Assembly (NCBI GenBank): GCA_902586195.1 | Contig: CACIGF010000001.1 | Location: 248,001-312,000 of the forward strand | Source: an uncultured beta proteobacterium | GTDB lineage: Bacteria; Pseudomonadota; Gammaproteobacteria; Burkholderiales; Burkholderiaceae_A | Length of the DNA: 64,000 nucleotides | Reading direction: 5' to 3' | In this document: piece after piece, positions 1 to 64,000 of the stretch | Layout: each line of letters opens with the position of its first letter | Position numbering within the stretch: the first letter of the stretch is position 1 | Program-made: the position numbers and the translations under genes | Notes under the pieces: generated by a model | The model's database searches: none | What the model was told of the DNA's origin: nothing | Seen by the model: the letters and a program-made list of their open reading frames with translations, nothing else

Positions 1-414
1 GTTACTAGATACGGGATGAGTGATGCTTTGGGACCGATGGTATATGCGGAAAACGAAGGCGAAGTATTTCTTGGTAGAAGCATTACGAAAACTACTCATG
101 TGTCTGAGTCAACTATGCAAAAAGTGGACTCTGAAATACGTAGGATTATTGACGAGCAGTATAAGGTAGCAAGAGACATCATAGAAAAAAATTCGGATAA
201 GATGCATGCGATGGCAAAAGCCCTTTTAGAGTGGGAAACTATCGATGCTGAACAAATCGATGATATTGCTAAAGGAAAAGAGCCTAGGCCGCCGAAAGAC
301 ACACTCAAGTCTGGTCCCGAAAACGACGGTGGGAACAGTCCAAACTCGGGAGGAGGCTCAAATGCCAAAAGCGGCAATCAAACTCCACCGGATGCTGTTA
401 CAGCCACCAACTGA
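1..414 (+). CDS. ftsH: FtsH membrane AAA+ zinc protease, C-terminal fragment
   Basis: This is the 3' end of the ATP-dependent inner-membrane protease that degrades misfolded membrane proteins and short-lived regulators. The frame is open to the window edge, so the AAA+ module and the HExxH site lie outside. What is visible is the end of the M41 peptidase domain (MSDALGPM, FLGRS, then the helical stretch VDSEIRRIIDEQY and ALLEWETIDAEQI), followed by a low-complexity tail rich in Pro, Gly, Asn and Ser (about residues 90-137), which is usual for betaproteobacterial FtsH. It lies directly upstream of folP and glmM, the standard proteobacterial order. The identification rests on the conserved C-terminal helices. 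Confidence 0.93.
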   Translation, partial: VTRYGMSDALGPMVYAENEGEVFLGRSITKTTHVSESTMQKVDSEIRRIIDEQYKVARDIIEKNSDKMHAMAKALLEWETIDAEQIDDIAKGKEPRPPKDTLKSGPENDGGNSPNSGGGSNAKSGNQTPPDAVTATN

Positions 415-445
415 TTCAAAGTCTTTTTTTCAATTTATAATACGA

Positions 446-472
446 GTGGGATGCTTGTAAACAGCATCCCAC
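446..472 (+). terminator. Strong hairpin after ftsH
   Basis: There is a perfect 10-bp inverted repeat, GTGGGATGCT with AGCATCCCAC, around a 7-base loop, 31 bases after the ftsH stop. The 3' flank (AAATATTT) is only weakly U-rich, so this may be a leaky terminator or an mRNA 3'-end stabiliser rather than a full intrinsic terminator. A T7 run lies upstream (424-430). folP begins 29 bases downstream. Confidence 0.6.
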
Positions 473-501
473 AAATATTTGGATGACCGGGAGACAATTA
501 G

Positions 502-1398
502 TTGACAATAACCCCCTCGAAGAATCATATTTTTAATTGCGGTAGATTTAATCTTTCTTTAGAAAGTCCCCTGATAATGGGGATTTTAAACTTAACCCCC
601 GACTCGTTTTCTGATGGAGGAACGTTGGGGACTCCTGATCTGGCTATGAAGAGGGCGGAAAGCATGATCTCTGATGGAGCCGATATAATCGATCTTGGGG
701 GAGAGAGTACTAGGCCTGGAGCAGAAAAAATTCCACTGGAAGAAGAGTGGAGACGAGTAGAAGAAGTTTTGACAAAAATTCTGAAGTTAGAGATCCCCGT
801 TTCTATAGATACTATGAAGCCAGAGATTATGATCAGGGCTGCAGAAATGGGGGTGGATATAATAAATGACGTCTCTGGATTTAGGTCAAAAGAGGCTCTT
901 GGTTTTGTAAAAGCAATGAAAAAAACGCGGATTGGTTTTTGTATCATGCACATGCAGGGTGATCCACAAACTATGCAGGACAGTCCGCGGTACGGTGATG
1001 TTGTTTCTGAAGTTGAATTTTTTTTGCAAGGAAAGATGAATGAATTTCGGAAATACGGAATTTCAGATGATAGGATTTTAATCGATCCAGGTTTTGGGTT
1101 CGGAAAGACTTCACAACATAATCTTTCACTTTTAAAAGAAATATCAAGGTTAAGTAAAAGTTGCCCTGTACTAGTTGGATTGTCAAGAAAAAGAATAATT
1201 TCAGAACTTTCTAAACGCAAAAGTGAACCGTCCGATAGACTGGGAGGTAGCTTGGCAACGGCTATTTGGAGTGCAATGCAGGGTGCTTCTGTACTTAGAG
1301 TACATGATGTCAAGGAAACAAAAGAGATGATCACCGTCTATAAAGCTTTGGGAGGAGACGACATATTTTCTGGCAAGGGTAATGAAAAACGGTCTTGA
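502..1398 (+). CDS. folP: Dihydropteroate synthase
   Basis: FolP condenses 6-hydroxymethyl-dihydropterin diphosphate with p-aminobenzoate to give dihydropteroate in cytosolic folate synthesis; it is the sulfonamide target. The 298-residue TIM barrel carries all family signatures: MGILNLTPDSFSDGG (26-40), DLGGESTRPGA (64-74), INDVSG (121-126), DPGFGFGKT (195-203) and GLSRKR (226-231). The start is a TTG with GGGAG eight bases upstream; no in-frame ATG or GTG would keep the N-terminal strand. The 3' end overlaps glmM by 17 bases, suggesting translational coupling. Folate supply is completed by folC elsewhere in the window. Confidence 0.96.
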   Translation: MTITPSKNHIFNCGRFNLSLESPLIMGILNLTPDSFSDGGTLGTPDLAMKRAESMISDGADIIDLGGESTRPGAEKIPLEEEWRRVEEVLTKILKLEIPVSIDTMKPEIMIRAAEMGVDIINDVSGFRSKEALGFVKAMKKTRIGFCIMHMQGDPQTMQDSPRYGDVVSEVEFFLQGKMNEFRKYGISDDRILIDPGFGFGKTSQHNLSLLKEISRLSKSCPVLVGLSRKRIISELSKRKSEPSDRLGGSLATAIWSAMQGASVLRVHDVKETKEMITVYKALGGDDIFSGKGNEKRS

Positions 1399-2713
1399 AT
1401 TTGGTACTGATGGAATCCGTGGTTCTGTCTCTGAAAAGGAAATTTCTCCGGAGTTTGCGCTCAAACTTGGAATAGCCACTGGGGTTACTCTAAAAACTAG
1501 CAGAGAAACAGTTGACGTAGTAATTGGGCAGGATACAAGGTCATCTGGGGATATGTTAGCAAGCGCTTTTTCTAGCGGGCTTAATCAGGCTGGAGTTAAT
1601 GTATTCAACGTCGGAATAATGCCAAGCCCTGCTGTGGCATTTCTTACAAAATCAATTGGTGCCAACGTTGGAGTTGTGGTGAGCGCATCCCACAATATGT
1701 TTCGAGATAATGGGTTTAAATTTTTTAGCGGTTCAGGAAAAAAAATTCCAGAATTAATGGAAAGGAAAATTCAAGAAAGTTTGAAGTTAAAATATGTCAT
1801 CGACCCCTGTAAATTGGGGACGCAAAAAAAAATACAAGATGCTGACGGTAGATACATTGAATTTTGTAAATCTTGTTTTCCAAGAAATTTATCCCTTAAG
1901 GGCAAGAAAATCGTTTTAGATGCTGCGAATGGAGCTGCATCATTTTGTGCGGGAAAGATTCTAAGCGAACTCGGAGCTGAAGTTATTGAAATAGGTAACA
2001 AACCAAATGGGATAAATATCAATGATTTTGTGGGAACTCTTTTTCCTCAAAAGCTTATTGACAGAGTTCTTCGTGTTTCTGCAGATTTTGGAATCGCTTT
2101 GGACGGTGACGGGGATAGACTCAAGCTGGTTGATTATTCGGGAAGAGTTTACGATGGTGATGAGTTGTTGTACGCAATTACCAAACTAAAACTTAGAACA
2201 GAAGGAGCGAGCTCCGTTAAGGGTGTGGTTGGAACACTTATGAGTAATCTAGGTCTCGAACGGGCCATCAATAAGTGTGGTATCGAATTTAGAAGAGCAA
2301 AAGTTGGGGACCGTCATATTTTACAAATTCTAGAGGAAAACAATTGGTATTTAGGAGGAGAAACGTCAGGGCATATTTTATCTTTAGATATGCACACCAC
2401 GGGTGACGGAATTGTAAGTGCGTTACAGGTTTTACAAGCTGTTATTACTATTGGTGACAACCTTGCTGATTTTATTGCTGACTTACAACTGATGCCTCAG
2501 CTTTTAATGAATGTTCCCCTAATTCCAGGAAAAAATTGGCCAATTAATGAAAAGTTTAAAAATGTCCAAAAACGGGTCCTTGACAATCTTGGTTCAGATG
2601 GACGTATTTTGGTACGAGCTTCTGGTACCGAACCCGTCATAAGGGTAATGGCGGAGGCAGAAACTGAAAAACTCGCGAAGTCATGTGTAGATCACTTGTT
2701 ATCAGCTTTATAG
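1382..2713 (+). CDS. glmM: Phosphoglucosamine mutase
   Basis: GlmM interconverts glucosamine-6-phosphate and glucosamine-1-phosphate, feeding UDP-GlcNAc for peptidoglycan and lipopolysaccharide. It is a four-domain alpha-D-phosphohexomutase of 443 residues, normal length. The N-terminus reads LEFGTDGIRG. The phosphoserine loop is SASHN (catalytic Ser103), the metal loop is DGDGDR, the sugar loop is GGETSGH, and the phosphate-binding loop RASGTEPVIRVM lies near the C-terminus. The ATG start sits inside the end of folP, as in many proteobacteria. The gene ends seven bases before the stop of the opposing small gene. Confidence 0.96.
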   Translation: MKNGLEFGTDGIRGSVSEKEISPEFALKLGIATGVTLKTSRETVDVVIGQDTRSSGDMLASAFSSGLNQAGVNVFNVGIMPSPAVAFLTKSIGANVGVVVSASHNMFRDNGFKFFSGSGKKIPELMERKIQESLKLKYVIDPCKLGTQKKIQDADGRYIEFCKSCFPRNLSLKGKKIVLDAANGAASFCAGKILSELGAEVIEIGNKPNGININDFVGTLFPQKLIDRVLRVSADFGIALDGDGDRLKLVDYSGRVYDGDELLYAITKLKLRTEGASSVKGVVGTLMSNLGLERAINKCGIEFRRAKVGDRHILQILEENNWYLGGETSGHILSLDMHTTGDGIVSALQVLQAVITIGDNLADFIADLQLMPQLLMNVPLIPGKNWPINEKFKNVQKRVLDNLGSDGRILVRASGTEPVIRVMAEAETEKLAKSCVDHLLSAL

Positions 2714-2720
2714 TATGATT

Positions 2721-3029
2721 TCACTCCCTTCGCAAAACATTCATCATAGTGGGACAACTGAACCCAGGGCCAATACTGTTACTTTCCACCCTTCCTTTCA
2801 CAGAGGGGCATTTATAGATGCAGGTGGTACCTCCATCGCTGATCTTTTTACGCTCTCGTAGATAGCAGTTAATGGAATCTCTCCTGGCCTTTTCTCTTTT
2901 TATTTTATCAATTCGTGCTTTCCTCTTTGCTTCAAGCGGATCAATTCCCCTAGGTGGAGGGACTGCGTAAATACCGCTTGCAAAAACAAATAACACCATA
3001 AGGGATACAAATCTAAAATTCCTTATCAT
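2721..3029 (-). CDS. Small secreted four-cysteine protein, unknown function
   Basis: I do not recognise the family. The 102-residue product begins with a Sec-type signal peptide (MIRNF, a hydrophobic core VSLMVLFVFASG, likely cut after Ala22 in IYA-VPP). The mature part is basic and probably helical (about residues 33-60, rich in Lys, Arg and Glu) followed by a Cys-containing segment with Cys55, Cys70, Cys74 and Cys92, so two disulfides or metal binding are possible in the periplasm. The ATG has a good GGAG Shine-Dalgarno. It is convergent with glmM and divergent from pstS, sharing a 190-base intergenic region with the phosphate operon. A short length and clear signal peptide argue that it is real; its role is open. 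Confidence 0.7.
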   Translation of the reverse strand: MIRNFRFVSLMVLFVFASGIYAVPPPRGIDPLEAKRKARIDKIKREKARRDSINCYLRERKKISDGGTTCIYKCPSVKGRVESNSIGPGFSCPTMMNVLRRE

Positions 3030-3155
3030 ATTTTGCTCCGGCTAAACATACTATTTAAAGGTACCACAACATAGACATTTCGATTAAAAATAAGTTTTAT
3101 ATAACACTTAAGTATGCAGTGAAATTTTTTAGTTACCTGTAAAAAATTTTCTTCA

Positions 3156-3173
3156 TTGTTATATTTTTGTAAT
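3156..3173 (+). promoter_or_regulatory. Pho-box-like direct repeat upstream of pstS
   Basis: Two heptamers, TTGTTAT at 3156 and TTGTAAT at 3167, lie exactly 11 bases apart, the spacing of PhoB half-sites (consensus CTGTCAT, 11-base period). They are about 50 bases before the pstS ATG, where a PhoB site would be expected. The match is AT-degenerate and no convincing -10 lies at the expected distance downstream; TAATAT at 3170-3175 overlaps the repeat. The 3030-3220 intergenic region also carries the promoter of the opposing small gene. PhoB control is inferred from position and spacing. Confidence 0.4.
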
Positions 3174-3220
3174 ATTTTCTCGTCAAACTAGGAGGGTAAA
3201 TTAATTTTTAAGGAGTTCAC

Positions 3221-4261
3221 ATGCAATTTAGGTTTCTTATCCTTTCAGGAGTCAGTTTGGCCCTGTGTACAAGCTCTTTCGCTCGTGATTACGTAAGTAT
3301 GAAGGGTTCATCCACCGTTTTTCCATTTGCTACTATAGTTGCTGAACAATTGGGCAAAAACCCTTCTATAAAGACCCCAGTTGTTGAATCTGGTGGGTCG
3401 TCGGTTGGTAAAAAAGGTGTATGTGAAGGGACAGGAACACAGTTTGTTGATATTGGTAATGCATCGTCTCGTATGAAGAAAAAAGAGTTGGAATTTTGTC
3501 AAAAAAATGATGTAAAGGTTACCGAAATTAAGGTCGGTTACGACGGAATTGTTGTGGCAAATTCAAAAAAAGGGACAAAATTAATTATTTCTCGAGCAGA
3601 TTTAGCTAAAGCACTAACGGCTGAAGTACCCAATGAGGCTGGAACGGAGTTTGTACCTAACTACTACAAAAAATGGTCAGATATAAAACCGCTTCTTCCA
3701 GATGTACCTATCAAAGTATACGGACCACCAACAACATCAGGTACGCGTGCATCTTTCGCTGAAATGATTAACCAAAAAGCCTACTGTGGTAAAGATTCTG
3801 TTGCCAAAAAGCTTTCGAAAGCCCGTGGAGACAAAAAAGGAAAGAAATGTCGGGCGATGAGAACAGATGGAGCCTATGTAGAGGCGGGAGAGCAGGATAA
3901 CCTAATCGTCCAAAAGCTTAAGGAGGACCCTTCTGCTTATGGAATATTCGGGTTTTCTTATTTAAATCAAAACTCCGACACAATTCAGGGTGCGGTGTTG
4001 GACGATGTTGCGCCAACATTCAAAGATATCGCTTCTGGCAAGTATAAGGCTTCGAGAGCTCTGTATTTTTACGTGAAACATTCTCACATTGGTGTAGTTC
4101 CCGGAATCAATGATTACATGGTGGAATGGACGAAACATTGGGATTCGGATGGGGCATTAGCAGATGCAGGGATGATTCCGATGGGTGAAGATGAAAGAGC
4201 TAAGTTTAAGAAAGCGATGTCTGATCTTCCTGTGCTTGTCATGGATGACTTATCAAAATAG
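3221..4261 (+). CDS. pstS: Periplasmic phosphate-binding protein PstS
   Basis: PstS captures inorganic phosphate in the periplasm and delivers it to the PstCA channel. The 346-residue protein has a signal peptide (hydrophobic core LILSGVSLALC, likely cut after Ala21 in SFA-RD), then the phosphate-loop signature MKGSSTVFPFA and later the ligand motif PTTSGTRASF. The ATG follows AGGAG at six bases. It heads pstSCAB, lies behind a Pho-box-like repeat and is followed by two hairpins, consistent with much stronger expression than the permease genes. It belongs to the longer PstS branch that pairs with enlarged PstC and PstA, as here. Confidence 0.95.
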   Translation: MQFRFLILSGVSLALCTSSFARDYVSMKGSSTVFPFATIVAEQLGKNPSIKTPVVESGGSSVGKKGVCEGTGTQFVDIGNASSRMKKKELEFCQKNDVKVTEIKVGYDGIVVANSKKGTKLIISRADLAKALTAEVPNEAGTEFVPNYYKKWSDIKPLLPDVPIKVYGPPTTSGTRASFAEMINQKAYCGKDSVAKKLSKARGDKKGKKCRAMRTDGAYVEAGEQDNLIVQKLKEDPSAYGIFGFSYLNQNSDTIQGAVLDDVAPTFKDIASGKYKASRALYFYVKHSHIGVVPGINDYMVEWTKHWDSDGALADAGMIPMGEDERAKFKKAMSDLPVLVMDDLSK

Positions 4262-4270
4262 AGCCGTAAA

Positions 4271-4284
4271 CCTAGAATTCTAGG
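4271..4284. other. Perfect 14-bp palindrome after pstS
   Basis: CCTAGAATTCTAGG starts nine bases after the pstS stop and can fold as a 5-bp stem with an AATT loop. Together with the next hairpin it forms a double stem-loop that could protect the 3' end of a processed pstS message. A protein-binding site is the alternative reading. Confidence 0.45.
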
Positions 4285-4291
4285 CTAAACT

Positions 4292-4326
4292 AAGGGGATT
4301 CTACGCTGAGAGTAGAGTCCCTTTTT
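4292..4326 (+). terminator. Intra-operon attenuator between pstS and pstC
   Basis: GGGATTCTAC (4295-4304) pairs with GTAGAGTCCC (4312-4321) through ten base pairs including one G-U wobble, with a 7-base loop and a T5 tract at 4322-4326. Flanking bases extend the stem into an A-U base. This has the form of an intrinsic terminator placed inside the operon, which would let most transcripts stop after pstS and a minority continue into pstCAB. Confidence 0.7.
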
Positions 4327-4345
4327 GATTTGTTTGGAGGTTTTT

Positions 4346-5725
4346 ATTTTCACTTCTGTTCAGATTCTACTGGCAATAATAGCGATCAGCATTTTGTGCG
4401 GATTTGCGACGTACCGTTTGGTTTATTCTGAAAGAAAAACCACAAAATTTGATTCCTTGCCAAAATACTATATTTACTGGTCGGTATTGATTGCACTACT
4501 GCCGGCGGTATTAGTATTTTTATTCACGACAGTTGGCGACGGAATTGTATTTAAATATTGGTTGCAAAGTTTCTATCCTAATTTAGTCGAATTAAATGAA
4601 ACAACCAAGGAAATCAATTTTATCAAAGTGATGAATGAGTTGGACGGAATCACTTTTGGTAAGCCAGAATCGTGGGTAATTCCCGCAGCAGATGCATGGA
4701 GACGATGGTCAGCAGCCTCAAGCAATTTCATTTTTTTTGGTTGTATAGCTATCTCGGGCATTTGTGGTTATCTTGCATTCAAAAAAGTTTCCCCGACGTT
4801 CAAAGCAAGAAGCCATGTCGAGAAAATTGTTTTATGGATCCTCGGTTTAAGCTCGCTAGTTGCAATTTTGACAACGATAGGAATCGTGCTTTCGGTCTTA
4901 TTTGAAACGATTCGGTTTTTTGATTTAATTCCGCCAGATGAATTTTTATTTGGACTAACTTGGAATCCTCAATTTGAGGGAGCCCTTCGAGCCGGCTCGG
5001 AAGGTGCTGAGCCTGAATATGGAATGATTCCAATGTTCGTTGGAACCCTATTGATATCTCTGGTGGCAGTATCAGTTGCTGTTCCAGTAGGTCTGTTGAG
5101 CGCGATTTATTTAGCAGAATACGCAACTAAAAGGGTCAGAGCCATTGTTAAGCCATTATTGGAAATTCTCGCTGGGGTCCCGACCGTCGTATATGGCTTT
5201 TTTGCAGCGCTTACGATTGCTCCAATGGTAAAAGGTTTTGGCGACAGTTTGGGACTTACTGTTTCGTCTGAATCAGCATTGGCAGCAGGACTTGTGATGG
5301 GAGTTATGATAATTCCATTTGTATCTTCCCTTTCTGATGATGTAATAAATTCAGTACCACAATCTTTGAGGGATGCTGCATATGGACTGGGTTCCACTGT
5401 AAGTGAGACTACAAGACTTGTAGTACTCCCAGCTGCACTTCCAGGAATTGTGGCGGCGATAATTTTAGCCGTATCAAGGGCAATCGGAGAGACGATGATA
5501 GTCGTGATGGCTGCAGGTTTAGCTGCGAATCTTACTTTCAATCCATTGGACGCCGTAACCACTGTCACTACACAGATAGTGACCATCTTAGTTGGAGATC
5601 AGGAATTTGAATCGGCTAAAACATTGTCAGCATTTGCCTTAGCTCTCATGCTGATCATCGTTACATTAGTACTAAATTTCTTTGCGTTACAAATCGTAAA
5701 ACGATACAGAGAACAATATGATTGA
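4346..5725 (+). CDS. pstC: Phosphate ABC transporter permease PstC
   Basis: PstC is one of the two inner-membrane channel subunits of the phosphate importer. It is of the enlarged type: extra N-terminal membrane segments and a periplasmic region (about residues 1-200), then the ABC permease domain with the EAA-type loop (AYGLGST, about residue 340 onward) and six membrane helices. Start choice is unusual. The only good Shine-Dalgarno, TTGGAGG at 4334-4340, lies five bases before an ATT codon at 4346, giving a 459-residue protein; the in-frame TTG codons at 4325 and 4334 have no ribosome site and fall in the attenuator tail or the Shine-Dalgarno itself. If ATT is not used, the start is TTG 4325. 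The 3' end overlaps pstA by eight bases. Confidence 0.92.
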   Translation: MFTSVQILLAIIAISILCGFATYRLVYSERKTTKFDSLPKYYIYWSVLIALLPAVLVFLFTTVGDGIVFKYWLQSFYPNLVELNETTKEINFIKVMNELDGITFGKPESWVIPAADAWRRWSAASSNFIFFGCIAISGICGYLAFKKVSPTFKARSHVEKIVLWILGLSSLVAILTTIGIVLSVLFETIRFFDLIPPDEFLFGLTWNPQFEGALRAGSEGAEPEYGMIPMFVGTLLISLVAVSVAVPVGLLSAIYLAEYATKRVRAIVKPLLEILAGVPTVVYGFFAALTIAPMVKGFGDSLGLTVSSESALAAGLVMGVMIIPFVSSLSDDVINSVPQSLRDAAYGLGSTVSETTRLVVLPAALPGIVAAIILAVSRAIGETMIVVMAAGLAANLTFNPLDAVTTVTTQIVTILVGDQEFESAKTLSAFALALMLIIVTLVLNFFALQIVKRYREQYD

Positions 5726-7022
5726 TAATAACAAGAAATCTAAACCTATCGATGTCAGTCAAAAAATAAGGAACTCACTTCCTAAACGTCATTTTCAGGA
5801 AAAAAAGTTTAAGCTTTATGGGCAAAGTGCAGTTACATTGGCCATTTTTTTCTTGTTTTTTTTATTTTATTTAATTTTTACAAACGGTATTCCCGGTCTT
5901 TTTCAGCACTATGTAACTCTAAATGTATATCTCGATTCATCTCGTTTAGATCCAGGAGGAGATTTTTCTGACCAATCGCTTTTTTCTGGAGATGCATCTA
6001 AATTGATACATGAATCTCTTTATGCGGAAATTGGAGGCATTGGTACACGCAGTGAAAAAAAGATCGCAAAGTCACTCGTTTCGTCAGCATCCGATGTACG
6101 ACTTATCAACCATATAAAAGAAAATCGAAAGTTATTGGACTCTACTCACAGTATTCAATTTGCCGTAGATGATGATGTTGATAGCTTTTTGAGAGGTTAC
6201 ATTTCTAGAGACACCCCGGAAGAAGAGAGAAGATTATCAAACCTCGCTATCCAGTATATCGACGAATTAAGTTCAAAAGGATTAATTACTTATGAATTCT
6301 CAGACTATTTATTCTCAGGTTCTGCCTCTAGAGAAGCTGAAATAGCAGGAATAAAGGGAGCCCTGATCGGTTCTATCTTAACTATGCTTATCTGCTTAAG
6401 TATTGCTTTTCCTTTGGGAATTATGACTGCGATTTACCTGGAAGAGATCGCTCCGAAAAATTGGTTTACTGAATTGATTGAGATCAATATAAATAACCTT
6501 GCTGCAGTCCCATCTGTTGTATTTGGCATAATGGGACTGGCTATTTTTATTGTAGCTTTTGGTTTGCCTCGATCAATCCCTTTAGTCGGTGGAATTGTCC
6601 TTGCTTTGATGACCCTTCCCACTGTAATTATCTCCTCCAGAGCGGCCATAAAAGCTGTTCCGCCCAGCATTAGAGAGGCAGCTTATGGAATAGGAGCCTC
6701 GAAAATGCAGATGATTTTTCATCATGTAATACCTTTAGCTATGCCGGGCATGCTTACTGGCACTATTATCGGAATGGCTCAAGCACTCGGGGAAACAGCG
6801 CCATTATTGATGATTGGAATGGTTGCGTTTATAGTAGATGTTCCCGGGGGATTTGCTGAGCCTAGTACTGCACTTCCCGTGCAAATTTTCATGTGGGCAG
6901 ATTTTGCTGAGAGAATGTTTGTTCACAAGACAAGTGCTGCGATCATAGTGCTACTAGTGTTTTTGCTGTTGATGAATTTTTTTGCGGTGATGTTGAGAAA
7001 AAAACTTGAAAAACGTTGGTAA
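5718..7022 (+). CDS. pstA: Phosphate ABC transporter permease PstA
   Basis: PstA is the second channel subunit of the phosphate importer. The 434-residue protein has an N-terminal extension matching the DUF3333-type region of proteobacterial PstA: a cytoplasmic tail, one membrane helix (about 35-58) and a periplasmic domain to about residue 205. The ABC permease domain follows, with the EAA loop near residue 320 ([13 protein letters not shown]) and further membrane helices. The ATG overlaps the end of pstC by eight bases, so the two subunits are probably translated in a coupled way. Its size matches the enlarged PstC beside it. Confidence 0.95.
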
Positions 7023-7036
7023 GATTAATTGGGAAT

Positions 7037-7909
7037 ATGATGGAAGATGCAGATTATATGAGCGCAGCAAGCCTTCAAAAAAAAGAAAACTCCTCATTAG
7101 GTATTGAAGATCGCTTGTTGCCGGAGACAACAGTCGGCAATGTTTTCGTGCAAAACCCACGAATTTCCGCAAGAGGCGTCAATGTTTTCTACGGGGATAA
7201 GCAAGCTTTGGTGGATGTTACGATGGATATTGCTGAAAAAGAGGTTATAGCTTTTATTGGGCCATCTGGATGCGGTAAATCTACTTTGTTGAGAAGCTTA
7301 AACAGGATGAACGATACAATTGATAGTTGTCGATTGGAAGGACAAGTTTTACTGGATGAACAAGACATCTATGATACATCAGTGGATGTTGTAGGTTTAA
7401 GAGCTCGAGTTGGTATGGTTTTTCAAAAGGCAAATCCATTTCCTAAATCAATTTTCGAAAACGTGGCATACGGTCCTAAAATTCATGGTCTTGCTGAAAA
7501 TAAAGTAGATTTGAACGATATAGTTGAGTCTTCTTTAACACGAGCGGGTATTTGGGATGAATTAAAAGATCGGCTTGATCAACCCGGAACGGGTTTATCT
7601 GGTGGTCAGCAACAGCGTCTTTGTATCGCAAGAGCAATCGCAGTCAATCCTGAGGTAATTCTTATGGATGAGCCGTGTTCTGCTCTAGACCCAATCGCTA
7701 CGGCCAAAATTGAGGAGCTTATCGCGGAGTTAAGATCTGAATACACTATAGTTATCGTTACGCACTCGATGCAACAAGCCGCCCGGGTATCTGATAGGAC
7801 AGCATATTTCCATTTGGGCAAATTGGTTGAAGTTGGAAAAACCAAAGAACTCTTCATTAACCCAGTTCACGAGCTTACTCAGGATTACATTACCGGTCGT
7901 TTTGGCTAA
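7037..7909 (+). CDS. pstB: Phosphate ABC transporter ATPase PstB
   Basis: PstB hydrolyses ATP to drive phosphate import and, with PhoU, takes part in signalling to PhoR in known systems. The 290-residue protein has Walker [10 protein letters not shown] (75-83), the Q-loop ([12 protein letters not shown]), signature LSGGQQQR, Walker B VILMDEP followed by CSALDP, and the switch histidine in VTHSMQQ. I chose ATG 7037 rather than the TTG at 7016, which lies inside the end of pstA and lacks a ribosome site; ATG 7040 and 7058 are also possible because the first 40 residues are not conserved. It ends pstSCAB; phoU is not next but lies 1.5 kb downstream. Confidence 0.95.
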
Positions 7910-7939
7910 AAACACTCTTTCCTAATGCAAACTTTACGA

Positions 7940-7945
7940 TATACT
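7940..7945 (+). promoter_or_regulatory. Probable -10 element of the tRNA cluster
   Basis: TATACT (5 of 6 consensus positions) ends eight bases before the first base of tRNA-Pro, the right place for a -10 box. No good -35 is visible 16-18 bases upstream. This would give the tRNAs their own promoter instead of dependence on the pst operon. Confidence 0.4.
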
Positions 7946-7949
7946 ACTT

Positions 7950-8030
<81 letters not shown>

Positions 8031-8037
8031 ATTATTT

Positions 8038-8114
8038 CTGCCGGTAGCTCAGCTGGATAGAGCAACAGCCTTCTAAGCTGTGGGTCGGGGGTTCGAATCC
8101 CTCTCGGCAGGCCA
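8038..8114 (+). tRNA. tRNA-Arg (anticodon TCT)
   Basis: The acceptor stem CTGCCGG/TCGGCAG (last pair G-U), D-arm GCTC-AGCTGGATA-GAGC, anticodon stem ACAGC/GCTGT with loop CTTCTAA, T-loop TTCGAAT, discriminator G and encoded CCA are all present. UCU reads AGA and AGG, the arginine codons favoured in AT-rich genomes. It starts seven bases after tRNA-Pro. Confidence 0.97.
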
Positions 8115-8165
8115 GGTGCGAATGGGTGTTTTTCACCGATTTTTTGTTTAGAATGTTGGAACATG

Positions 8166-8241
8166 GTGGTCGTAGCTCAGTTGGTAGAGCCCCAGATTGT
8201 GATTCTGGTTGTCGTGGGTTCGAGCCCCATCGACCACCCCA
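8166..8241 (+). tRNA. tRNA-His (anticodon GTG)
   Basis: The acceptor GTGGTCG/CGACCAC, anticodon stem CCAGA/TCTGG with loop TTGTGAT, T-loop TTCGAGC, discriminator C73 and encoded CCA are visible. The extra G-1 needed by histidyl-tRNA synthetase is encoded at 8165. The discriminator and CCA (8238-8241) also form the 5' side of the hairpin described next. Confidence 0.97.
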
Positions 8242-8258
8242 ACTTTTAAAAAGTTGGG
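8238..8258. terminator. Hairpin overlapping the tRNA-His 3' end
   Basis: CCCAACTT (8238-8245) pairs with AAGTTGGG (8251-8258) around a short T/A loop. It begins at the tRNA discriminator base and also covers the stop codon of the opposing ykgJ-like gene. No T-run follows on the plus strand, so it may act as a processing or stabilising structure as much as a terminator. Because it is symmetrical it can fold in transcripts from either strand. Confidence 0.55.
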
Positions 8259-8635
8259 TAGTATGATTTATCGTCTTGCTGCTTTCTCTCAAATTTTAAG
8301 AATTCGTAATATCCACAGCGGGTAGTATTAGGATATTGCCTACACACTTTTGGCCGTGCTTCATAAATTGTACATTGTCGTGAATCGCTGTCTAGAAATT
8401 TGCAGACTGACGTAAATATATGATCCTTTTTGTGCCGTAGAATTTGTTCGAGCGTAATCTGGTTGTTTTCCTTAAGTTTATACGTTTTTGTATGTCTACT
8501 TTTAACGTCCTTTTCAGCTATGCCAAAATATTTTGCTAGACGTTTAATATCTTTTTCTGAGACCTCTATTCTGTCGTAGCTGCAACAGTACCCCGTGCAT
8601 TTTAGACAGTCGTATTTGATTTTTTTTCTTTTCAT
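8246..8635 (-). CDS. YkgJ-like cysteine-cluster protein
   Basis: The 129-residue soluble protein has the CxxCxxxCC motif of the YkgJ (UPF0153) family at Cys10, Cys13, Cys17 and Cys18, and further cysteines at 78, 88, 98 and 107 in the family spacing (SVCKFLD...QCTIYEARPKVCRQYP). The family is thought to bind zinc or an iron-sulfur cluster; the function of most members is unknown. The ATG start is 33 bases from the rpiA start on the other strand, so the two share a short divergent promoter region. Its stop lies inside the hairpin after tRNA-His. Confidence 0.8.
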   Translation of the reverse strand: MKRKKIKYDCLKCTGYCCSYDRIEVSEKDIKRLAKYFGIAEKDVKSRHTKTYKLKENNQITLEQILRHKKDHIFTSVCKFLDSDSRQCTIYEARPKVCRQYPNTTRCGYYEFLKFERKQQDDKSYYPTF

Positions 8636-8668
8636 CTTTTCATTTATAAATGATATTATCTGAGTAGT

Positions 8669-9348
8669 ATGCCAGACTTAAAAAAAAAAATGCAGCCTAC
8701 GCTGCTCTAAACCATATCAGTGAGGGTTGTTTTCTGGGTGTCGGAACAGGATCGACCGTAAACTTTTTCATTGAGGCTTTAATTATAGCTGGGAAGCGTT
8801 TGGGCGGAATTGTCACAACATCTCAACGGAGTGAGGAGTTACTCAGAAAAGGAGGATTCAACCCCAAGCCGCTTACAGAAGTAAAACAACCTTTGGATGT
8901 TTATGTTGATGGAGCTGATGAAGTGGATCCAAGATTTAATCTGATAAAGGGTGGGGGAGGTGCGTTAACTTCAGAAAAGATCGTAGCCAATAACGCAAAA
9001 AAATTTATATGTATCGTGGACGAAAGCAAATTAGTTCAAAAACTCGGCAAGTTTCCGCTCCCGATAGAAGTGATTTCCTCTGCAGTGCCGTCAGTATCAA
9101 ATATTCTTAAAAATGATTACAATGGGATTCCTAGGAATCGGGAAGGTTTTACGGAGCACGGAAATAGGATTATTGATGTCGCCGGATTAGAAATCGAAAG
9201 CCCGGAAACACTGGAGAGGGAATTAAATCAAATACCAGGTGTCGTAGCGGTAGGACTGTTTTGCAAACTAAAGCCGTATTCTTGCCTCGTAGGTTATGAT
9301 GAGGGGGTAAACGAGATTTTTAAAAAAGATGTAATAAAATTGTACTAA
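8669..9348 (+). CDS. rpiA: Ribose-5-phosphate isomerase A, frame-shifted at a poly-A tract
   Basis: RpiA interconverts ribose-5-phosphate and ribulose-5-phosphate in the pentose phosphate pathway. From 8692 on, one frame reads AAYAALNHISEG then the substrate loop VGTGSTV, followed by DGADEVD, KGGGGALTSEK and LGKFPLPIEV, all hallmark RpiA motifs, to a normal C-terminus. The only good start, ATG 8669 (MPDLKKK), lies in another frame: the run of 11 A at 8680-8690 is one base short of 12 (or two long of 9). In the present frame translation from that ATG stops at 8708. A corrected product would be 226 residues, normal length. Starting at the internal TTG 8800 would delete the GTGST loop, so I treat the gene as whole but shifted, by sequencing error, mutation or slippage-dependent expression. 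Confidence 0.85.
8680..8690 (+). repeat. Run of 11 adenines at the rpiA start
   Basis: The tract encodes the Lys-rich N-terminus of RpiA and is where the reading frame changes. Homopolymers of this length are prone to RNA polymerase slippage and to replication or sequencing errors. Confidence 0.9.
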
Positions 9349-9385
9349 AATCCAGAATTATAATAAAAGAAAAATCGGAGACAAA

Positions 9386-10066
9386 ATGAGCACAATTATG
9401 AAGGGAATATCTGGTAACGCTGTGGAATCCGAAATCGAAATGATCCGGTCCCGTATGCTGATGATGGGTGGCACTGCAGTCGAGATGATCAAATATTCAT
9501 TAGAAGGACTTTTAAATGGTTCCACTGAATCTTTACAAAAGACGTTTGAACTAGAAGAGAAAGTGAATGATGCTGAGGTCGAAGTAGATGCTCTTTGCAA
9601 CAAATTCATCGTTTTGAGGGCTCCGGCGGCATATGATCTGCGTTTTGTCTTATGTACGCTCCGTATGATTAGAGATCTTGAAAGAATTGGAGACGAGGCA
9701 GAGAAAATGGCTAGGATGGCTAAGTTTTTCCATGATGATGTTCATACAATTACTCCTAAGCCAGACCTTTCACTAATGGTAAATGACGTCGTGCAGATGT
9801 TGGAAAAGGTATTGAATGCTTATGCGCGTGACGATGATTCAGAACTAAGAAAGGTAATAAACTTTGATCAGGTAGTTGATGAAAAGTTTAGGCAGACCTT
9901 GAATGATTTAATGTCTTTCATAATAAGCAACAAGGAAAGTGTGGGTTGCTGTATTGATCTCATATTTTTTGCCAAGGCTTTAGAGAGAATTGGAGATCAT
10001 GCGAAAAACATGTCAGAAAGCGTAATATTTATGATTAAAGGCAAGGATTTGCGACACGTCGGTTGA
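9386..10066 (+). CDS. phoU: Phosphate signalling regulator PhoU
   Basis: PhoU links the PstSCAB transporter to the PhoR kinase and keeps the Pho regulon off when phosphate is plentiful. The 226-residue all-helical protein shows two PhoU three-helix repeats, each with the metal-binding consensus: RDLERIGDEAEKMARMA near residue 95 and KALERIGDHAKNMSESV near residue 200. The ATG follows GGAGA. A TATAAT-like -10 at 9359-9364 hints at its own promoter; no matching -35 is clear. It is separated from pstB by tRNAs, a ykgJ-like gene and rpiA, whereas in most proteobacteria it is the last pst operon gene. Confidence 0.95.
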   Translation: MSTIMKGISGNAVESEIEMIRSRMLMMGGTAVEMIKYSLEGLLNGSTESLQKTFELEEKVNDAEVEVDALCNKFIVLRAPAAYDLRFVLCTLRMIRDLERIGDEAEKMARMAKFFHDDVHTITPKPDLSLMVNDVVQMLEKVLNAYARDDDSELRKVINFDQVVDEKFRQTLNDLMSFIISNKESVGCCIDLIFFAKALERIGDHAKNMSESVIFMIKGKDLRHVG

Positions 10067-10073
10067 AAATAAT

Positions 10074-10346
10074 TTAAGCTTCTGGAGGCACAAACCCTGA
10101 CGCGGCGTCAGCCCCATCACCAAAGAAATGTGCTTCCATCTGCTCAGCCAAATATTTCCTGGCCCTAACATCTGATAAATTGAGTCGATATTCATTTACA
10201 AGCATCGTTTGGTGCTTGATCCACTCGTTCCAAGCTTCCTTAGAGACATTATCCCAAATCTTCTTTCCGAGCTCCCCAGGGAGAGGGGGAAAGTCAAGAC
10301 CCTCAAGATCTTTTTCTAGTTTCACGCAGTGGATAATCCTTGACAT
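10074..10346 (-). CDS. yggX: YggX-type Fe(II)-trafficking / oxidative-damage protection protein
   Basis: YggX proteins are small cytosolic factors that limit oxidative damage to iron-sulfur enzymes, probably through iron handling. The 90-residue product shows the family pattern: [10 protein letters not shown] with the conserved Cys7, [21 protein letters not shown], and an ending with [13 protein letters not shown]. The start at MSRII is chosen because the 24 upstream residues of the open frame are not part of the family and belong to the end of the preceding gene in another frame. It starts one base after the stop of the YkuK-type gene, so the two are one transcription unit. It is convergent with phoU, seven bases away. 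Confidence 0.93.
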
Positions 10347-10347
10347 T

Positions 10348-10830
10348 TTATGCTGCCTCCAATGTGGATTGGGCAAAACCACGATATCGATCGGCTGCGC
10401 AACTTGCCGCAAATGCATCGGGTTTCACTCTAGGTGATACATTACAAACCCCCCTTATGTAGCCAATTGCCTGCTGAACCACACTTTGCGACATAAATGA
10501 CGGGTCCGGATTTAAATCCAAATGGATTTCAATCGCTCTTCCATCAATAACATCAACAATTTTGAGATACAGTTCAGCAACTTTGTATACTTCGTTCATC
10601 AGACGAAGCTGGGGTTTTTCTCCCGACTGATCAAAATCTAGCTCTCTTGTAGTTTCCCCAAATATTTTACAGCCATGCTTGCCGTCGATATGTATTACTA
10701 TTACAGCAGTATAATCAGCAAACCATCTTTCCCCGGAATTTATTCTGGTAGAGTCAACTCCGATATATATCTTAGTGTCTGATGACTGTACACTAAGAAA
10801 ATCTCGAACATTTTGGATATTGATTTTCAT
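10348..10830 (-). CDS. YkuK-family RNase H-like protein (DUF458)
   Basis: The 160-residue protein matches the YkuK/DUF458 family, predicted to have an RNase H fold: [10 protein letters not shown] near the N-terminus supplies the first acidic residue, [10 protein letters not shown] gives the central acidic strand, and [15 protein letters not shown] is the conserved C-terminal motif. The nucleic-acid substrate is not known. Its stop is one base before the yggX start, so both are co-transcribed, an association that may reflect stress protection or simple packing. It shares a 124-base divergent region with the exporter gene that follows. Confidence 0.78.
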
Positions 10831-10954
10831 TATTTATATTGTGCCAGAAGCAATCAGTTTACAAGGTATTTTTTTTTGTATTTCTCGCTTAATTTGTATG
10901 GTTATTAATTGTGCTTCGAATTGTCAATCTAAGAATAGTTTATGAGTAAGGAAT

Positions 10955-12112
10955 ATGGAGTTGTTTAAACAAAAAAAAAGTAAAATTTTATTGACGGCTC
11001 TCGTAGCTGGTTTGATTATCGTAATTTTTTTTATCTGGGGTAATTCTTCGGAACTGTCTTGGAAAACCAAGTTGTCCTTTGTCGGGCCTATTGATCAGGG
11101 AGTAGCTGCGACGGGAACAATTAATCCAAAGAACACTGTTGAGGTCGGCACTCAAATTTCAGGTATCATCGAAGGCGTTTTTGTTGATTACAACGACAAA
11201 GTCGAAATTGGGACTCTGCTAGCAATCGTGGATTCTTCGATTATTGACGCAAATATTGAACAACTAGAAGCAAATCTCTCAGCTGCAGAGGCCGTTTTTA
11301 AAGTGAGTGAGTCGAAATACGCTCGCGAAAAAAGATTGTATGCACAGAATTTCATCTCTATTTCGACACTAGAAAATACAGAAAGAATGTTCCAAGAATC
11401 AAAATCTAGACTTGCTCTGGCCCATGCAGAACTCAAACGGGAGAATAGAAACAAAGCATTTACAAATATTACTTCCCCAATAAGTGGAGTAGTGATGGAA
11501 AAAAAAATAGACGTAGGGCAGACAGTCGCCGCCAGATTTCAAACCCCAACACTCTTCAAAATTGCTGCAGATTTAAATTCTATGCAAATCGAAGCACTGG
11601 TTTCGGAAGCGGATATTGGACAGGTCCGAAAAGGACAGAAAGTAAAATTTTTTGTTGATGCTTTTTTCGAAGAAGAATTTGAAGGAAAAGTTGAAATTAT
11701 ACGGTTGGAGCCAAAAGTCGAGCAAAGCATCGTGAATTATATTGTGGTAATAAATGTTGACAACAAAGAGCAAAAATTAATGCCTGGAATGACTGCCCAA
11801 GCTACCATAATAACGAATTCGAAAGACGAGGCACACTTAATTCCAGTTGCTGCTGTCAGGTTTAAGCCTCCAAAAAACGTTGTGTCCGAGAAAAAAATCT
11901 TGCTTGAGGAAAATATCCCAGCACAAGAGCTATCTACTATCTACTCTGTAAACGGTAACGGTAAACTTAGTGAGTACAGAATTCTAACAGGGATTTCGGA
12001 CGGAAAATTTATCGAAATTATAAGGGGGTTTAAGGTTGGTGAGCCGGTAGTTACCGGTGAAATAAATATGAAAAAAAAGAAAAAATCTTCATTTGGTTTT
12101 AGTGGTCGTTAG
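10955..12112 (+). CDS. MacA-like periplasmic adaptor protein
   Basis: This is a membrane-fusion protein of the HlyD/MacA type that would bridge an inner-membrane ABC transporter to an outer-membrane channel. The 385 residues comprise an N-terminal anchor helix (about 10-28), a lipoyl half-motif (GTINPKNTVEVGTQISGIIEGV), a coiled-coil hairpin (about 95-165), the second lipoyl half (ITSPISGVVMEKKIDVGQTV), beta-barrel and membrane-proximal domains. The ATG has a TAAGGA ribosome site. It is followed after one base by an ABC ATPase and then a FtsX-type permease, so the three form a MacAB-like exporter. No outer-membrane factor gene is nearby. Substrate is unknown: macrolides, peptides or siderophores are typical for relatives. 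Confidence 0.88.
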   Translation: MELFKQKKSKILLTALVAGLIIVIFFIWGNSSELSWKTKLSFVGPIDQGVAATGTINPKNTVEVGTQISGIIEGVFVDYNDKVEIGTLLAIVDSSIIDANIEQLEANLSAAEAVFKVSESKYAREKRLYAQNFISISTLENTERMFQESKSRLALAHAELKRENRNKAFTNITSPISGVVMEKKIDVGQTVAARFQTPTLFKIAADLNSMQIEALVSEADIGQVRKGQKVKFFVDAFFEEEFEGKVEIIRLEPKVEQSIVNYIVVINVDNKEQKLMPGMTAQATIITNSKDEAHLIPVAAVRFKPPKNVVSEKKILLEENIPAQELSTIYSVNGNGKLSEYRILTGISDGKFIEIIRGFKVGEPVVTGEINMKKKKKSSFGFSGR

Positions 12113-12113
12113 T

Positions 12114-12827
12114 ATGGATCCATTAATTGTTGTAAAAAAGTTGTTTAAGGAATACAACGAGAACCTACCAGAGCCGGTCAGAGTGCTGCAAAATTTAAAT
12201 GTAAAAATATTGAGTGGGGAGTTCGTTTGTTTGATGGGGCCATCCGGTTCCGGTAAGTCTACATTGTTAAATTTGCTGGGTCTCCTTGACAGTCCAACTA
12301 GTGGAACGATTTCTTTTGAGGAGCGCGAGATTTCACAACTTACTAGTCTTGAGAAGGCAAAATTACGTAATTCATCTTTCGGTTTTATTTTTCAAGGTTT
12401 TAATCTGCTAAAGAAACACTCTGTTCTCGAAAACGTTATGCTTCCACTTTTGTACTCTAAGGTTCAAAGAGGAAAAGCTGCATTTGCCGCAAAAGAAATT
12501 CTTGATGCAACTGGTCTCGGTTCACTGAGTAATCGTTTACCTTCTCAATTATCTGGTGGTCAACAGCAAAGGGTTGCAATTTGTCGAGCTTTAGTTGTAA
12601 AACCGACCGTTATACTCGCAGACGAACCCACTGGAAATTTGGACAGCACCACCGCTGCGCAGATTATGCAAATATTAGCTGAATTAAATAGAAAAGAGGG
12701 AATAACAATAATACTAGTGACTCACGAAAAAGAAATAGCCTCATATGGTTCTCGACTAATACAAATGAAGGATGGCGTTATAAAAAATGATAAGTATTTA
12801 GACGAAAGAAAACATGAGTTTTTTTGA
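12114..12827 (+). CDS. MacB/LolD-like ABC exporter ATPase
   Basis: The 237-residue nucleotide-binding protein has Walker A GPSGSGKST, signature LSGGQQQR, Walker B VILADEPTGNLDS and the H-loop VTHEKE, the pattern of the MacB/LolD/FtsE class that works with FtsX-type permeases. ATG 12114, one base after the stop of the adaptor gene, gives the normal N-terminus (MDPLIVVKKLFKEY); an open frame extends 21 bases upstream into that gene but is not needed. It overlaps the permease gene by 14 bases. In MacB proper the ATPase and permease are fused; here they are separate chains. Confidence 0.92.
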   Translation: MDPLIVVKKLFKEYNENLPEPVRVLQNLNVKILSGEFVCLMGPSGSGKSTLLNLLGLLDSPTSGTISFEEREISQLTSLEKAKLRNSSFGFIFQGFNLLKKHSVLENVMLPLLYSKVQRGKAAFAAKEILDATGLGSLSNRLPSQLSGGQQQRVAICRALVVKPTVILADEPTGNLDSTTAAQIMQILAELNRKEGITIILVTHEKEIASYGSRLIQMKDGVIKNDKYLDERKHEFF

Positions 12828-14037
12828 TTGTTGCTTAGAGGCATTTTCATCGCTGAGACAAAATTATCTTAGGACTGCCTTAACCGTTTTGGGCATAGTG
12901 ATCGGAGTTATGTCGGTGATAGTAATGTTAGCAGTCGGGAGAGGTGTTCAGACTCAAGTCACTGATACGATTTCCTCAATTGGAAGTAATCTTCTCGTTG
13001 TGTGGCCTCAAATGCAAACTTCCAACAGAGTAAAAAGGCCTGGAACTGGTTCAGTCACATTGACTATTGATGATGCAACAGAGCTTAATTACCTAGATGA
13101 AATAGAGGAGGTCGCATCAGTTATTTCAAAAAGTTTTCAGGTACAGTTTCAAGAAATCAACTGGAATGCCAGAGTATCTGGTATTTCGCCGGCCTACAAT
13201 GAGGTAAGGGATTGGAACCTTGTTTTTGGCAGTTACATCTCAGAGCAAGATATGAAAAGCTCCGATAGGATTGCGGTTATAGGTCTTACTGTCGCAAGAG
13301 AACTGTTCGGAAAAGCTGATGTTGTTGGGAAAGTTATTAGGATTAAAAATATTCCTTTTCGGATAGTAGGAGTGTTAGCCGAAAAGGGAAGTTCGATTAC
13401 TGGTAGGGATCAGGACAACACGATATTAGTTCCAATAACGAGCGCACGAAAATATTTAATTAAGAGCAAGTATCCCCGTTCTGTCTCCTATATTATTCTT
13501 AAGGTTAAAGAGGAGATAGAGTTGGAAGTTGCTGAATCGATGGTGGAACAGGTTCTGAGGAAGTCTCATAAGCTTCGAGCTGAGGAAAAAAACGATTTTA
13601 GCGTTTCAAATCTTGCTGATATCTCCTCGACAGCTTCAACAGCAACCGAAGCGCTTACAGTTTTGCTAGCATCGATCGCAGGCATCTCACTTCTTGTTGG
13701 AGGCGTTGGAATAATGAATATAATGTTGGTTAGCGTTACAGAGAGAACCAGAGAAATTGGCGTGCGATTAGCGATTGGAGCAACCCAGCGTGATATTCTA
13801 AAACAATTTTTAATTGAGTCATCTTTAGTTTGCCTCACCGGCGGTTTAGTTGGGATTTTAGTTGGTATAGGTTTATCTTATGTTATTGCGGCCCTAGCAC
13901 CAGTTTTTGTTGAAGTCTCGTTAAGTTCAATTTTAATTTCCTTTTTTATTTCAATTGGAATAGGTATTTTTTTCGGTTGGTATCCTGCCCGCAAGGCTTC
14001 TAAGATGGAGCCTGTTGTCGCGTTGAGAATGGAGTAA
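12814..14037 (+). CDS. MacB-like ABC exporter permease
   Basis: The 407-residue permease has MacB topology: one N-terminal membrane helix (about 20-42), a large periplasmic MacB_PCD domain (about 45-270), then an FtsX domain with three helices (about 285, 335 and 370) including the motif ERTREIGVRLAIGATQRDI. The ATG lies inside the ATPase gene. FtsX-type permeases act as mechanotransmitters that move substrate from the periplasm through an adaptor and an outer-membrane channel, which fits the adaptor encoded two genes upstream. The gene ends eight bases before gltX. Confidence 0.92.
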   Translation: MSFFDCCLEAFSSLRQNYLRTALTVLGIVIGVMSVIVMLAVGRGVQTQVTDTISSIGSNLLVVWPQMQTSNRVKRPGTGSVTLTIDDATELNYLDEIEEVASVISKSFQVQFQEINWNARVSGISPAYNEVRDWNLVFGSYISEQDMKSSDRIAVIGLTVARELFGKADVVGKVIRIKNIPFRIVGVLAEKGSSITGRDQDNTILVPITSARKYLIKSKYPRSVSYIILKVKEEIELEVAESMVEQVLRKSHKLRAEEKNDFSVSNLADISSTASTATEALTVLLASIAGISLLVGGVGIMNIMLVSVTERTREIGVRLAIGATQRDILKQFLIESSLVCLTGGLVGILVGIGLSYVIAALAPVFVEVSLSSILISFFISIGIGIFFGWYPARKASKMEPVVALRME

Positions 14038-14045
14038 AATAAAGG

Positions 14046-15485
14046 ATGGTCTTAAAAACACGTTTTGCTCCCAGTCCGACAGGAGATCTCCATCTTGGCG
14101 GAATTAGAACCGCGTTATACAACTGGGCTTTAGCGAAAAGCAATAATGGTAAATTTGCATTGCGGATTGAGAATACTGATGTGGAAAGATCATCAACCGA
14201 ATACACAGAGGGGATACTGAATGGTTTGCAGTGGCTAAATATAGAGTTTGATGAGGGACCAGTGTTCCAAACAGATCGGCTCTTAAGATATAAGGAAGTA
14301 GCGGATACTCTTGTATCTGAAGGTAATGCGTATTTTTGCTATTGTTCGCAGCATAGTTTAGATGAGATGAGACGTGACCAAATTGAGAAAGGTTTAAAGC
14401 CACGGTATAACGGAAAGTGTAGACCTTTTGGGAGAGTCGAAAAAAAGACAAGTGAAGATTTAGATGGTACTTGCGTCATACGATTTATGAGCCCACTTGA
14501 GGGTAACGTGAGCTGGAAAGATCTTGTTAAGGGTGAAATTACCATTTCAAACGAAGAATTAGATGATTTGATATTAATTCGTGCTAACGGTTTGCCCACC
14601 TATAATTTTGCCTCAGTAGTAGACGATCTAGATATGGACATTACGCATGTTATCCGAGGAGATGATCATATCAATAATACCCCGAGGCAAATAAACCTAA
14701 TTCAGAGTTTGGGTAAACGCTTACCATTTTTTGGGCATCTACCTATGATACATGGTCCCGATGGTCAAAAGTTATCTAAGCGTCACGGTGCTGATTCAAT
14801 TTTAGAGTTTAGGAAAAAAGGCTTTATTCCTAGCGCAATGATAAATTATTTAGCGAGGCTTGGATGGAGCCATGGTGATAAAGAATTATTTTCTGTTGAT
14901 GAATTTGTTTCGTTATTCTCGCTTTCTAGTTGTGTGGCATCTCCAGCCAAATTTGATATGGCTAAGCTTGCGTGGATTAATGGGGAACATTTGAAAAATC
15001 TTTCCAGAACTGATATCGCTCAAAAAGTATGTGAGAGAGCCAATCTTAGTCTAGTAGAGGTTAAAAAAAATGGAATTGAATTTGCAGGTCTGTGTCGATT
15101 ATTATTAGACAGGTTTAACACTATTTCTGAATTGAGTGCGGAAGTAAACTCCTATATCTCTAGACCTAACAGTATCTCTTTGAGAGAGTTATTTGAAAGT
15201 CCGGTTTATCGCAAAAACAGAGTTGATTCCGAGCAAGTTCTCTACGAAGTGGTATGTGATTTTACAGAGAATCTCCCCCATGATTGGGTTTTAGAAAAAG
15301 TCAGTCACCACTTTCGGTCGACTTTAGTTACATGGAATTTAAAAATGCCCCAGCTAGCTATACCTCTTAGAATAATTGTTTTGGGTCAGCACCAGTCTCC
15401 GGCGATAGAAAACGTTCTTTTTTTGTTAGGAAGAATAGAAGTAAAAAAGAGGTTAAAAGAGTTTTTAGAAGGAATAGTTATATGA
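14046..15485 (+). CDS. gltX: Glutamate-tRNA ligase
   Basis: GltX charges tRNA-Glu for protein and tetrapyrrole synthesis. The 479-residue class I synthetase begins with [15 protein letters not shown], whose HLGG is the HIGH motif, and carries KLSKRHG as the KMSKS loop near residue 242. The tail is the alpha-helical anticodon-binding domain. An AAGG directly before the ATG is the only ribosome-site candidate. The 3' end overlaps aroC by four bases (ATGA), indicating coupling with chorismate synthesis. Confidence 0.96.
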
Positions 15486-16543
15486 GCGGTAATTCCATCG
15501 GATTAGCTTTTGTGGTCACATCTTTTGGTGAATCTCACGGGCCTGCTATTGGTTGTGTCATTGACGGGTGTCCTCCCAACTTGCAAATTTCAACTCAGGA
15601 AATTCAAAAGGAGTTGGATCGAAGAAAACCTGGTACTTCTAGGTTTGTGACCCAGAGGAAAGAAAGTGATGAAGTGGAGATATTGTCTGGGGTTTTCGAT
15701 GGTCGAACTACGGGAACACCAATTGGATTACTCATAAAAAATACGGATGCCCGAAGTAAGGATTATGAGAATATCAAAGATAAGTTTAGACCAGGACATG
15801 CGGACTTTTCGTACCAAAAAAAATATGGAATACGTGATTACAAAGGTGGAGGAAGATCTTCTGCAAGAGAGACAGCGGTTAGAGTGGCTGCGGGAGCAAT
15901 TGCGAAGAAATGGCTGAAAGAAAATTATAATATTCGAATTAAGGGATATTTGGACCAACTAGGAAAACACAAAATTGGATTTGAAGATTGGAAGTTTACT
16001 GAGGAAAATCCTTTTTTTGCGCCAACCTCCAAGGGATTAGAGCTCATTGAATCGTACATGGATGAGTTACGGCGTGCGGGTGACTCCTGCGGAGCAAGGT
16101 TATCATTTGTCGTTGAAGGAATGCCAGTAGGTTTTGGAGAGCCGGTTTTCGACAGGTTAGATGCAGATATTGCGCATGCGTTGATGGGAATTAACGCAGT
16201 AAAAGGGGTGGAGATCGGAGCAGGTTTTGATTCCGTTTTCCAGTTAGGTTCTGAACATAGTGACGAAATTTTTCCGAATGGTTTCGGTTCAAATAATGCA
16301 GGAGGCGTTCTGGGAGGTATCTCTTCTGGTCAAGATCTAGTCGTCCGTATCGCAATAAAACCCACTTCGAGTATCAGGAAAAACAGGAATACTGTTGATA
16401 AAGATGGGCGAAAGACAGAGATAAGTACTACGGGAAGGCATGACCCATGCGTCGGAATTAGAGCTACTCCCATTGGTGAGGCGATGATAGCTATTGTTTT
16501 GATGGACCACGCATTAAGGGATCGTGGACAAAATAAACGCTGA
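15482..16543 (+). CDS. aroC: Chorismate synthase
   Basis: AroC converts 5-enolpyruvylshikimate-3-phosphate to chorismate using reduced FMN, the last common step to aromatic amino acids and folate precursors. The 353-residue protein has the signatures [17 protein letters not shown] near the N-terminus, [14 protein letters not shown], the arginine-rich [10 protein letters not shown], and [11 protein letters not shown] near the end. It starts within the stop of gltX. The product feeds the trp genes further downstream on the same strand. Confidence 0.97.
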
Positions 16544-16573
16544 TTTATATGGACTGTTGATGGATCAATTTGG

Positions 16574-17734
16574 ATGTTAGGTAGAAAAAGTTCTGTAAGC
16601 ACTTTTTTCTTTTTTTATTTTGCTTTCGTGGGTTTGTTTTCTCCCTACTTGTCTCTCTGGTTGAATTTCAGAGGATTTACTCCGGCGGAAATTGGGGTCT
16701 TGATGTCTCCCATGCAATGGAGCAGGATTGTTGGCCCCGGTTTTTGGGGTTCCTTAGCCGATTACGGGAAAAATTTTATATCAATCAAGGGGATAATAAC
16801 TTTAACTACTTTATCAGCGGTGATGTGTAGTTCGTTATTGTTCTACGAATTTGATTTTTTTGTTTTGTTAATCATTTTAGTTCTTATAACATTTTTTCTT
16901 AGTGGCCTTACTCCACTGAGTGAGGTAATTGCGTTGAGGGTTAGTCGAGATACGGATTGTAACTATGGTGACCTTCGGGTCTGGGGTTCGGTTGGATTTT
17001 TAGTCTCTGTTTTGCTCTATGGGGCACTGATTGATGCTTTTGGGACGGACAAAATTCCAATGTTTATATTTATTTCTCTGAGCTTTATTTTTCTATCCTC
17101 TACCCTTATAGATAGAGAAAGTAACGCTGTCGAAAAAAGTGAACCAATAGGAATTAGTAGACTATTTAATCTTAAGGTAAATTTGTTTTTAATTTCTTCC
17201 TTTTTCATGATCATGTCTCACGCGGTTTTATACACTTTTTTCTCTCTATGGTTAAAAAAGGTTGGTTACAGTAACGTGGAAATAGGGCTAGTGTGGTCAA
17301 TTGGGGTAATTGCGGAAATTATTTTTTTTATTAATCAAAAGAAAATATTATCTCGGTTTAGAAATCTTACTTATGTTTGGTTTTCATGTTTCATTTTTGC
17401 AGTAGTTAGATTCTTGATAATTTTTTTTTCTGATGGACTATTAATTTTGTTGATTTTCGCCCAATTACTGCATGCGATTACTTTTGGGTTACACCACGTG
17501 ACTTCGATTATGTTAGTGACTAATCTTTTTCCGGATTCTGCGAAAGCAATTGGGCAATCTTCATATACAGTAGCTTCTTATGGAATTGGGGGTTCTCTTG
17601 GGGGTGTGTTTTCTGGTTTAATATGGGAGGAGTTTTTTCCCGAATCGATTTATATATTTGCATCTTTGGTTGCTTTTTTAGGAGCAGTGGTTGCCTGGCT
17701 ATTGATAAGAAAATACAAAGTGGAGTGTGATTAA
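16574..17734 (+). CDS. MFS transporter of the HcaT / LacY-like type
   Basis: A 386-residue protein with about 12 membrane helices in two six-helix halves. The N-terminal pattern ([20 protein letters not shown], then WGSLADYG as the loop 2-3 signature) resembles the MFS_1-like/3-phenylpropionate permease group, which also includes nucleoside and sugar proton symporters. Substrate cannot be told from sequence. It has a weak ribosome site and ends two bases before leuC, so it may be the first gene of the leu run. Confidence 0.85.
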
Positions 17735-17736
17735 AA

Positions 17737-19140
17737 ATGAAACAAACGCTATACGATAAGTTATGGGGAGAACATGTTGTTCGCAGCCAGGACGGGTCTG
17801 ATTTATCGCTTATATACATTGATCGCCATTTAATCCATGAAGTAACGAGTCCTCAGGCATTTGAAGGTATGAGGTTGAATGCTAGGCCTTTATGGAGAAC
17901 TGAATCAAACTTAGCTGTTGTTGATCACAATGTGGCAACCGTTGACCGACATTTAGGAATTAAGGATAAGATTTCAAGGCAACAAATTGAAGCTCTGGAA
18001 AACAACACTTCAGCCTTTAAAATAAAATTTATTGATCTCAAGAATCCTTTTCAAGGAATTGTTCATGTCATTGGTCCGGAGCTTGGAGCTACTTTGCCGG
18101 GAATGACTGTAGTCTGTGGCGATTCGCACACGAGTACGCATGGCGCACTTGCTGCATTGGCTTTTGGAATAGGAACTTCAGAAGTGGAGCATGTTCTTGC
18201 TACAAGTTGTTTGCTATTAAAAAAAATGAAAAACTTTTCCATTTGTCTGGGTAGTAAGGTTGGGAATCAGGTTTCTGCGAAAGATATTATTCTTTATATA
18301 ATAGGAAGAATCGGTATTGCTGGCGCTACCGGATGTACTATTGAATTCAGAGGAGAAGGGATTGAGGCACTGTCTGTCGAAGAGCGCATGACAATTTGTA
18401 ATATGTCCATAGAAGCAGGCGCTAAATCCAGTTTAGTTGCGTTTGATTCAGTTACTGAAGATTATGTAAAAAATAGGCCTTTTACTCCTGTCGGAGAAAA
18501 GTTAGAGAGCGCATTATCTTACTGGCGCACCTTAAAATCTGACCCGGGGGCGTACTTTGATCGCGAGTTACATTTAGATGCTAAAAACATCAGCCCACAA
18601 GTTACATGGGGTACTAATCCGGAAATGGTAACGTCATTTGATGGCAGGATTCCATCTGAGAATCAAATGAAAACACCTGAGCAAGTACAAGCTTTTAAAA
18701 GAGCTGTAGACTATATGGGATTGGTTCCAGGTAGTCCTATTAAAGATATCTCTATTGACAAAGTATTCATTGGTTCATGCACTAACTCGAGAATACAAGA
18801 TCTTAGAGCGGCAGCCAATATTTTGAAAGGTAAAATGAAGTCTAAAGTAGTGTCCCAAGCCCTTGTCGTTCCCGGTTCCGGGTTGGTAAAAAGGCAAGCG
18901 GAGGAGGAAGGTCTTCATGAAGTGTTTTTGTCAGCAGGTTTCGAATGGCGAGAGCCTGGGTGCTCCATGTGCTTGGGAATGAATTCAGACCGACTCAATG
19001 AGGCTGAAAGGTGCGCCTCTACTTCCAACAGAAATTTTGAGGGTAGACAGGGAAGAGGCGGTAGAACCCATTTATTGTCCCCGCAAAGTGCTGCAGCTTC
19101 TGCTATTGCGGGTAGACTGGTGGATGCAGCGAGTCTGTAA
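17737..19140 (+). CDS. leuC: 3-isopropylmalate dehydratase, large subunit
   Basis: With LeuD this [4Fe-4S] enzyme isomerises 2-isopropylmalate to 3-isopropylmalate in leucine synthesis. The 467-residue protein carries aconitase-family signatures: [29 protein letters not shown], and the cluster cysteines in IGSCTNSR and CSMCLGMN. The ATG is the first in frame, starting with [10 protein letters not shown], the standard N-terminus. leuD follows after one base. leuA is not in the window. Confidence 0.97.
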
Positions 19141-19141
19141 A

Positions 19142-19810
19142 ATGAAACTAAAGCCTTTTTCTTCCCACACTGGATTAGTTTTGCCACTTGATATCTCCAA
19201 CGTAGATACAGACTTAATAATTCCGAAACAATATCTCAAGTCAATTAAAAAGGTTGGTTTTGGTCCCTATTTGTTTGATGAGTTACGTTATTTAGACAGT
19301 GCAGAATATGGAGATGATTGTTCGAAAAGAAAACTGAATACTGAATTTATCTTGAATAAAGAAGAGTATCAAGGAGTTTCGGTTTTATTAGGTAGGGAAA
19401 ATTTTGGCTGTGGATCCTCTAGAGAACACGCTCCGTGGGCAATGTTAGATTATGGTTTTAGAGTAATAATAGCCCCTTCATTCGCAGATATTTTTTTTTC
19501 TAATTCAGTAAAAAATGGGTTGCTACCAATCGCACTTGATACAGAAATAATAGAACAACTCTTTGTTGCGGCCCGAAAAAATCATTTTTTTCAATTAAAG
19601 GTTGATTTGCCATCTCAGCAAATAACCAATGCAGAATTAAACTTGAAAGAGGAGTTTGAAATTGCAGAGGATATCAAGAGTTTCTTAATAGCGGGAATGG
19701 ATGAAATATCTATGACTCTTCAGTATAAAGAGGATATCAAAAATTATGAGAACCGACGATTAAAGGAAAAGCCCTGGGTTGCCGAAGATCCTAAGGAGAT
19801 TTTGAAATGA
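19142..19810 (+). CDS. leuD: 3-isopropylmalate dehydratase, small subunit
   Basis: LeuD supplies the swivelling domain that completes the LeuCD active site. The 222-residue protein begins MKLKPFSSHTG and shows DISNVDTDLIIPKQYLK and the loop GRENFGCGSSREHAPWAL-type motif (here ending WAM). ATG 19142, directly after the leuC stop, is chosen; the open frame extends 144 bases further up inside leuC but that part has no similarity to the family. It overlaps leuB by four bases. Confidence 0.96.
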   Translation: MKLKPFSSHTGLVLPLDISNVDTDLIIPKQYLKSIKKVGFGPYLFDELRYLDSAEYGDDCSKRKLNTEFILNKEEYQGVSVLLGRENFGCGSSREHAPWAMLDYGFRVIIAPSFADIFFSNSVKNGLLPIALDTEIIEQLFVAARKNHFFQLKVDLPSQQITNAELNLKEEFEIAEDIKSFLIAGMDEISMTLQYKEDIKNYENRRLKEKPWVAEDPKEILK

Positions 19811-20892
19811 AATCGTTTAATTTAGCTATCCTATCTGGTGATGGTATTGGACCAGAAATAATGGCTGAGGCTCAAACTATTTTAGAGCATCTAAAACAAA
19901 CTGGCCTTGTAGACTTTCAAATCCAAGAAGCGTTGGTTGGGGGCGCAAGTATACGTGATTCAGGTGCACCTATTACAAATGCGACACTCGATATGGTAAA
20001 AACCGCGGATGCAATTTTATTTGGAGCTGTTGGGGATTATTCTTTTGATCACCTACCACAATCAGAGAGACCAGAAATGGCTATTTTAAAACTTCGGAAA
20101 GAACTCGAGTTATTCGCGAACATTAGGCCAATAGCAATTTTTGATGAGTTAATTGCAAACTCTAATCTCAAGAAGGAGGTTTTAAAAAACGTGGACTTTG
20201 TTATTGTACGGGAGCTTACTGGAGATATTTATTTTGGCGAACCTAGGGGAGAGAAAAAGATCAATGGAGTTCGCTATGGTTTCAATACAATGACGTATTC
20301 TGAGCCTGAGATAGAGCGTATCGCAAATGTAGGATTTAAGCTGGCTAAGGCTAGACGAAGAAAAGTAACTTCTGTTGATAAGGCAAACGTACTTGAGACA
20401 ATGCAGTTATGGAGAGATGTTGTTTCGAGTGTCTCTGAGTCATATAAGGATATCGAATTACAACATATGTATGTAGATAATGCTGCAATGCAGTTGATCA
20501 ATTTGCCAGCACAATTTGATGTAATCATTACTGGGAATATTTTTGGTGATATTTTGTCAGATCAGGCTTCCATGATTACAGGTTCGATAGGTCTTCTACC
20601 ATCCGCATCTCTTAATGAAGGTTTATTTGGTCTATTTGAACCGATTCATGGGTCGGCACCAGATATAGCTGGTAAGAACACAGCAAACCCTCTTGCGATG
20701 ATGTTATCGATGGCAATGATGTTCAGACATTCTTTGGATAGAACAGATATCGCAGATTTAATAGAGCAAGCGGTTAAAAATACTCTCGGAAAAAAAATTG
20801 CGACTCCAGATTTTTGCCGAGAAGGTTGGAGGGAAGTTAGTACTAACGATATGGGTAGGGAAGTGTGTAAGGAGTTAAGTAAGCTATGCTAG
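19807..20892 (+). CDS. leuB: 3-isopropylmalate dehydrogenase
   Basis: LeuB oxidatively decarboxylates 3-isopropylmalate with NAD to 2-oxoisocaproate, the leucine precursor. The 361-residue protein starts with LAILSGDGIGPEIMAEA, contains the substrate arginine region LRKELELFANIRP, the ELTGDIYFGEPRG loop, and the metal-site motif NIFGDILSDQASM followed by EPIHGSAPDIAGKN. The ATG overlaps leuD by four bases and the end overlaps asd by seven, consistent with one transcript. Confidence 0.97.
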   Translation: MKSFNLAILSGDGIGPEIMAEAQTILEHLKQTGLVDFQIQEALVGGASIRDSGAPITNATLDMVKTADAILFGAVGDYSFDHLPQSERPEMAILKLRKELELFANIRPIAIFDELIANSNLKKEVLKNVDFVIVRELTGDIYFGEPRGEKKINGVRYGFNTMTYSEPEIERIANVGFKLAKARRRKVTSVDKANVLETMQLWRDVVSSVSESYKDIELQHMYVDNAAMQLINLPAQFDVIITGNIFGDILSDQASMITGSIGLLPSASLNEGLFGLFEPIHGSAPDIAGKNTANPLAMMLSMAMMFRHSLDRTDIADLIEQAVKNTLGKKIATPDFCREGWREVSTNDMGREVCKELSKLC

Positions 20893-22025
20893 TTGGAATT
20901 GTTGGTTGGCGTGGCATGGTTGGTTCTGTTTTAATTCAACGAATGTTGCAAGAGGGAGATTTTAATTTTTTTGAAACGAGGTTTTTCTCTACATCCAATG
21001 CGGGGGATAAAGTTTCGGAAAAAATTAAATTCAAAGGTAGTCATATACTCGCTGATGGCTTCGACCAAAGTGCTTTGGCTGATTGTGATGTTATTCTCAC
21101 GTGTCAGGGCTCTGAATACAGTAGGAAAATGTTTCCTACCCTTCGGGCAAAAGGCTGGAGTGGATTTTGGATTGACGCTTCGAGAGAATTTAGAATGGAA
21201 GAAGAAACAACGATCGTTTTGGATCCATTGAATAGAAGTAGTATTGATAGTGCATTAAAAACTGGCAGAAAGGTTTTTTGTGGTGGTAATTGTACTGTCA
21301 GCTGTCTTTTAATGGCGATCCATGGCTTAGTGAAAGACAATTTTGTTGAGTGGGTCAGTAGCACAACATATCAGGCTGCTTCTGGAGGAGGGGCAAAACA
21401 CATGAAGGAGCTACTCACTCAGGCAGGAAAAATTTATAAACAAGTTGATTCTTTGCTTTCTCAGGATAACTCACATATTCTGGATATCGATAGGAAAGTT
21501 CTAGACACTCAAAAAAACTTTTCTGGGAATGAAATGCACTGCTTTAAAGTCCCTCTTTCAGGCTCATTGATCCCATGGATTGATCAAGATAGGAATGATG
21601 GTTGGAGTCTTGAAGAATGGAAAGGCGATGTTGAATTAAATAAAATTTTAGGTTCCGACAAAAAGGAGAAAGTTAAAGTTGATTTCACTTGTGTAAGGGT
21701 CGGGATCATGCGATGTCACAGCCAGTCAGTAATTTTAAAACTAAAACAAAAGTTAGATATCGAGGATATAGAGAAAATACTGGATGAAGCAAACCCATGG
21801 GTTGAAGTAGTTCCTAACAAAAAAGCTGATTCAGAACAATTCCTTTCTCCTTTGTATGCTAGCGGCACACTAAGGATTCCAATCGGAAGAGTTAGAAGAA
21901 TGAAATATGACGATTCATGTATAAGTGCCTTTACGATTGGCGACCAGCTTTTATGGGGAGCTGCGGAACCATTAAGGAGAATGTTAAGAATAATAGTCGA
22001 CCAAAATTTTCCAAAGGATGTTTGA
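20886..22025 (+). CDS. asd: Aspartate-semialdehyde dehydrogenase
   Basis: Asd reduces aspartyl-4-phosphate to the semialdehyde, the branch point to lysine/diaminopimelate, threonine and methionine. The 379-residue protein is of the gammaproteobacterial-type enzyme: Rossmann start VGIVGWRGMVGSVL, catalytic Cys136 in GGNCTVSC, and RIPIGRVRRM near the C-terminus. AAGGAG lies 11 bases before the ATG. It supplies dapA and thrB, both found elsewhere in the window. It overlaps truA by eight bases; in many betaproteobacteria fimV sits between these two genes. Confidence 0.96.
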   Translation: MLVGIVGWRGMVGSVLIQRMLQEGDFNFFETRFFSTSNAGDKVSEKIKFKGSHILADGFDQSALADCDVILTCQGSEYSRKMFPTLRAKGWSGFWIDASREFRMEEETTIVLDPLNRSSIDSALKTGRKVFCGGNCTVSCLLMAIHGLVKDNFVEWVSSTTYQAASGGGAKHMKELLTQAGKIYKQVDSLLSQDNSHILDIDRKVLDTQKNFSGNEMHCFKVPLSGSLIPWIDQDRNDGWSLEEWKGDVELNKILGSDKKEKVKVDFTCVRVGIMRCHSQSVILKLKQKLDIEDIEKILDEANPWVEVVPNKKADSEQFLSPLYASGTLRIPIGRVRRMKYDDSCISAFTIGDQLLWGAAEPLRRMLRIIVDQNFPKDV

Positions 22026-22779
22026 AGTGCGCTTGGCTCTAGGGATAGAATATGACGGGACTGAATTGTCTGGTTGGCAAAGTCAGCCCTCAAGAAATAC
22101 CGTTCAGGATCATTTGGAAGATGCTTTAGAGAAGTTTTCTTTAGAGAAGGTAAAGGTTATTTGTGCAGGAAGAACTGATGCAGGTGTCCATGCAAAGGAA
22201 CAGGTAGTTCATTTTGACTCTAATTTAAATCGAGAAAGACATAGCTGGCTACGTGGCATAAATTCTTTTTTGCCTGCGTCAATAAACGTTAAATGGGTAA
22301 GGTCGGTACCCTCTAACTTCCACGCTCGTTTCTCTGCAAAGTCGAGGAAATATAGCTACTCAATTTTAAATCAGAAGGTAAGATCTTCTTTGAATAGAAG
22401 TTTTACGACATGGATCGCAGTTCCTCTTGACCATAACCGGATTTCAGACGCTGCCAAATTATTGTTAGGGGTCCATGACTTTTCTGCTTTTCGTTCTAGC
22501 GAATGTCAGGCAAAATCTGCAGTTAGAAAAATCAATAACATAAATGTAGAAAAGATTAATTCAATTATAAGGATTGAAATTGAAGCAAATGCTTTTTTAC
22601 ATCATATGGTAAGGAATATAGTCGGATGTTTTTTTGAAATTGGCAGAGGTGAAAAGTCAGTTGCGTGGATTAGGGAGGTCATTGATTCAAGGGATAGAAG
22701 TGTCTGTGCAAAAACTTTCCCTCCTGAAGGACTGTGTCTTGAGAAGATTGATTATGGGGATTTATTGAATGCGAACTAG
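22018..22779 (+). CDS. truA: tRNA pseudouridine synthase A (positions 38-40)
   Basis: TruA makes pseudouridine at positions 38, 39 and 40 of the tRNA anticodon arm. The 253-residue protein has GIEYDGTELSGWQ, the catalytic aspartate in GRTDAGVHA and the C-terminal motif FLHHMVRNIVG. The ATG is within the last codons of asd and the end overlaps trpF by 11 bases, so it is embedded in the biosynthetic run. Confidence 0.96.
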   Translation: MFEVRLALGIEYDGTELSGWQSQPSRNTVQDHLEDALEKFSLEKVKVICAGRTDAGVHAKEQVVHFDSNLNRERHSWLRGINSFLPASINVKWVRSVPSNFHARFSAKSRKYSYSILNQKVRSSLNRSFTTWIAVPLDHNRISDAAKLLLGVHDFSAFRSSECQAKSAVRKINNINVEKINSIIRIEIEANAFLHHMVRNIVGCFFEIGRGEKSVAWIREVIDSRDRSVCAKTFPPEGLCLEKIDYGDLLNAN

Positions 22780-23440
22780 GGTAAAGATTTGTGGTCTGAC
22801 AAGACCTGATGATGTAATTTTTGCGGTGAAAGCTGGTGCGGATGCGGTGGGATTTGTATTTTATAAACAAAGCTCTCGCTACGTCAGTCCAGAAACTGCT
22901 AGAGAATTAGCTAATCTGGTTCCTGCTTGGGTTTCGACGGTTGGTTTGTTTGTTAACTCTGAGCTTAACGAGATTTCAAAAGTGGCTGATTATGTTGGTG
23001 TATCTCATGTACAGTTGCATGGTGATGAGCCTGAAACACTATGCAAAAAGATCAGCAGGCCTGTAATAAAAGCGATTCGTTTGCCAACTAGTGGTATTAT
23101 TACTCGTGTAATCTTGGATAAATTCACAAAAATATCAAAGAGCTATCTGGATTGCTGTTCTGCCATTTTATTAGATAGCGATACTCAAAGCTTTGGTGGA
23201 AGTGGGAAAACTTTCAATTGGGAAGTTTTGGAAGAGTTGACCCCAAAATTTAATGGAAAATGGGTATTAAGTGGTGGTTTGAATGTCGGTAATATTGAAA
23301 AGGTGATGACTAAGTTTAATCCTCCTTTTGTGGATGTCTCTAGTGGTGTAGAGTTGAAAGACGGAGGCAAGAAGAGATCTGGTATTAAGGACCATAATGA
23401 GATAGAAGATTTCTTGAAAATGGTTGCGAGTTTTAATTGA
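22769..23440 (+). CDS. trpF: Phosphoribosylanthranilate isomerase
   Basis: TrpF performs the Amadori rearrangement of phosphoribosylanthranilate in tryptophan synthesis. The 223-residue TIM barrel starts VKICGLTRPDD (catalytic Cys in KICG), has GFVFYKQSSRYV, VQLHGDEP, and FGGSGKTFNW with LSGGLNVGN for phosphate binding and DVSSGVE at the end. It overlaps truA and is followed by trpB after 34 bases. It is a stand-alone enzyme, not fused to TrpC as in Escherichia coli. Confidence 0.96.
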   Translation: MRTRVKICGLTRPDDVIFAVKAGADAVGFVFYKQSSRYVSPETARELANLVPAWVSTVGLFVNSELNEISKVADYVGVSHVQLHGDEPETLCKKISRPVIKAIRLPTSGIITRVILDKFTKISKSYLDCCSAILLDSDTQSFGGSGKTFNWEVLEELTPKFNGKWVLSGGLNVGNIEKVMTKFNPPFVDVSSGVELKDGGKKRSGIKDHNEIEDFLKMVASFN

Positions 23441-23474
23441 ATAGATAAGTTCAAAAAATTGGGAGTGCTTAAGG

Positions 23475-24689
23475 ATGAAGTTAAAAAGTTTTACGAATTA
23501 TGACTTTCCAGATTCTAAAGGACATTTCGGCCCGTATGGTGGCTCGTTTGTCTCTGAAACGTTGTTTGCAGCGTTAGAAAAATTAGATCAAGATTATTCT
23601 GTTGCCATTAACGATAGAAAGTTTTTGGATGAATTTGAAAAAGAATTAAAAACATTCGTCGGGCGTCCATCACCCATTTTCCATGCACAAAGATGGTCCG
23701 AAAAGATCGGCGGAGGCCAATTATATTTTAAAAGGGAAGATCTCAATCATACCGGAGCTCACAAAATTAATAATACTATCGGCCAGGTTTTGCTTGCGAA
23801 ACGAACCGGAAAAAAAAGAGTTATAGCAGAAACAGGAGCAGGGCAACATGGGGTAGCAACCGCTACTGTGGCAGCTAGATTTGGTATGGAATGTACTGTC
23901 TACATGGGTTCCACTGATGTTGAGAGACAAGCTCAGAATGTATACCGTATGAAGCTTTTGGGGGCGGAAGTTGTGCCTGTTACTGCTGGGTCAAAAACCT
24001 TAAAAGATGCTCTTAATGAGGCTATGCGGGATTGGGTGACAAATGTGGAAAATACTTTTTACATTATAGGTACCGTTGCTGGTCCTCATCCTTACCCTAA
24101 GTTAGTAAGGGATTTTAATTCGGTTGTTGGTAAAGAATGTAAAATCCAAATGAAAGATTTGGCCGGGAGAAATCCCGATTACATTGTCGCCTGCGTCGGA
24201 GGGGGTAGTAATGCTCTAGGAATTTTTTACGATTATATACCTTGCGAGGAAGTAGAGTTAATAGGAGTGGAAGCAGCAGGGGAGGGTTTAGATTCCGGCA
24301 AACATTCTGCTTCGTTATCAGCCGGGAGGCCTGGAATACTGCACGGAACGAGAACTTATTTATTACAAGATTCAAACGGACAGGTTGAAGAAACACATTC
24401 CATTTCTGCAGGTTTAGATTATCCTGGCGTGGGACCTGAACATGCGCACTTAAAAGATATAAATAGGGTTAAGTATGTAGGAGCTTCAGACAGAGAGGCA
24501 TTGGCCGCGTTTCATGATTGTTGTAGGATTGAAGGGATTATACCTGCTCTTGAAACCAGTCACGCACTTGCGTATGCGACGAAGCTAGCGAAAAGTTTAG
24601 ACAAGGAAAAAATAGTACTAGTAAATTTATCTGGACGTGGCGATAAAGATATGCACACGGTTTCTCAATATCTCTCTGTTGATACATAG
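23475..24689 (+). CDS. trpB: Tryptophan synthase, beta subunit
   Basis: TrpB joins indole and serine to make tryptophan using pyridoxal phosphate. The 404-residue protein has the family start [14 protein letters not shown], the PLP lysine Lys97 in [20 protein letters not shown], the phosphate loop GGGSNALG and the C-terminal [13 protein letters not shown] precedes the ATG closely. trpA starts directly after its stop codon, so the two subunits are made together. Confidence 0.97.
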
Positions 24690-25508
24690 ATGTACCAGTC
24701 CCGTTTAGATAAGTGTTTCGATGAGTTGAAACGGTTAAAAAAAAAGGCTTTAATTCCCTATATTACTGCTGGAGACCCCTTGCCAGACTTGACTGTGAGT
24801 CTAATGCACGCTCTTGTAGAAAGCGGAGCCGATGTAATTGAACTAGGGGTTCCGTTTTCTGACCCAATTGCTGACGGCCCGATAATTCAGAGAGCTAGTG
24901 AAAGAGCTCTTAATCAGGGCGTAAACTTAGAGACTTGTTTGAATTTTGTCAATGATTTTCGTGTTAGGAACAAAGTAACGCCCATTGTTTTGATGGGTTA
25001 CATGAATCCTATTGAGCAATTCGGCTGGGATCGTTTTGCTGATAAGGCGGCCCATGTTGGCGTTGACGGAGTATTAGTAGTTGATTGTCCTCCGGAGGAA
25101 TCCAAAATATTTTTTGATAAATTAAAAGCACAGAATATCGATTGTATCCACTTAGTTGCTCCCACTACTTCAGAGGAACGTCTACAAAAGATTTTAGGAG
25201 AGGCCTCTGGTTACATATATTATGTTTCCTTAAGGGGTGTGACAGGATCCGATAAGTTAAACCCAGTGGATGTTTCCCAAAAAATTAATTTCGTTAAAAA
25301 GCATACGAAACTACCTGTGGCTGTTGGCTTTGGTATATCATCTAGAAAAAGTGTTTCTGACATTGCTAAATCAGATGCAGATGGTGTTGTGATTGGAAGC
25401 GCGTTAATTAGGGCTATGGAAGAAGCAGGTTCGGAAGGGGGGTCTCCAATAGATACGGTAAAAAGTCGGTTAGATGACTTGAGTAAAGGATTGTCAGAGA
25501 AAAGGTAA
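24690..25508 (+). CDS. trpA: Tryptophan synthase, alpha subunit
   Basis: TrpA cleaves indole-3-glycerol phosphate and passes indole through the tunnel to TrpB. The 272-residue TIM barrel has the catalytic residues Glu51 (ELGVPFSDP) and Asp62 (IADGPIIQ), the loop-6 region and the phosphate site (GFGISS). The ATG follows the trpB TAG with no spacer. A run of A codes for the Lys-rich stretch near residue 18 and stays in frame. accD follows after two bases. Confidence 0.97.
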
Positions 25509-25510
25509 TA

Positions 25511-26371
25511 TTGGTGAGTTGGTTAGAGAATATAATTCCTCCAAGAATTAAAAAAGGTAACAGTCAAAAGAAAACCATACCAGACGGAGTTTGGGTTAAG
25601 TGTCCTGACTGTGATTCGGTTTTATATAGGGCGGATTTAGATGCTAATATGCAAGTATGTCCAAAATGTCAACACCACCTTCGTATAAGTGCTCGGAAGA
25701 GAGCTGAACATCTCCTAGACGATCACAATTTTAGAGAGTTAGCGAAGGATGTAAAACCCGAAGATTTTTTAAAATTCAAGGATATAAAGAGTTACCCGCA
25801 AAGAATTAATGAAGCCTCAATTTCCACTGGGGAGTCGGATGCTCTCATTCTTGTTGTTGGTAGTATAATGAAGATTCAATCAGTTGTGGCATTGTTCGAG
25901 TTCGATTTCATGGGTGGCTCGATGGGCTCAGTTGTGGGTGAGAAATTTGTGCGTGGAATTGAGTATGCAACGGAAAATAATATCCCGTTTATTTCCGTCG
26001 CTGCGAGTGGTGGTGCTCGCATGCAAGAGGGTTTGATGTCATTAATGCAGATGGCAAAAACTACTGCTGCGTTGAAAAAACTAGACGAAAAGAAAATTCC
26101 GTATATCTCAATACTCACTGACCCAACTATGGGAGGGGTTTCTGCTAGTTTTGCTTTCGTGGCTGATGTCGTAATCGCGGAACCAAATGCCTTAATTGGT
26201 TTTGCTGGACCAAGAGTTATCGAGCAAACTGTAAGAGAAAAATTGCCCAAGGGTTTTCAAAGGTCGGAATTTTTACTTAAGAAAGGTTCAATTGATCTGA
26301 TCGTTGATCGTAGGGATCTAAGAAAAAAAGTTGGAAGTTTGTTGTCTTTTCTAAAAGATTCTAAGATGTAA
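25511..26371 (+). CDS. accD: Acetyl-CoA carboxylase carboxyltransferase, beta subunit
   Basis: AccD with AccA transfers CO2 from carboxybiotin to acetyl-CoA to make malonyl-CoA for fatty acids. The 286-residue protein has the N-terminal zinc ribbon (Cys31, Cys34, Cys50, Cys53) and a crotonase-like domain with [12 protein letters not shown] and SGGARMQEG. The start is non-ATG: TTG 25511 or GTG 25514, both behind AAGG; either gives the normal N-terminus (SWLENIIPP). The order trpA-accD-folC is widely conserved in proteobacteria. Confidence 0.96.
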
Positions 26372-26380
26372 AACGTTTTT

Positions 26381-27718
26381 ATGATTGATAATCCCAGTGA
26401 GTTAGATAAGTGGTTAACAAAGCTACTGGATGCGCACCCCAAACAAATCGCACTAGGACTTCGGAGAGTTCGGTCCGTTGCGGAAAGGATGTGTTTTAAA
26501 ATCGTAGATAAACAAATTAGGTTGAATTCGAAGGTTATTATAGTAGGTGGTACAAATGGAAAAGGATCAGTATGTGCGTTTTTAGAAAACATTCTCTTAT
26601 CGGAAGGTTATACAACATCGCTTTATACATCGCCTCACATTTTAACTTTTAAAGAAAGACTAAGGAGTAATGGGGAATTATTAGATGACTCAGTCTGGAT
26701 TGAAGCATTTAGTGCGGTAGAGGCTGCCAAAATTGTAGTCCCGGAGAAGAAATTAACTTTTTTTGAGTTTTCGACACTAGCAGCAATACTAATATCAGAT
26801 AAGTTAAAACCTGATGTAGCAATTTTTGAGATAGGGTTAGGGGGTCGACTTGATGCAGTAAACTTGCTCGACAGTGATTGTTCTGTATTAACGTCAATTG
26901 ATTTAGACCATGAAAACTTTTTGGGAAATACGAGAGAAAAAATTGCTTGGGAAAAAGTTCATATCGCAAGACCAGGAAAGCCTATTGTTCTTGCTGAAGA
27001 GAATCCTCCGGAAATTTTACACTCATTCTGCGAAAAAATTGGAGCAAAACAGATACGAGTTAATAGAGACTATTATTATAGACAGCTAGGTAATCAATGG
27101 AGTTGGCATAGTCGAGAGATAACGCGGCATGCTCTCACAATCCCATCACTCCGGGGCAAGCATCAATTACGTAATGCATCCGCAGCACTTGCCTGTGTAG
27201 AATCGTTATCAGAGGAATTCCCAATTAGTCAGGGTTCTATGAGAAAAGCATTAATATCTGTACATTTACCAGGCCGTTTGCAAGTTCTCGCAGGTCAGCC
27301 CACAATAGTCCTTGACGTAGCTCACAATGCTTCTGCAGGTCGAGTGTTGTCATCGGGGCTGGGAGAAATTGGTTTTTACCCACTTACTGTAGGGGTGGTA
27401 GGACTTTTGGATGACAAGGATAGCCTAGCTATTTTCGAGGCACTAAAGTCAAAAATCGATAAGTGGTTTTTAGTAAGCTTAGACCCGCAAAGGTCAATGA
27501 ATAGAGGTAGATGTGCTGATTCTTTGAAAACAACGTTAATTGAGTTAATTCCAGAAGCTGACGTACACTGTTTTGATGGGCCAGAGGAGGGATTTACAGA
27601 AGCCTGCAGAATTTGTAACAAAGAGGATAGGATAGTAGTTTGTGGTTCTTTTGTAACGGTCTCAGCAGTATGGCCTTTAGCGGAAAAATTTCTTAAAGGG
27701 ACAGAGAAAAGGGAATAA
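26381..27718 (+). CDS. folC: Dihydrofolate synthase / folylpolyglutamate synthase
   Basis: FolC adds glutamate to dihydropteroate and further glutamates to folates. The 445-residue Mur-ligase-like protein has the P-loop GGTNGKGSV (56-63), TSPHILTFKERLR, the second-domain motif LPGRLQVL and VLDVAHNASAG. It completes the pathway begun by folP at the left end of the window. The ATG is nine bases after accD. Confidence 0.95.
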   Translation: MIDNPSELDKWLTKLLDAHPKQIALGLRRVRSVAERMCFKIVDKQIRLNSKVIIVGGTNGKGSVCAFLENILLSEGYTTSLYTSPHILTFKERLRSNGELLDDSVWIEAFSAVEAAKIVVPEKKLTFFEFSTLAAILISDKLKPDVAIFEIGLGGRLDAVNLLDSDCSVLTSIDLDHENFLGNTREKIAWEKVHIARPGKPIVLAEENPPEILHSFCEKIGAKQIRVNRDYYYRQLGNQWSWHSREITRHALTIPSLRGKHQLRNASAALACVESLSEEFPISQGSMRKALISVHLPGRLQVLAGQPTIVLDVAHNASAGRVLSSGLGEIGFYPLTVGVVGLLDDKDSLAIFEALKSKIDKWFLVSLDPQRSMNRGRCADSLKTTLIELIPEADVHCFDGPEEGFTEACRICNKEDRIVVCGSFVTVSAVWPLAEKFLKGTEKRE

Positions 27719-27766
27719 AAACTTGTTTTTCCATTCACTCATTGAATACCTTGAGGTCTTAGTAAG

Positions 27767-28270
27767 GTGAAAAGTAAAGGAAATACATCTGATCCATTCT
27801 TGTCTGCTAAAAAAAAGGCAAGGCACAGACTGATCGGAGTCGGTTTGTTTTCTCTATTTTTATATTTTTTGGGTGATGTTTTTTTCAACTTGCCCCCTAA
27901 ATATTTACCAACTGATTTCGTGGTTGAAACTTTAGAAGAGAGCCGCTCAAGTAGAGAGCTTGCCGCGGAATACAACCGACTAAACAGAAAGCTGGGTAAA
28001 GTAATAGGAGATGAAGATATTAAGATTTTAAAAAATCTCAAAAGAAAAAATTGGTTTGTTCAAGCTGGCATGTTTGACAATAGAGAAAAAGCAGATTTAC
28101 TAAATGAAAGGTTGATACTCGAAGGGTATTCGCCTAATCTCAAAGAGAGAAAAGTTGGGGATGGGTATATTTTTCTTGTTATCCTAGGTCCCTTCAATCT
28201 TGTAAAGGCAGAGGAAATAGTGAATAAAATGATTAGTAAAGGTCTGAAGGCAGACCTGAATAGGTTTTAA
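27767..28270 (+). CDS. SPOR-domain membrane protein
   Basis: The 167-residue protein has a short basic cytoplasmic tail, one membrane helix (about 21-40), a charged periplasmic linker and a C-terminal SPOR domain (about 95-167, starting NWFVQAGMFDNREKA). SPOR domains bind denuded glycan strands at the division septum, so a role in cell envelope or division is likely. The start is GTG 27767; the linker is short compared with DedD-type relatives. Its place between folC and cvpA is conserved in many proteobacteria (dedD position). Confidence 0.85.
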   Translation: MKSKGNTSDPFLSAKKKARHRLIGVGLFSLFLYFLGDVFFNLPPKYLPTDFVVETLEESRSSRELAAEYNRLNRKLGKVIGDEDIKILKNLKRKNWFVQAGMFDNREKADLLNERLILEGYSPNLKERKVGDGYIFLVILGPFNLVKAEEIVNKMISKGLKADLNRF

Positions 28271-28277
28271 GATTAAA

Positions 28278-28796
28278 TTGATTGAAGAATTTACCTGGGT
28301 TGACATTATCGTTTTTGTGATACTTTCTTCATCGTTTTTACTCTCTATACTGAGGGGGCTGGTTTACGAACTGTCGTCAATAGTAGTTTGGGGTTTTAGT
28401 ATATTTTGTGCTTATAATTTTGGATTTTACTTTTCTGCTATATTCCCAGAATATTTGTCACCAGAGTTGCGAACTATCTTCGGTTCTTTATTAGTTTTAG
28501 TTATTGCAATTTTATTGTCTAAAATGATTGTATTATCATTAAAGGAAATAATCGAAAAATCAGGTGGAGGAAGTTTAGATAAAATATTTGGCGCATTTTT
28601 CGGTATATTACGCGGAGGTTTTATAGTGGTGGCGTTATCATTGTTGGGAACCATGACTGCATTAACAGAAGAAGAGGCGTGGGTGAACGCAAAAACTCGG
28701 GCGTATTTGGAGTTCTCTGTAATTCGAACAATTCCTTATCTTCCAGAATCTGTTGTGGATAAAATTAAAATTGATTTTGAGGGAGATCTTAATTAA
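28278..28796 (+). CDS. cvpA: CvpA-family membrane protein
   Basis: The 172-residue protein has four predicted membrane helices (about 10-28, 31-50, 63-88 and 103-122), with TWVDIIVFVILSSSFLLS, RGLVYELSS and a glycine-rich KSGGGSLDKIFGAFFGILRG loop, the CvpA pattern. CvpA is tied to colicin V production and envelope stress; the mechanism is unclear. The start is TTG 28278, with no evident ribosome site. Its stop codon overlaps the purF ATG by one base. Confidence 0.9.
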   Translation: MIEEFTWVDIIVFVILSSSFLLSILRGLVYELSSIVVWGFSIFCAYNFGFYFSAIFPEYLSPELRTIFGSLLVLVIAILLSKMIVLSLKEIIEKSGGGSLDKIFGAFFGILRGGFIVVALSLLGTMTALTEEEAWVNAKTRAYLEFSVIRTIPYLPESVVDKIKIDFEGDLN

Positions 28797-30211
28797 TGTG
28801 TGCCGTTTTTGGGATTGTTGGAAATGAATCTGTTAATCAGGAGATCTATGATGCTCTTTTGCTCATGCAACACAGGGGTCAGGATGCTACTGGTATTGTT
28901 ACGGCTCATGGAAAGAAAATTAATGTGGTAAGAGGTAATGGATTAGTAAGAGATGTTTTCAGAACAAGAGACATGCGTAATTTAGTCGGAGAAATGGGCA
29001 TCGGTCACTGTCGGTATCCAACTGCCGGAAATGCTGGAAGCGATGAAGAAGCGCAACCTTTTTATGTTAATGCACCATACGGGATTGTTTTAGGACACAA
29101 TGGGAATTTGACTAATGCGGACTCGTTACAAAAGACAATGTATGAATCAGATCTGAGGCATATTAACACCGATTCTGATTCTGAGATTCTGCTAAATGTA
29201 TTTGCTCACGAATTACAAAAAAATTCGACAGGGTTAAATGTTTGTGCTGATCAGATTTTCAAGGCAATTAGCGGGCTTCATGGGAGGGTTCGAGGGGCGT
29301 TTGCTTGTGTAGCAATGATTCCTGGGTTTGGTGTTATCGGCTTTAGAGATCCTTGGGGAATTAGACCACTTGTGCTTGGCAAAAGGCAAAACAAACAGAG
29401 TTATGATTGGGCTATCGCGTCGGAATCTGTTGCGTTGCAAGGATTGGGTTTCGAGATTGAACGTGATGTAGGGCCTGGTGAATGTGTTATTGTTACTCTG
29501 GAAGGTGAATTACTATCTCAAATTTGCTCTTCAAAGCAATCACTAAATCCATGTATTTTCGAATACGTTTACTTTGCTCGTCCGGATTCTGTGATCGATG
29601 GTATATCCGTGTATGATGCCAGGTTAAAGATGGGGAAACGTCTCGGAGAGAAGGTGAAAAGAGTACACGGAAATGGAGATGTTGATGTCGTAATTCCGGT
29701 CCCAGATTCAAGCAGACCAGCTGCTCTCGAGTTGGCTATGACGTTAAATATTCCCTACAGAGAAGGGTTTATAAAGAATAGATACATCGGCAGAACGTTT
29801 ATAATGCCGGGCCAAGGAGTTCGTGCAAAATCGGTCAAGCAAAAATTAAGCGCTGTAACCACAGAATTCAAGAACAAAAGCGTTCTAATAGTTGATGATT
29901 CGATTGTTAGAGGAACAACCAGTAAGCAAATAGTTCAAATGGCTCGTGAAGCAGGTGCGAAAAAAGTTACCTTTGCCTCCGCATCTCCTCCCATAAGATT
30001 TTCTAATGTATATGGAATTGATATGCCAACTAGAAGCGAATTAATAGCTTATGATAGAAGTGAGGAAGAAATTAGATTAGAACTTGGGGTAGATAATTTG
30101 GTATTTCAAGAACTTGATAATATGCTTAGAGATGTATTATCTTTTAATAGCATGTTAGACGGATTAGAGGCTTCCTGTTTTAATGGTAACTACATTACTG
30201 GTAAGAAGTGA
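28796..30211 (+). CDS. purF: Amidophosphoribosyltransferase
   Basis: PurF makes phosphoribosylamine from PRPP and glutamine, the first committed step of purine synthesis. The 471-residue protein begins MCAVFGIVG, with Cys2 as the exposed nucleophile of the Ntn glutaminase domain, and has the PRPP loop VLIVDDSIVRGTT near residue 365. No cluster-binding propeptide is present, matching the proteobacterial form. It is the last gene of the plus-strand biosynthetic run and is convergent with imuC, 20 bases away; a methionine gene (metZ) often follows in betaproteobacteria but is absent here. Confidence 0.97.
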   Translation: MCAVFGIVGNESVNQEIYDALLLMQHRGQDATGIVTAHGKKINVVRGNGLVRDVFRTRDMRNLVGEMGIGHCRYPTAGNAGSDEEAQPFYVNAPYGIVLGHNGNLTNADSLQKTMYESDLRHINTDSDSEILLNVFAHELQKNSTGLNVCADQIFKAISGLHGRVRGAFACVAMIPGFGVIGFRDPWGIRPLVLGKRQNKQSYDWAIASESVALQGLGFEIERDVGPGECVIVTLEGELLSQICSSKQSLNPCIFEYVYFARPDSVIDGISVYDARLKMGKRLGEKVKRVHGNGDVDVVIPVPDSSRPAALELAMTLNIPYREGFIKNRYIGRTFIMPGQGVRAKSVKQKLSAVTTEFKNKSVLIVDDSIVRGTTSKQIVQMAREAGAKKVTFASASPPIRFSNVYGIDMPTRSELIAYDRSEEEIRLELGVDNLVFQELDNMLRDVLSFNSMLDGLEASCFNGNYITGKK

Positions 30212-30231
30212 TAAAAGTAAACTATTTCTAG

Positions 30232-33200
30232 TTAATGAAAATCCCTAGTCTTCCAGCTTGAAGTTTTGAAAAATTTTGTCAATAATCCTGTCTGGTTTTG
30301 TATCGATGAAACTATAAAGTTTCCGTAACAGTTATAGAAATAGTTTGATTCGACTATTCCATTTTTTTCCCAGTAGCCTTCAACACTAATAAATATGGAT
30401 TGTAAAATGGTTTCTTTGTTTTCTTCAAAAAGATTGTTGGAGACGATTAAATTCAAACTACCTGTTTCGTCTTCCATGGTTATAAATACTGTACCTTTAG
30501 CAGTTTTTGGACGTTGACGATTTGTGATTAACCCCCTTGCTTTTAATAACTCTTTAGAAGAGGTTTTTTTTATTTCCATAATAGATTTTCCCGGGATTAT
30601 GTTTCTTAGAAAAGAAACAGGGTGATCTTTCAAGGAAAATCCTAATCCGTTATAGTCAAGGATCATTTTACATAGGTTATTTGGAAGTCCTAGTTGATCT
30701 TTCTTGAGAGACTTTTCTACAATCTTACTTGTTTTTAGTATCCCATTGAATTTAGTGTCCCCAATCGCAGACCAAGTGGCATGAAAACGATTTTTGTCAA
30801 AATCTCTTAATGCTCCAATACTTCCTAGTATCTCTACTTCCTTTTTTTCTAATCCAACTCTTCTGCATAAATCAGCAATTGAGGAATACTCATGCAACCC
30901 TCTCATCATTTCTATTTTTCTTAATTTCTTTTGAGGAATCTTTTTTATCTGGTTAAGTCCTAGGCGCACTGGAAATAATTTTGAATCGTCTGTATCCATT
31001 GTCGATTGGTATTCTAAAGCGGTTTCAAATGTACTTACCTGCACATCAATTGGTAACACGATAACGCGGTGATCTTTTGCATCTCGTATTAGCTGGTCTG
31101 GATGATAAAATCCAAGTGGTTGAGAATTTAATAGAGAAGCTAGAAAAACATCAGGGTGATGATTTTTGATCCATGCGCTAAAGTAAACTAATAAGGCAAA
31201 ACTTGCTGCATGCGATTCTGGAAAACCATATTCCCCAAATCCATGTATTTGAGAAAAAACTTTTTCCGCAAAGTCACTTGAGTAACCCTTACTTTTCATG
31301 CCACTTAAAATTTTTTGGTGAAAAAAATCCATTGCTTTTTTGCTCTTCCATGTTGATAGAGAGCGCCTAAGTTGGTCAGCTTCTCCTGGAGTAAAGTTAG
31401 CGGCCTCAATAGCTAGCTCCATAACCTGCTCTTGAAATATTGGAACCCCTAGTGTTCTATGTAAGATTTTTTTTATTGCTTCGCTTGGGTATTTATAAGG
31501 TAATTTATCCCTTCGTCGTTTTAAATAAGGATGTATCATTCCTCCTTTTATTGGACCAGGGCGTACTATAGCTACTTCTATTACAAGATCATAAAAACAG
31601 GATGGCTTAAGTTTTATTAGCATGGCCATCTGCGCTCTCGACTCAATCTGGAATACTCCAACTGTATCAGCTTTCGAAATCATTTTATAAGTACTAGGAT
31701 CATCTTTAGGAATATCCTGAAGTGAGTACGATACATTTTTCTTCTCAACTTTTAAAAATTTATTCTTTTCCTTTAGAAAGAAAAGAGACTTTTGTATAGC
31801 TGAAAGCATACCGAGCCCTAAGATATCAATTTTTAATATATTTAATTCCTCAATATCATACTTATTCCATTGTATGACCGTTCTATTTTCCATTTTTGCA
31901 TTTTCAATCGGAACCATATGGTACAAAGGAGAGCTACTAATAATGAATCCTCCTACATGTTGTGATAGATGCCTAGGAAAATTTAAGATTTGATTGCTTA
32001 TTTTTATCCACCAATACACTTTTACAAAAATTTCATATTCACTAAATCCTTTAAAAAATTTTGAAATCAGTGAAAAACTTTCTAGTATAAAAAGCTTTAT
32101 GTTTTTTGGATTTATAATTTCTTCCTTCTCCCAATAAAAATTTATAGATAACTTTTTGATTAAGTTAGGAGGTATTTCTAGGGACTTTCCAACATCTCTG
32201 ATAGCTGATTTTTTTTTATAGGTTATAGTGGCTGCTGTAAGAGCGGCTCTTTTTGTACCATATCGGTTATATATATATTGGATTACTTCTTCTCTTCTTT
32301 TGTGTTCAAAGTCGATATCAATGTCAGGGGGTTCATTTCTTTCTTTTGAAAGAAAACGTGCGAAAAGCATATTTGACCTAATCGGATCTACTTCTGTTAT
32401 ACCTAGGTAATAACAAACAGCTGAATTTGCAGCAGAACCTCTCCCTTGACATAGAATATTTCTGGATTTTGCGAAAGAAATAATATCATATACAGTTAAA
32501 AAATAGCATTCGTATTTCATTTGCGAGATAATTTTCAATTCATTTAATATTTGTCTAAATATTCGAATTGGCACCTTTTCTTGACTGTTTGTTGCCTCCC
32601 TTTTTTTTATACCTTTTTTTACAAGATATTTTAACCATCGCTTATTATCAATATTTTTTGGTGATAGGTTGGTAGGGTAGTTGTATGTAATTTCGTCTAA
32701 GCTAAAGTTGCATTCATTTTGAATATAGATACTATTTCGTAAAAATGTATCGATATACAAGCTAGATAAAACGTTTTTCTCTCTCAGATACTGTTCTGAG
32801 TTTTTAGAAATTCTATAACCACATCTATTTAAAGGAATACCTAAGCGAATTGAGGTTAGAACATCAAGGAGGGGCTTTAGCGATTTGTGACTAATACATA
32901 CATTACTAGTTGCGGTTACTTTAATATTATTTTTATTACTAAATTCTAATAATCTTTTTTGATATGAAGTCGTTCCAGTTTCTAAATTATTAGAATATGC
33001 TAATGCGAAATATTTGAAGCTGAATTGTAACCAGTCTGATATATATTGTAATTTTTCTAAATTTAATGGTGATGAAGGTAATAGTAGTATAGCAAAGCAG
33101 TTTTCTATATTTTTAGAGCTTATAGTTTTAGTATTTAGATAGTAAAAATTTTTTTCGGATTTTTCTCTTGCTATAGTTATTAGTTTACATAACTCTTTCC

Positions 33201-33489
33201 AACCTGTCTTATTCTTTACAAGAAGGATAAGATTGTAAAATAATGAAAGGTTTTTTTCTTTAACCCAAAACTGCGATCCGCAAATCAGTTTTATATTGTT
33301 TTGTTTAGCAGTTTTATGTGCCCGCACTAACCCGGAAACTGATACCTCATCTGTAATAGCGATTGATTTATATCCTAAATATTTTGCTCTTTCAATTATT
33401 TCTTCTGGGCTAGATCCCCCCTTTAAAAATGAGAAGTTGCTCCGGCAAATCAATTCTGAGTATTCGATATTCTTACCAGAATTTTCCAT
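30232..33489 (-). CDS. imuC: Error-prone DNA polymerase ImuC (DnaE2)
   Basis: ImuC/DnaE2 is the C-family translesion polymerase of the ImuABC mutasome. The 1085-residue protein starts with a PHP domain (SNFSFLKGGSSPEEI, AITDEVSVSG), then the polymerase core with catalytic aspartates in PPDIDIDFEHKRRE and IDILGLGML, tandem HhH and an OB-fold, and ends in TRDFH, the usual DnaE2 terminus. It overlaps imuB by 17 bases and is the last gene of the lexA-imuA-imuB-imuC operon. The N-terminal half is strikingly AT-rich with many Lys, Asn and Ile codons. Confidence 0.95.
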   Translation of the reverse strand: MENSGKNIEYSELICRSNFSFLKGGSSPEEIIERAKYLGYKSIAITDEVSVSGLVRAHKTAKQNNIKLICGSQFWVKEKNLSLFYNLILLVKNKTGWKELCKLITIAREKSEKNFYYLNTKTISSKNIENCFAILLLPSSPLNLEKLQYISDWLQFSFKYFALAYSNNLETGTTSYQKRLLEFSNKNNIKVTATSNVCISHKSLKPLLDVLTSIRLGIPLNRCGYRISKNSEQYLREKNVLSSLYIDTFLRNSIYIQNECNFSLDEITYNYPTNLSPKNIDNKRWLKYLVKKGIKKREATNSQEKVPIRIFRQILNELKIISQMKYECYFLTVYDIISFAKSRNILCQGRGSAANSAVCYYLGITEVDPIRSNMLFARFLSKERNEPPDIDIDFEHKRREEVIQYIYNRYGTKRAALTAATITYKKKSAIRDVGKSLEIPPNLIKKLSINFYWEKEEIINPKNIKLFILESFSLISKFFKGFSEYEIFVKVYWWIKISNQILNFPRHLSQHVGGFIISSSPLYHMVPIENAKMENRTVIQWNKYDIEELNILKIDILGLGMLSAIQKSLFFLKEKNKFLKVEKKNVSYSLQDIPKDDPSTYKMISKADTVGVFQIESRAQMAMLIKLKPSCFYDLVIEVAIVRPGPIKGGMIHPYLKRRRDKLPYKYPSEAIKKILHRTLGVPIFQEQVMELAIEAANFTPGEADQLRRSLSTWKSKKAMDFFHQKILSGMKSKGYSSDFAEKVFSQIHGFGEYGFPESHAASFALLVYFSAWIKNHHPDVFLASLLNSQPLGFYHPDQLIRDAKDHRVIVLPIDVQVSTFETALEYQSTMDTDDSKLFPVRLGLNQIKKIPQKKLRKIEMMRGLHEYSSIADLCRRVGLEKKEVEILGSIGALRDFDKNRFHATWSAIGDTKFNGILKTSKIVEKSLKKDQLGLPNNLCKMILDYNGLGFSLKDHPVSFLRNIIPGKSIMEIKKTSSKELLKARGLITNRQRPKTAKGTVFITMEDETGSLNLIVSNNLFEENKETILQSIFISVEGYWEKNGIVESNYFYNCYGNFIVSSIQNQTGLLTKFFKTSSWKTRDFH

Positions 33490-34807
33490 GGAGATACCAG
33501 TTTTTCTCAGGCGTTAAATAAATCCATACTCTCTCGCAGGCGATTGTATCAGCAATATAATAATCTCTCTTGACGGGCTTGGCTGTCCACCAGTTTGTTT
33601 CAATTCTTTCTAAATTATTATGTATCTCAAGTATTCCTTTATAGTATGGTTTTTTATATCTTTCTTCTAATAATATGGGCTCCTCATAGAGCCATATGGC
33701 TCCTGGTTCTGTTTCTTTACCTCTATTTTGCAAAGTAGTTAATTCGTTAATATCAGCTAAAGAATACATATTAAACTTTTGTTCTGGCGCATGATTTGAT
33801 TTATTCTTAAAAAAGATAATTGATGATGGCTTCAGCCTACTACTAACTACATCTATAAAGTCTGATATGTCACTAGAAGAATTGTTTTTTTTAAAAAATA
33901 ATTCTTTATTTTTGTCGTAAACTTTAATTATTTTAGAAAAGTGTAATTTTATTCCTTTAATGCTTTCAGGAAATTCACTATGCTCAATTTTCTCCTTAGT
34001 GAGTAAGAATAATTTCTTTGGATCTTTTGTAGTTCCAGATAGATTAATCTCGATTCTAAGAGATGAGTTTTTTCTGCTATCGTTGAAGATGGTTATCCTA
34101 ATTTGACTCGTTTCTAAGTAGTATTCATTGAGTTTTAGACAGAGTATTTCTAATAGTTTTGCTACCTCGAGGAGAAGTATTTTTTTATCTAGAATAGAGT
34201 AAAGAAAGTCTTTTCTTTTTTCTATGACTATTGGCGTTATGATTTTTTTTAGTGTTATTTCGTTATTTGAAGTGATTTGGTCAATTCTCTCTATTAAGTT
34301 TTTTCCAAATCTATGTCTTAGCCCCTTCTTAGGTAATTTAAGTATCTGCCCAATATTTTCAATCCCCAATCTTTCTAGACTAACTAAGGTTTCATTAGAT
34401 TCGCAGATCATCTTAACAGGAAGAGATTTTAGTTTTTTCATCATTCTCTTTTCATTTAGAACTTTAGCGAAAGTATTACGTTTTAAATCTAGACAAATAC
34501 ATTCAGATATCCAAGGGTTTCGGCTGGCAGCGATTCTAAGATCGTAGTAATCAAAACCTTTATTTTCGATGAATTTTTTTCTTAGTTCTTGTTTTATTTT
34601 TTTTATGACATTAGACAATCCTCTTTTCAAGCGAATTACTTCAGATATCTCAATCAGTACCATATTCTTAAAATTACTCTTATAGACTTTCGGGGTAATT
34701 TCTAAAGCTATACTGACAATAGTTTTATATATATTTTCTTGATGAGATTGTTCCAGCTTGACAGGTGTATTTTCTTTTTCCGATATTAGATACGCAATCC
34801 AAATCAT
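33473..34807 (-). CDS. imuB: ImuB, inactive Y-family polymerase-like mutasome hub
   Basis: ImuB connects ImuA, the beta clamp and DnaE2 during SOS translesion synthesis. The 444-residue protein has the Y-family fold, but the catalytic carboxylates are missing: the start is MIWIAYLISE instead of a DxD strand, and the region of the S-(I/V)-D-E motif reads LIEISEVI. The C-terminal ImuB domain is clear (GAIWLYEEPILLEERY, IETNWW, WYLHGKFW). ATG 34807 is preferred over TTG 34843 because MIWIAYL is the usual ImuB start; this still overlaps imuA by 83 bases. GC content is much lower than in flanking genes. Confidence 0.92.
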   Translation of the reverse strand: MIWIAYLISEKENTPVKLEQSHQENIYKTIVSIALEITPKVYKSNFKNMVLIEISEVIRLKRGLSNVIKKIKQELRKKFIENKGFDYYDLRIAASRNPWISECICLDLKRNTFAKVLNEKRMMKKLKSLPVKMICESNETLVSLERLGIENIGQILKLPKKGLRHRFGKNLIERIDQITSNNEITLKKIITPIVIEKRKDFLYSILDKKILLLEVAKLLEILCLKLNEYYLETSQIRITIFNDSRKNSSLRIEINLSGTTKDPKKLFLLTKEKIEHSEFPESIKGIKLHFSKIIKVYDKNKELFFKKNNSSSDISDFIDVVSSRLKPSSIIFFKNKSNHAPEQKFNMYSLADINELTTLQNRGKETEPGAIWLYEEPILLEERYKKPYYKGILEIHNNLERIETNWWTAKPVKRDYYIADTIACERVWIYLTPEKNWYLHGKFW

Positions 34808-35483
34808 AATTTTTTTCTGGCGAAGATATATCTTTTCGAGCAAAGTTTATGTTCATAGACACATCAACATCTATGAGTTTTAATTTTGTAGGGCCTCGTC
34901 TCTTAATAATATCTAGCTTAATTAAAGGATACTTCTGAGAATAGACTGCAATCCTCAAAGGAGACGGAGATGAAATATTTTTTGCGGATAATGACCGAAA
35001 TATGAAGTTTAAGCCATTGCCTTTTTTAGCTAAGAGCTGAATTTTTCTAAGTTTTTCAAAAGTACATGGTTCCTTGACCCATGCTAACAAGGCTCCAAAG
35101 GAGTTGTTTCTAATACTTTGTTCGATTACCCAAAGTTTCTCCGTCACTTTATTTGTTTTTACAACTAGTATCAATTCTTCTCGGATTCCGAATGACTGGA
35201 ATGTAGGTATATATGGTAGGTAAGGAGGGGCAAGCATTATTAAATACTTATTTTGAGAAGCAATTTTTTTTAGGGTTGGGATTAGAAGTAACATCTCACT
35301 CGCTGTGGTTTCTTTAGATAGCATTTCTATTAGACAAGATTGTGGCCACGCTCCATTAGGAAGTTCTAGATCTAAATTCTTGTGGCCACTACTAATATTT
35401 TGACAATCTCCTTTCTGGACTTCTTCAAGATCTAAGGCTTTGATAATTTTTGTGTCCATGCTGTTTTTTAAAATTTTGTCCAT
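34725..35483 (-). CDS. imuA: ImuA, RecA-like mutasome accessory protein
   Basis: ImuA (SulA/RecA-like fold) binds ImuB and is needed for DnaE2-dependent mutagenesis in known systems. The 252-residue protein matches the family in the N-terminal half: SGHKNLDLELPNGAWPQSCLIEMLS (here cut short for quoting), LLLIPTLKKIASQ, and LAPPYLPYIPTFQSFGI. The Walker A site is degenerate, as usual. ATG 35483 lacks a clear ribosome site; the in-frame ATG 35459 is an alternative. It starts 35 bases after lexA, with no separate SOS box between them. Confidence 0.85.
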   Translation of the reverse strand: MDKILKNSMDTKIIKALDLEEVQKGDCQNISSGHKNLDLELPNGAWPQSCLIEMLSKETTASEMLLLIPTLKKIASQNKYLIMLAPPYLPYIPTFQSFGIREELILVVKTNKVTEKLWVIEQSIRNNSFGALLAWVKEPCTFEKLRKIQLLAKKGNGLNFIFRSLSAKNISSPSPLRIAVYSQKYPLIKLDIIKRRGPTKLKLIDVDVSMNINFARKDISSPEKNYDLDCVSNIGKRKYTCQAGTISSRKYI

Positions 35484-35518
35484 AATTTTTATGTAGCAGA
35501 GATTTTGAAGAAGTATCT

Positions 35519-36169
35519 TTATAAACCTAACTTTGAGTTTCTTATGACTCCTATGCCAAGACCCTCTATAACAATTGGTTGCTTCTGAATATCAACCTTT
35601 ATGGTTCTAAAGTTAGAGTTTTCTGGTTCAAGGAAAATCATATTACTTTTCTTAAAAAACCGTTTGACTGTTACTTCTTCTTCGATTCTAGCCACTACTA
35701 TTTTCCCAGTAATCTTTTTAAAGCAATCACCAGATATTTTGTGTACTATCAATAGATCATCTTCAAGAATTCCAGCATCTTTCATACTCATTCCTTTTAC
35801 TCTTAGTAGATAATCTGGTTTTATGGAAAATAGAGAAGGGTCTATATGGAACTCTTCTTCTACATGTTCTGCTGCTAATATTGGAGCGCCCGCAGCTACC
35901 CTTCCTATCAAAGGCAACGATAAATAACCATAACCCTCCTTTTGAGACTTTTCTGACGAACCAGAAAGTTTGATGCTACGTGAAGCTCCTGGAACCATTG
36001 ATATAGCACCCTTTCTCACAAGTGCTTTAAGGTGTTCTTCAGCTGCATTGGGGGATTTAAATCCAAGTGCTTCACAGATTTCAGCTCTTGTTGGAGGAAA
36101 CCCTCTCCTCTCAATGTAGGAAGCAATCATATCCAAAATTTGCTGTTGCCTTAATGTCAAAGCTTTCAT
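35519..36169 (-). CDS. lexA: SOS repressor LexA
   Basis: LexA represses SOS genes and self-cleaves on contact with RecA filaments. The 216-residue protein has a winged-helix DNA-binding domain (LTLRQQQILDMI, RGFPPTRAEICEALGFKSPNAAEEHL), the cleavage bond Ala93-Gly94 in VAAGAPI, catalytic Ser128 in GMSM and Lys169 in VTVKRF. A SOS box lies 20 bases upstream of the ATG, so it controls itself and the imuABC genes behind it. Base composition is normal, unlike imuB and imuC. Confidence 0.97.
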   Translation of the reverse strand: MKALTLRQQQILDMIASYIERRGFPPTRAEICEALGFKSPNAAEEHLKALVRKGAISMVPGASRSIKLSGSSEKSQKEGYGYLSLPLIGRVAAGAPILAAEHVEEEFHIDPSLFSIKPDYLLRVKGMSMKDAGILEDDLLIVHKISGDCFKKITGKIVVARIEEEVTVKRFFKKSNMIFLEPENSNFRTIKVDIQKQPIVIEGLGIGVIRNSKLGL

Positions 36170-36188
36170 GCTTAGCCTTATATTTATA

Positions 36189-36204
36189 CTGAATATTTAT
36201 ACAG
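36189..36204 (-). promoter_or_regulatory. LexA-binding SOS box
   Basis: The site reads CTG-TATAAATATT-CAG on the minus strand, an exact CTG-N10-CAG with an AT-rich core as in beta/gammaproteobacterial SOS boxes. It lies 20 bases upstream of lexA and overlaps a TATACT/TATAAA stretch that can serve as the -10 region, so bound LexA would block transcription of lexA-imuA-imuB-imuC. Confidence 0.85.
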
Positions 36205-36241
36205 TATATTTTTTTTATTTTTTATGCAAGCTTTTTTTAAA

Positions 36242-37903
36242 CTACATCCTTTCGTAGTTTGGCCCCCCCCCACCTTCGGGAGTTATCCAGTTGATATTTT
36301 GTGTTGGGTCTTTGATATCGCATGCCTTACAATGCAAACAATTTTGAGCGTTGATTTTCAATTCTTTAGCGGAATTGATATCTTCAGTTGGTTGCCCTGT
36401 AGATGAAACGTACTCATATACTGCAGCCGGGCAATATCGGGTTTCTGGTCCTTGAAAACGAGAAAGATTAACATCTAAAGGTGTTTTTTTATTAGATAAT
36501 AATAGGTGAGTTGGTTGATCATCACGATGATTTGTACCTGAAAAGGGTAAGGAAGAAATACGGTCAAAAGATATTTTATTGTCAGGTTTGGGATAGTTGA
36601 TTTCCTTGAATTTTTTCGCACTTTCAAGAAACAGATGGTCTTCTTTTTTATTTTTAAGGTTGAGAAAAGATTGATTTGGAAGAAAGAGATTTTCAATTTT
36701 AAAAAAGACTCCCCCTAAGAAAATTCCTTTGCTCATAAATCCTTTAAAATTTCTCGCTTTATTTAATTCAGTAAAAAGCGATGAGTTGAAAAATTTTTCT
36801 TCGTAATTTTCTAATGAAGTGCCATTTTTTTCTTGTAACTTCGTGTGTATAGATTCAGCAACAATTATTCCGCTTTTTATAGCTGCATGAGTACCTTTTA
36901 TTTTTGCCGGGTTGAGAAAGCCAGCATCACAACCAATGAGAGCGCCTCCTGGAAAATATAGTTTTGGCAAACTAAATAGACCTCCTCCAGTAATTGTCCG
37001 TGCTCCATAGCCGACTCTTCGCCCATTGGCTAACAATTTATTAATTTTAGGGTGGTTTTTTAACTTCTGAAATTCTTCAAATGGAGAAAACCAGGGATTT
37101 TTATAGTTCAAGCCAACAATTAAACCGAGTGAAATTTGGGAGTTATTCATGTGGTATAAGAAAGACCCTCCATAGACTTTATTGTTCAGAGGCCATCCAA
37201 AACCGTGCCATACTTCTCCTGGCCGGGATACGTTCTCGGGTATTTTCCATAGTTCTTTGATTCCAATGCTATAACTTTGGGGGCTTGAAAAGGCGTTAAG
37301 TTTGTATCTTGCAATTAGTTTTTTGCCAAGGTGGCCTCTGGACCCTTCAGCAAAAAGATTGAATTTAGCTTTTAAGTGGATTGGTGGACTATAATTTTCG
37401 GATTTTTTGCCATTTTTCAGGATTCCAAAGGGTCCAGTCTCAACTCCAACAACATTATCTTTAATATCAAGTAGTAAGTTCTTTGCAGAGTAACCAGTAA
37501 AAATATCGACGCCTAAATTTTCAGCTATCTCGCCCATCCACTTTACTACCTCTGAAAGACTCACCACAAAATGGTTTTTGTTACTTAACGTATTAGGAAG
37601 CAAAAAGTTCGGAATTTTTAACGCATTTTTTTTAGTAAAATAGAAAAAGTAATCTTTTGTAACCGGAGTGACTATAGGCGGGTTAGTATTCTTCCAATTC
37701 GGAAGTAGTTCAGCCAAACTGGTAACGTCTATTACCGCGCCTGACAAGGTATGTCCGCCGATCTGAGAGGCTTTCTCAACTACACAAACCGAAATATCCT
37801 GATTATTTTCACTTGCAAGCTGTTTTAATTTTATTGCCGCTGACAGCCCAGAGGGCCCCGCTCCTACTATTAGCACATCGTAATTGATTTCTTCTATTTC
37901 CAT
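36242..37903 (-). CDS. Electron-transfer flavoprotein:ubiquinone oxidoreductase
   Basis: This membrane-bound FAD and [4Fe-4S] enzyme passes electrons from ETF, reduced by acyl-CoA and other dehydrogenases, to ubiquinone. The 553-residue protein has the FAD motif GAGPSG (14-19), EKASQIGGHTLSGAV, and a C-terminal ferredoxin-like region with the cluster cysteines in RYCPAAVYEYV and NCLHCKACDIKDP, ending GGGGPNYERM. Length is normal. A run of nine G (36263-36271 on the plus strand as C) encodes the terminal glycines. It lies 72 bases upstream of lexA on the same strand, so read-through past the SOS box is possible. Confidence 0.95.
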   Translation of the reverse strand: MEIEEINYDVLIVGAGPSGLSAAIKLKQLASENNQDISVCVVEKASQIGGHTLSGAVIDVTSLAELLPNWKNTNPPIVTPVTKDYFFYFTKKNALKIPNFLLPNTLSNKNHFVVSLSEVVKWMGEIAENLGVDIFTGYSAKNLLLDIKDNVVGVETGPFGILKNGKKSENYSPPIHLKAKFNLFAEGSRGHLGKKLIARYKLNAFSSPQSYSIGIKELWKIPENVSRPGEVWHGFGWPLNNKVYGGSFLYHMNNSQISLGLIVGLNYKNPWFSPFEEFQKLKNHPKINKLLANGRRVGYGARTITGGGLFSLPKLYFPGGALIGCDAGFLNPAKIKGTHAAIKSGIIVAESIHTKLQEKNGTSLENYEEKFFNSSLFTELNKARNFKGFMSKGIFLGGVFFKIENLFLPNQSFLNLKNKKEDHLFLESAKKFKEINYPKPDNKISFDRISSLPFSGTNHRDDQPTHLLLSNKKTPLDVNLSRFQGPETRYCPAAVYEYVSSTGQPTEDINSAKELKINAQNCLHCKACDIKDPTQNINWITPEGGGGPNYERM

Positions 37904-37977
37904 AACATGATTATAAAACCTAATAATTTTTAAAGAACATTGGGAACATAAGGAATTCGAAAAAATATTTACACTGA

Positions 37978-40558
<2,581 letters not shown>

Positions 40559-40597
40559 GCCCCAAGATATTTTTAAGTGGTAGAAAAGAGGATTTGG

Positions 40598-41869
40598 ATG
40601 AGTACGATAACTGATATATTTGCTAGAGAAATAATAGACAGTAGAGGTAATCCTACGGTTGAATGTGACGTTGTTCTGGATTCGGGTGTTGTAGGGAGAG
40701 CTGCCGTTCCGAGCGGGGCTTCTACAGGAAAAGCGGAAGCAGTAGAAATCAGAGACAACGATGAAAGGTTTGCTGGTAAAGGTGTTTTAAAAGCAGTAGA
40801 AACTATTCGAAATGAAATCGCTGAATGTATTTTGGGACTCGATGCTGAACGACAAGCGGAGATTGATCGACAATTAGTTCTACTTGATGGAACTTCAGAT
40901 AAATCAAGACTTGGTGCTAACTCAATTCTTGCTGTGTCGTTAGCAATAGCTAAGGCATCCGCATTAAATATGAAGATACCTCTTTTTAGGTATATTGGAG
41001 GAACTGTTGCAAGTTATCTTCCTGTACCTATGATGAATGTTATGAATGGTGGTGCTCATGCTAATAATAATTTAGATATTCAAGAATTCATGATTGTACC
41101 GCATGGATTCGGGTCATTCAGGGAATCGCTGAGATGTGGTTGTGAAATCTTCCAGTCTTTAAAACTATTGCTAGAAAAAAAAAGTCTCTCCTCAGCGGTA
41201 GGTGATGAGGGAGGTTTTAGCCCGTCACTAAAAAGTCATGAGGAAGCGTTAGATTTGATCATTAATGCGATTGAGGTGGCTGGTTATCAACCTAAAGAGG
41301 AGGTCGGATTGGCATTGGACTGCGCTAGTTCCGAGTTTTATAATGATGGAAAGTATTTATTGCAGGACGGAAAGGAAAATCTTAGCTCTGATGAATTTAT
41401 AGATTTTCTTGAATCGCTGTGCATTCGTTACCCTATAGTGTCTATAGAAGATGGAATTGCTGAAGATGATTGGAAGGGATGGAGAAAATTGACGGAGAGA
41501 CTAGGCAATAAAATACAGCTAGTTGGTGATGATCTATTTGTCACTAATACTAACCTGTTACAAAAAGGAATTGACCATAACGTTGCCAATTCAATTTTAA
41601 TTAAAATAAACCAAATCGGTACTTTGTCTGAAACTCTTGCAGCGATAGAATTAGCAAAAAAAAATAGTTATTCGACAGTTGTTTCTCATCGTTCAGGCGA
41701 AACTGAGGATGTATCTATAGCGGATATAGCGGTTGGTACTAACGCTTATCAAATAAAAACAGGGTCTTTGTCTAGAAGTGAGAGGGTTTGTAAATATAAT
41801 CAGTTATTACGAATAGAAGAGGATTTGGGTCAGGATGCTAAATTTTTGGGTAAAAAAACCTTCACTTAA
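40598..41869 (+). CDS. eno: Enolase
   Basis: Enolase interconverts 2-phosphoglycerate and phosphoenolpyruvate in glycolysis and in many bacteria is a degradosome partner. The 423-residue protein has [42 protein letters not shown] and the catalytic-lid [12 protein letters not shown] 40598, with GAGGA upstream, is chosen; an open frame 21 bases longer begins with GTG but is not conserved. It lies between kdsA, a PEP user, and ftsB. Confidence 0.97.
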
Positions 41870-41899
41870 AATTAGAATTGTTTTAAGCAATTTGGTCGA

Positions 41900-42187
41900 A
41901 TGAAATTTTTAAAAAGTTTTACATTTGGAACAACGATACTCGTTTTCTTTCTAATAACTGTCCAGATGGTCTTATGGTTTGGAGAAGGCGGTTGGCTAGC
42001 TACTATAGCTAAACAAAATAATTTTCTTGAGTTAGAGAAGGCAGTTCAGGAGGACGAAGAAATACTGTTAAAATTAAGAGCTGAGGCTCGAGATCTACAA
42101 GAGGGTCATAGGTCAATAGAGGAAAGAGCTCGTTTTCAACATGGAATGTTAGAAAAAGGAGAAGTATTTATTCAGTTGCGCCCATAG
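41900..42187 (+). CDS. ftsB: Cell division protein FtsB
   Basis: FtsB, with FtsL and FtsQ, links early and late divisome parts and activates septal wall synthesis. The 95-residue bitopic protein has a short cytoplasmic tail, one membrane helix (about 9-27), a periplasmic coiled coil (about 38-72) and the GEVFIQ end typical of the family. Position right after eno supports the call. Its last 16 bases overlap the opposing hslO gene. Confidence 0.88.
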   Translation: MKFLKSFTFGTTILVFFLITVQMVLWFGEGGWLATIAKQNNFLELEKAVQEDEEILLKLRAEARDLQEGHRSIEERARFQHGMLEKGEVFIQLRP

Positions 42188-43068
42188 TTTTTAAAACTTT
42201 TATCTAATTCCCCAGGTGCTATTAAAAAAACTGTCCCGCAGTATTCACACATTACCTCCAATTTATTTCTTTTTTGCCTTTTATTGAGAAATTCCGACTC
42301 ACTAAATTGTTTGATTGAAGCAATGATTTTTCTTCTTTGACAGGTGCAACGAAAAATAGGAGAAAAGTTTTTTGTTCTTATCAGCTTTTTATTTAGGTAC
42401 TTTTTTAGTAGTAAGTCATCTAAATTATTGTGTATTATTTCACTAGTCTTCATCTGGTCTAGACCATCGGTCAACAACTCCCAGTCACACATTTTTTTTT
42501 GAGAAGAAACTCGTGGGAGAGCCTGTAACAAAATACCTTTTGCTATATCATCGTTTATGAATATTCTTAGCCAAGATTTAACTTGTTCAGACTTGTTTAA
42601 ATAATGTTCTAACGAATAATCAACACCACGATCATTTATCTGGACGATTCCTTGATAAATGTTCATCAATTCGTTGTGAGGCTTTATGCTTGCTACAAAT
42701 AAACCGCCCCCACCTGGCTCTATTAGTTCCTTAAATGAATAAAAATGATTTTTGTTCTTCGGACTATTCTTTTGATTCTCTTTTACAATGCTGCGAAATT
42801 CACCAGCGTTATTACATTCAGAAACTGCTAATGACACCATCCCTTTGCCATGTATTTGCAATATTACCGAACCCTTATATTTTAGAGACGAACTTAGTAA
42901 AATGTTAGCAACGGTAAGTTCGCTTAATAAACGAAATGAACTGAGGGTTACATGATCTCGAGTTTGTCTAAAAGTAGTTGAATCTAAAATTAATTCAACG
43001 TATGAAAGCTTCGCTGATTGATCGACGATTAAAAAAGTAGAGCATTTATTTTGATGTATTTTGCTCAT
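42172..43068 (-). CDS. hslO: Redox-regulated chaperonin Hsp33
   Basis: Hsp33 is a holdase turned on by oxidative unfolding, releasing zinc from four cysteines. All four are here at Cys241, Cys243, Cys274 and Cys277 (CTC and CEYC). The N-terminal substrate domain shows the family pattern GKGMVSLAVSEC and the linker is intact. Length, 298 residues, is normal. It is convergent with ftsB and shares a 110-base divergent region with the PHP gene. Confidence 0.93.
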   Translation of the reverse strand: MSKIHQNKCSTFLIVDQSAKLSYVELILDSTTFRQTRDHVTLSSFRLLSELTVANILLSSSLKYKGSVILQIHGKGMVSLAVSECNNAGEFRSIVKENQKNSPKNKNHFYSFKELIEPGGGGLFVASIKPHNELMNIYQGIVQINDRGVDYSLEHYLNKSEQVKSWLRIFINDDIAKGILLQALPRVSSQKKMCDWELLTDGLDQMKTSEIIHNNLDDLLLKKYLNKKLIRTKNFSPIFRCTCQRRKIIASIKQFSESEFLNKRQKRNKLEVMCEYCGTVFLIAPGELDKSFKNYGRN

Positions 43069-43178
43069 TTAAAGTATGCTTTTCTTATCTTTGATATGTT
43101 CTTGATAATAGATAATAAAAAATAGAGTAACTACGTGATATATTATGTCAATCCAACAATTTTTTATATTAAGACTCA

Positions 43179-44036
43179 ATGCAAATTTTACAGGATCTGA
43201 ACGTAGACTTACACACTCATTCGACTGCCTCAGATGGCTCTTTATCACCTTCTCAACTAGTTGTCAGGGCAATTGAGCATGGAGTTAATATTTTGGCATT
43301 GACTGATCACGATTCCGTTAGCGGTATTGCGGAAGGGTTAGAGGCAGCCCAAGGAACCGATTTAACTTTCATTCCTGGGATTGAGATATCAACAATGTGG
43401 GGGGGCGGTTGCATCCATGTTGTTGGACTCGATATACAGTTTAATAACTCTAAGCTAAAAGATGCATTGCTAGAGATTCAAAAGGGAAGATTTCAAAGAG
43501 CCGAACGAATTAACTTAGCTTTAATAAAAGCTGGTCTTCCATCAATGTTAGAACTTGCTTTATCCATTTCAGGGGGCAAAGGACAAATCGGACGGGTTCA
43601 TTTTGCAAGAGCGATGGTTCAGGAAAATATTTGTGAAGATGTCCGCGATGTTTTTTCTAGTTATCTAGTTAAAGGAAAACCGGGCTATGTTGAACATTAC
43701 TGGCCTTCGCTAAAAAATGTAGTAAGTTTGATATTGGAAGCTGATGGTCTTCCAGTTATAGCCCACCCTGCAAGATATAAACTATCCTACAATTTACTAA
43801 CTTATATGTTTGAAGAGTTTATTTCTTTTGGCGGAGTAGGAATAGAAGTTGCTACGGGTAGCCACAGTTTGGCAGATATTGAAAGATTCAAGAATATCTC
43901 CATTAAATACGACTTTAAAGCGTCTCGAGGCAGTGATTTTCATTCTCCTTCGGAAAGTCGTTATGATGTGGGAAGGGCACCGTATTTGCCAGACTGTCTA
44001 TTGCCAATTTGGGCAAGTTTAGAAGTAAGAGGGTAA
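43179..44036 (+). CDS. PHP-domain phosphoesterase, RNase AM / YciV type
   Basis: The 285-residue protein is a PHP metal-dependent phosphoesterase of the YciV/RnmA group, enzymes that remove 5' nucleotides from short RNAs and hydrolyse 3',5'-nucleoside bisphosphates. Metal ligands are seen in DLHTHSTASDG (10-20), ALTDHDSVSG, GIEIST, the HPARY strand and the C-terminal GSDFHSPSE. The ATG is three bases upstream-spaced from trpS (gene ends four bases before it). Activity is inferred from family membership. Confidence 0.87.
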   Translation: MQILQDLNVDLHTHSTASDGSLSPSQLVVRAIEHGVNILALTDHDSVSGIAEGLEAAQGTDLTFIPGIEISTMWGGGCIHVVGLDIQFNNSKLKDALLEIQKGRFQRAERINLALIKAGLPSMLELALSISGGKGQIGRVHFARAMVQENICEDVRDVFSSYLVKGKPGYVEHYWPSLKNVVSLILEADGLPVIAHPARYKLSYNLLTYMFEEFISFGGVGIEVATGSHSLADIERFKNISIKYDFKASRGSDFHSPSESRYDVGRAPYLPDCLLPIWASLEVRG

Positions 44037-44039
44037 GTC

Positions 44040-45242
44040 ATGTACACACAACGAGTTTTATCTGGAATGAGGCCAACAGGATCATTACATCTGGGTCATT
44101 ATCATGGAGTTCTTAAAAATTGGTTAGAATTGCAAGTCGAATACGAGTGCTTGTTTTTTGTTGCCGATTGGCATGCACTGACAACACACTATGACAATCC
44201 AGAGATCGTCGAGAGTCATGTTTGGGATATGGTGATAGATTGGTTAGCTGCTGGGATTGATCCCAATCAGGCAACCCTTTTTATACAGTCCAAAGTTCCA
44301 GAGCATGCTGAGTTACACCTACTACTTTCAATGTGTGCTCCACTGGGCTGGCTAGAAAGGGTGCCAAGTTTCAAAGATCAACAGAGTAAGATTAATGACA
44401 AAGATTTATCTACTTATGGGTTTCTGGGCTATCCACTGCTCCAGGCCGCAGACATATTAATTTATCGAGCTGATCAAGTTCCAGTCGGTGAGGATCAGGT
44501 TCCACATGTAGAATTTACTCGGGAAATAGCGAGGAGGTTTAATCATTTGTTTGGTGGAGAGGTTGATTTTGTTAAAAAAGCCTTAGAAGCTAGCAAAAAG
44601 TTGGGGAGTAAAAGGAGTCGGTTGGTACAAGAACTAAGACAAAACTTTCACGAAAAAGGGGATGAGATGGCTTTGGAGAGGGCTAAGGCTGTTTTACAGG
44701 AGGCACAAAATTTGACCATTGATGATAGAGAAATTCTTTTCGGTTATTTGGAAGGTGCTAAAAGACTGATTTTAGTCGAACCGCAACCCTTGTTGACTCA
44801 GTCACCGAAGCTTTCAGGTTTAGACGGATTAAAAATGTCAAAAAGTTATGGGAATACAATTTCTATGCGTGAAAATCCCGATAGTTTAGTAATCAAGCTT
44901 AAAAAAATGCCCACTGACCCAGCAAGAGTGAAAAGGGATGATCCGGGTGATCCCGAAAAATGTCCGGTATGGTCCTTGCATAAAGTTTACAGTTCAAAGC
45001 AGGCCCTCGACTGGGTCAAAGAGGGGTGTATCACAGCTTCAATTGGCTGCTTAGAATGTAAAAAGCCCCTTATTGAGTCTATTCTAAACGAGCAAAAAAA
45101 TTTTAAAGAAAAAGCTAAACCTTATGAAGAGGATATTGGCGTTGTTAAAAACATAGTATCCGATGGGTGCGAAAAAGCGAGAGAATTAGCAAAAAATACG
45201 ATGAGAGATGTGAGAGAATGTATGGGATTAGACTACACGTAA
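44040..45242 (+). CDS. trpS: Tryptophan-tRNA ligase, long form
   Basis: TrpS charges tRNA-Trp. The 400-residue class I enzyme has the HIGH motif in RPTGSLHLGHYHG (11-23) and KMSKS in GLKMSKSYGN. It is about 65 residues longer than the Escherichia coli enzyme owing to a charged insertion before the KMSKS loop (about residues 175-245), a feature seen in betaproteobacterial TrpS. It is followed by dapA after four bases. Confidence 0.96.
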   Translation: MYTQRVLSGMRPTGSLHLGHYHGVLKNWLELQVEYECLFFVADWHALTTHYDNPEIVESHVWDMVIDWLAAGIDPNQATLFIQSKVPEHAELHLLLSMCAPLGWLERVPSFKDQQSKINDKDLSTYGFLGYPLLQAADILIYRADQVPVGEDQVPHVEFTREIARRFNHLFGGEVDFVKKALEASKKLGSKRSRLVQELRQNFHEKGDEMALERAKAVLQEAQNLTIDDREILFGYLEGAKRLILVEPQPLLTQSPKLSGLDGLKMSKSYGNTISMRENPDSLVIKLKKMPTDPARVKRDDPGDPEKCPVWSLHKVYSSKQALDWVKEGCITASIGCLECKKPLIESILNEQKNFKEKAKPYEEDIGVVKNIVSDGCEKARELAKNTMRDVRECMGLDYT

Positions 45243-45246
45243 GAGC

Positions 45247-46149
45247 ATGAAAAAAATTACTGGGAGTATCGTTGCTATTGTCACTCCAATGCATGAAGAT
45301 TGTAGCTTGGATACGACCTCTTTGAATGAATTAATTGAATGGCACATAAGAGCAGGGACAGATGGCATTGTAGTTGTTGGGACAACTGGTGAGTCTCCAA
45401 CAGTTGATTTTGCTGAGCACATTGAATTAATTAAAGTTGCTTCGGAGATTATAGATGGACGAGTTGCAGTTCTAGCAGGAACAGGTGCCAATTCAACTGA
45501 GGAGGCGATTTCTCTAACCAAAGAAGCCGAAGTGATAGGAGTGGACGCTTGTTTGCAAGTGACGCCATATTATAACAAGCCGAGTCAAAGAGGCTTAATT
45601 GAGCATTTTTCGAAAATTGCGAATGCTACAAGGCTGCCAGTCATTCTCTATAACGTTCCTGGAAGGACTGTTGCTGATTTGAATAACGAATCTGTAAAGG
45701 AACTATCCAAACAAAGTAATATCGTTGGAATTAAGGACGCTACCGGCGATCTGAACAGGGGGCAGTGGCTTATCAAAGAGGTCGGAGATACTTTCAAAAT
45801 TTATAGCGGAGATGATCCCACAGCCGTAGCGCTTATGTTTTGTGGAGCTAATGGTAACATTTCGGTAACTGCAAATGTTTTTCCACGGACGATGTCTCTT
45901 ATGTGTAAAGCAGCAATTGGAAGAAATGTAGAGGAAGCAAACAGGTTGAATAAAATTCTTTTGCCTGTTCACAAGGCGCTCTTTTCCGAATCTAACCCAG
46001 TCCCTGTCAAGTGGCTACTTTATAAAATCGGGTTGATAAACTGGGGGATAAGGTCCCCTTTATGTGAGCCTTCTGTAGAAACTCAAAATGTGCTGGAGAA
46101 AATGTTACCCTTGTTTGAAGAATTAGAAGCAGAATATTTGAGAAATTAA
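45247..46149 (+). CDS. dapA: 4-hydroxy-tetrahydrodipicolinate synthase
   Basis: DapA condenses pyruvate with aspartate semialdehyde, committing carbon to diaminopimelate and lysine. The 300-residue TIM barrel has Thr46-Thr47 (VVGTTGESPT), Tyr135 and Arg140 (LYNVPGRT) and the Schiff-base Lys163 (GIKDATGD). Its substrate comes from Asd, also in this window. The order trpS-dapA-bamC is typical of betaproteobacteria, and dapA-bamC of proteobacteria in general. Confidence 0.97.
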   Translation: MKKITGSIVAIVTPMHEDCSLDTTSLNELIEWHIRAGTDGIVVVGTTGESPTVDFAEHIELIKVASEIIDGRVAVLAGTGANSTEEAISLTKEAEVIGVDACLQVTPYYNKPSQRGLIEHFSKIANATRLPVILYNVPGRTVADLNNESVKELSKQSNIVGIKDATGDLNRGQWLIKEVGDTFKIYSGDDPTAVALMFCGANGNISVTANVFPRTMSLMCKAAIGRNVEEANRLNKILLPVHKALFSESNPVPVKWLLYKIGLINWGIRSPLCEPSVETQNVLEKMLPLFEELEAEYLRN

Positions 46150-46161
46150 GGAGTAAAGGAA

Positions 46162-47286
46162 GTGTTTGTTATGAGCAGGTCATGTCGTCTTAGAAGGATT
46201 TACCAATCTTTTAGCTTGATTCTATTACTGGTAGTTTTTACTGGGTGCTCTTTATTTGGTGAAAAAAATGTTGCGGACCGAACTGTAATTAGTGGATTAC
46301 CCAATAAGGCTCTGGAAATACCACCAGACCTCATAGCGCCCTCTGTGAATGATAAATATAGCTTACCCGCCTCAGGCGAGGCTAGATTGTCGGATTTTAA
46401 CGATCTTGACAGCCGTAAGTTCCCTAGTAAAAATTCAACCCTTTTACCCATAGAAACAGAGGCTTATTTTATCAATTACGGTGGATTCAAGGTTCTGCTA
46501 ATTGAAAGGAGCCCTGAGGAAATTTGGGGTTTGTTGAAGAGTTTTTGGATACAAAATGGATTCCAAATTGAAAAGGAAATACCTGAGGCAGGTTTTATCG
46601 AGACTGATTGGTTGGAAATCAGAGAAAAGATCTCGGACGGCTTAATTCGGAATACATTGGGAAAAATTTTTGGCGACCTCTACGACACCGGGGAGAGAAA
46701 TAAATTTCGCATGAGAGTTGAGAGGACAAAAGTTGGTTTTTCAGAGATTTCTGTTGTTCATAAAGGATTGATACAAGTTGCATCTGATGATCGATTTGAT
46801 CCAACAATAGTATGGGCAAATAGAAACTCAGACCAACAGTTAGAAGAATTATACCTAAGGCGTATAATTAATTTTGTGTCTGGAAAAGAGAATCAGGGTA
46901 ATAAATCTATCGAAGTTGTTGAAAAATCTACCTCTACTTTAAAAGGGGATAACGATAACAACTTTGTCGAACTCGTGCTTAACTTCAATGAAGCATGGAA
47001 ATCCATAGGACTTATCTTAGATCGACTCGGCTTTGAAGTTGAGGAGCGTTTAAAAGAGCAGGGAACTTACCTGATTCGCTACAAAAAACTCGATCAGGAA
47101 GAGAAAGAGAAAGGGTTTTTTGCAAAAATATTTTCAGATAAGGATCCTTTGGACATGAACCTTTACAGAATTGAAATTAAAAACACTGGGAATGTTTCAC
47201 AAGTTTTTGTGTCTGATCATGAAACTAGTGAACGTACAAAGAGTAGTCAAAACATTTTAGCGGTAATTTATGAACAGTTGAATTAG
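46162..47286 (+). CDS. bamC: Outer-membrane assembly lipoprotein BamC
   Basis: BamC is a lipoprotein of the BAM complex that inserts outer-membrane proteins. The N-terminal signal ends in the lipobox FTGC, with lipidated Cys29 (Cys26 if ATG 46171 is used). The N-terminal unstructured segment (NKALEIPPDLIAPSVN, the BamD-binding lasso) and two helix-grip domains (about 95-215 and 265-370) are visible. GTG 46162 has GGAG at eight bases; ATG 46171 has AAAGGA at ten, and both are plausible. It follows dapA by 12 bases. Confidence 0.9.
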   Translation: MFVMSRSCRLRRIYQSFSLILLLVVFTGCSLFGEKNVADRTVISGLPNKALEIPPDLIAPSVNDKYSLPASGEARLSDFNDLDSRKFPSKNSTLLPIETEAYFINYGGFKVLLIERSPEEIWGLLKSFWIQNGFQIEKEIPEAGFIETDWLEIREKISDGLIRNTLGKIFGDLYDTGERNKFRMRVERTKVGFSEISVVHKGLIQVASDDRFDPTIVWANRNSDQQLEELYLRRIINFVSGKENQGNKSIEVVEKSTSTLKGDNDNNFVELVLNFNEAWKSIGLILDRLGFEVEERLKEQGTYLIRYKKLDQEEKEKGFFAKIFSDKDPLDMNLYRIEIKNTGNVSQVFVSDHETSERTKSSQNILAVIYEQLN

Positions 47287-48062
47287 TGAGATTTTGTTGT
47301 CTAGCAAGTGGTAGCGAAGGTAATTGTACTCTTATTGAGTCCTCCGAGCAAGGTGAAACTCTGCGCATTTTAGTTGATTGCGGTTTAAGTTTTTCTCTTT
47401 TAAAACGGAAACTTCTAAATCGCGGCATCCTACCTGAAGAAATTCATGGCGTATTCATTACTCATGAGCATTCTGATCATTGCAAGGGAATTGTTCCGCT
47501 AGTAAAGTTTTTGGAGGTCCCGGTTTTTATGACTTATGGGACCTATTTAGCAAACAAAGAGATGCGGAAAAATTTGAAACCTATCTTTTTGTCGCCCCAT
47601 AAAAAGGTTTTATTTAAAGGATTAGGGATAAACCCCTTTCCTGTCCCACACGATGCAAGAGAGGCTGTCGCTTTAACAGTAGAAAGTAACAGTTTTAAGA
47701 TCGGTATCTTAACAGACGTAGGGGTAATAACTAAAACCATAAGGGATGAGTTAGAAGACGTTGATGCATTAATTTTAGAGTTTAACTATGACGACGACTT
47801 GTTGAGTAGATCAAAGTATCCTGAGGGACTAAAAAAGAGAATCACATCCATGTATGGTCATTTATCAAATTCTTCTGCTATAGGATTTACAAAAGACTTT
47901 TTACAGAGAGAAAGGAAAGTCTTAGTCGCTGCTCATCTGAGTAACAGTAATAATTCTCGTAATTATGTCGCCGCTTTACTGAATAAATTGTGTCACGAAA
48001 AGAAAACTGAATCGTTCATTGCAGATCAAGACAATGGCACCCCCTGGATTAATTTGGGTTAG
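47286..48062 (+). CDS. Metallo-beta-lactamase-fold hydrolase, YycJ/WalJ-like
   Basis: The 258-residue protein has the MBL metal motif THEHSDH (59-65), further ligands in HDA and LTDVG, and the start FCCLASGSEGNCTLIE typical of the YycJ/phosphoribosyl cyclic phosphodiesterase-like group. Relatives have been proposed as 5'-3' exonucleases in DNA repair or as wall-linked regulators; the substrate here is unknown. The GTG start overlaps the last base of the bamC stop. Its 3' end overlaps the opposing membrane-protein gene by 14 bases. Confidence 0.88.
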   Translation: MRFCCLASGSEGNCTLIESSEQGETLRILVDCGLSFSLLKRKLLNRGILPEEIHGVFITHEHSDHCKGIVPLVKFLEVPVFMTYGTYLANKEMRKNLKPIFLSPHKKVLFKGLGINPFPVPHDAREAVALTVESNSFKIGILTDVGVITKTIRDELEDVDALILEFNYDDDLLSRSKYPEGLKKRITSMYGHLSNSSAIGFTKDFLQRERKVLVAAHLSNSNNSRNYVAALLNKLCHEKKTESFIADQDNGTPWINLG

Positions 48063-48858
48063 TGTTGCTATGCTTTGCTACAAGATCGGAAAAAATCATT
48101 TTGGTGCTTGCATAATATGAGCAATGTGCGACGCCCATTATTAGTAAACTGATCGGGAGAAATAGGACGAATAGGGATCCTTGGTCAATTTTGAATAAGC
48201 TAATTAACAGTGCTATGAAAATAGAGATGCCAAGCATAACCATTACCCATGTTAACAAGTATGTTAAAAAACTTTTCCAATTTAAGAGGACTGCGAAAAA
48301 TGAGTAAAACATGGCCTTAATTGAATTTAAATTACCCCATACAACAAGTTGGGGAGCGAACCAAAAGATCATTTGAATAGGAATATAAAGTAACAATACT
48401 GTCATTATTTTAATGTTAAAGAAGTTTTCGCTTTGCGTTCCACTATTTATTTGTGAGTCAGGATTATTGACCAAGTCAATTACCGACTTGTCGTTTAAGA
48501 GCATTATTAAAACAAATATTAAAAAGAGAGAACCACAGTAGTAAAATCCCAAAAGTATAAGATCGAATTTCTTTGAACCAGTAAAACCGGAAATTATTAT
48601 CCTGGGAGGTACCGCCTGGTTTTGGTCTATGGCTTTAGCTAAACAAATAAAACCAAAAGCTATTCCCGGAGAGATGACTAACGATACTAGTAGACCCACA
48701 ATGGGAATGAGGCCAAATAAAAACATGGCAGTCCAGTATGCTAGTAAAGTTAGAATCCAGACTAATGGTTGTTTTTTAAAAATATCATAACCATGTAACA
48801 ACCAATCTCTTCCATCAAATATAGCTACAACATTAGGCTGGATTTTATTCATTTCCAT
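48049..48858 (-). CDS. BPSS1780-family multi-spanning membrane protein
   Basis: The 269-residue protein has about six membrane helices in a DUF-type arrangement with an N-terminal GRDWLLHGYDIFKKQPLVW, the pattern of the BPSS1780 family found mainly in betaproteobacteria. Function is unknown. Its ATG (48858, or 48852) overlaps the end of thrB by 14 bases on the same strand, an association also seen in Burkholderia relatives. No transport or enzyme signature is visible. Confidence 0.82.
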   Translation of the reverse strand: MEMNKIQPNVVAIFDGRDWLLHGYDIFKKQPLVWILTLLAYWTAMFLFGLIPIVGLLVSLVISPGIAFGFICLAKAIDQNQAVPPRIIISGFTGSKKFDLILLGFYYCGSLFLIFVLIMLLNDKSVIDLVNNPDSQINSGTQSENFFNIKIMTVLLLYIPIQMIFWFAPQLVVWGNLNSIKAMFYSFFAVLLNWKSFLTYLLTWVMVMLGISIFIALLISLFKIDQGSLFVLFLPISLLIMGVAHCSYYASTKMIFSDLVAKHSNTNPN

Positions 48859-49858
48859 AGTTTGTCTCGCCTCTTCTCTTTTTTAATATCATTTCGAATT
48901 GCTCTGGATTTTTTGGGCTCAGTAAAGATGCCTCTCTCGGTTGATGCCAGTCGAAAAGTCTAGAAATCCAAAATCGCAAGGCTGCTGCTCTCAACATCAT
49001 CGGTAAAGCCCTTCTTTCCTCGGGAATAAGTTCTCTGATGCTTTCGTAGCCACTTATCATTTTATCAAAGTAATTTTTTTTGAAGTTTCCAAAAGTTTTT
49101 TCGTTTATCGATATAGCCCAATCATTTAGTGTTACAGCTAAGTCATAGCAAAGTGCATCAGTTCCGGCAAAATAAAAGTCTATTAACCCACTTAGCTGAT
49201 ACTTTTTTGCTGACTTTGGGTTGTCTCTTGTCTCTTTTTGCACAAATTCTTCACGGAAAAGGACATTATCTTTGAAAAGGTCCCCGTGAACCATTGCTGT
49301 AGGTAATATTTTGAATATGCTTGACCCTCTGAAGAGAGTTTGTTTTTCAATCTCAGAGGAAAGTAATTTCTTTTGGTCCTCAGACATGAACCGTAGAATC
49401 TGCGACGATGTGGTTTTACACCATTCGAAACCTCGACAATTAGGTTTTACATTCTGAAACTCGGTTGAATCTAAATGCGTCTGAGCCAAAGCTTGGCCTA
49501 CCTGGTAACAGTTTTCAGATGTAGGTTTGTCAATAGTGATTCCCTCTAGAGCAGTAACTAGTGTTGCTGGTTTTCCCTTAAATATTCTTATCACTTGATC
49601 AGAAGTGCTAATGATTGGCATGGGACAGAGTGTTTTTCTACTTGATAAAAAAAGCATAAATTCAAGATAAAATTGCGCTTCGTTCAAGGAGAGCTTCTCA
49701 AAAATTGTTAAAACATATTTTCCGCTGGACATAAAAATAAAATAGTTTGTATTTTCTATACCTGCCTGGATACCTTCAAACCCCAGCAAATTACCTAATT
49801 TGTAGTTTTTTAGAAAATCTTCGAGTTCAGGGTGCGAAATTTTTGAAAATACGGCCAT
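48845..49858 (-). CDS. thrB: Homoserine kinase, APH-like (ThrB type II)
   Basis: ThrB phosphorylates homoserine for threonine synthesis. The 337-residue protein is the aminoglycoside-phosphotransferase-fold version used in betaproteobacteria and pseudomonads, not the GHMP-type enzyme of Escherichia coli. The catalytic motif is His191-Gly-Asp193 with Asn198 (HGDLFKDNVLF) and the metal-binding Asp227 in LIDFYFAG. thrA and thrC are outside the window. It is divergent from alaS across 50 bases. Confidence 0.93.
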   Translation of the reverse strand: MAVFSKISHPELEDFLKNYKLGNLLGFEGIQAGIENTNYFIFMSSGKYVLTIFEKLSLNEAQFYLEFMLFLSSRKTLCPMPIISTSDQVIRIFKGKPATLVTALEGITIDKPTSENCYQVGQALAQTHLDSTEFQNVKPNCRGFEWCKTTSSQILRFMSEDQKKLLSSEIEKQTLFRGSSIFKILPTAMVHGDLFKDNVLFREEFVQKETRDNPKSAKKYQLSGLIDFYFAGTDALCYDLAVTLNDWAISINEKTFGNFKKNYFDKMISGYESIRELIPEERRALPMMLRAAALRFWISRLFDWHQPREASLLSPKNPEQFEMILKKRRGETNYGNE

Positions 49859-49908
49859 AATAAAGTATTGTCTTGTTTGCTCTGAGTTTATTGTAAATCG
49901 GGAAACTA

Positions 49909-52548
49909 ATGGAAAAAAGTGCAGAAAAAATGACGTCTCACCAGATAAAAGAGTTATTTTTACGCTTTTTCGTTGAAAAAGGTCACCTTCATGTTCCGAG
50001 CTCTCCGTTAGTCCCGGAAAACGATAAGAGCTTACTTTTTACGAATAGCGGAATGGTTCAGTTCAAGGAGGAGTTTCTAGGAGTTAGATCACCTCCCAAC
50101 TCCAAAGTTGTAACCTGTCAGAATTGTTTAAGGGCGGGAGGTAAGCATAACGATCTGGAGAATGTTGGGTATACCGCACGACATCACACTTTTTTTCAAA
50201 TGTTGGGAAATTTTTCATTCGGTGATTACTTCAAAGATACAGCAATTACCCTGGCGTGGGAGCTTCTGACAGATATTTATAGATTGGATCCTAACAAGTT
50301 AATTGTGACTGTCTATGATGATGATGAGGAAACTTACAAAATTTGGAGGAGCAAAATAGGTATATCGGAATCGCGAATTTTGAAAATCGGAGATAATAAG
50401 GGAGATCGCTACTCAAGTGACAATTTCTGGCAGATGGCGGATACAGGACCTTGTGGTCCTTGCACAGAAATTTTTTTTGATTATGGTCCGAACGTCAAAG
50501 GGGATCTACCAGGAACAACAAATGAGGGGGATAGATTTGTAGAAATATGGAACCTGGTATTTATGCAATTTTACAAAGATAAGAAAGGAAGAATCTCGAA
50601 ACTACCTAACCAGTGTGTGGATACGGGTATGGGATTGGAAAGAATTTCTTCTGTACTTCAGGGAGTTACGGATAATTATCAAACCGATGCCTTTTTTCAT
50701 TTGATGTCTGGCGCGGCGAAATTATTGAAAGTGGACGAACTCGATACTATCTCACTAAAAGTAATATCAGACCACATAAGATCGATTTTTCACTTGTTAC
50801 GTGAAGGAGTAAACCCGAGTAATGAGGGTAGGGGTTATGTGCTTAGGAGAATTATTCGAAGGGCAGTCAGATACGCATACAAGTGTGAGGTCAGAGATAT
50901 ATTTTTGGCAGATATGGTCGACATATTTCTTAAAGATTGCTCGGAGAAAATCAACGCGGAAGAAATAAGCACTATTAAATCAAAAATAAGTATTGAGGAG
51001 GAAAAATTCAGCACAACTTTTTTCCGTGGCATGGAGATTCTCTCACATCAGATTAAATTAGCTAATTATAAAGTTTTAAGTGGGGCGACTGCCTTTCTTC
51101 TTTACGATACATACGGTTTTCCAATTGATCTTACTGTTGATATTTGTAAAGAGAAAAAAATAGAAGTTAACATTGATGAATTTAATGTCTTAATGAATGA
51201 GCAGAAAGAACGTTCCAAAGATAAAAATCAATTTCAGCAGGCAATTCAAGTGAATGAACCAAATTTACAGACTGAATTTGTTGGTTATAACCGTTCTTCT
51301 GTTGATTCCGAAGTATTAGGTATATTTAAAGATGATGAAAAAATAGCAGAACTCAAAGAAGGAGAAAGAGCATATTTAGTTTTGGAAAAATCTTGTTTCT
51401 ATGCAGAATCTGGAGGGCAAATTGGTGATACTGGAATGATCACTTCACCCTCAGCACAGGTGTCAGTCCTTGATACAATAAAATTTAATAGGATGTTTCT
51501 GCACGACTGTGTTGTAAAGAAAGGTACACTAAAGGCAACGCAAAGTGTCTCAGCGCAGATAGATAAGCTTAAAAGGGATATGGTGATGTGCAATCACTCT
51601 GCAACTCACCTTCTTCACTTTGCTTTGAAACAAGTTTTAGGTGATCACGTTGTACAAAGAGGATCTCTTGTTACCGAAGAGAGAACTAGGTTCGATTTCT
51701 CACACGAATCCAAAATTGATGCAGCAGATATCGTTTCTATAGAGAATCTTGTAAATGAGATAGTTAAAAATAACACCATGACCGAGATTAAAAATATGGA
51801 GTATTCTGAGGCTGTTGATTATGGTGCCGTAGCTCTTTTTGGAGAAAAATATGGGAACCGTGTAAGAGTATTGAAAATTGGACCGTCTATTGAGTTATGC
51901 GGGGGAACCCATGTATCTCGAACAGGTGATATCGGATTTTTTAAAATTATCTCGGAAGGAAGTGTTTCAAGTGGCGTTAGAAGAATAGAGGCTGTTTCCG
52001 GAAAAGCTGCAGAGGAATATGTTATGACATTAGAAAGGACGCTTCGTGAGACTTCTGAAGTGCTTAAAGTACCACATCATAAAATTCTTGATAAAGTTAA
52101 GCAGTTAAATCATGACTTAATGCAGAGAGCAAAAGATATCAGGTTACTTAAATCTGAGCAAATCAGAACACAGAAATTATCGATAATCGAAACTCTCGAA
52201 AGGATGGAAGATCCAAAAATTCTGACGCTGGCTGTCCACTCGGCAGATGTTTCTGATTTAAGGGAAATTACAGACGAGATAAAATCAAGGTTTAAAAAGT
52301 TTGCCGTTGTTTTAGGTACTATTGGTCCCGGCAAAGTGTTGTTGGTTTCAAGGGTATCGAATACGCTGGTTGATACTGTGTCAGCAAAAGAGGCTTTAGA
52401 ATTGTCAGCTGAAATCATCGGGGGGAAAGGTGGAGGAAGAGCAGATTTTGCTCAAGCTGGGGGAAGTGTGATTGAAAATATAGACTTAGCCTTTAAGAAA
52501 GCAGAACAATATTTTTCTCAAAAACTAGGTAAGATATATGAAAAATGA
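49909..52548 (+). CDS. alaS: Alanine-tRNA ligase
   Basis: AlaS charges tRNA-Ala and edits mischarged Ser and Gly. The 879-residue class II enzyme has the motif-2 region HTFFQMLGNFSFGDYFK, the tRNA recognition and editing domains (zinc ligands in HSATHLL and CGGTHVSRTGDIG), and a C-terminal DHHA1/C-Ala domain ending GGGRADFAQAGG. Length and order are normal. The stop overlaps the tusA start by 11 bases. Confidence 0.97.
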   Translation: MEKSAEKMTSHQIKELFLRFFVEKGHLHVPSSPLVPENDKSLLFTNSGMVQFKEEFLGVRSPPNSKVVTCQNCLRAGGKHNDLENVGYTARHHTFFQMLGNFSFGDYFKDTAITLAWELLTDIYRLDPNKLIVTVYDDDEETYKIWRSKIGISESRILKIGDNKGDRYSSDNFWQMADTGPCGPCTEIFFDYGPNVKGDLPGTTNEGDRFVEIWNLVFMQFYKDKKGRISKLPNQCVDTGMGLERISSVLQGVTDNYQTDAFFHLMSGAAKLLKVDELDTISLKVISDHIRSIFHLLREGVNPSNEGRGYVLRRIIRRAVRYAYKCEVRDIFLADMVDIFLKDCSEKINAEEISTIKSKISIEEEKFSTTFFRGMEILSHQIKLANYKVLSGATAFLLYDTYGFPIDLTVDICKEKKIEVNIDEFNVLMNEQKERSKDKNQFQQAIQVNEPNLQTEFVGYNRSSVDSEVLGIFKDDEKIAELKEGERAYLVLEKSCFYAESGGQIGDTGMITSPSAQVSVLDTIKFNRMFLHDCVVKKGTLKATQSVSAQIDKLKRDMVMCNHSATHLLHFALKQVLGDHVVQRGSLVTEERTRFDFSHESKIDAADIVSIENLVNEIVKNNTMTEIKNMEYSEAVDYGAVALFGEKYGNRVRVLKIGPSIELCGGTHVSRTGDIGFFKIISEGSVSSGVRRIEAVSGKAAEEYVMTLERTLRETSEVLKVPHHKILDKVKQLNHDLMQRAKDIRLLKSEQIRTQKLSIIETLERMEDPKILTLAVHSADVSDLREITDEIKSRFKKFAVVLGTIGPGKVLLVSRVSNTLVDTVSAKEALELSAEIIGGKGGGRADFAQAGGSVIENIDLAFKKAEQYFSQKLGKIYEK

Positions 52549-52774
52549 GGAAGGAGCTCACGAGCTAGATTTGAGTGGGTTAAACTGCCCACTTCCTGTG
52601 TTAAAAACAAAAAAAAAGTTATCCTCGATGGATAGGGGTGAAAGATTGTTCGTTGTTTGCACTGACCAAGGTTCATTCGATGATTTTAAATATTTCTGTG
52701 ATCATTCAGGCAATAAGTTAGTGTCAAGAGAAAGGGCAGAGGACAAAATTTTTTTTCTTATTGAGAGGAAATAG
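52538..52774 (+). CDS. tusA: TusA-family sulfur-carrier protein
   Basis: TusA passes persulfide sulfur, in known systems from IscS, for 2-thiouridine in tRNA and other sulfur pathways. The 78-residue protein has the family motif Cys17-Pro-Leu-Pro in LSGLNCPLPVLKTKKKL. The ATG is inside the end of alaS, which suggests co-expression with a tRNA synthetase. It ends one base before the opposing flavoprotein gene. No TusBCDE genes are in this window. Confidence 0.88.
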   Translation: MKNEEGAHELDLSGLNCPLPVLKTKKKLSSMDRGERLFVVCTDQGSFDDFKYFCDHSGNKLVSRERAEDKIFFLIERK

Positions 52775-52775
52775 C

Positions 52776-53819
52776 TCACTTTTTTACATCTGCTGCAACA
52801 GTGAAGGCGTCTGAAAAAAAGTTTTTTTCTGCCAGATTCAGTTTTTTCGTCAAATCATCAAACGCAGCATTAACCATTAAAGGAGATCCGCAGGCGTAAA
52901 CATTATAATTTACCAAAGAGTTGTGATCCTCCATAAGGGCGTGATGGACAAACCCGGTTCTTCCTTTCCAGTTATCCTCGACAGAAGCTTCACTCACAAC
53001 TGGAATGTATGCGAAGTTTGTAATTTTTTTAGACCAACTTTTGATGTTGTCTGACAAATATAAATCTTTAGGCTTCCTGACGCCCCAATAAAGCCAAATG
53101 TTGTACTGTAAATTCTCTAGAGCAAGATTTTCAATTATTGCTTTGATAGGTCCGATTCCTGTTCCACTAGCTAAGAAGATAATATTTTTATCGCTATTTT
53201 TTCTAAAATAAAAGGTTCCTAGAGGTCCTTCAAGCCTAAGTATTTTTTTTTCTTTTATCTCGACTTTACTTTCACTCTGAAATCCGAAAATAGAATCTGT
53301 AAAAAGTCCTCCAGGGTTGTGTTTTACGTGTAGTTCAATTAAGTTGTCTTCTCGAGGAGCATTTGCCATAGAGTAGCTTCTTCGCTTATCTCCCTCCAAA
53401 AGAATATCGACATATTGTCCCGGTAAAAAAGAAAATTTTTGGTTTGCTGGAAGTCTTAAATAAATTATTGCAATATCATCCGTCACCTTCTTGACATTCT
53501 CAACTCTACACGGCAGTTTCTTTGGTTGGTATTCCTTTGCAACGGATAACAAATTAGCTGTTATTGTCACATCCGTAATTGGTTTTGCCGTACATAAAAG
53601 TATTGATTGCGTCTTTTTTTCAAATTCAGAAAGCGCTCTTTTCTGGTACGTGCCATAATCTATTTCTCCTGCAGTGATCTTTGCTTTACAAGAACCACAC
53701 GCACCGTCTTTACACCCGTAAGGTACAACCAAACCATTTTTTAGGGCAGCGGACAGAATCGTCTCTCCGTCATTGACTTCAAAGCTAACGCTGCCAGGAT
53801 TTATCATTACAGTTTTCAT
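52776..53819 (-). CDS. 2Fe-2S / FAD oxidoreductase (AscD-like, ferredoxin-NAD(P)H reductase type)
   Basis: The 347-residue protein fuses an N-terminal plant-type ferredoxin (Cys36, Cys41, Cys44, Cys76) to an FAD domain (RRSYSMAN, about residue 145) and an NAD(P)H-binding domain (GTGIGPIKAI). Such proteins move electrons from NAD(P)H to an iron-sulfur partner. Betaproteobacterial relatives are often labelled CDP-6-deoxy-hexulose reductase, but no such sugar pathway is seen here, so the partner oxidoreductase is unknown. The ATG start lies four bases from the lptG stop, so it is downstream of lptF-lptG on the same strand. Confidence 0.88.
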   Translation of the reverse strand: MKTVMINPGSVSFEVNDGETILSAALKNGLVVPYGCKDGACGSCKAKITAGEIDYGTYQKRALSEFEKKTQSILLCTAKPITDVTITANLLSVAKEYQPKKLPCRVENVKKVTDDIAIIYLRLPANQKFSFLPGQYVDILLEGDKRRSYSMANAPREDNLIELHVKHNPGGLFTDSIFGFQSESKVEIKEKKILRLEGPLGTFYFRKNSDKNIIFLASGTGIGPIKAIIENLALENLQYNIWLYWGVRKPKDLYLSDNIKSWSKKITNFAYIPVVSEASVEDNWKGRTGFVHHALMEDHNSLVNYNVYACGSPLMVNAAFDDLTKKLNLAEKNFFSDAFTVAADVKK

Positions 53820-53823
53820 AGAA

Positions 53824-54963
53824 TTATTTTAACAAAGCAAATCGCTGTGATTGAACTAATAATAACAACCCTATAATAAGGGCGGAAATTGGCGGGAAAA
53901 AAGCTATCAAGGAGGGGGGCCATGTATTTAGCACTCCCAAATGCGAAACGAGACCATTCAATAGATGGAAAAATATTCCGAAGAGCACTCCTACGAATAT
54001 TTTTATTCCTATATTTCCTCCTCTTGTTTGAATAAAAGCTGCCGGTGTGGCTATTAGTAACATTATCCAGATAAGTAATGGATACACTATTCTTTTCCAA
54101 AAAAGAATTTCGTATGAGTTTGCATCTTGATTGCTATCCTCCAAGTATGCTGTATAACTTCTTAATTCTTGTGCTGACATCTTGTCTGGTTTTATTGTTA
54201 AAGCATTAAAAGTACTCTCAGAAATATTTGTCGAAAGTATTACGTTGTCAAATTGCTTTTCTGTTATTGATGTTGGCTCCGACATATCAAGAATGGTAGG
54301 CTTTACTAAAATCCAACTGTAAACTCCCTCATCCGTCATCTTGTCTTTTTGAAAAAGCCCAAATTTCGCCGAGATTTTCCTTATTAGTTTGTTTTGATTG
54401 TCAAATTCATAAACTAAAACGGAAGAAAGTTTTCTATCAAAATCAATTTGACCTATATTTATAATCCGTTCGTTGGCATCGTTTTCTATTTTGTCATAAT
54501 CTAAAACATCTCTAATCCAATACCCGGTTTGAAGTTCTATTGTTTGGTTTAGCCCTCCACCAGATTTAACTTGATTAAGTTTATTAATGGAGAGCGGCAT
54601 AACAATTTCAGACAAAAAAATTGTGAGCATGACAATAGGTGTTCCTCCTGTGATGATCACTTTTATAAAATGGCGAGTGGAAAATCCACTTCCGAAAAAG
54701 ACTACAAACTCAGAATTAGCTGCTAAGGCAGCAAAGCACCACAAGCTACCTATAAGTGTGGCAATTGGGATAATATCGTAAATGATACTCGGAGCGTTAA
54801 GGATTTGTGAATAAAAGATTTTTTCTAAATTTATCTCATAAGTATTTAGGTTTTCTAATTCAGCTATGAAGGAAAAAAAGGAGAAGAGGACAGTAAATCC
54901 AAATGTAATGATAAAGATTTTTCTTAACAAATCGGATACAAGGTATTTAGTTATTAATGTCAT
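53824..54963 (-). CDS. lptG: LPS export permease LptG
   Basis: LptG with LptF and LptB pulls lipopolysaccharide from the inner membrane into the periplasmic bridge. The 379-residue protein has three helices on each side of a periplasmic beta-jellyroll domain (about 130-270); N-terminal YLVSDLLRK and the late NIGIKIFVGVLFGI are family-like. I use ATG 54963 (MTLITKYL), which overlaps the lptF stop by four bases, since the 36 residues upstream in the same frame are not conserved. The 3' neighbour is an unrelated oxidoreductase. Confidence 0.93.
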   Translation of the reverse strand: MTLITKYLVSDLLRKIFIITFGFTVLFSFFSFIAELENLNTYEINLEKIFYSQILNAPSIIYDIIPIATLIGSLWCFAALAANSEFVVFFGSGFSTRHFIKVIITGGTPIVMLTIFLSEIVMPLSINKLNQVKSGGGLNQTIELQTGYWIRDVLDYDKIENDANERIINIGQIDFDRKLSSVLVYEFDNQNKLIRKISAKFGLFQKDKMTDEGVYSWILVKPTILDMSEPTSITEKQFDNVILSTNISESTFNALTIKPDKMSAQELRSYTAYLEDSNQDANSYEILFWKRIVYPLLIWIMLLIATPAAFIQTRGGNIGIKIFVGVLFGIFFHLLNGLVSHLGVLNTWPPSLIAFFPPISALIIGLLLLVQSQRFALLK

Positions 54964-56054
54964 TTTAGAATCTGCAATATACTTGTGTTGATTTCTCCTT
55001 CTCTGTAACGGGAGGCAATACGGGTAAGAACTATGATTGTTATAGGAAGAACCATTTGACTTATTAACCAATCAATTGAACCTTTGATGATAAGAGCTTG
55101 AAAAATACCCAGCAAATGATTAGCAATTAAAAAGATTAATATAGCGGAAAAAATATGCAGAATTTTTAATTGTTTGCCTCCTCCTAGTGATAAAGGGACT
55201 GCCAAAAATGGGAGGAATGCACAGAGAAAAATGGTTCCAATTCTCATGAAGAGTTCTGCAAGATCTGGATCTGTCGAACGGTTGAATAGCGTCATTGAAT
55301 CTGTACTTTTTATTCTTTTTTGTAGCGTGTAATTTTTTGGAGGATTCTCTAGAGACATACGATATGTATCAAATACCGTATATTGATAATCTTTAGTTTG
55401 ATTGGCCTGTTTAATATCAAAACGGGAACCGTTTTTCAAGATTATCCACGGTGTCTCGTTTATAAAAGAAATTTCTCCATTTCCTCCCAAGATGACAGTT
55501 TCCCTGTTTGTGTCCGTTTGTATTTTTACAAATACCAAACCGAGTTTCATTGATTCTTTTTCGGTTCTCTCAAAGAAAATAATTCGATTTCCTTTGGAAA
55601 ATTCTGAAAATCTTCCCGCAGAATATTGCTTTAGACTACTGCTATTCTCTGCTTGTAAACGCAGTTTGTCAGCCTGGTACCGAGCCCAAGGGGTCGCGAA
55701 AAGCGTTGTAACTGCCGTAAATAAGACCAGAGGAAGGACAAATTTGATTATCGTAGGCGTAAAATCAAATAAGCGCATGCCAGACGTTCTAAGAATAACA
55801 AGTTCATTGTCATTTTGAAGTCTAGTAAAAGTAATAAATACAGCCAAGAATGCTGTAAGAGCAATAATTGTTCCGATAGAGCTAAAGGTTGAAAAGAGAA
55901 TTAATGGAATAACGATGTCCGGAGCCGTCTCTCCGCTCGCGGCATTGCCTAATGTTCGCACAAGAGCCATCGTCAGGACTACGGTAAAAAGGGAGCAGAA
56001 AATTACCCCTCCCTGGAACCTTAATTCTTTTAATATCGATCTTTTAGTGATCAC
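54960..56054 (-). CDS. lptF: LPS export permease LptF
   Basis: LptF is the partner subunit of LptG in the LptB2FG extractor. The 364-residue protein shows LptF topology: three N-terminal helices, a periplasmic domain (about 125-265), three C-terminal helices, and the motif ELVILRTSGM in the coupling region. It overlaps lptG by four bases and is divergent from pepA, the arrangement seen in many proteobacteria. Only 39 bases separate the two starts. Confidence 0.93.
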   Translation of the reverse strand: MITKRSILKELRFQGGVIFCSLFTVVLTMALVRTLGNAASGETAPDIVIPLILFSTFSSIGTIIALTAFLAVFITFTRLQNDNELVILRTSGMRLFDFTPTIIKFVLPLVLFTAVTTLFATPWARYQADKLRLQAENSSSLKQYSAGRFSEFSKGNRIIFFERTEKESMKLGLVFVKIQTDTNRETVILGGNGEISFINETPWIILKNGSRFDIKQANQTKDYQYTVFDTYRMSLENPPKNYTLQKRIKSTDSMTLFNRSTDPDLAELFMRIGTIFLCAFLPFLAVPLSLGGGKQLKILHIFSAILIFLIANHLLGIFQALIIKGSIDWLISQMVLPITIIVLTRIASRYREGEINTSILQILK

Positions 56055-56060
56055 AGGATA

Positions 56061-56072
56061 TATAATTATAAT
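56061..56072. promoter_or_regulatory. Overlapping -10 elements between lptF and pepA
   Basis: Within the 39-base divergent gap there are two TATAAT hexamers on the plus strand (56061 and 56067) and one on the minus strand (56070-56065). They would place the start sites only a few bases before lptF and about 20 before pepA. No strong -35 is evident, since the flanks are coding. Both genes therefore probably compete for the same polymerase site. Confidence 0.4.
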
Positions 56073-56093
56073 TTTATATAAAGGTATTGTGTC

Positions 56094-57710
56094 ATGATAA
56101 AGGCGTTAGATACAATTGAAACAAAGAGAATGAGTTTAAAAACTACCGGAATGCAAAAGACAATGGCAGAGAAAGTAAAAATCTCAACTTTCAATCAACC
56201 TATTGAAAAAATGCCGTCTGTTGATTGTCTTTGGATACCTATATTTGCCGGGAAAGGCGCTGCTCGAATGACGGGTATCGGCGCTTCTATGAATAAATTA
56301 TGTGGAAAAGCAATTGAACGGGTTTTAAAATCGGGAGATTTTAAGGGAAAGTTAGGCGAAACATTGGTTTTGAGAGATATTGTCGGGGTAACCTCAAAAA
56401 AGATTTTGTTGGTCGGGTTGGGCCAAGAGTCCAATTTGGATGGAAAGGCTTTCGCTCGCGCAGTTTGTGCAGCTGTTAGGACAACTGCCGATTCTTTAAC
56501 GATAAAAAAAGCGTTGTCATTTTTAGCTCAGGTAAAAGTAAAGGGAAGAGACAGTAGATGGCTAATAAAATTGCACGTAAGTGAGAGTTTGCGAGTGCTG
56601 TATAAATTCGAAAGATTTAAGACTGAACAAAAAGGTGTTGAGGAGGATGACGGGAAAAAATTAAAATTAGATAATATTTCTTTAACATCATTACAGATCT
56701 CGGCTCCGGGCAATATATCAACTGCGGAATCGTCGAGGGCAATCAGAGATGCTGTTTGTCTTGCAAACGGGGTCGAATTAACTAGAGATCTGGGGAATTT
56801 GCCACCTAACATTTGTACCCCCGGGTATATTCGGGATGTAGCTAAAAGTCTTACGAAAGGTACGAAATTAAAATGTGAGGTTTTTGATAAAAAGAAATTA
56901 GAAAAACTTGGTATGGGGTCTTTTCTAGCTGTAGCTCAAGGTTCTGTTCAGCCACCTTATATGGTTGTTCTTACCCATAATGGTGGTAAAGAAAAAGAGG
57001 CGCCTATAGTTTTGGTAGGTAAAGGTATTACATTTGATTCAGGAGGAATATCCATTAAACCTTCCGCTGCAATGGATGAAATGAAATATGATATGTGTGG
57101 TGCAGCAACAGTCTTAGGACTTATGAAGACTGTGGCTGAGAGTGGTATAAAAAAAAATGTCATCGGTGTTGTCGTTACTTGTGAAAATATGCCAAGTGGG
57201 ACTGCGACTCGTCCGGGTGATATTGTCACTTCGAAATCAGGTCGAACAATTGAGATACTAAATACGGACGCGGAAGGAAGGTTAATTCTTTGCGATGCTC
57301 TTACTTACGTAGAGCGTTTCAAGCCAAAGGCAGTGATTGATATTGCGACTCTGACAGGAGCTTGCGTAATTGCTTTGGGTGGGGTCAACACAGGTTTGTT
57401 TTCTGCTGAAGATGAACTTGCGGCCGCTCTCACGGAGGCTGGGCAAAGATCTCTCGATCCGGCCTGGCGTTTACCTTTGGAGGAGGAGTATCAGGATCTT
57501 ATTAACTCTCCGTTCGCCGATGTTGCAAATGTTGGCGGTCGGGAGGCAGGTAGTGTTACTGCTGCTTGTTTTTTGTGGAGATTTGCGAAAAGTTATCCAT
57601 GGGCACACTTAGATATCGCCGGAACAGCCTGGTTGAGTGGTAGTAAGAAAAATGCAACTGGCCGACCTGTTCCACTGTTGTGGGAATTTGTTTCAGAATA
57701 TAAAAATTGA
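56094..57710 (+). CDS. pepA: Leucyl aminopeptidase PepA
   Basis: PepA is a hexameric dizinc/manganese M17 aminopeptidase; in Escherichia coli it also binds DNA. The 538-residue protein has the metal-ligand and substrate motifs GKGITFDSGGISIKP, DMCGAATV, and NTDAEGRL near the C-terminus. ATG 56094 follows AAGG by nine bases, but the first 23 residues are not conserved and ATG 56163 (MAEKVKIS) would give the usual family start. It overlaps holC by four bases. PepA-holC-valS is the standard order. Confidence 0.95.
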   Translation: MIKALDTIETKRMSLKTTGMQKTMAEKVKISTFNQPIEKMPSVDCLWIPIFAGKGAARMTGIGASMNKLCGKAIERVLKSGDFKGKLGETLVLRDIVGVTSKKILLVGLGQESNLDGKAFARAVCAAVRTTADSLTIKKALSFLAQVKVKGRDSRWLIKLHVSESLRVLYKFERFKTEQKGVEEDDGKKLKLDNISLTSLQISAPGNISTAESSRAIRDAVCLANGVELTRDLGNLPPNICTPGYIRDVAKSLTKGTKLKCEVFDKKKLEKLGMGSFLAVAQGSVQPPYMVVLTHNGGKEKEAPIVLVGKGITFDSGGISIKPSAAMDEMKYDMCGAATVLGLMKTVAESGIKKNVIGVVVTCENMPSGTATRPGDIVTSKSGRTIEILNTDAEGRLILCDALTYVERFKPKAVIDIATLTGACVIALGGVNTGLFSAEDELAAALTEAGQRSLDPAWRLPLEEEYQDLINSPFADVANVGGREAGSVTAACFLWRFAKSYPWAHLDIAGTAWLSGSKKNATGRPVPLLWEFVSEYKN

Positions 57711-58150
57711 CCAGAATCGATTTTTACTATGACGTGAAAGATATACTTTCGTTTGCAAGTCGGATAGCCCGAAAACTACACTATGAGAAGGTTATTGCAG
57801 TCAAACATCCGATGGTTATTCGTTGCAAAAATCAGTCCCACTGTGAAGAGGTAGGTTATTCGATTCATAATTTTTCAAAGAAAGATTTTTTACCCTGCGC
57901 AGTGTTTTCTGATGACAGAGCAGATTTATTTCCTATAATTTTGTCAACAGTATCGGAGGTACCATTATGGGCAGACGACATAATTGTTTTATTAAATTTA
58001 GATACAAAAATCGAAACAACTTTTAGCTCTTACTGTAGGGTTATAGAGATCGTTGATCAAACCGAACTCAACAGACAAAAAGGACGTGAAAGGTATAAAT
58101 ATTATAAGGAACGAGGCTATGAAATTTTTGGCCACAGAGTTAATAAATGA
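57707..58150 (+). CDS. holC: DNA polymerase III chi subunit
   Basis: HolC links the clamp loader to single-strand-binding protein. The 147-residue protein shows the family pattern: RIDFYYDV near the start, LARKLH-type helix (here IARKLHYEKV), VPLWADDIIVLLN and a C-terminal helical tail with REIYRERGYE-like sequence (RERYKYYKERGYE). The start is TTG 57707 inside the pepA stop (TTGA). It overlaps valS by four bases. Confidence 0.9.
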   Translation: MTRIDFYYDVKDILSFASRIARKLHYEKVIAVKHPMVIRCKNQSHCEEVGYSIHNFSKKDFLPCAVFSDDRADLFPIILSTVSEVPLWADDIIVLLNLDTKIETTFSSYCRVIEIVDQTELNRQKGRERYKYYKERGYEIFGHRVNK

Positions 58151-61125
58151 ACAAAGCTAATCGAAAAGTTTATGACCCCTCTGACATTGAAAAAAGATGG
58201 ATTCATGAATGGGAGTCTAGGTCGTTATACTCAATGTCGAAGGATAATGATATCGATGACAAAACTTTTAGTATTCAGCTTCCTCCCCCTAACGTCACAG
58301 GTACACTTCACATGGGCCACGCATTTAACCAGACTCTTATGGATATTCTAGTAAGGTGGAACAGAATGCTTGGAAAAAAAACTATTTGGATCCCTGGAAC
58401 TGATCATGCTGGCATTGCTACTCAGTTGGTTGTTGAGCGAAATATAGGATCCGAAGGCTTAAAAAAAGAGGATTTAGGTAGAGACAAATTCATACAAAAA
58501 GTCTGGGACTGGAAAAAAGTATCTGGCGACACCATCACGAATCAAATGAGACGTCTAGGCTCTAGCTGTGATTGGGATTCGGAATATTTTACGATGGATG
58601 CTATCCGCTCCGAGGTGGTCCAAAAAGCGTTTGTAACGTTATTCAACCAGGGCCTGATTTATCGAGGAAACAGATTAGTAAATTGGGATCCCGTTCTTAT
58701 GACTGCCATATCAGACTTAGAAGTCGTTACGGAAGACACGGACGGATTTATCTGGACAATAAAATATCCACTATCATATAAAGAAAATTCTTCAAGGTCT
58801 AGTGATACGGAAACTGTAAGTGTGGCTACCACTCGCCCAGAAACCATTCTAGGTGATGTAGCAGTTGCTGTTAACCCTCATGACGAACGATATAGAGAGT
58901 TAGTGGGGAGACTAGTGAGAGTGCCGATAATTAACCGTGCTGTGCCTATTGTTGCCGATGATTCCGTTGACATGGATTTCGGTACTGGGTGCGTAAAAAT
59001 TACTCCTGCGCATGACTTTAATGATTATGAAGTGGGTAAGAGACACTCACTAGAGAGCATTAACATATTAACTAAAGATGGAAAAATTAATGACAATGCT
59101 CCTGCCAGATTTGTAGGTTCTGATCGATTTGTTGCTAGAGAAAAGATATTGAAAGAATTACGAGATGAAGGTTATTTAATCTCTCAAAAAAAACATAGAC
59201 TGGCTCTTAAGAAGGGAGATAGGAGTGGAACTGTTATAGAACCTATGTTAACTAAACAGTGGTTTATCGATGTGAACAAAAAAGCACCACACGATACGCC
59301 GAGTGCGGGAAAGTCTTTTGCTGAGCAAGGGTTAGAAGCTCTTTCAAATGGTAGTCTCCGTTTTGTTCCAGATATGTGGAAAAACACCTACCGGAGCTGG
59401 TTTGCGGATTTACAGGATTGGTGTATATCAAGACAGCTTTGGTGGGGACATCAAATTCCCGCATGGTACAAACTCAATTCAAAAGGCGAGGTAATTGAAG
59501 AAGAAAAAGTGTATGTAGCGTCGTCTAAGATAGCAGCTAAAAAATTAGCTCAAAAAGACGGTTGGTACGGTGAGTTACTTCAAGAAACTGACGTTTTAGA
59601 TACATGGTTTTCCTCTGCACTTGTTCCATTTTCTACGTTGATGGATGAGGATTTTTCATGGAATGAAAATAGTGGTGTTCCAAAATTGAATAAAAATCTT
59701 GAGTGTTTTTTACCCTCTTCTGTTCTAGTTACCGGGTTTGATATTATTTTTTTCTGGGTAGCGCGTATGGTGATGATGACAAGTCACTTTACAGGAAAGA
59801 TTCCTTTTAGAGATATATATATTCATGCATTAGTCAGAGATTCTGAGGGTAACAAAATGAGTAAGAGCAAAGGCAACACGCTCGATCCTTTAGACATAAT
59901 CGACGGAATTTCATTGGAAGACCTTCTGGCCAAAAGGTGTAAAGGTTTACTCACTGCAAAAGATTCCAGTCTTGTCCGTGAAAGGACAAAAAAAGAATTT
60001 CCAAACGGCATTAATGCTTATGGTGTAGATGCCCTTCGATTCACTTTTGCAAGTATGGCTAGCCCAGGGAGAAACATTAATTTTGACCTATCTAGATGTG
60101 AGGGATATAGAAATTTTTGCAATAAACTTTGGAACGCATATCGTTTCATTCTGATGCAATGTGAGGAGAAGGATAATGGGATAGGCTTATGTGGAGGCGA
60201 TTGTGGGATTGACGGAAATTTATTTTTTTCGCGTTTTGATCGATGGATAGTATCGAAGCAAAATTTAGTTTTTCGAAAGATTTCAGATAATCTAGAGCAT
60301 TATCGGTTTGATTTAGCCTCTAAAGAACTTTATGGATTTATCTGGAATGATTTTTGTGACTGGTATCTTGAGATATGCAAGACACAGTTAAGTGTAAATA
60401 GAGATAATTTAAATAGAACAACACGAAGATCTATGCTTAGAGTTTTTGAATCATCCTTGAGGCTACTTCACCCTTTTTTACCTTTTCTCACTGAGGAAAT
60501 TTGGCAGTCGGTTGCAAAGCTTGCAGGGAGATCTAAAAGACTTAACAACAGCGAAGATGATTCAATCATGTCTAAAAATTTTCCTGTGCAGGACAAAAAG
60601 AAAATTGATGAGATGTCCTTAACCTACATGAACAATTTTCAAAATATCGTAGTTTCGATTCGAACACTAAGGTCCGAAATGCAACTTTCACCTAGTGAAA
60701 GACCTGAGGCAATATTTATTGTTAAGGAAAGTGTACCGCTAATTAATTATTCTGGGGAAGATGAACAGACGAACCTCTTTTCAGAAAAATTAGCTTTTGA
60801 TTGCATTCAAAATTTAGCTAAACTTAGTGTGATTAGTGTTGTAGAAAATCTTCCTCCAGACATGAATCATGTACCGTTCCAGGTGGTCGGTGATATAAAA
60901 ATTCTACTCAAAGTTAAAATTGATAAAAATCTCGAAGTTAGCAGATTACAAAAGGAAATAGATAGACTTAACCTTGAACTTGTAAAAGTTGAAGAAAAGT
61001 TATCAAACAAATCATTTGTTGAGAAAGCACCGGAGAAAATCGTCAACTCACAGAAAGAAAAACGTACAGAATATACAATGAAAATCTCTAAGCTTAACGA
61101 ACGATTGGGGAACATTAATTTATAA
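58147..61125 (+). CDS. valS: Valine-tRNA ligase
   Basis: ValS charges tRNA-Val and hydrolyses mischarged threonyl-tRNA. The 992-residue class I enzyme has HIGH in GTLHMGHAF (His55-His58), a large editing domain (about 190-370, with TRPETILGD), KMSKSKGN near residue 570, a helical anticodon-binding domain and a C-terminal coiled coil (about 905-990). It is about 40 residues longer than the Escherichia coli form, mainly in the connective regions. The 3' end overlaps uvrA by 11 bases. Confidence 0.97.
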   Translation: MNKANRKVYDPSDIEKRWIHEWESRSLYSMSKDNDIDDKTFSIQLPPPNVTGTLHMGHAFNQTLMDILVRWNRMLGKKTIWIPGTDHAGIATQLVVERNIGSEGLKKEDLGRDKFIQKVWDWKKVSGDTITNQMRRLGSSCDWDSEYFTMDAIRSEVVQKAFVTLFNQGLIYRGNRLVNWDPVLMTAISDLEVVTEDTDGFIWTIKYPLSYKENSSRSSDTETVSVATTRPETILGDVAVAVNPHDERYRELVGRLVRVPIINRAVPIVADDSVDMDFGTGCVKITPAHDFNDYEVGKRHSLESINILTKDGKINDNAPARFVGSDRFVAREKILKELRDEGYLISQKKHRLALKKGDRSGTVIEPMLTKQWFIDVNKKAPHDTPSAGKSFAEQGLEALSNGSLRFVPDMWKNTYRSWFADLQDWCISRQLWWGHQIPAWYKLNSKGEVIEEEKVYVASSKIAAKKLAQKDGWYGELLQETDVLDTWFSSALVPFSTLMDEDFSWNENSGVPKLNKNLECFLPSSVLVTGFDIIFFWVARMVMMTSHFTGKIPFRDIYIHALVRDSEGNKMSKSKGNTLDPLDIIDGISLEDLLAKRCKGLLTAKDSSLVRERTKKEFPNGINAYGVDALRFTFASMASPGRNINFDLSRCEGYRNFCNKLWNAYRFILMQCEEKDNGIGLCGGDCGIDGNLFFSRFDRWIVSKQNLVFRKISDNLEHYRFDLASKELYGFIWNDFCDWYLEICKTQLSVNRDNLNRTTRRSMLRVFESSLRLLHPFLPFLTEEIWQSVAKLAGRSKRLNNSEDDSIMSKNFPVQDKKKIDEMSLTYMNNFQNIVVSIRTLRSEMQLSPSERPEAIFIVKESVPLINYSGEDEQTNLFSEKLAFDCIQNLAKLSVISVVENLPPDMNHVPFQVVGDIKILLKVKIDKNLEVSRLQKEIDRLNLELVKVEEKLSNKSFVEKAPEKIVNSQKEKRTEYTMKISKLNERLGNINL

Positions 61126-64000
61126 ATAAATTTTTTAAAATCGTTCCTGTTGGCGTTTTTTTATTTTTGACTTTAACTGGCGTATCTTCCGAAACAAGAA
61201 AACCTCCCTTGTTTCCGCCCTCAGGTCCTAGTTCAATTATCCAATCAGCTTCCGCCCATATATCGGTGTTATGCTCGATAACAACAAGTGTATTACCCGT
61301 TTCAACAAGTTTCTTCAAGATTGATATAAGATTTTTCACATCTGCCATATGTAATCCAATAGTTGGTTCATCAAACACATAAAGTGTTTTTTCGGAACTT
61401 TTTGCTTTTTGAAGTTCTGCTATTAATTTTAATCGTTGTGCTTCACCTCCAGATAGAGTTGAGCTAGGTTGCCCCAGTCTCAGATAACCCAACCCAAAGT
61501 TAGACATTAATTGTAATCCCTTACTAATTTTTCTATGATTAGCAAAAAATGCACACGCAGCTTCTACGCTCATATTAAGTACGTCAGAAATACTTTTTCC
61601 CTGCCAAATAACTGATCTAACTTCATGCTCAAACCTATTCCCATCACATGATTCGCACTTTGTCGAGACATTAGGAAGGAAGTTCATCTGAACACTTTCT
61701 ACTCCTAGTCCTTTGCAAGTCTGACATCGCCCATCTCCAGAGTTATAGGAAAAGTACGAAGCATTCCAACCTTTCGTTTTTGCTCTGTTAGTTTCGGCAA
61801 AAATTCTTCTGATATCATCCCAGATATTAATATATGTCGAAGGCGTTGATCGAGGAGTTTTGCCTATCGGAGATTGATCTACCTCTAAGATTTTATCAAA
61901 ACTTTCCCAATTTATTATCCTGTTACAAAAGAACATTTCAGGTACTGACCTATCATCTGAATTTGTTCTGTTACTTAAAAGTTCTTTAATATTTCTCGTG
62001 AGAACTCCCTTCAAAAGCGAGGATTTCCCACTTCCAGATACCCCAGTAAGTATATTTAACTTATTCAACGCAAACCGAGCGTTAATGTTCTTCAAATTAT
62101 TTAGATATGCCCCCTCTATTTTCAGAAACTCTTTTGTAAAGGATTTGTTTAAGGTTTTGGCTTTACTTGATTTTCGTAAATATTTTCCGGTTAATGAGGA
62201 TTCGTTTTTTTTAATTGACTGAGGCGTTCCGTGGGCAACGATTTTTCCGCCAAACTCTCCTGCGCCTGGTCCAACATCTATCACATAATCGGCTTTTAAG
62301 ATGGTCTCAATATCATGCTCAATAATCACGACAGAATTACCTCTTTCTTTTAATTCCTCAATTGCTTGGAGTAAACACTGATTATCTTTGGGGTGAAGAC
62401 CTATTGTGGGTTCATCGAGGACATAACAGACACCATTGAGATTAGAGCCTAACTGAGCAGCGAGCTTTATTCTCTGGAGTTCTCCCCCCGAAAGAGTTGG
62501 AGCACTTCGATTGAGTGTTAGGTAACTTAAACCAACTCTAATTAGAAAACTCAATCTGGATTCTAATTCAGCCGTTATTTTTTTTGAAATTGTTTTCTCT
62601 CTAGAGTTTAATATAGAAGGTAGAGCTTGAATCCACTCATACAAGTTATTAATAGAAATATTCGATAAATCAGAAATTGACGATTCGTTGATACGGACGA
62701 ATCTAGATACTGAATTAATTCTGTCTCCATTACAACTATAACAAACTTCACTGTTTGCTGAGGAGCACTGGTTTTCTTCTATATAAGTATCATTACATGG
62801 ATTTAAATCATTTTCTTCATAGAATTCCGCTATGGTTTTTCTACCTGTTCCTAAACATGAAGAGCACCATCCTAGTTTAGAATTAAACGAAAACATCCTT
62901 GGGTCAAGATCGTCAAATGCTCGTTCACATGTTGGACAACTTCTATTTAAGGAAAATAAGAAATTTTGACTCTTCGCAAATTCCTCAGTTTTATTGGGTT
63001 TAGCATGATTTACAATTTCTAACTCAATCTGTCCCTTGCCAATATCAAGTCCTTCTCTAATTTTTTCCTGGATCCATTCTGTGTTGTTTGACTTAATAAC
63101 CATGTCTGTGATGTGCAACTCAATAGAATGTTCTTTATACCTTTCTAAATCAGGAAAATGTTTTACCTCATAAAGAATATTATCCACTCGTATATAATTG
63201 TAGTTCCTCGTGAGCGCCCAGTTAGCCAGTTCTTTATAAGTTCCTTTTCTCTTTTTTACAAGAGGTGCAAACAGTTTCACTTTCTTATTTTTTAATAATT
63301 TAAATATGGTTTCGATTATCTGTGAATCTGTTTGTGCGTTTACAGATTGATTGCAATCAGGGCAAAATTGTTTTCCGATAGCTACATATAGCACTCTTAA
63401 AAAGTGAGAAATTTCCGTCAGTGTTCCAACGGTACTTTTTAAACCGCCCCGTGTTACTCGTTGCTCAACAGCAACTGTTGGCGGTATATTTGTCAAGCGG
63501 TCAAAATCAGGTCTTGATGCCGGTTGAATAAATTGTCGTGCATATGCATTTAATGATTCTAGGTACCTCCTTCTTCCCTCTGCGTACAAGATATCGAACG
63601 CTAAAGTAGATTTCCCGCTACCAGAGACACCGGTAATAACAACAATCTTATTAAGTGGTATTTTTACCGATAAGTTTGATAAATTATTTTCACGAGCATT
63701 TTCAATGAATATTTCTTTTTTTTCCAAATCAATATTCTTTTTTAGTGCCGAAGTTTTAGTCTTTGTTGATTGGTTTGTTAGAAGTTCATTTAATGCTAAT
63801 CCCGTATTCGTTTTTGTCTGCCTGAGTCGTGAAGGAGTATTTTGTTTCAGTACTTTGCCTCCGTGTACACCGGCCCCAGGACCGAGCTCAATTATCCAGT
63901 CGGCGCATGAAATAAATTCCAAACAGTGCTCAATTACGACGACCGTATGTCCCTCATCTAAGAGTTTTTCAAGTGCAAATACAAGTTTTTCTACATCTGC
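61115..64000 (-). CDS. uvrA: Tandem-fused UvrA, nucleotide excision repair (3' part)
   Basis: UvrA finds bulky DNA lesions and loads UvrB. The open frame continues to the window edge, giving 961 residues. Residues 1 to about 80 are the C-terminal end of one UvrA (a switch VVVIEH, then ADWIIELGPGAG, followed by a GG and TP stretch), then a linker and a nearly complete second UvrA begins near residue 95 (minus strand, about 63718). The second copy has Walker A GVSGSGKST (124-132), a UvrB-binding domain, zinc modules (CPTCERAF, CSSCLGTG, CQTCKGLG, CESCDG), signatures LSGGELQRIKL and LSGGEAQRLKL, and second Walker A TGVSGSGKSS. Thus the protein is two UvrA units head to tail, as also annotated in some Burkholderiales. 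Confidence 0.93.
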   Translation of the reverse strand, partial: ADVEKLVFALEKLLDEGHTVVVIEHCLEFISCADWIIELGPGAGVHGGKVLKQNTPSRLRQTKTNTGLALNELLTNQSTKTKTSALKKNIDLEKKEIFIENARENNLSNLSVKIPLNKIVVITGVSGSGKSTLAFDILYAEGRRRYLESLNAYARQFIQPASRPDFDRLTNIPPTVAVEQRVTRGGLKSTVGTLTEISHFLRVLYVAIGKQFCPDCNQSVNAQTDSQIIETIFKLLKNKKVKLFAPLVKKRKGTYKELANWALTRNYNYIRVDNILYEVKHFPDLERYKEHSIELHITDMVIKSNNTEWIQEKIREGLDIGKGQIELEIVNHAKPNKTEEFAKSQNFLFSLNRSCPTCERAFDDLDPRMFSFNSKLGWCSSCLGTGRKTIAEFYEENDLNPCNDTYIEENQCSSANSEVCYSCNGDRINSVSRFVRINESSISDLSNISINNLYEWIQALPSILNSREKTISKKITAELESRLSFLIRVGLSYLTLNRSAPTLSGGELQRIKLAAQLGSNLNGVCYVLDEPTIGLHPKDNQCLLQAIEELKERGNSVVIIEHDIETILKADYVIDVGPGAGEFGGKIVAHGTPQSIKKNESSLTGKYLRKSSKAKTLNKSFTKEFLKIEGAYLNNLKNINARFALNKLNILTGVSGSGKSSLLKGVLTRNIKELLSNRTNSDDRSVPEMFFCNRIINWESFDKILEVDQSPIGKTPRSTPSTYINIWDDIRRIFAETNRAKTKGWNASYFSYNSGDGRCQTCKGLGVESVQMNFLPNVSTKCESCDGNRFEHEVRSVIWQGKSISDVLNMSVEAACAFFANHRKISKGLQLMSNFGLGYLRLGQPSSTLSGGEAQRLKLIAELQKAKSSEKTLYVFDEPTIGLHMADVKNLISILKKLVETGNTLVVIEHNTDIWAEADWIIELGPEGGNKGGFLVSEDTPVKVKNKKTPTGTILKNLFIN

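Follow-up and report, generated by a model that had tools for sequence, protein, structure and literature searches.

An rpiA start codon separated from its reading frame at an 11-A tract in related Burkholderiales, and its probable rescue by slippage

Introduction

How might a full-length RpiA protein be produced from a gene whose start codon and coding region lie in different reading frames? This question is raised by rpiA in the window, by which we mean the whole stretch of 64,000 nucleotides that was analysed. An earlier note on this DNA had claimed that the RpiA frame has no start codon, that the only plausible ATG is out of frame with it, and that the two are joined by a shift in a run of A residues of the kind known to permit slippage of RNA polymerase.

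Results

The RpiA frame meets its start codon only through a shift

In the window sequence, ATG CCA GAC TT is followed by an uninterrupted run of 11 A residues (A11; 8680-8690, + strand) and then by TGCAGCCTACGCTGCT, such that the tract begins 11 bases past the first base of the start codon ATG at 8669. Read from this conserved ATG, the zero frame (8669-8710, +) gives MPDLKKKMQPTLL and then a stop, and comprises 13 codons. The RpiA frame opens at 8668, directly past a TAG at 8665-8667, and the ORF check of the window revealed no ATG, GTG or TTG in this frame upstream of the TTG at 8800. The ATG and the post-shift RpiA frame (AAT GCA GCC ... TAA; 8689-9348, +) can be joined only by a -1 shift, meaning one extra A (or two fewer) in the tract, a change that a -1 ribosomal frameshift at A_AAA_AAA would describe equally well. 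The earlier description of a startless frame and an out-of-frame ATG is thus exact, including the TAG, the length of the tract and the single added A that joins the two.

The shift-joined protein, which begins MPDLKKKNAAYAALNHISEGCFLGVGTGST..., is matched by the NCBIfam RpiA model NF001924 with 233 bits (cut-off 192) from profile position 7 of 223 and by TIGR00021 with 202 bits (cut-off 126), and it aligns to solved RpiA structures from its first residues and N-terminal helix. This agreement with the RpiA models bears out the claim that rpiA requires a shift at A11. The alternative considered in the earlier note, a start at 8800, is not upheld because the protein would lose its N-terminal portion, phosphate loop included: the ORF from this TTG matches only positions 52-220 of NF001924 (189 bits, under the cut-off of 192) and lacks about 50 profile positions and the VGTGST loop. 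The N-terminal helix, the VGTGST loop and the start codon share one frame only after the -1 shift.

The genus alignment described below suggests a candidate -10 element, TATTAT after TG (8653-8659, +), about 9 bases upstream of the ATG, from which a very short rpiA leader is possible. A sigma-70 scan identified no full promoter upstream of rpiA, and the leader has no match among the viral contigs searched.

The frame break is kept in two sister species

Eight genomes of the genus, all incomplete, were compared (G000 is the window's own genome). A search of genome contigs identified two sister species, AH-736-P17 (G006) and MED-G174 (G001), whose RpiA proteins are 92% and 84% identical to that of the window. 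In both, the ATG, the 11 A residues and the out-of-frame arrangement are all as in the window, and the tract has neither the 12 nor the 9 A residues that the earlier note had named as signs of an error. Because the identical tract and break occur in two separately assembled species, assembly error or chance is very unlikely and the window sequence is taken to be correct.

Values of dN/dS among the rpiA genes of these three genomes are 0.15-0.24 at dS of 0.24-0.49, which argues that the shifted RpiA frame has been kept under purifying selection. The constant A11 is weak evidence by itself, since A-tract lengths are generally conserved between G000 and G001. The strength of the evidence therefore lies in the kept frame break together with selection on the shifted frame, and not in the constancy of the tract.

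The start ATG aligns across all seven genus members that have rpiA. Among the more distant members, the tract is 10 A in G005 and 8 A in G002, both in frame, and G007 carries no A run at this location. The rpiA gene of G003, with 9 A and the motif A_AAA_AAG, likewise requires a -1 shift from the aligned ATG; it also has an additional in-frame ATG 24 bases upstream of the aligned one, which looks to overlap an apparent -10 element. In other genera of the family and the order, each of the 40 rpiA loci inspected starts in frame. A second isomerase gene, for which the earlier note had advised a search, was not found: no rpiB turned up in any of the eight incomplete genus genomes, and the control search recovered it in E. 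coli and others.

Other genes in the genus are broken at long A tracts

Breaks of the same kind were observed in further genes. The truB gene is split mid-gene at A11 in G001 (contig C32, about 47749-48047) and at A10 in G006 (C1, 37899-38197; stretches L184, L128, L237 and L241 for the two genomes), and is one A short in both. Each of these genomes yielded the two halves alone and no second truB copy, and the gene is one open frame in the other genus members with a match. Constraint is equal on the two sides of the break, with a dN/dS of 0.21 upstream of it and 0.22 downstream. In G002, pgk is split at an A10 that is one A short (C7, about 303769-304355; L295 12995, L300 and L307). This is the sole copy found, and pgk is open in all six other genus genomes where it was located. 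The nudB gene has an A10 after its GTG that places it out of frame in G001 (C8, 21994; L193) and G006 (C49, 29528; L194), and an A11 that leaves it in frame in G000; in G001 and G006 the start may instead be an ATT or a GTG further along. A histidine phosphatase of G005 is probably also broken, by an A12 that is one A short (L311, position 323, - strand), in an assembly that contains Ns.

The truB, nudB, pgk and histidine phosphatase breaks would all be mended by one more A or by a -1 ribosomal shift. When rpiA is counted twice, with G003 apart, all six events go one way (binomial p 0.03). The value is 0.125 if a doubtful case is counted against, namely nudB of G005, which would need the opposite shift and lies in an assembly containing Ns.

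Several other candidates were set aside. The plsC gene of G006 is in frame at its A10, in L087 the ORF downstream of an A10 begins at an ATG of its own beyond the tract, and many apparent switches at A8-A9 are ordinary gene boundaries. Separately, a frame without a start codon follows a ribosomal-protein L31-like ORF in G002 (L288, position 12712, -), with a TTG and A10 just upstream. This frame, for which the analysis gave no identified protein, may be a further start-proximal break.

To relate breaks to tract length, A tracts were tallied in stretches of G001, G006, G003 and G002. These tallies are approximate, as they combine a hexamer score with judgement by eye of the flagged cases; a hexamer scan for start-less frames alone gave excess noise. 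There were 655 coding A8-A9 tracts in frame, and no verified break at this length other than rpiA of G003, which the script scores as in frame because of its upstream ATG. For tracts of 10-11 A, 42 in frame compare with breaks in rpiA, truB and pgk (Fisher test p 0.001 by gene, from an earlier hand-made tally). Verified breaks are therefore nearly confined to tracts of at least 10 A, which places them where slippage is expected to be efficient. G000 has 46 distinct tracts of at least 10 A, and the gene-internal ones other than that of rpiA are all in frame, which suggests that tract lengths are generally assembled correctly. A further run, with 22 A at G000:C1:237683-237704 (L055) and 19 A in G001, is apparently non-coding.

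A hairpin adjoins the tract, and a terminator-like element lies on the opposite strand

A hairpin of the form GCAGC-CUAC-GCUGC (GCAGCCUACGCUGC; 8692-8705, +) adjoins the A11 tract, 5 nt past the heptamer at 8680-8686, and has an energy of -6.5 kcal/mol when considered alone. The same 14 bases are present in G001 and G006, such that the stem is unchanged across the three species and covariation offers no informative changes. The fold is better than expected by chance in G001 and G006 (z-scores -2.2 and -2.9), whereas in the window (z-score -0.6) it does not outperform shuffles and a longer alternative fold is predicted. The predicted hairpin is a possible stimulator of ribosomal slippage. Inspection by eye shows no comparable hairpin downstream of the truB, nudB or pgk tracts, which speaks for a cause requiring nothing but the tract.

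On the opposite strand, the same bases resemble a terminator, with a hairpin followed by A and T11 (8680-8705, -; 1 found versus 0.1 expected in shuffles), as a match to the consensus. This element is located 45 bases upstream of a divergent gene for a CxxCxxCC-domain protein (8635-8246, -), and its bases are the same in G001 and G006. A terminator between antisense rpiA and this gene might constrain the tract separately. Three tandem tRNA genes (7954-8238, +) are located between pstB and the CxxCxxCC-domain gene.

Discussion

Slippage on A tracts as the probable explanation

We consider it probable that RpiA is restored from some transcripts through slippage on A tracts, chiefly of RNA polymerase, to a degree that depends on tract length. 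RNA polymerase would slip on A11 to yield a mixed pool, in which transcripts with one added A (or with a net change equal to +1 modulo 3) would encode full-length RpiA and the remainder would terminate translation after roughly a dozen codons or further on. A share would perhaps come from ribosomes that slip -1 on A_AAA_AAA before the small hairpin. Long A tracts would be slippery enough for such breaks to be tolerated, both here and elsewhere among the genes of the genus. From these sequence patterns we infer that functional RpiA is made from the broken frame, with polymerase slippage as the main route. The lower or variable pentose-phosphate flux that the earlier note had proposed would be a hypothetical consequence.

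As the earlier note had said, slippage on A tracts is established: published bacterial cases include polymerase slippage on A/T runs of at least 9 (PMC5009743, PMC6260861). Several of these cases favour insertions (PMC5009743, PMC6260861), and in one report the E. coli enzyme gave mostly deletions on A11 in vitro (PMC6260861). Three observations go beyond the earlier note: the break is kept between species, it recurs with the same direction in further housekeeping genes of the genus, and a hairpin that doubles as a terminator-like element on the opposite strand follows the tract.

A possible but doubtful alternative is that the hairpin stimulates programmed -1 ribosomal frameshifting at the A_AAA_AAA of 8680-8686, in which case the mRNA would be unaltered and the shifted fraction possibly regulated. 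A zero-frame heptamer with a 5-nt spacer to the hairpin is found in G000, G001 and G006, the A_AAA_AAG motif of G003 is among the most efficient in E. coli when paired with a stimulator, and -1 slippage on such heptamers is established. Furthermore, every clear case in the genus needs -1. This nearly uniform one-A-short direction is explained at least as well by a -1 ribosomal shift as by polymerase slippage, and ribosomal slippage would also agree with the presence of a hairpin past the rpiA tract. However, such motifs shift rarely and weakly in E. coli without a stimulator, and polymerase slippage on A11 is expected in any event. Because no such hairpin is seen by eye at the truB, nudB and pgk tracts and the fold in the window is weak, we prefer polymerase slippage as the shared cause, to which ribosomes may contribute at rpiA.

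Phase variation, whereby replication changes the tract length to switch cells on and off and the assemblies capture the off state, appears quite improbable. The homopolymer does adjoin the start codon, and lengths of 8, 9, 10 and 11 A occur among more distant genus members, but the same off length is present in three species. Moreover, since rpiA is the only known isomerase gene found, off cells should be unfit without slippage. It is also very improbable that translation of RpiA begins without any shift, from a rare in-frame start codon (ATC or CTG) past the tract. Such codons exist, but G001 has CTT in place of the CTG, and the N-terminal helix would be lost despite conservation of both the ATG and the LKKK segment. 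A homopolymer sequencing or assembly error in each genome is the least probable explanation, for although all are drafts and error rates climb with homopolymer length, the tract is identical in three separate assemblies and other coding tracts of at least 10 A in these genomes are in frame.

Implications

Slippage on A tracts, the reading that we prefer, would bear on a wider pattern. Most descriptions of housekeeping genes that have a single copy and whose frame break is kept by slippage come from insect endosymbionts, and weak selection is usually held responsible there. The present lineage, to judge from isolate names and genome type, is probably free-living and marine. Breaks that recur in such a lineage, are conserved and run nearly always in one direction would show that slippage can be a lasting component of gene expression outside symbionts. 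In environmental genomes, genes of this type will tend to be annotated as pseudogenes or as lost, which would create false gaps in central metabolism. A more speculative and, in our view, improbable reading is that a free-living aquatic genus routinely expresses rpiA, pgk, truB and nudB through one-directional A-tract recoding that is conserved between species and possibly sets dose, as opposed to carrying passing mutations.

Our literature search, conducted largely without subscription papers, found no report joining rpiA and transcriptional slippage and none on such frameshifts in free-living marine bacteria. It likewise found none on the MED-G174 or AH-736-P17 isolates.

Comparison with known systems

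The rpiA break matches the conserved poly-A frameshifts known from Blochmannia and Buchnera (PMC3017870, citing Tamas 2008 and Wernegreen 2010). Those frameshifts are rescued by transcriptional slippage, and they resemble the present case in that a single indel within a long A/T tract breaks a housekeeping gene that has no second copy and persists across species without decay. Here too, the break is confined to a long A tract and is kept in three species under purifying selection. The hosts differ, as Blochmannia and Buchnera are obligate insect endosymbionts, whereas the genus described here comprises apparently free-living Burkholderiales with genomes of 1.1-1.9 Mb and 38% GC. The evidence differs as well: slippage has been demonstrated in the endosymbionts (PMC3017870), whereas here it is predicted from genome sequence.

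Another likeness is to dnaX of Thermus thermophilus and E. coli, where an A-rich slippery site is also used to make a product, by polymerase slippage at 9 A/T in Thermus and by a -1 ribosomal shift at A_AAA_AAG in E. coli (PMC5009743). However, dnaX gives two functional products (PMC5009743), whereas the unshifted product of rpiA is a 13-residue peptide and the enzyme needs the shift. The tssM gene of Citrobacter rodentium is similar in that a prematurely interrupted gene is rescued by transcriptional frameshifting (PMC4256274). That gene serves type VI secretion in one species (PMC4256274), whereas rpiA belongs to central metabolism and its break is kept over several species.
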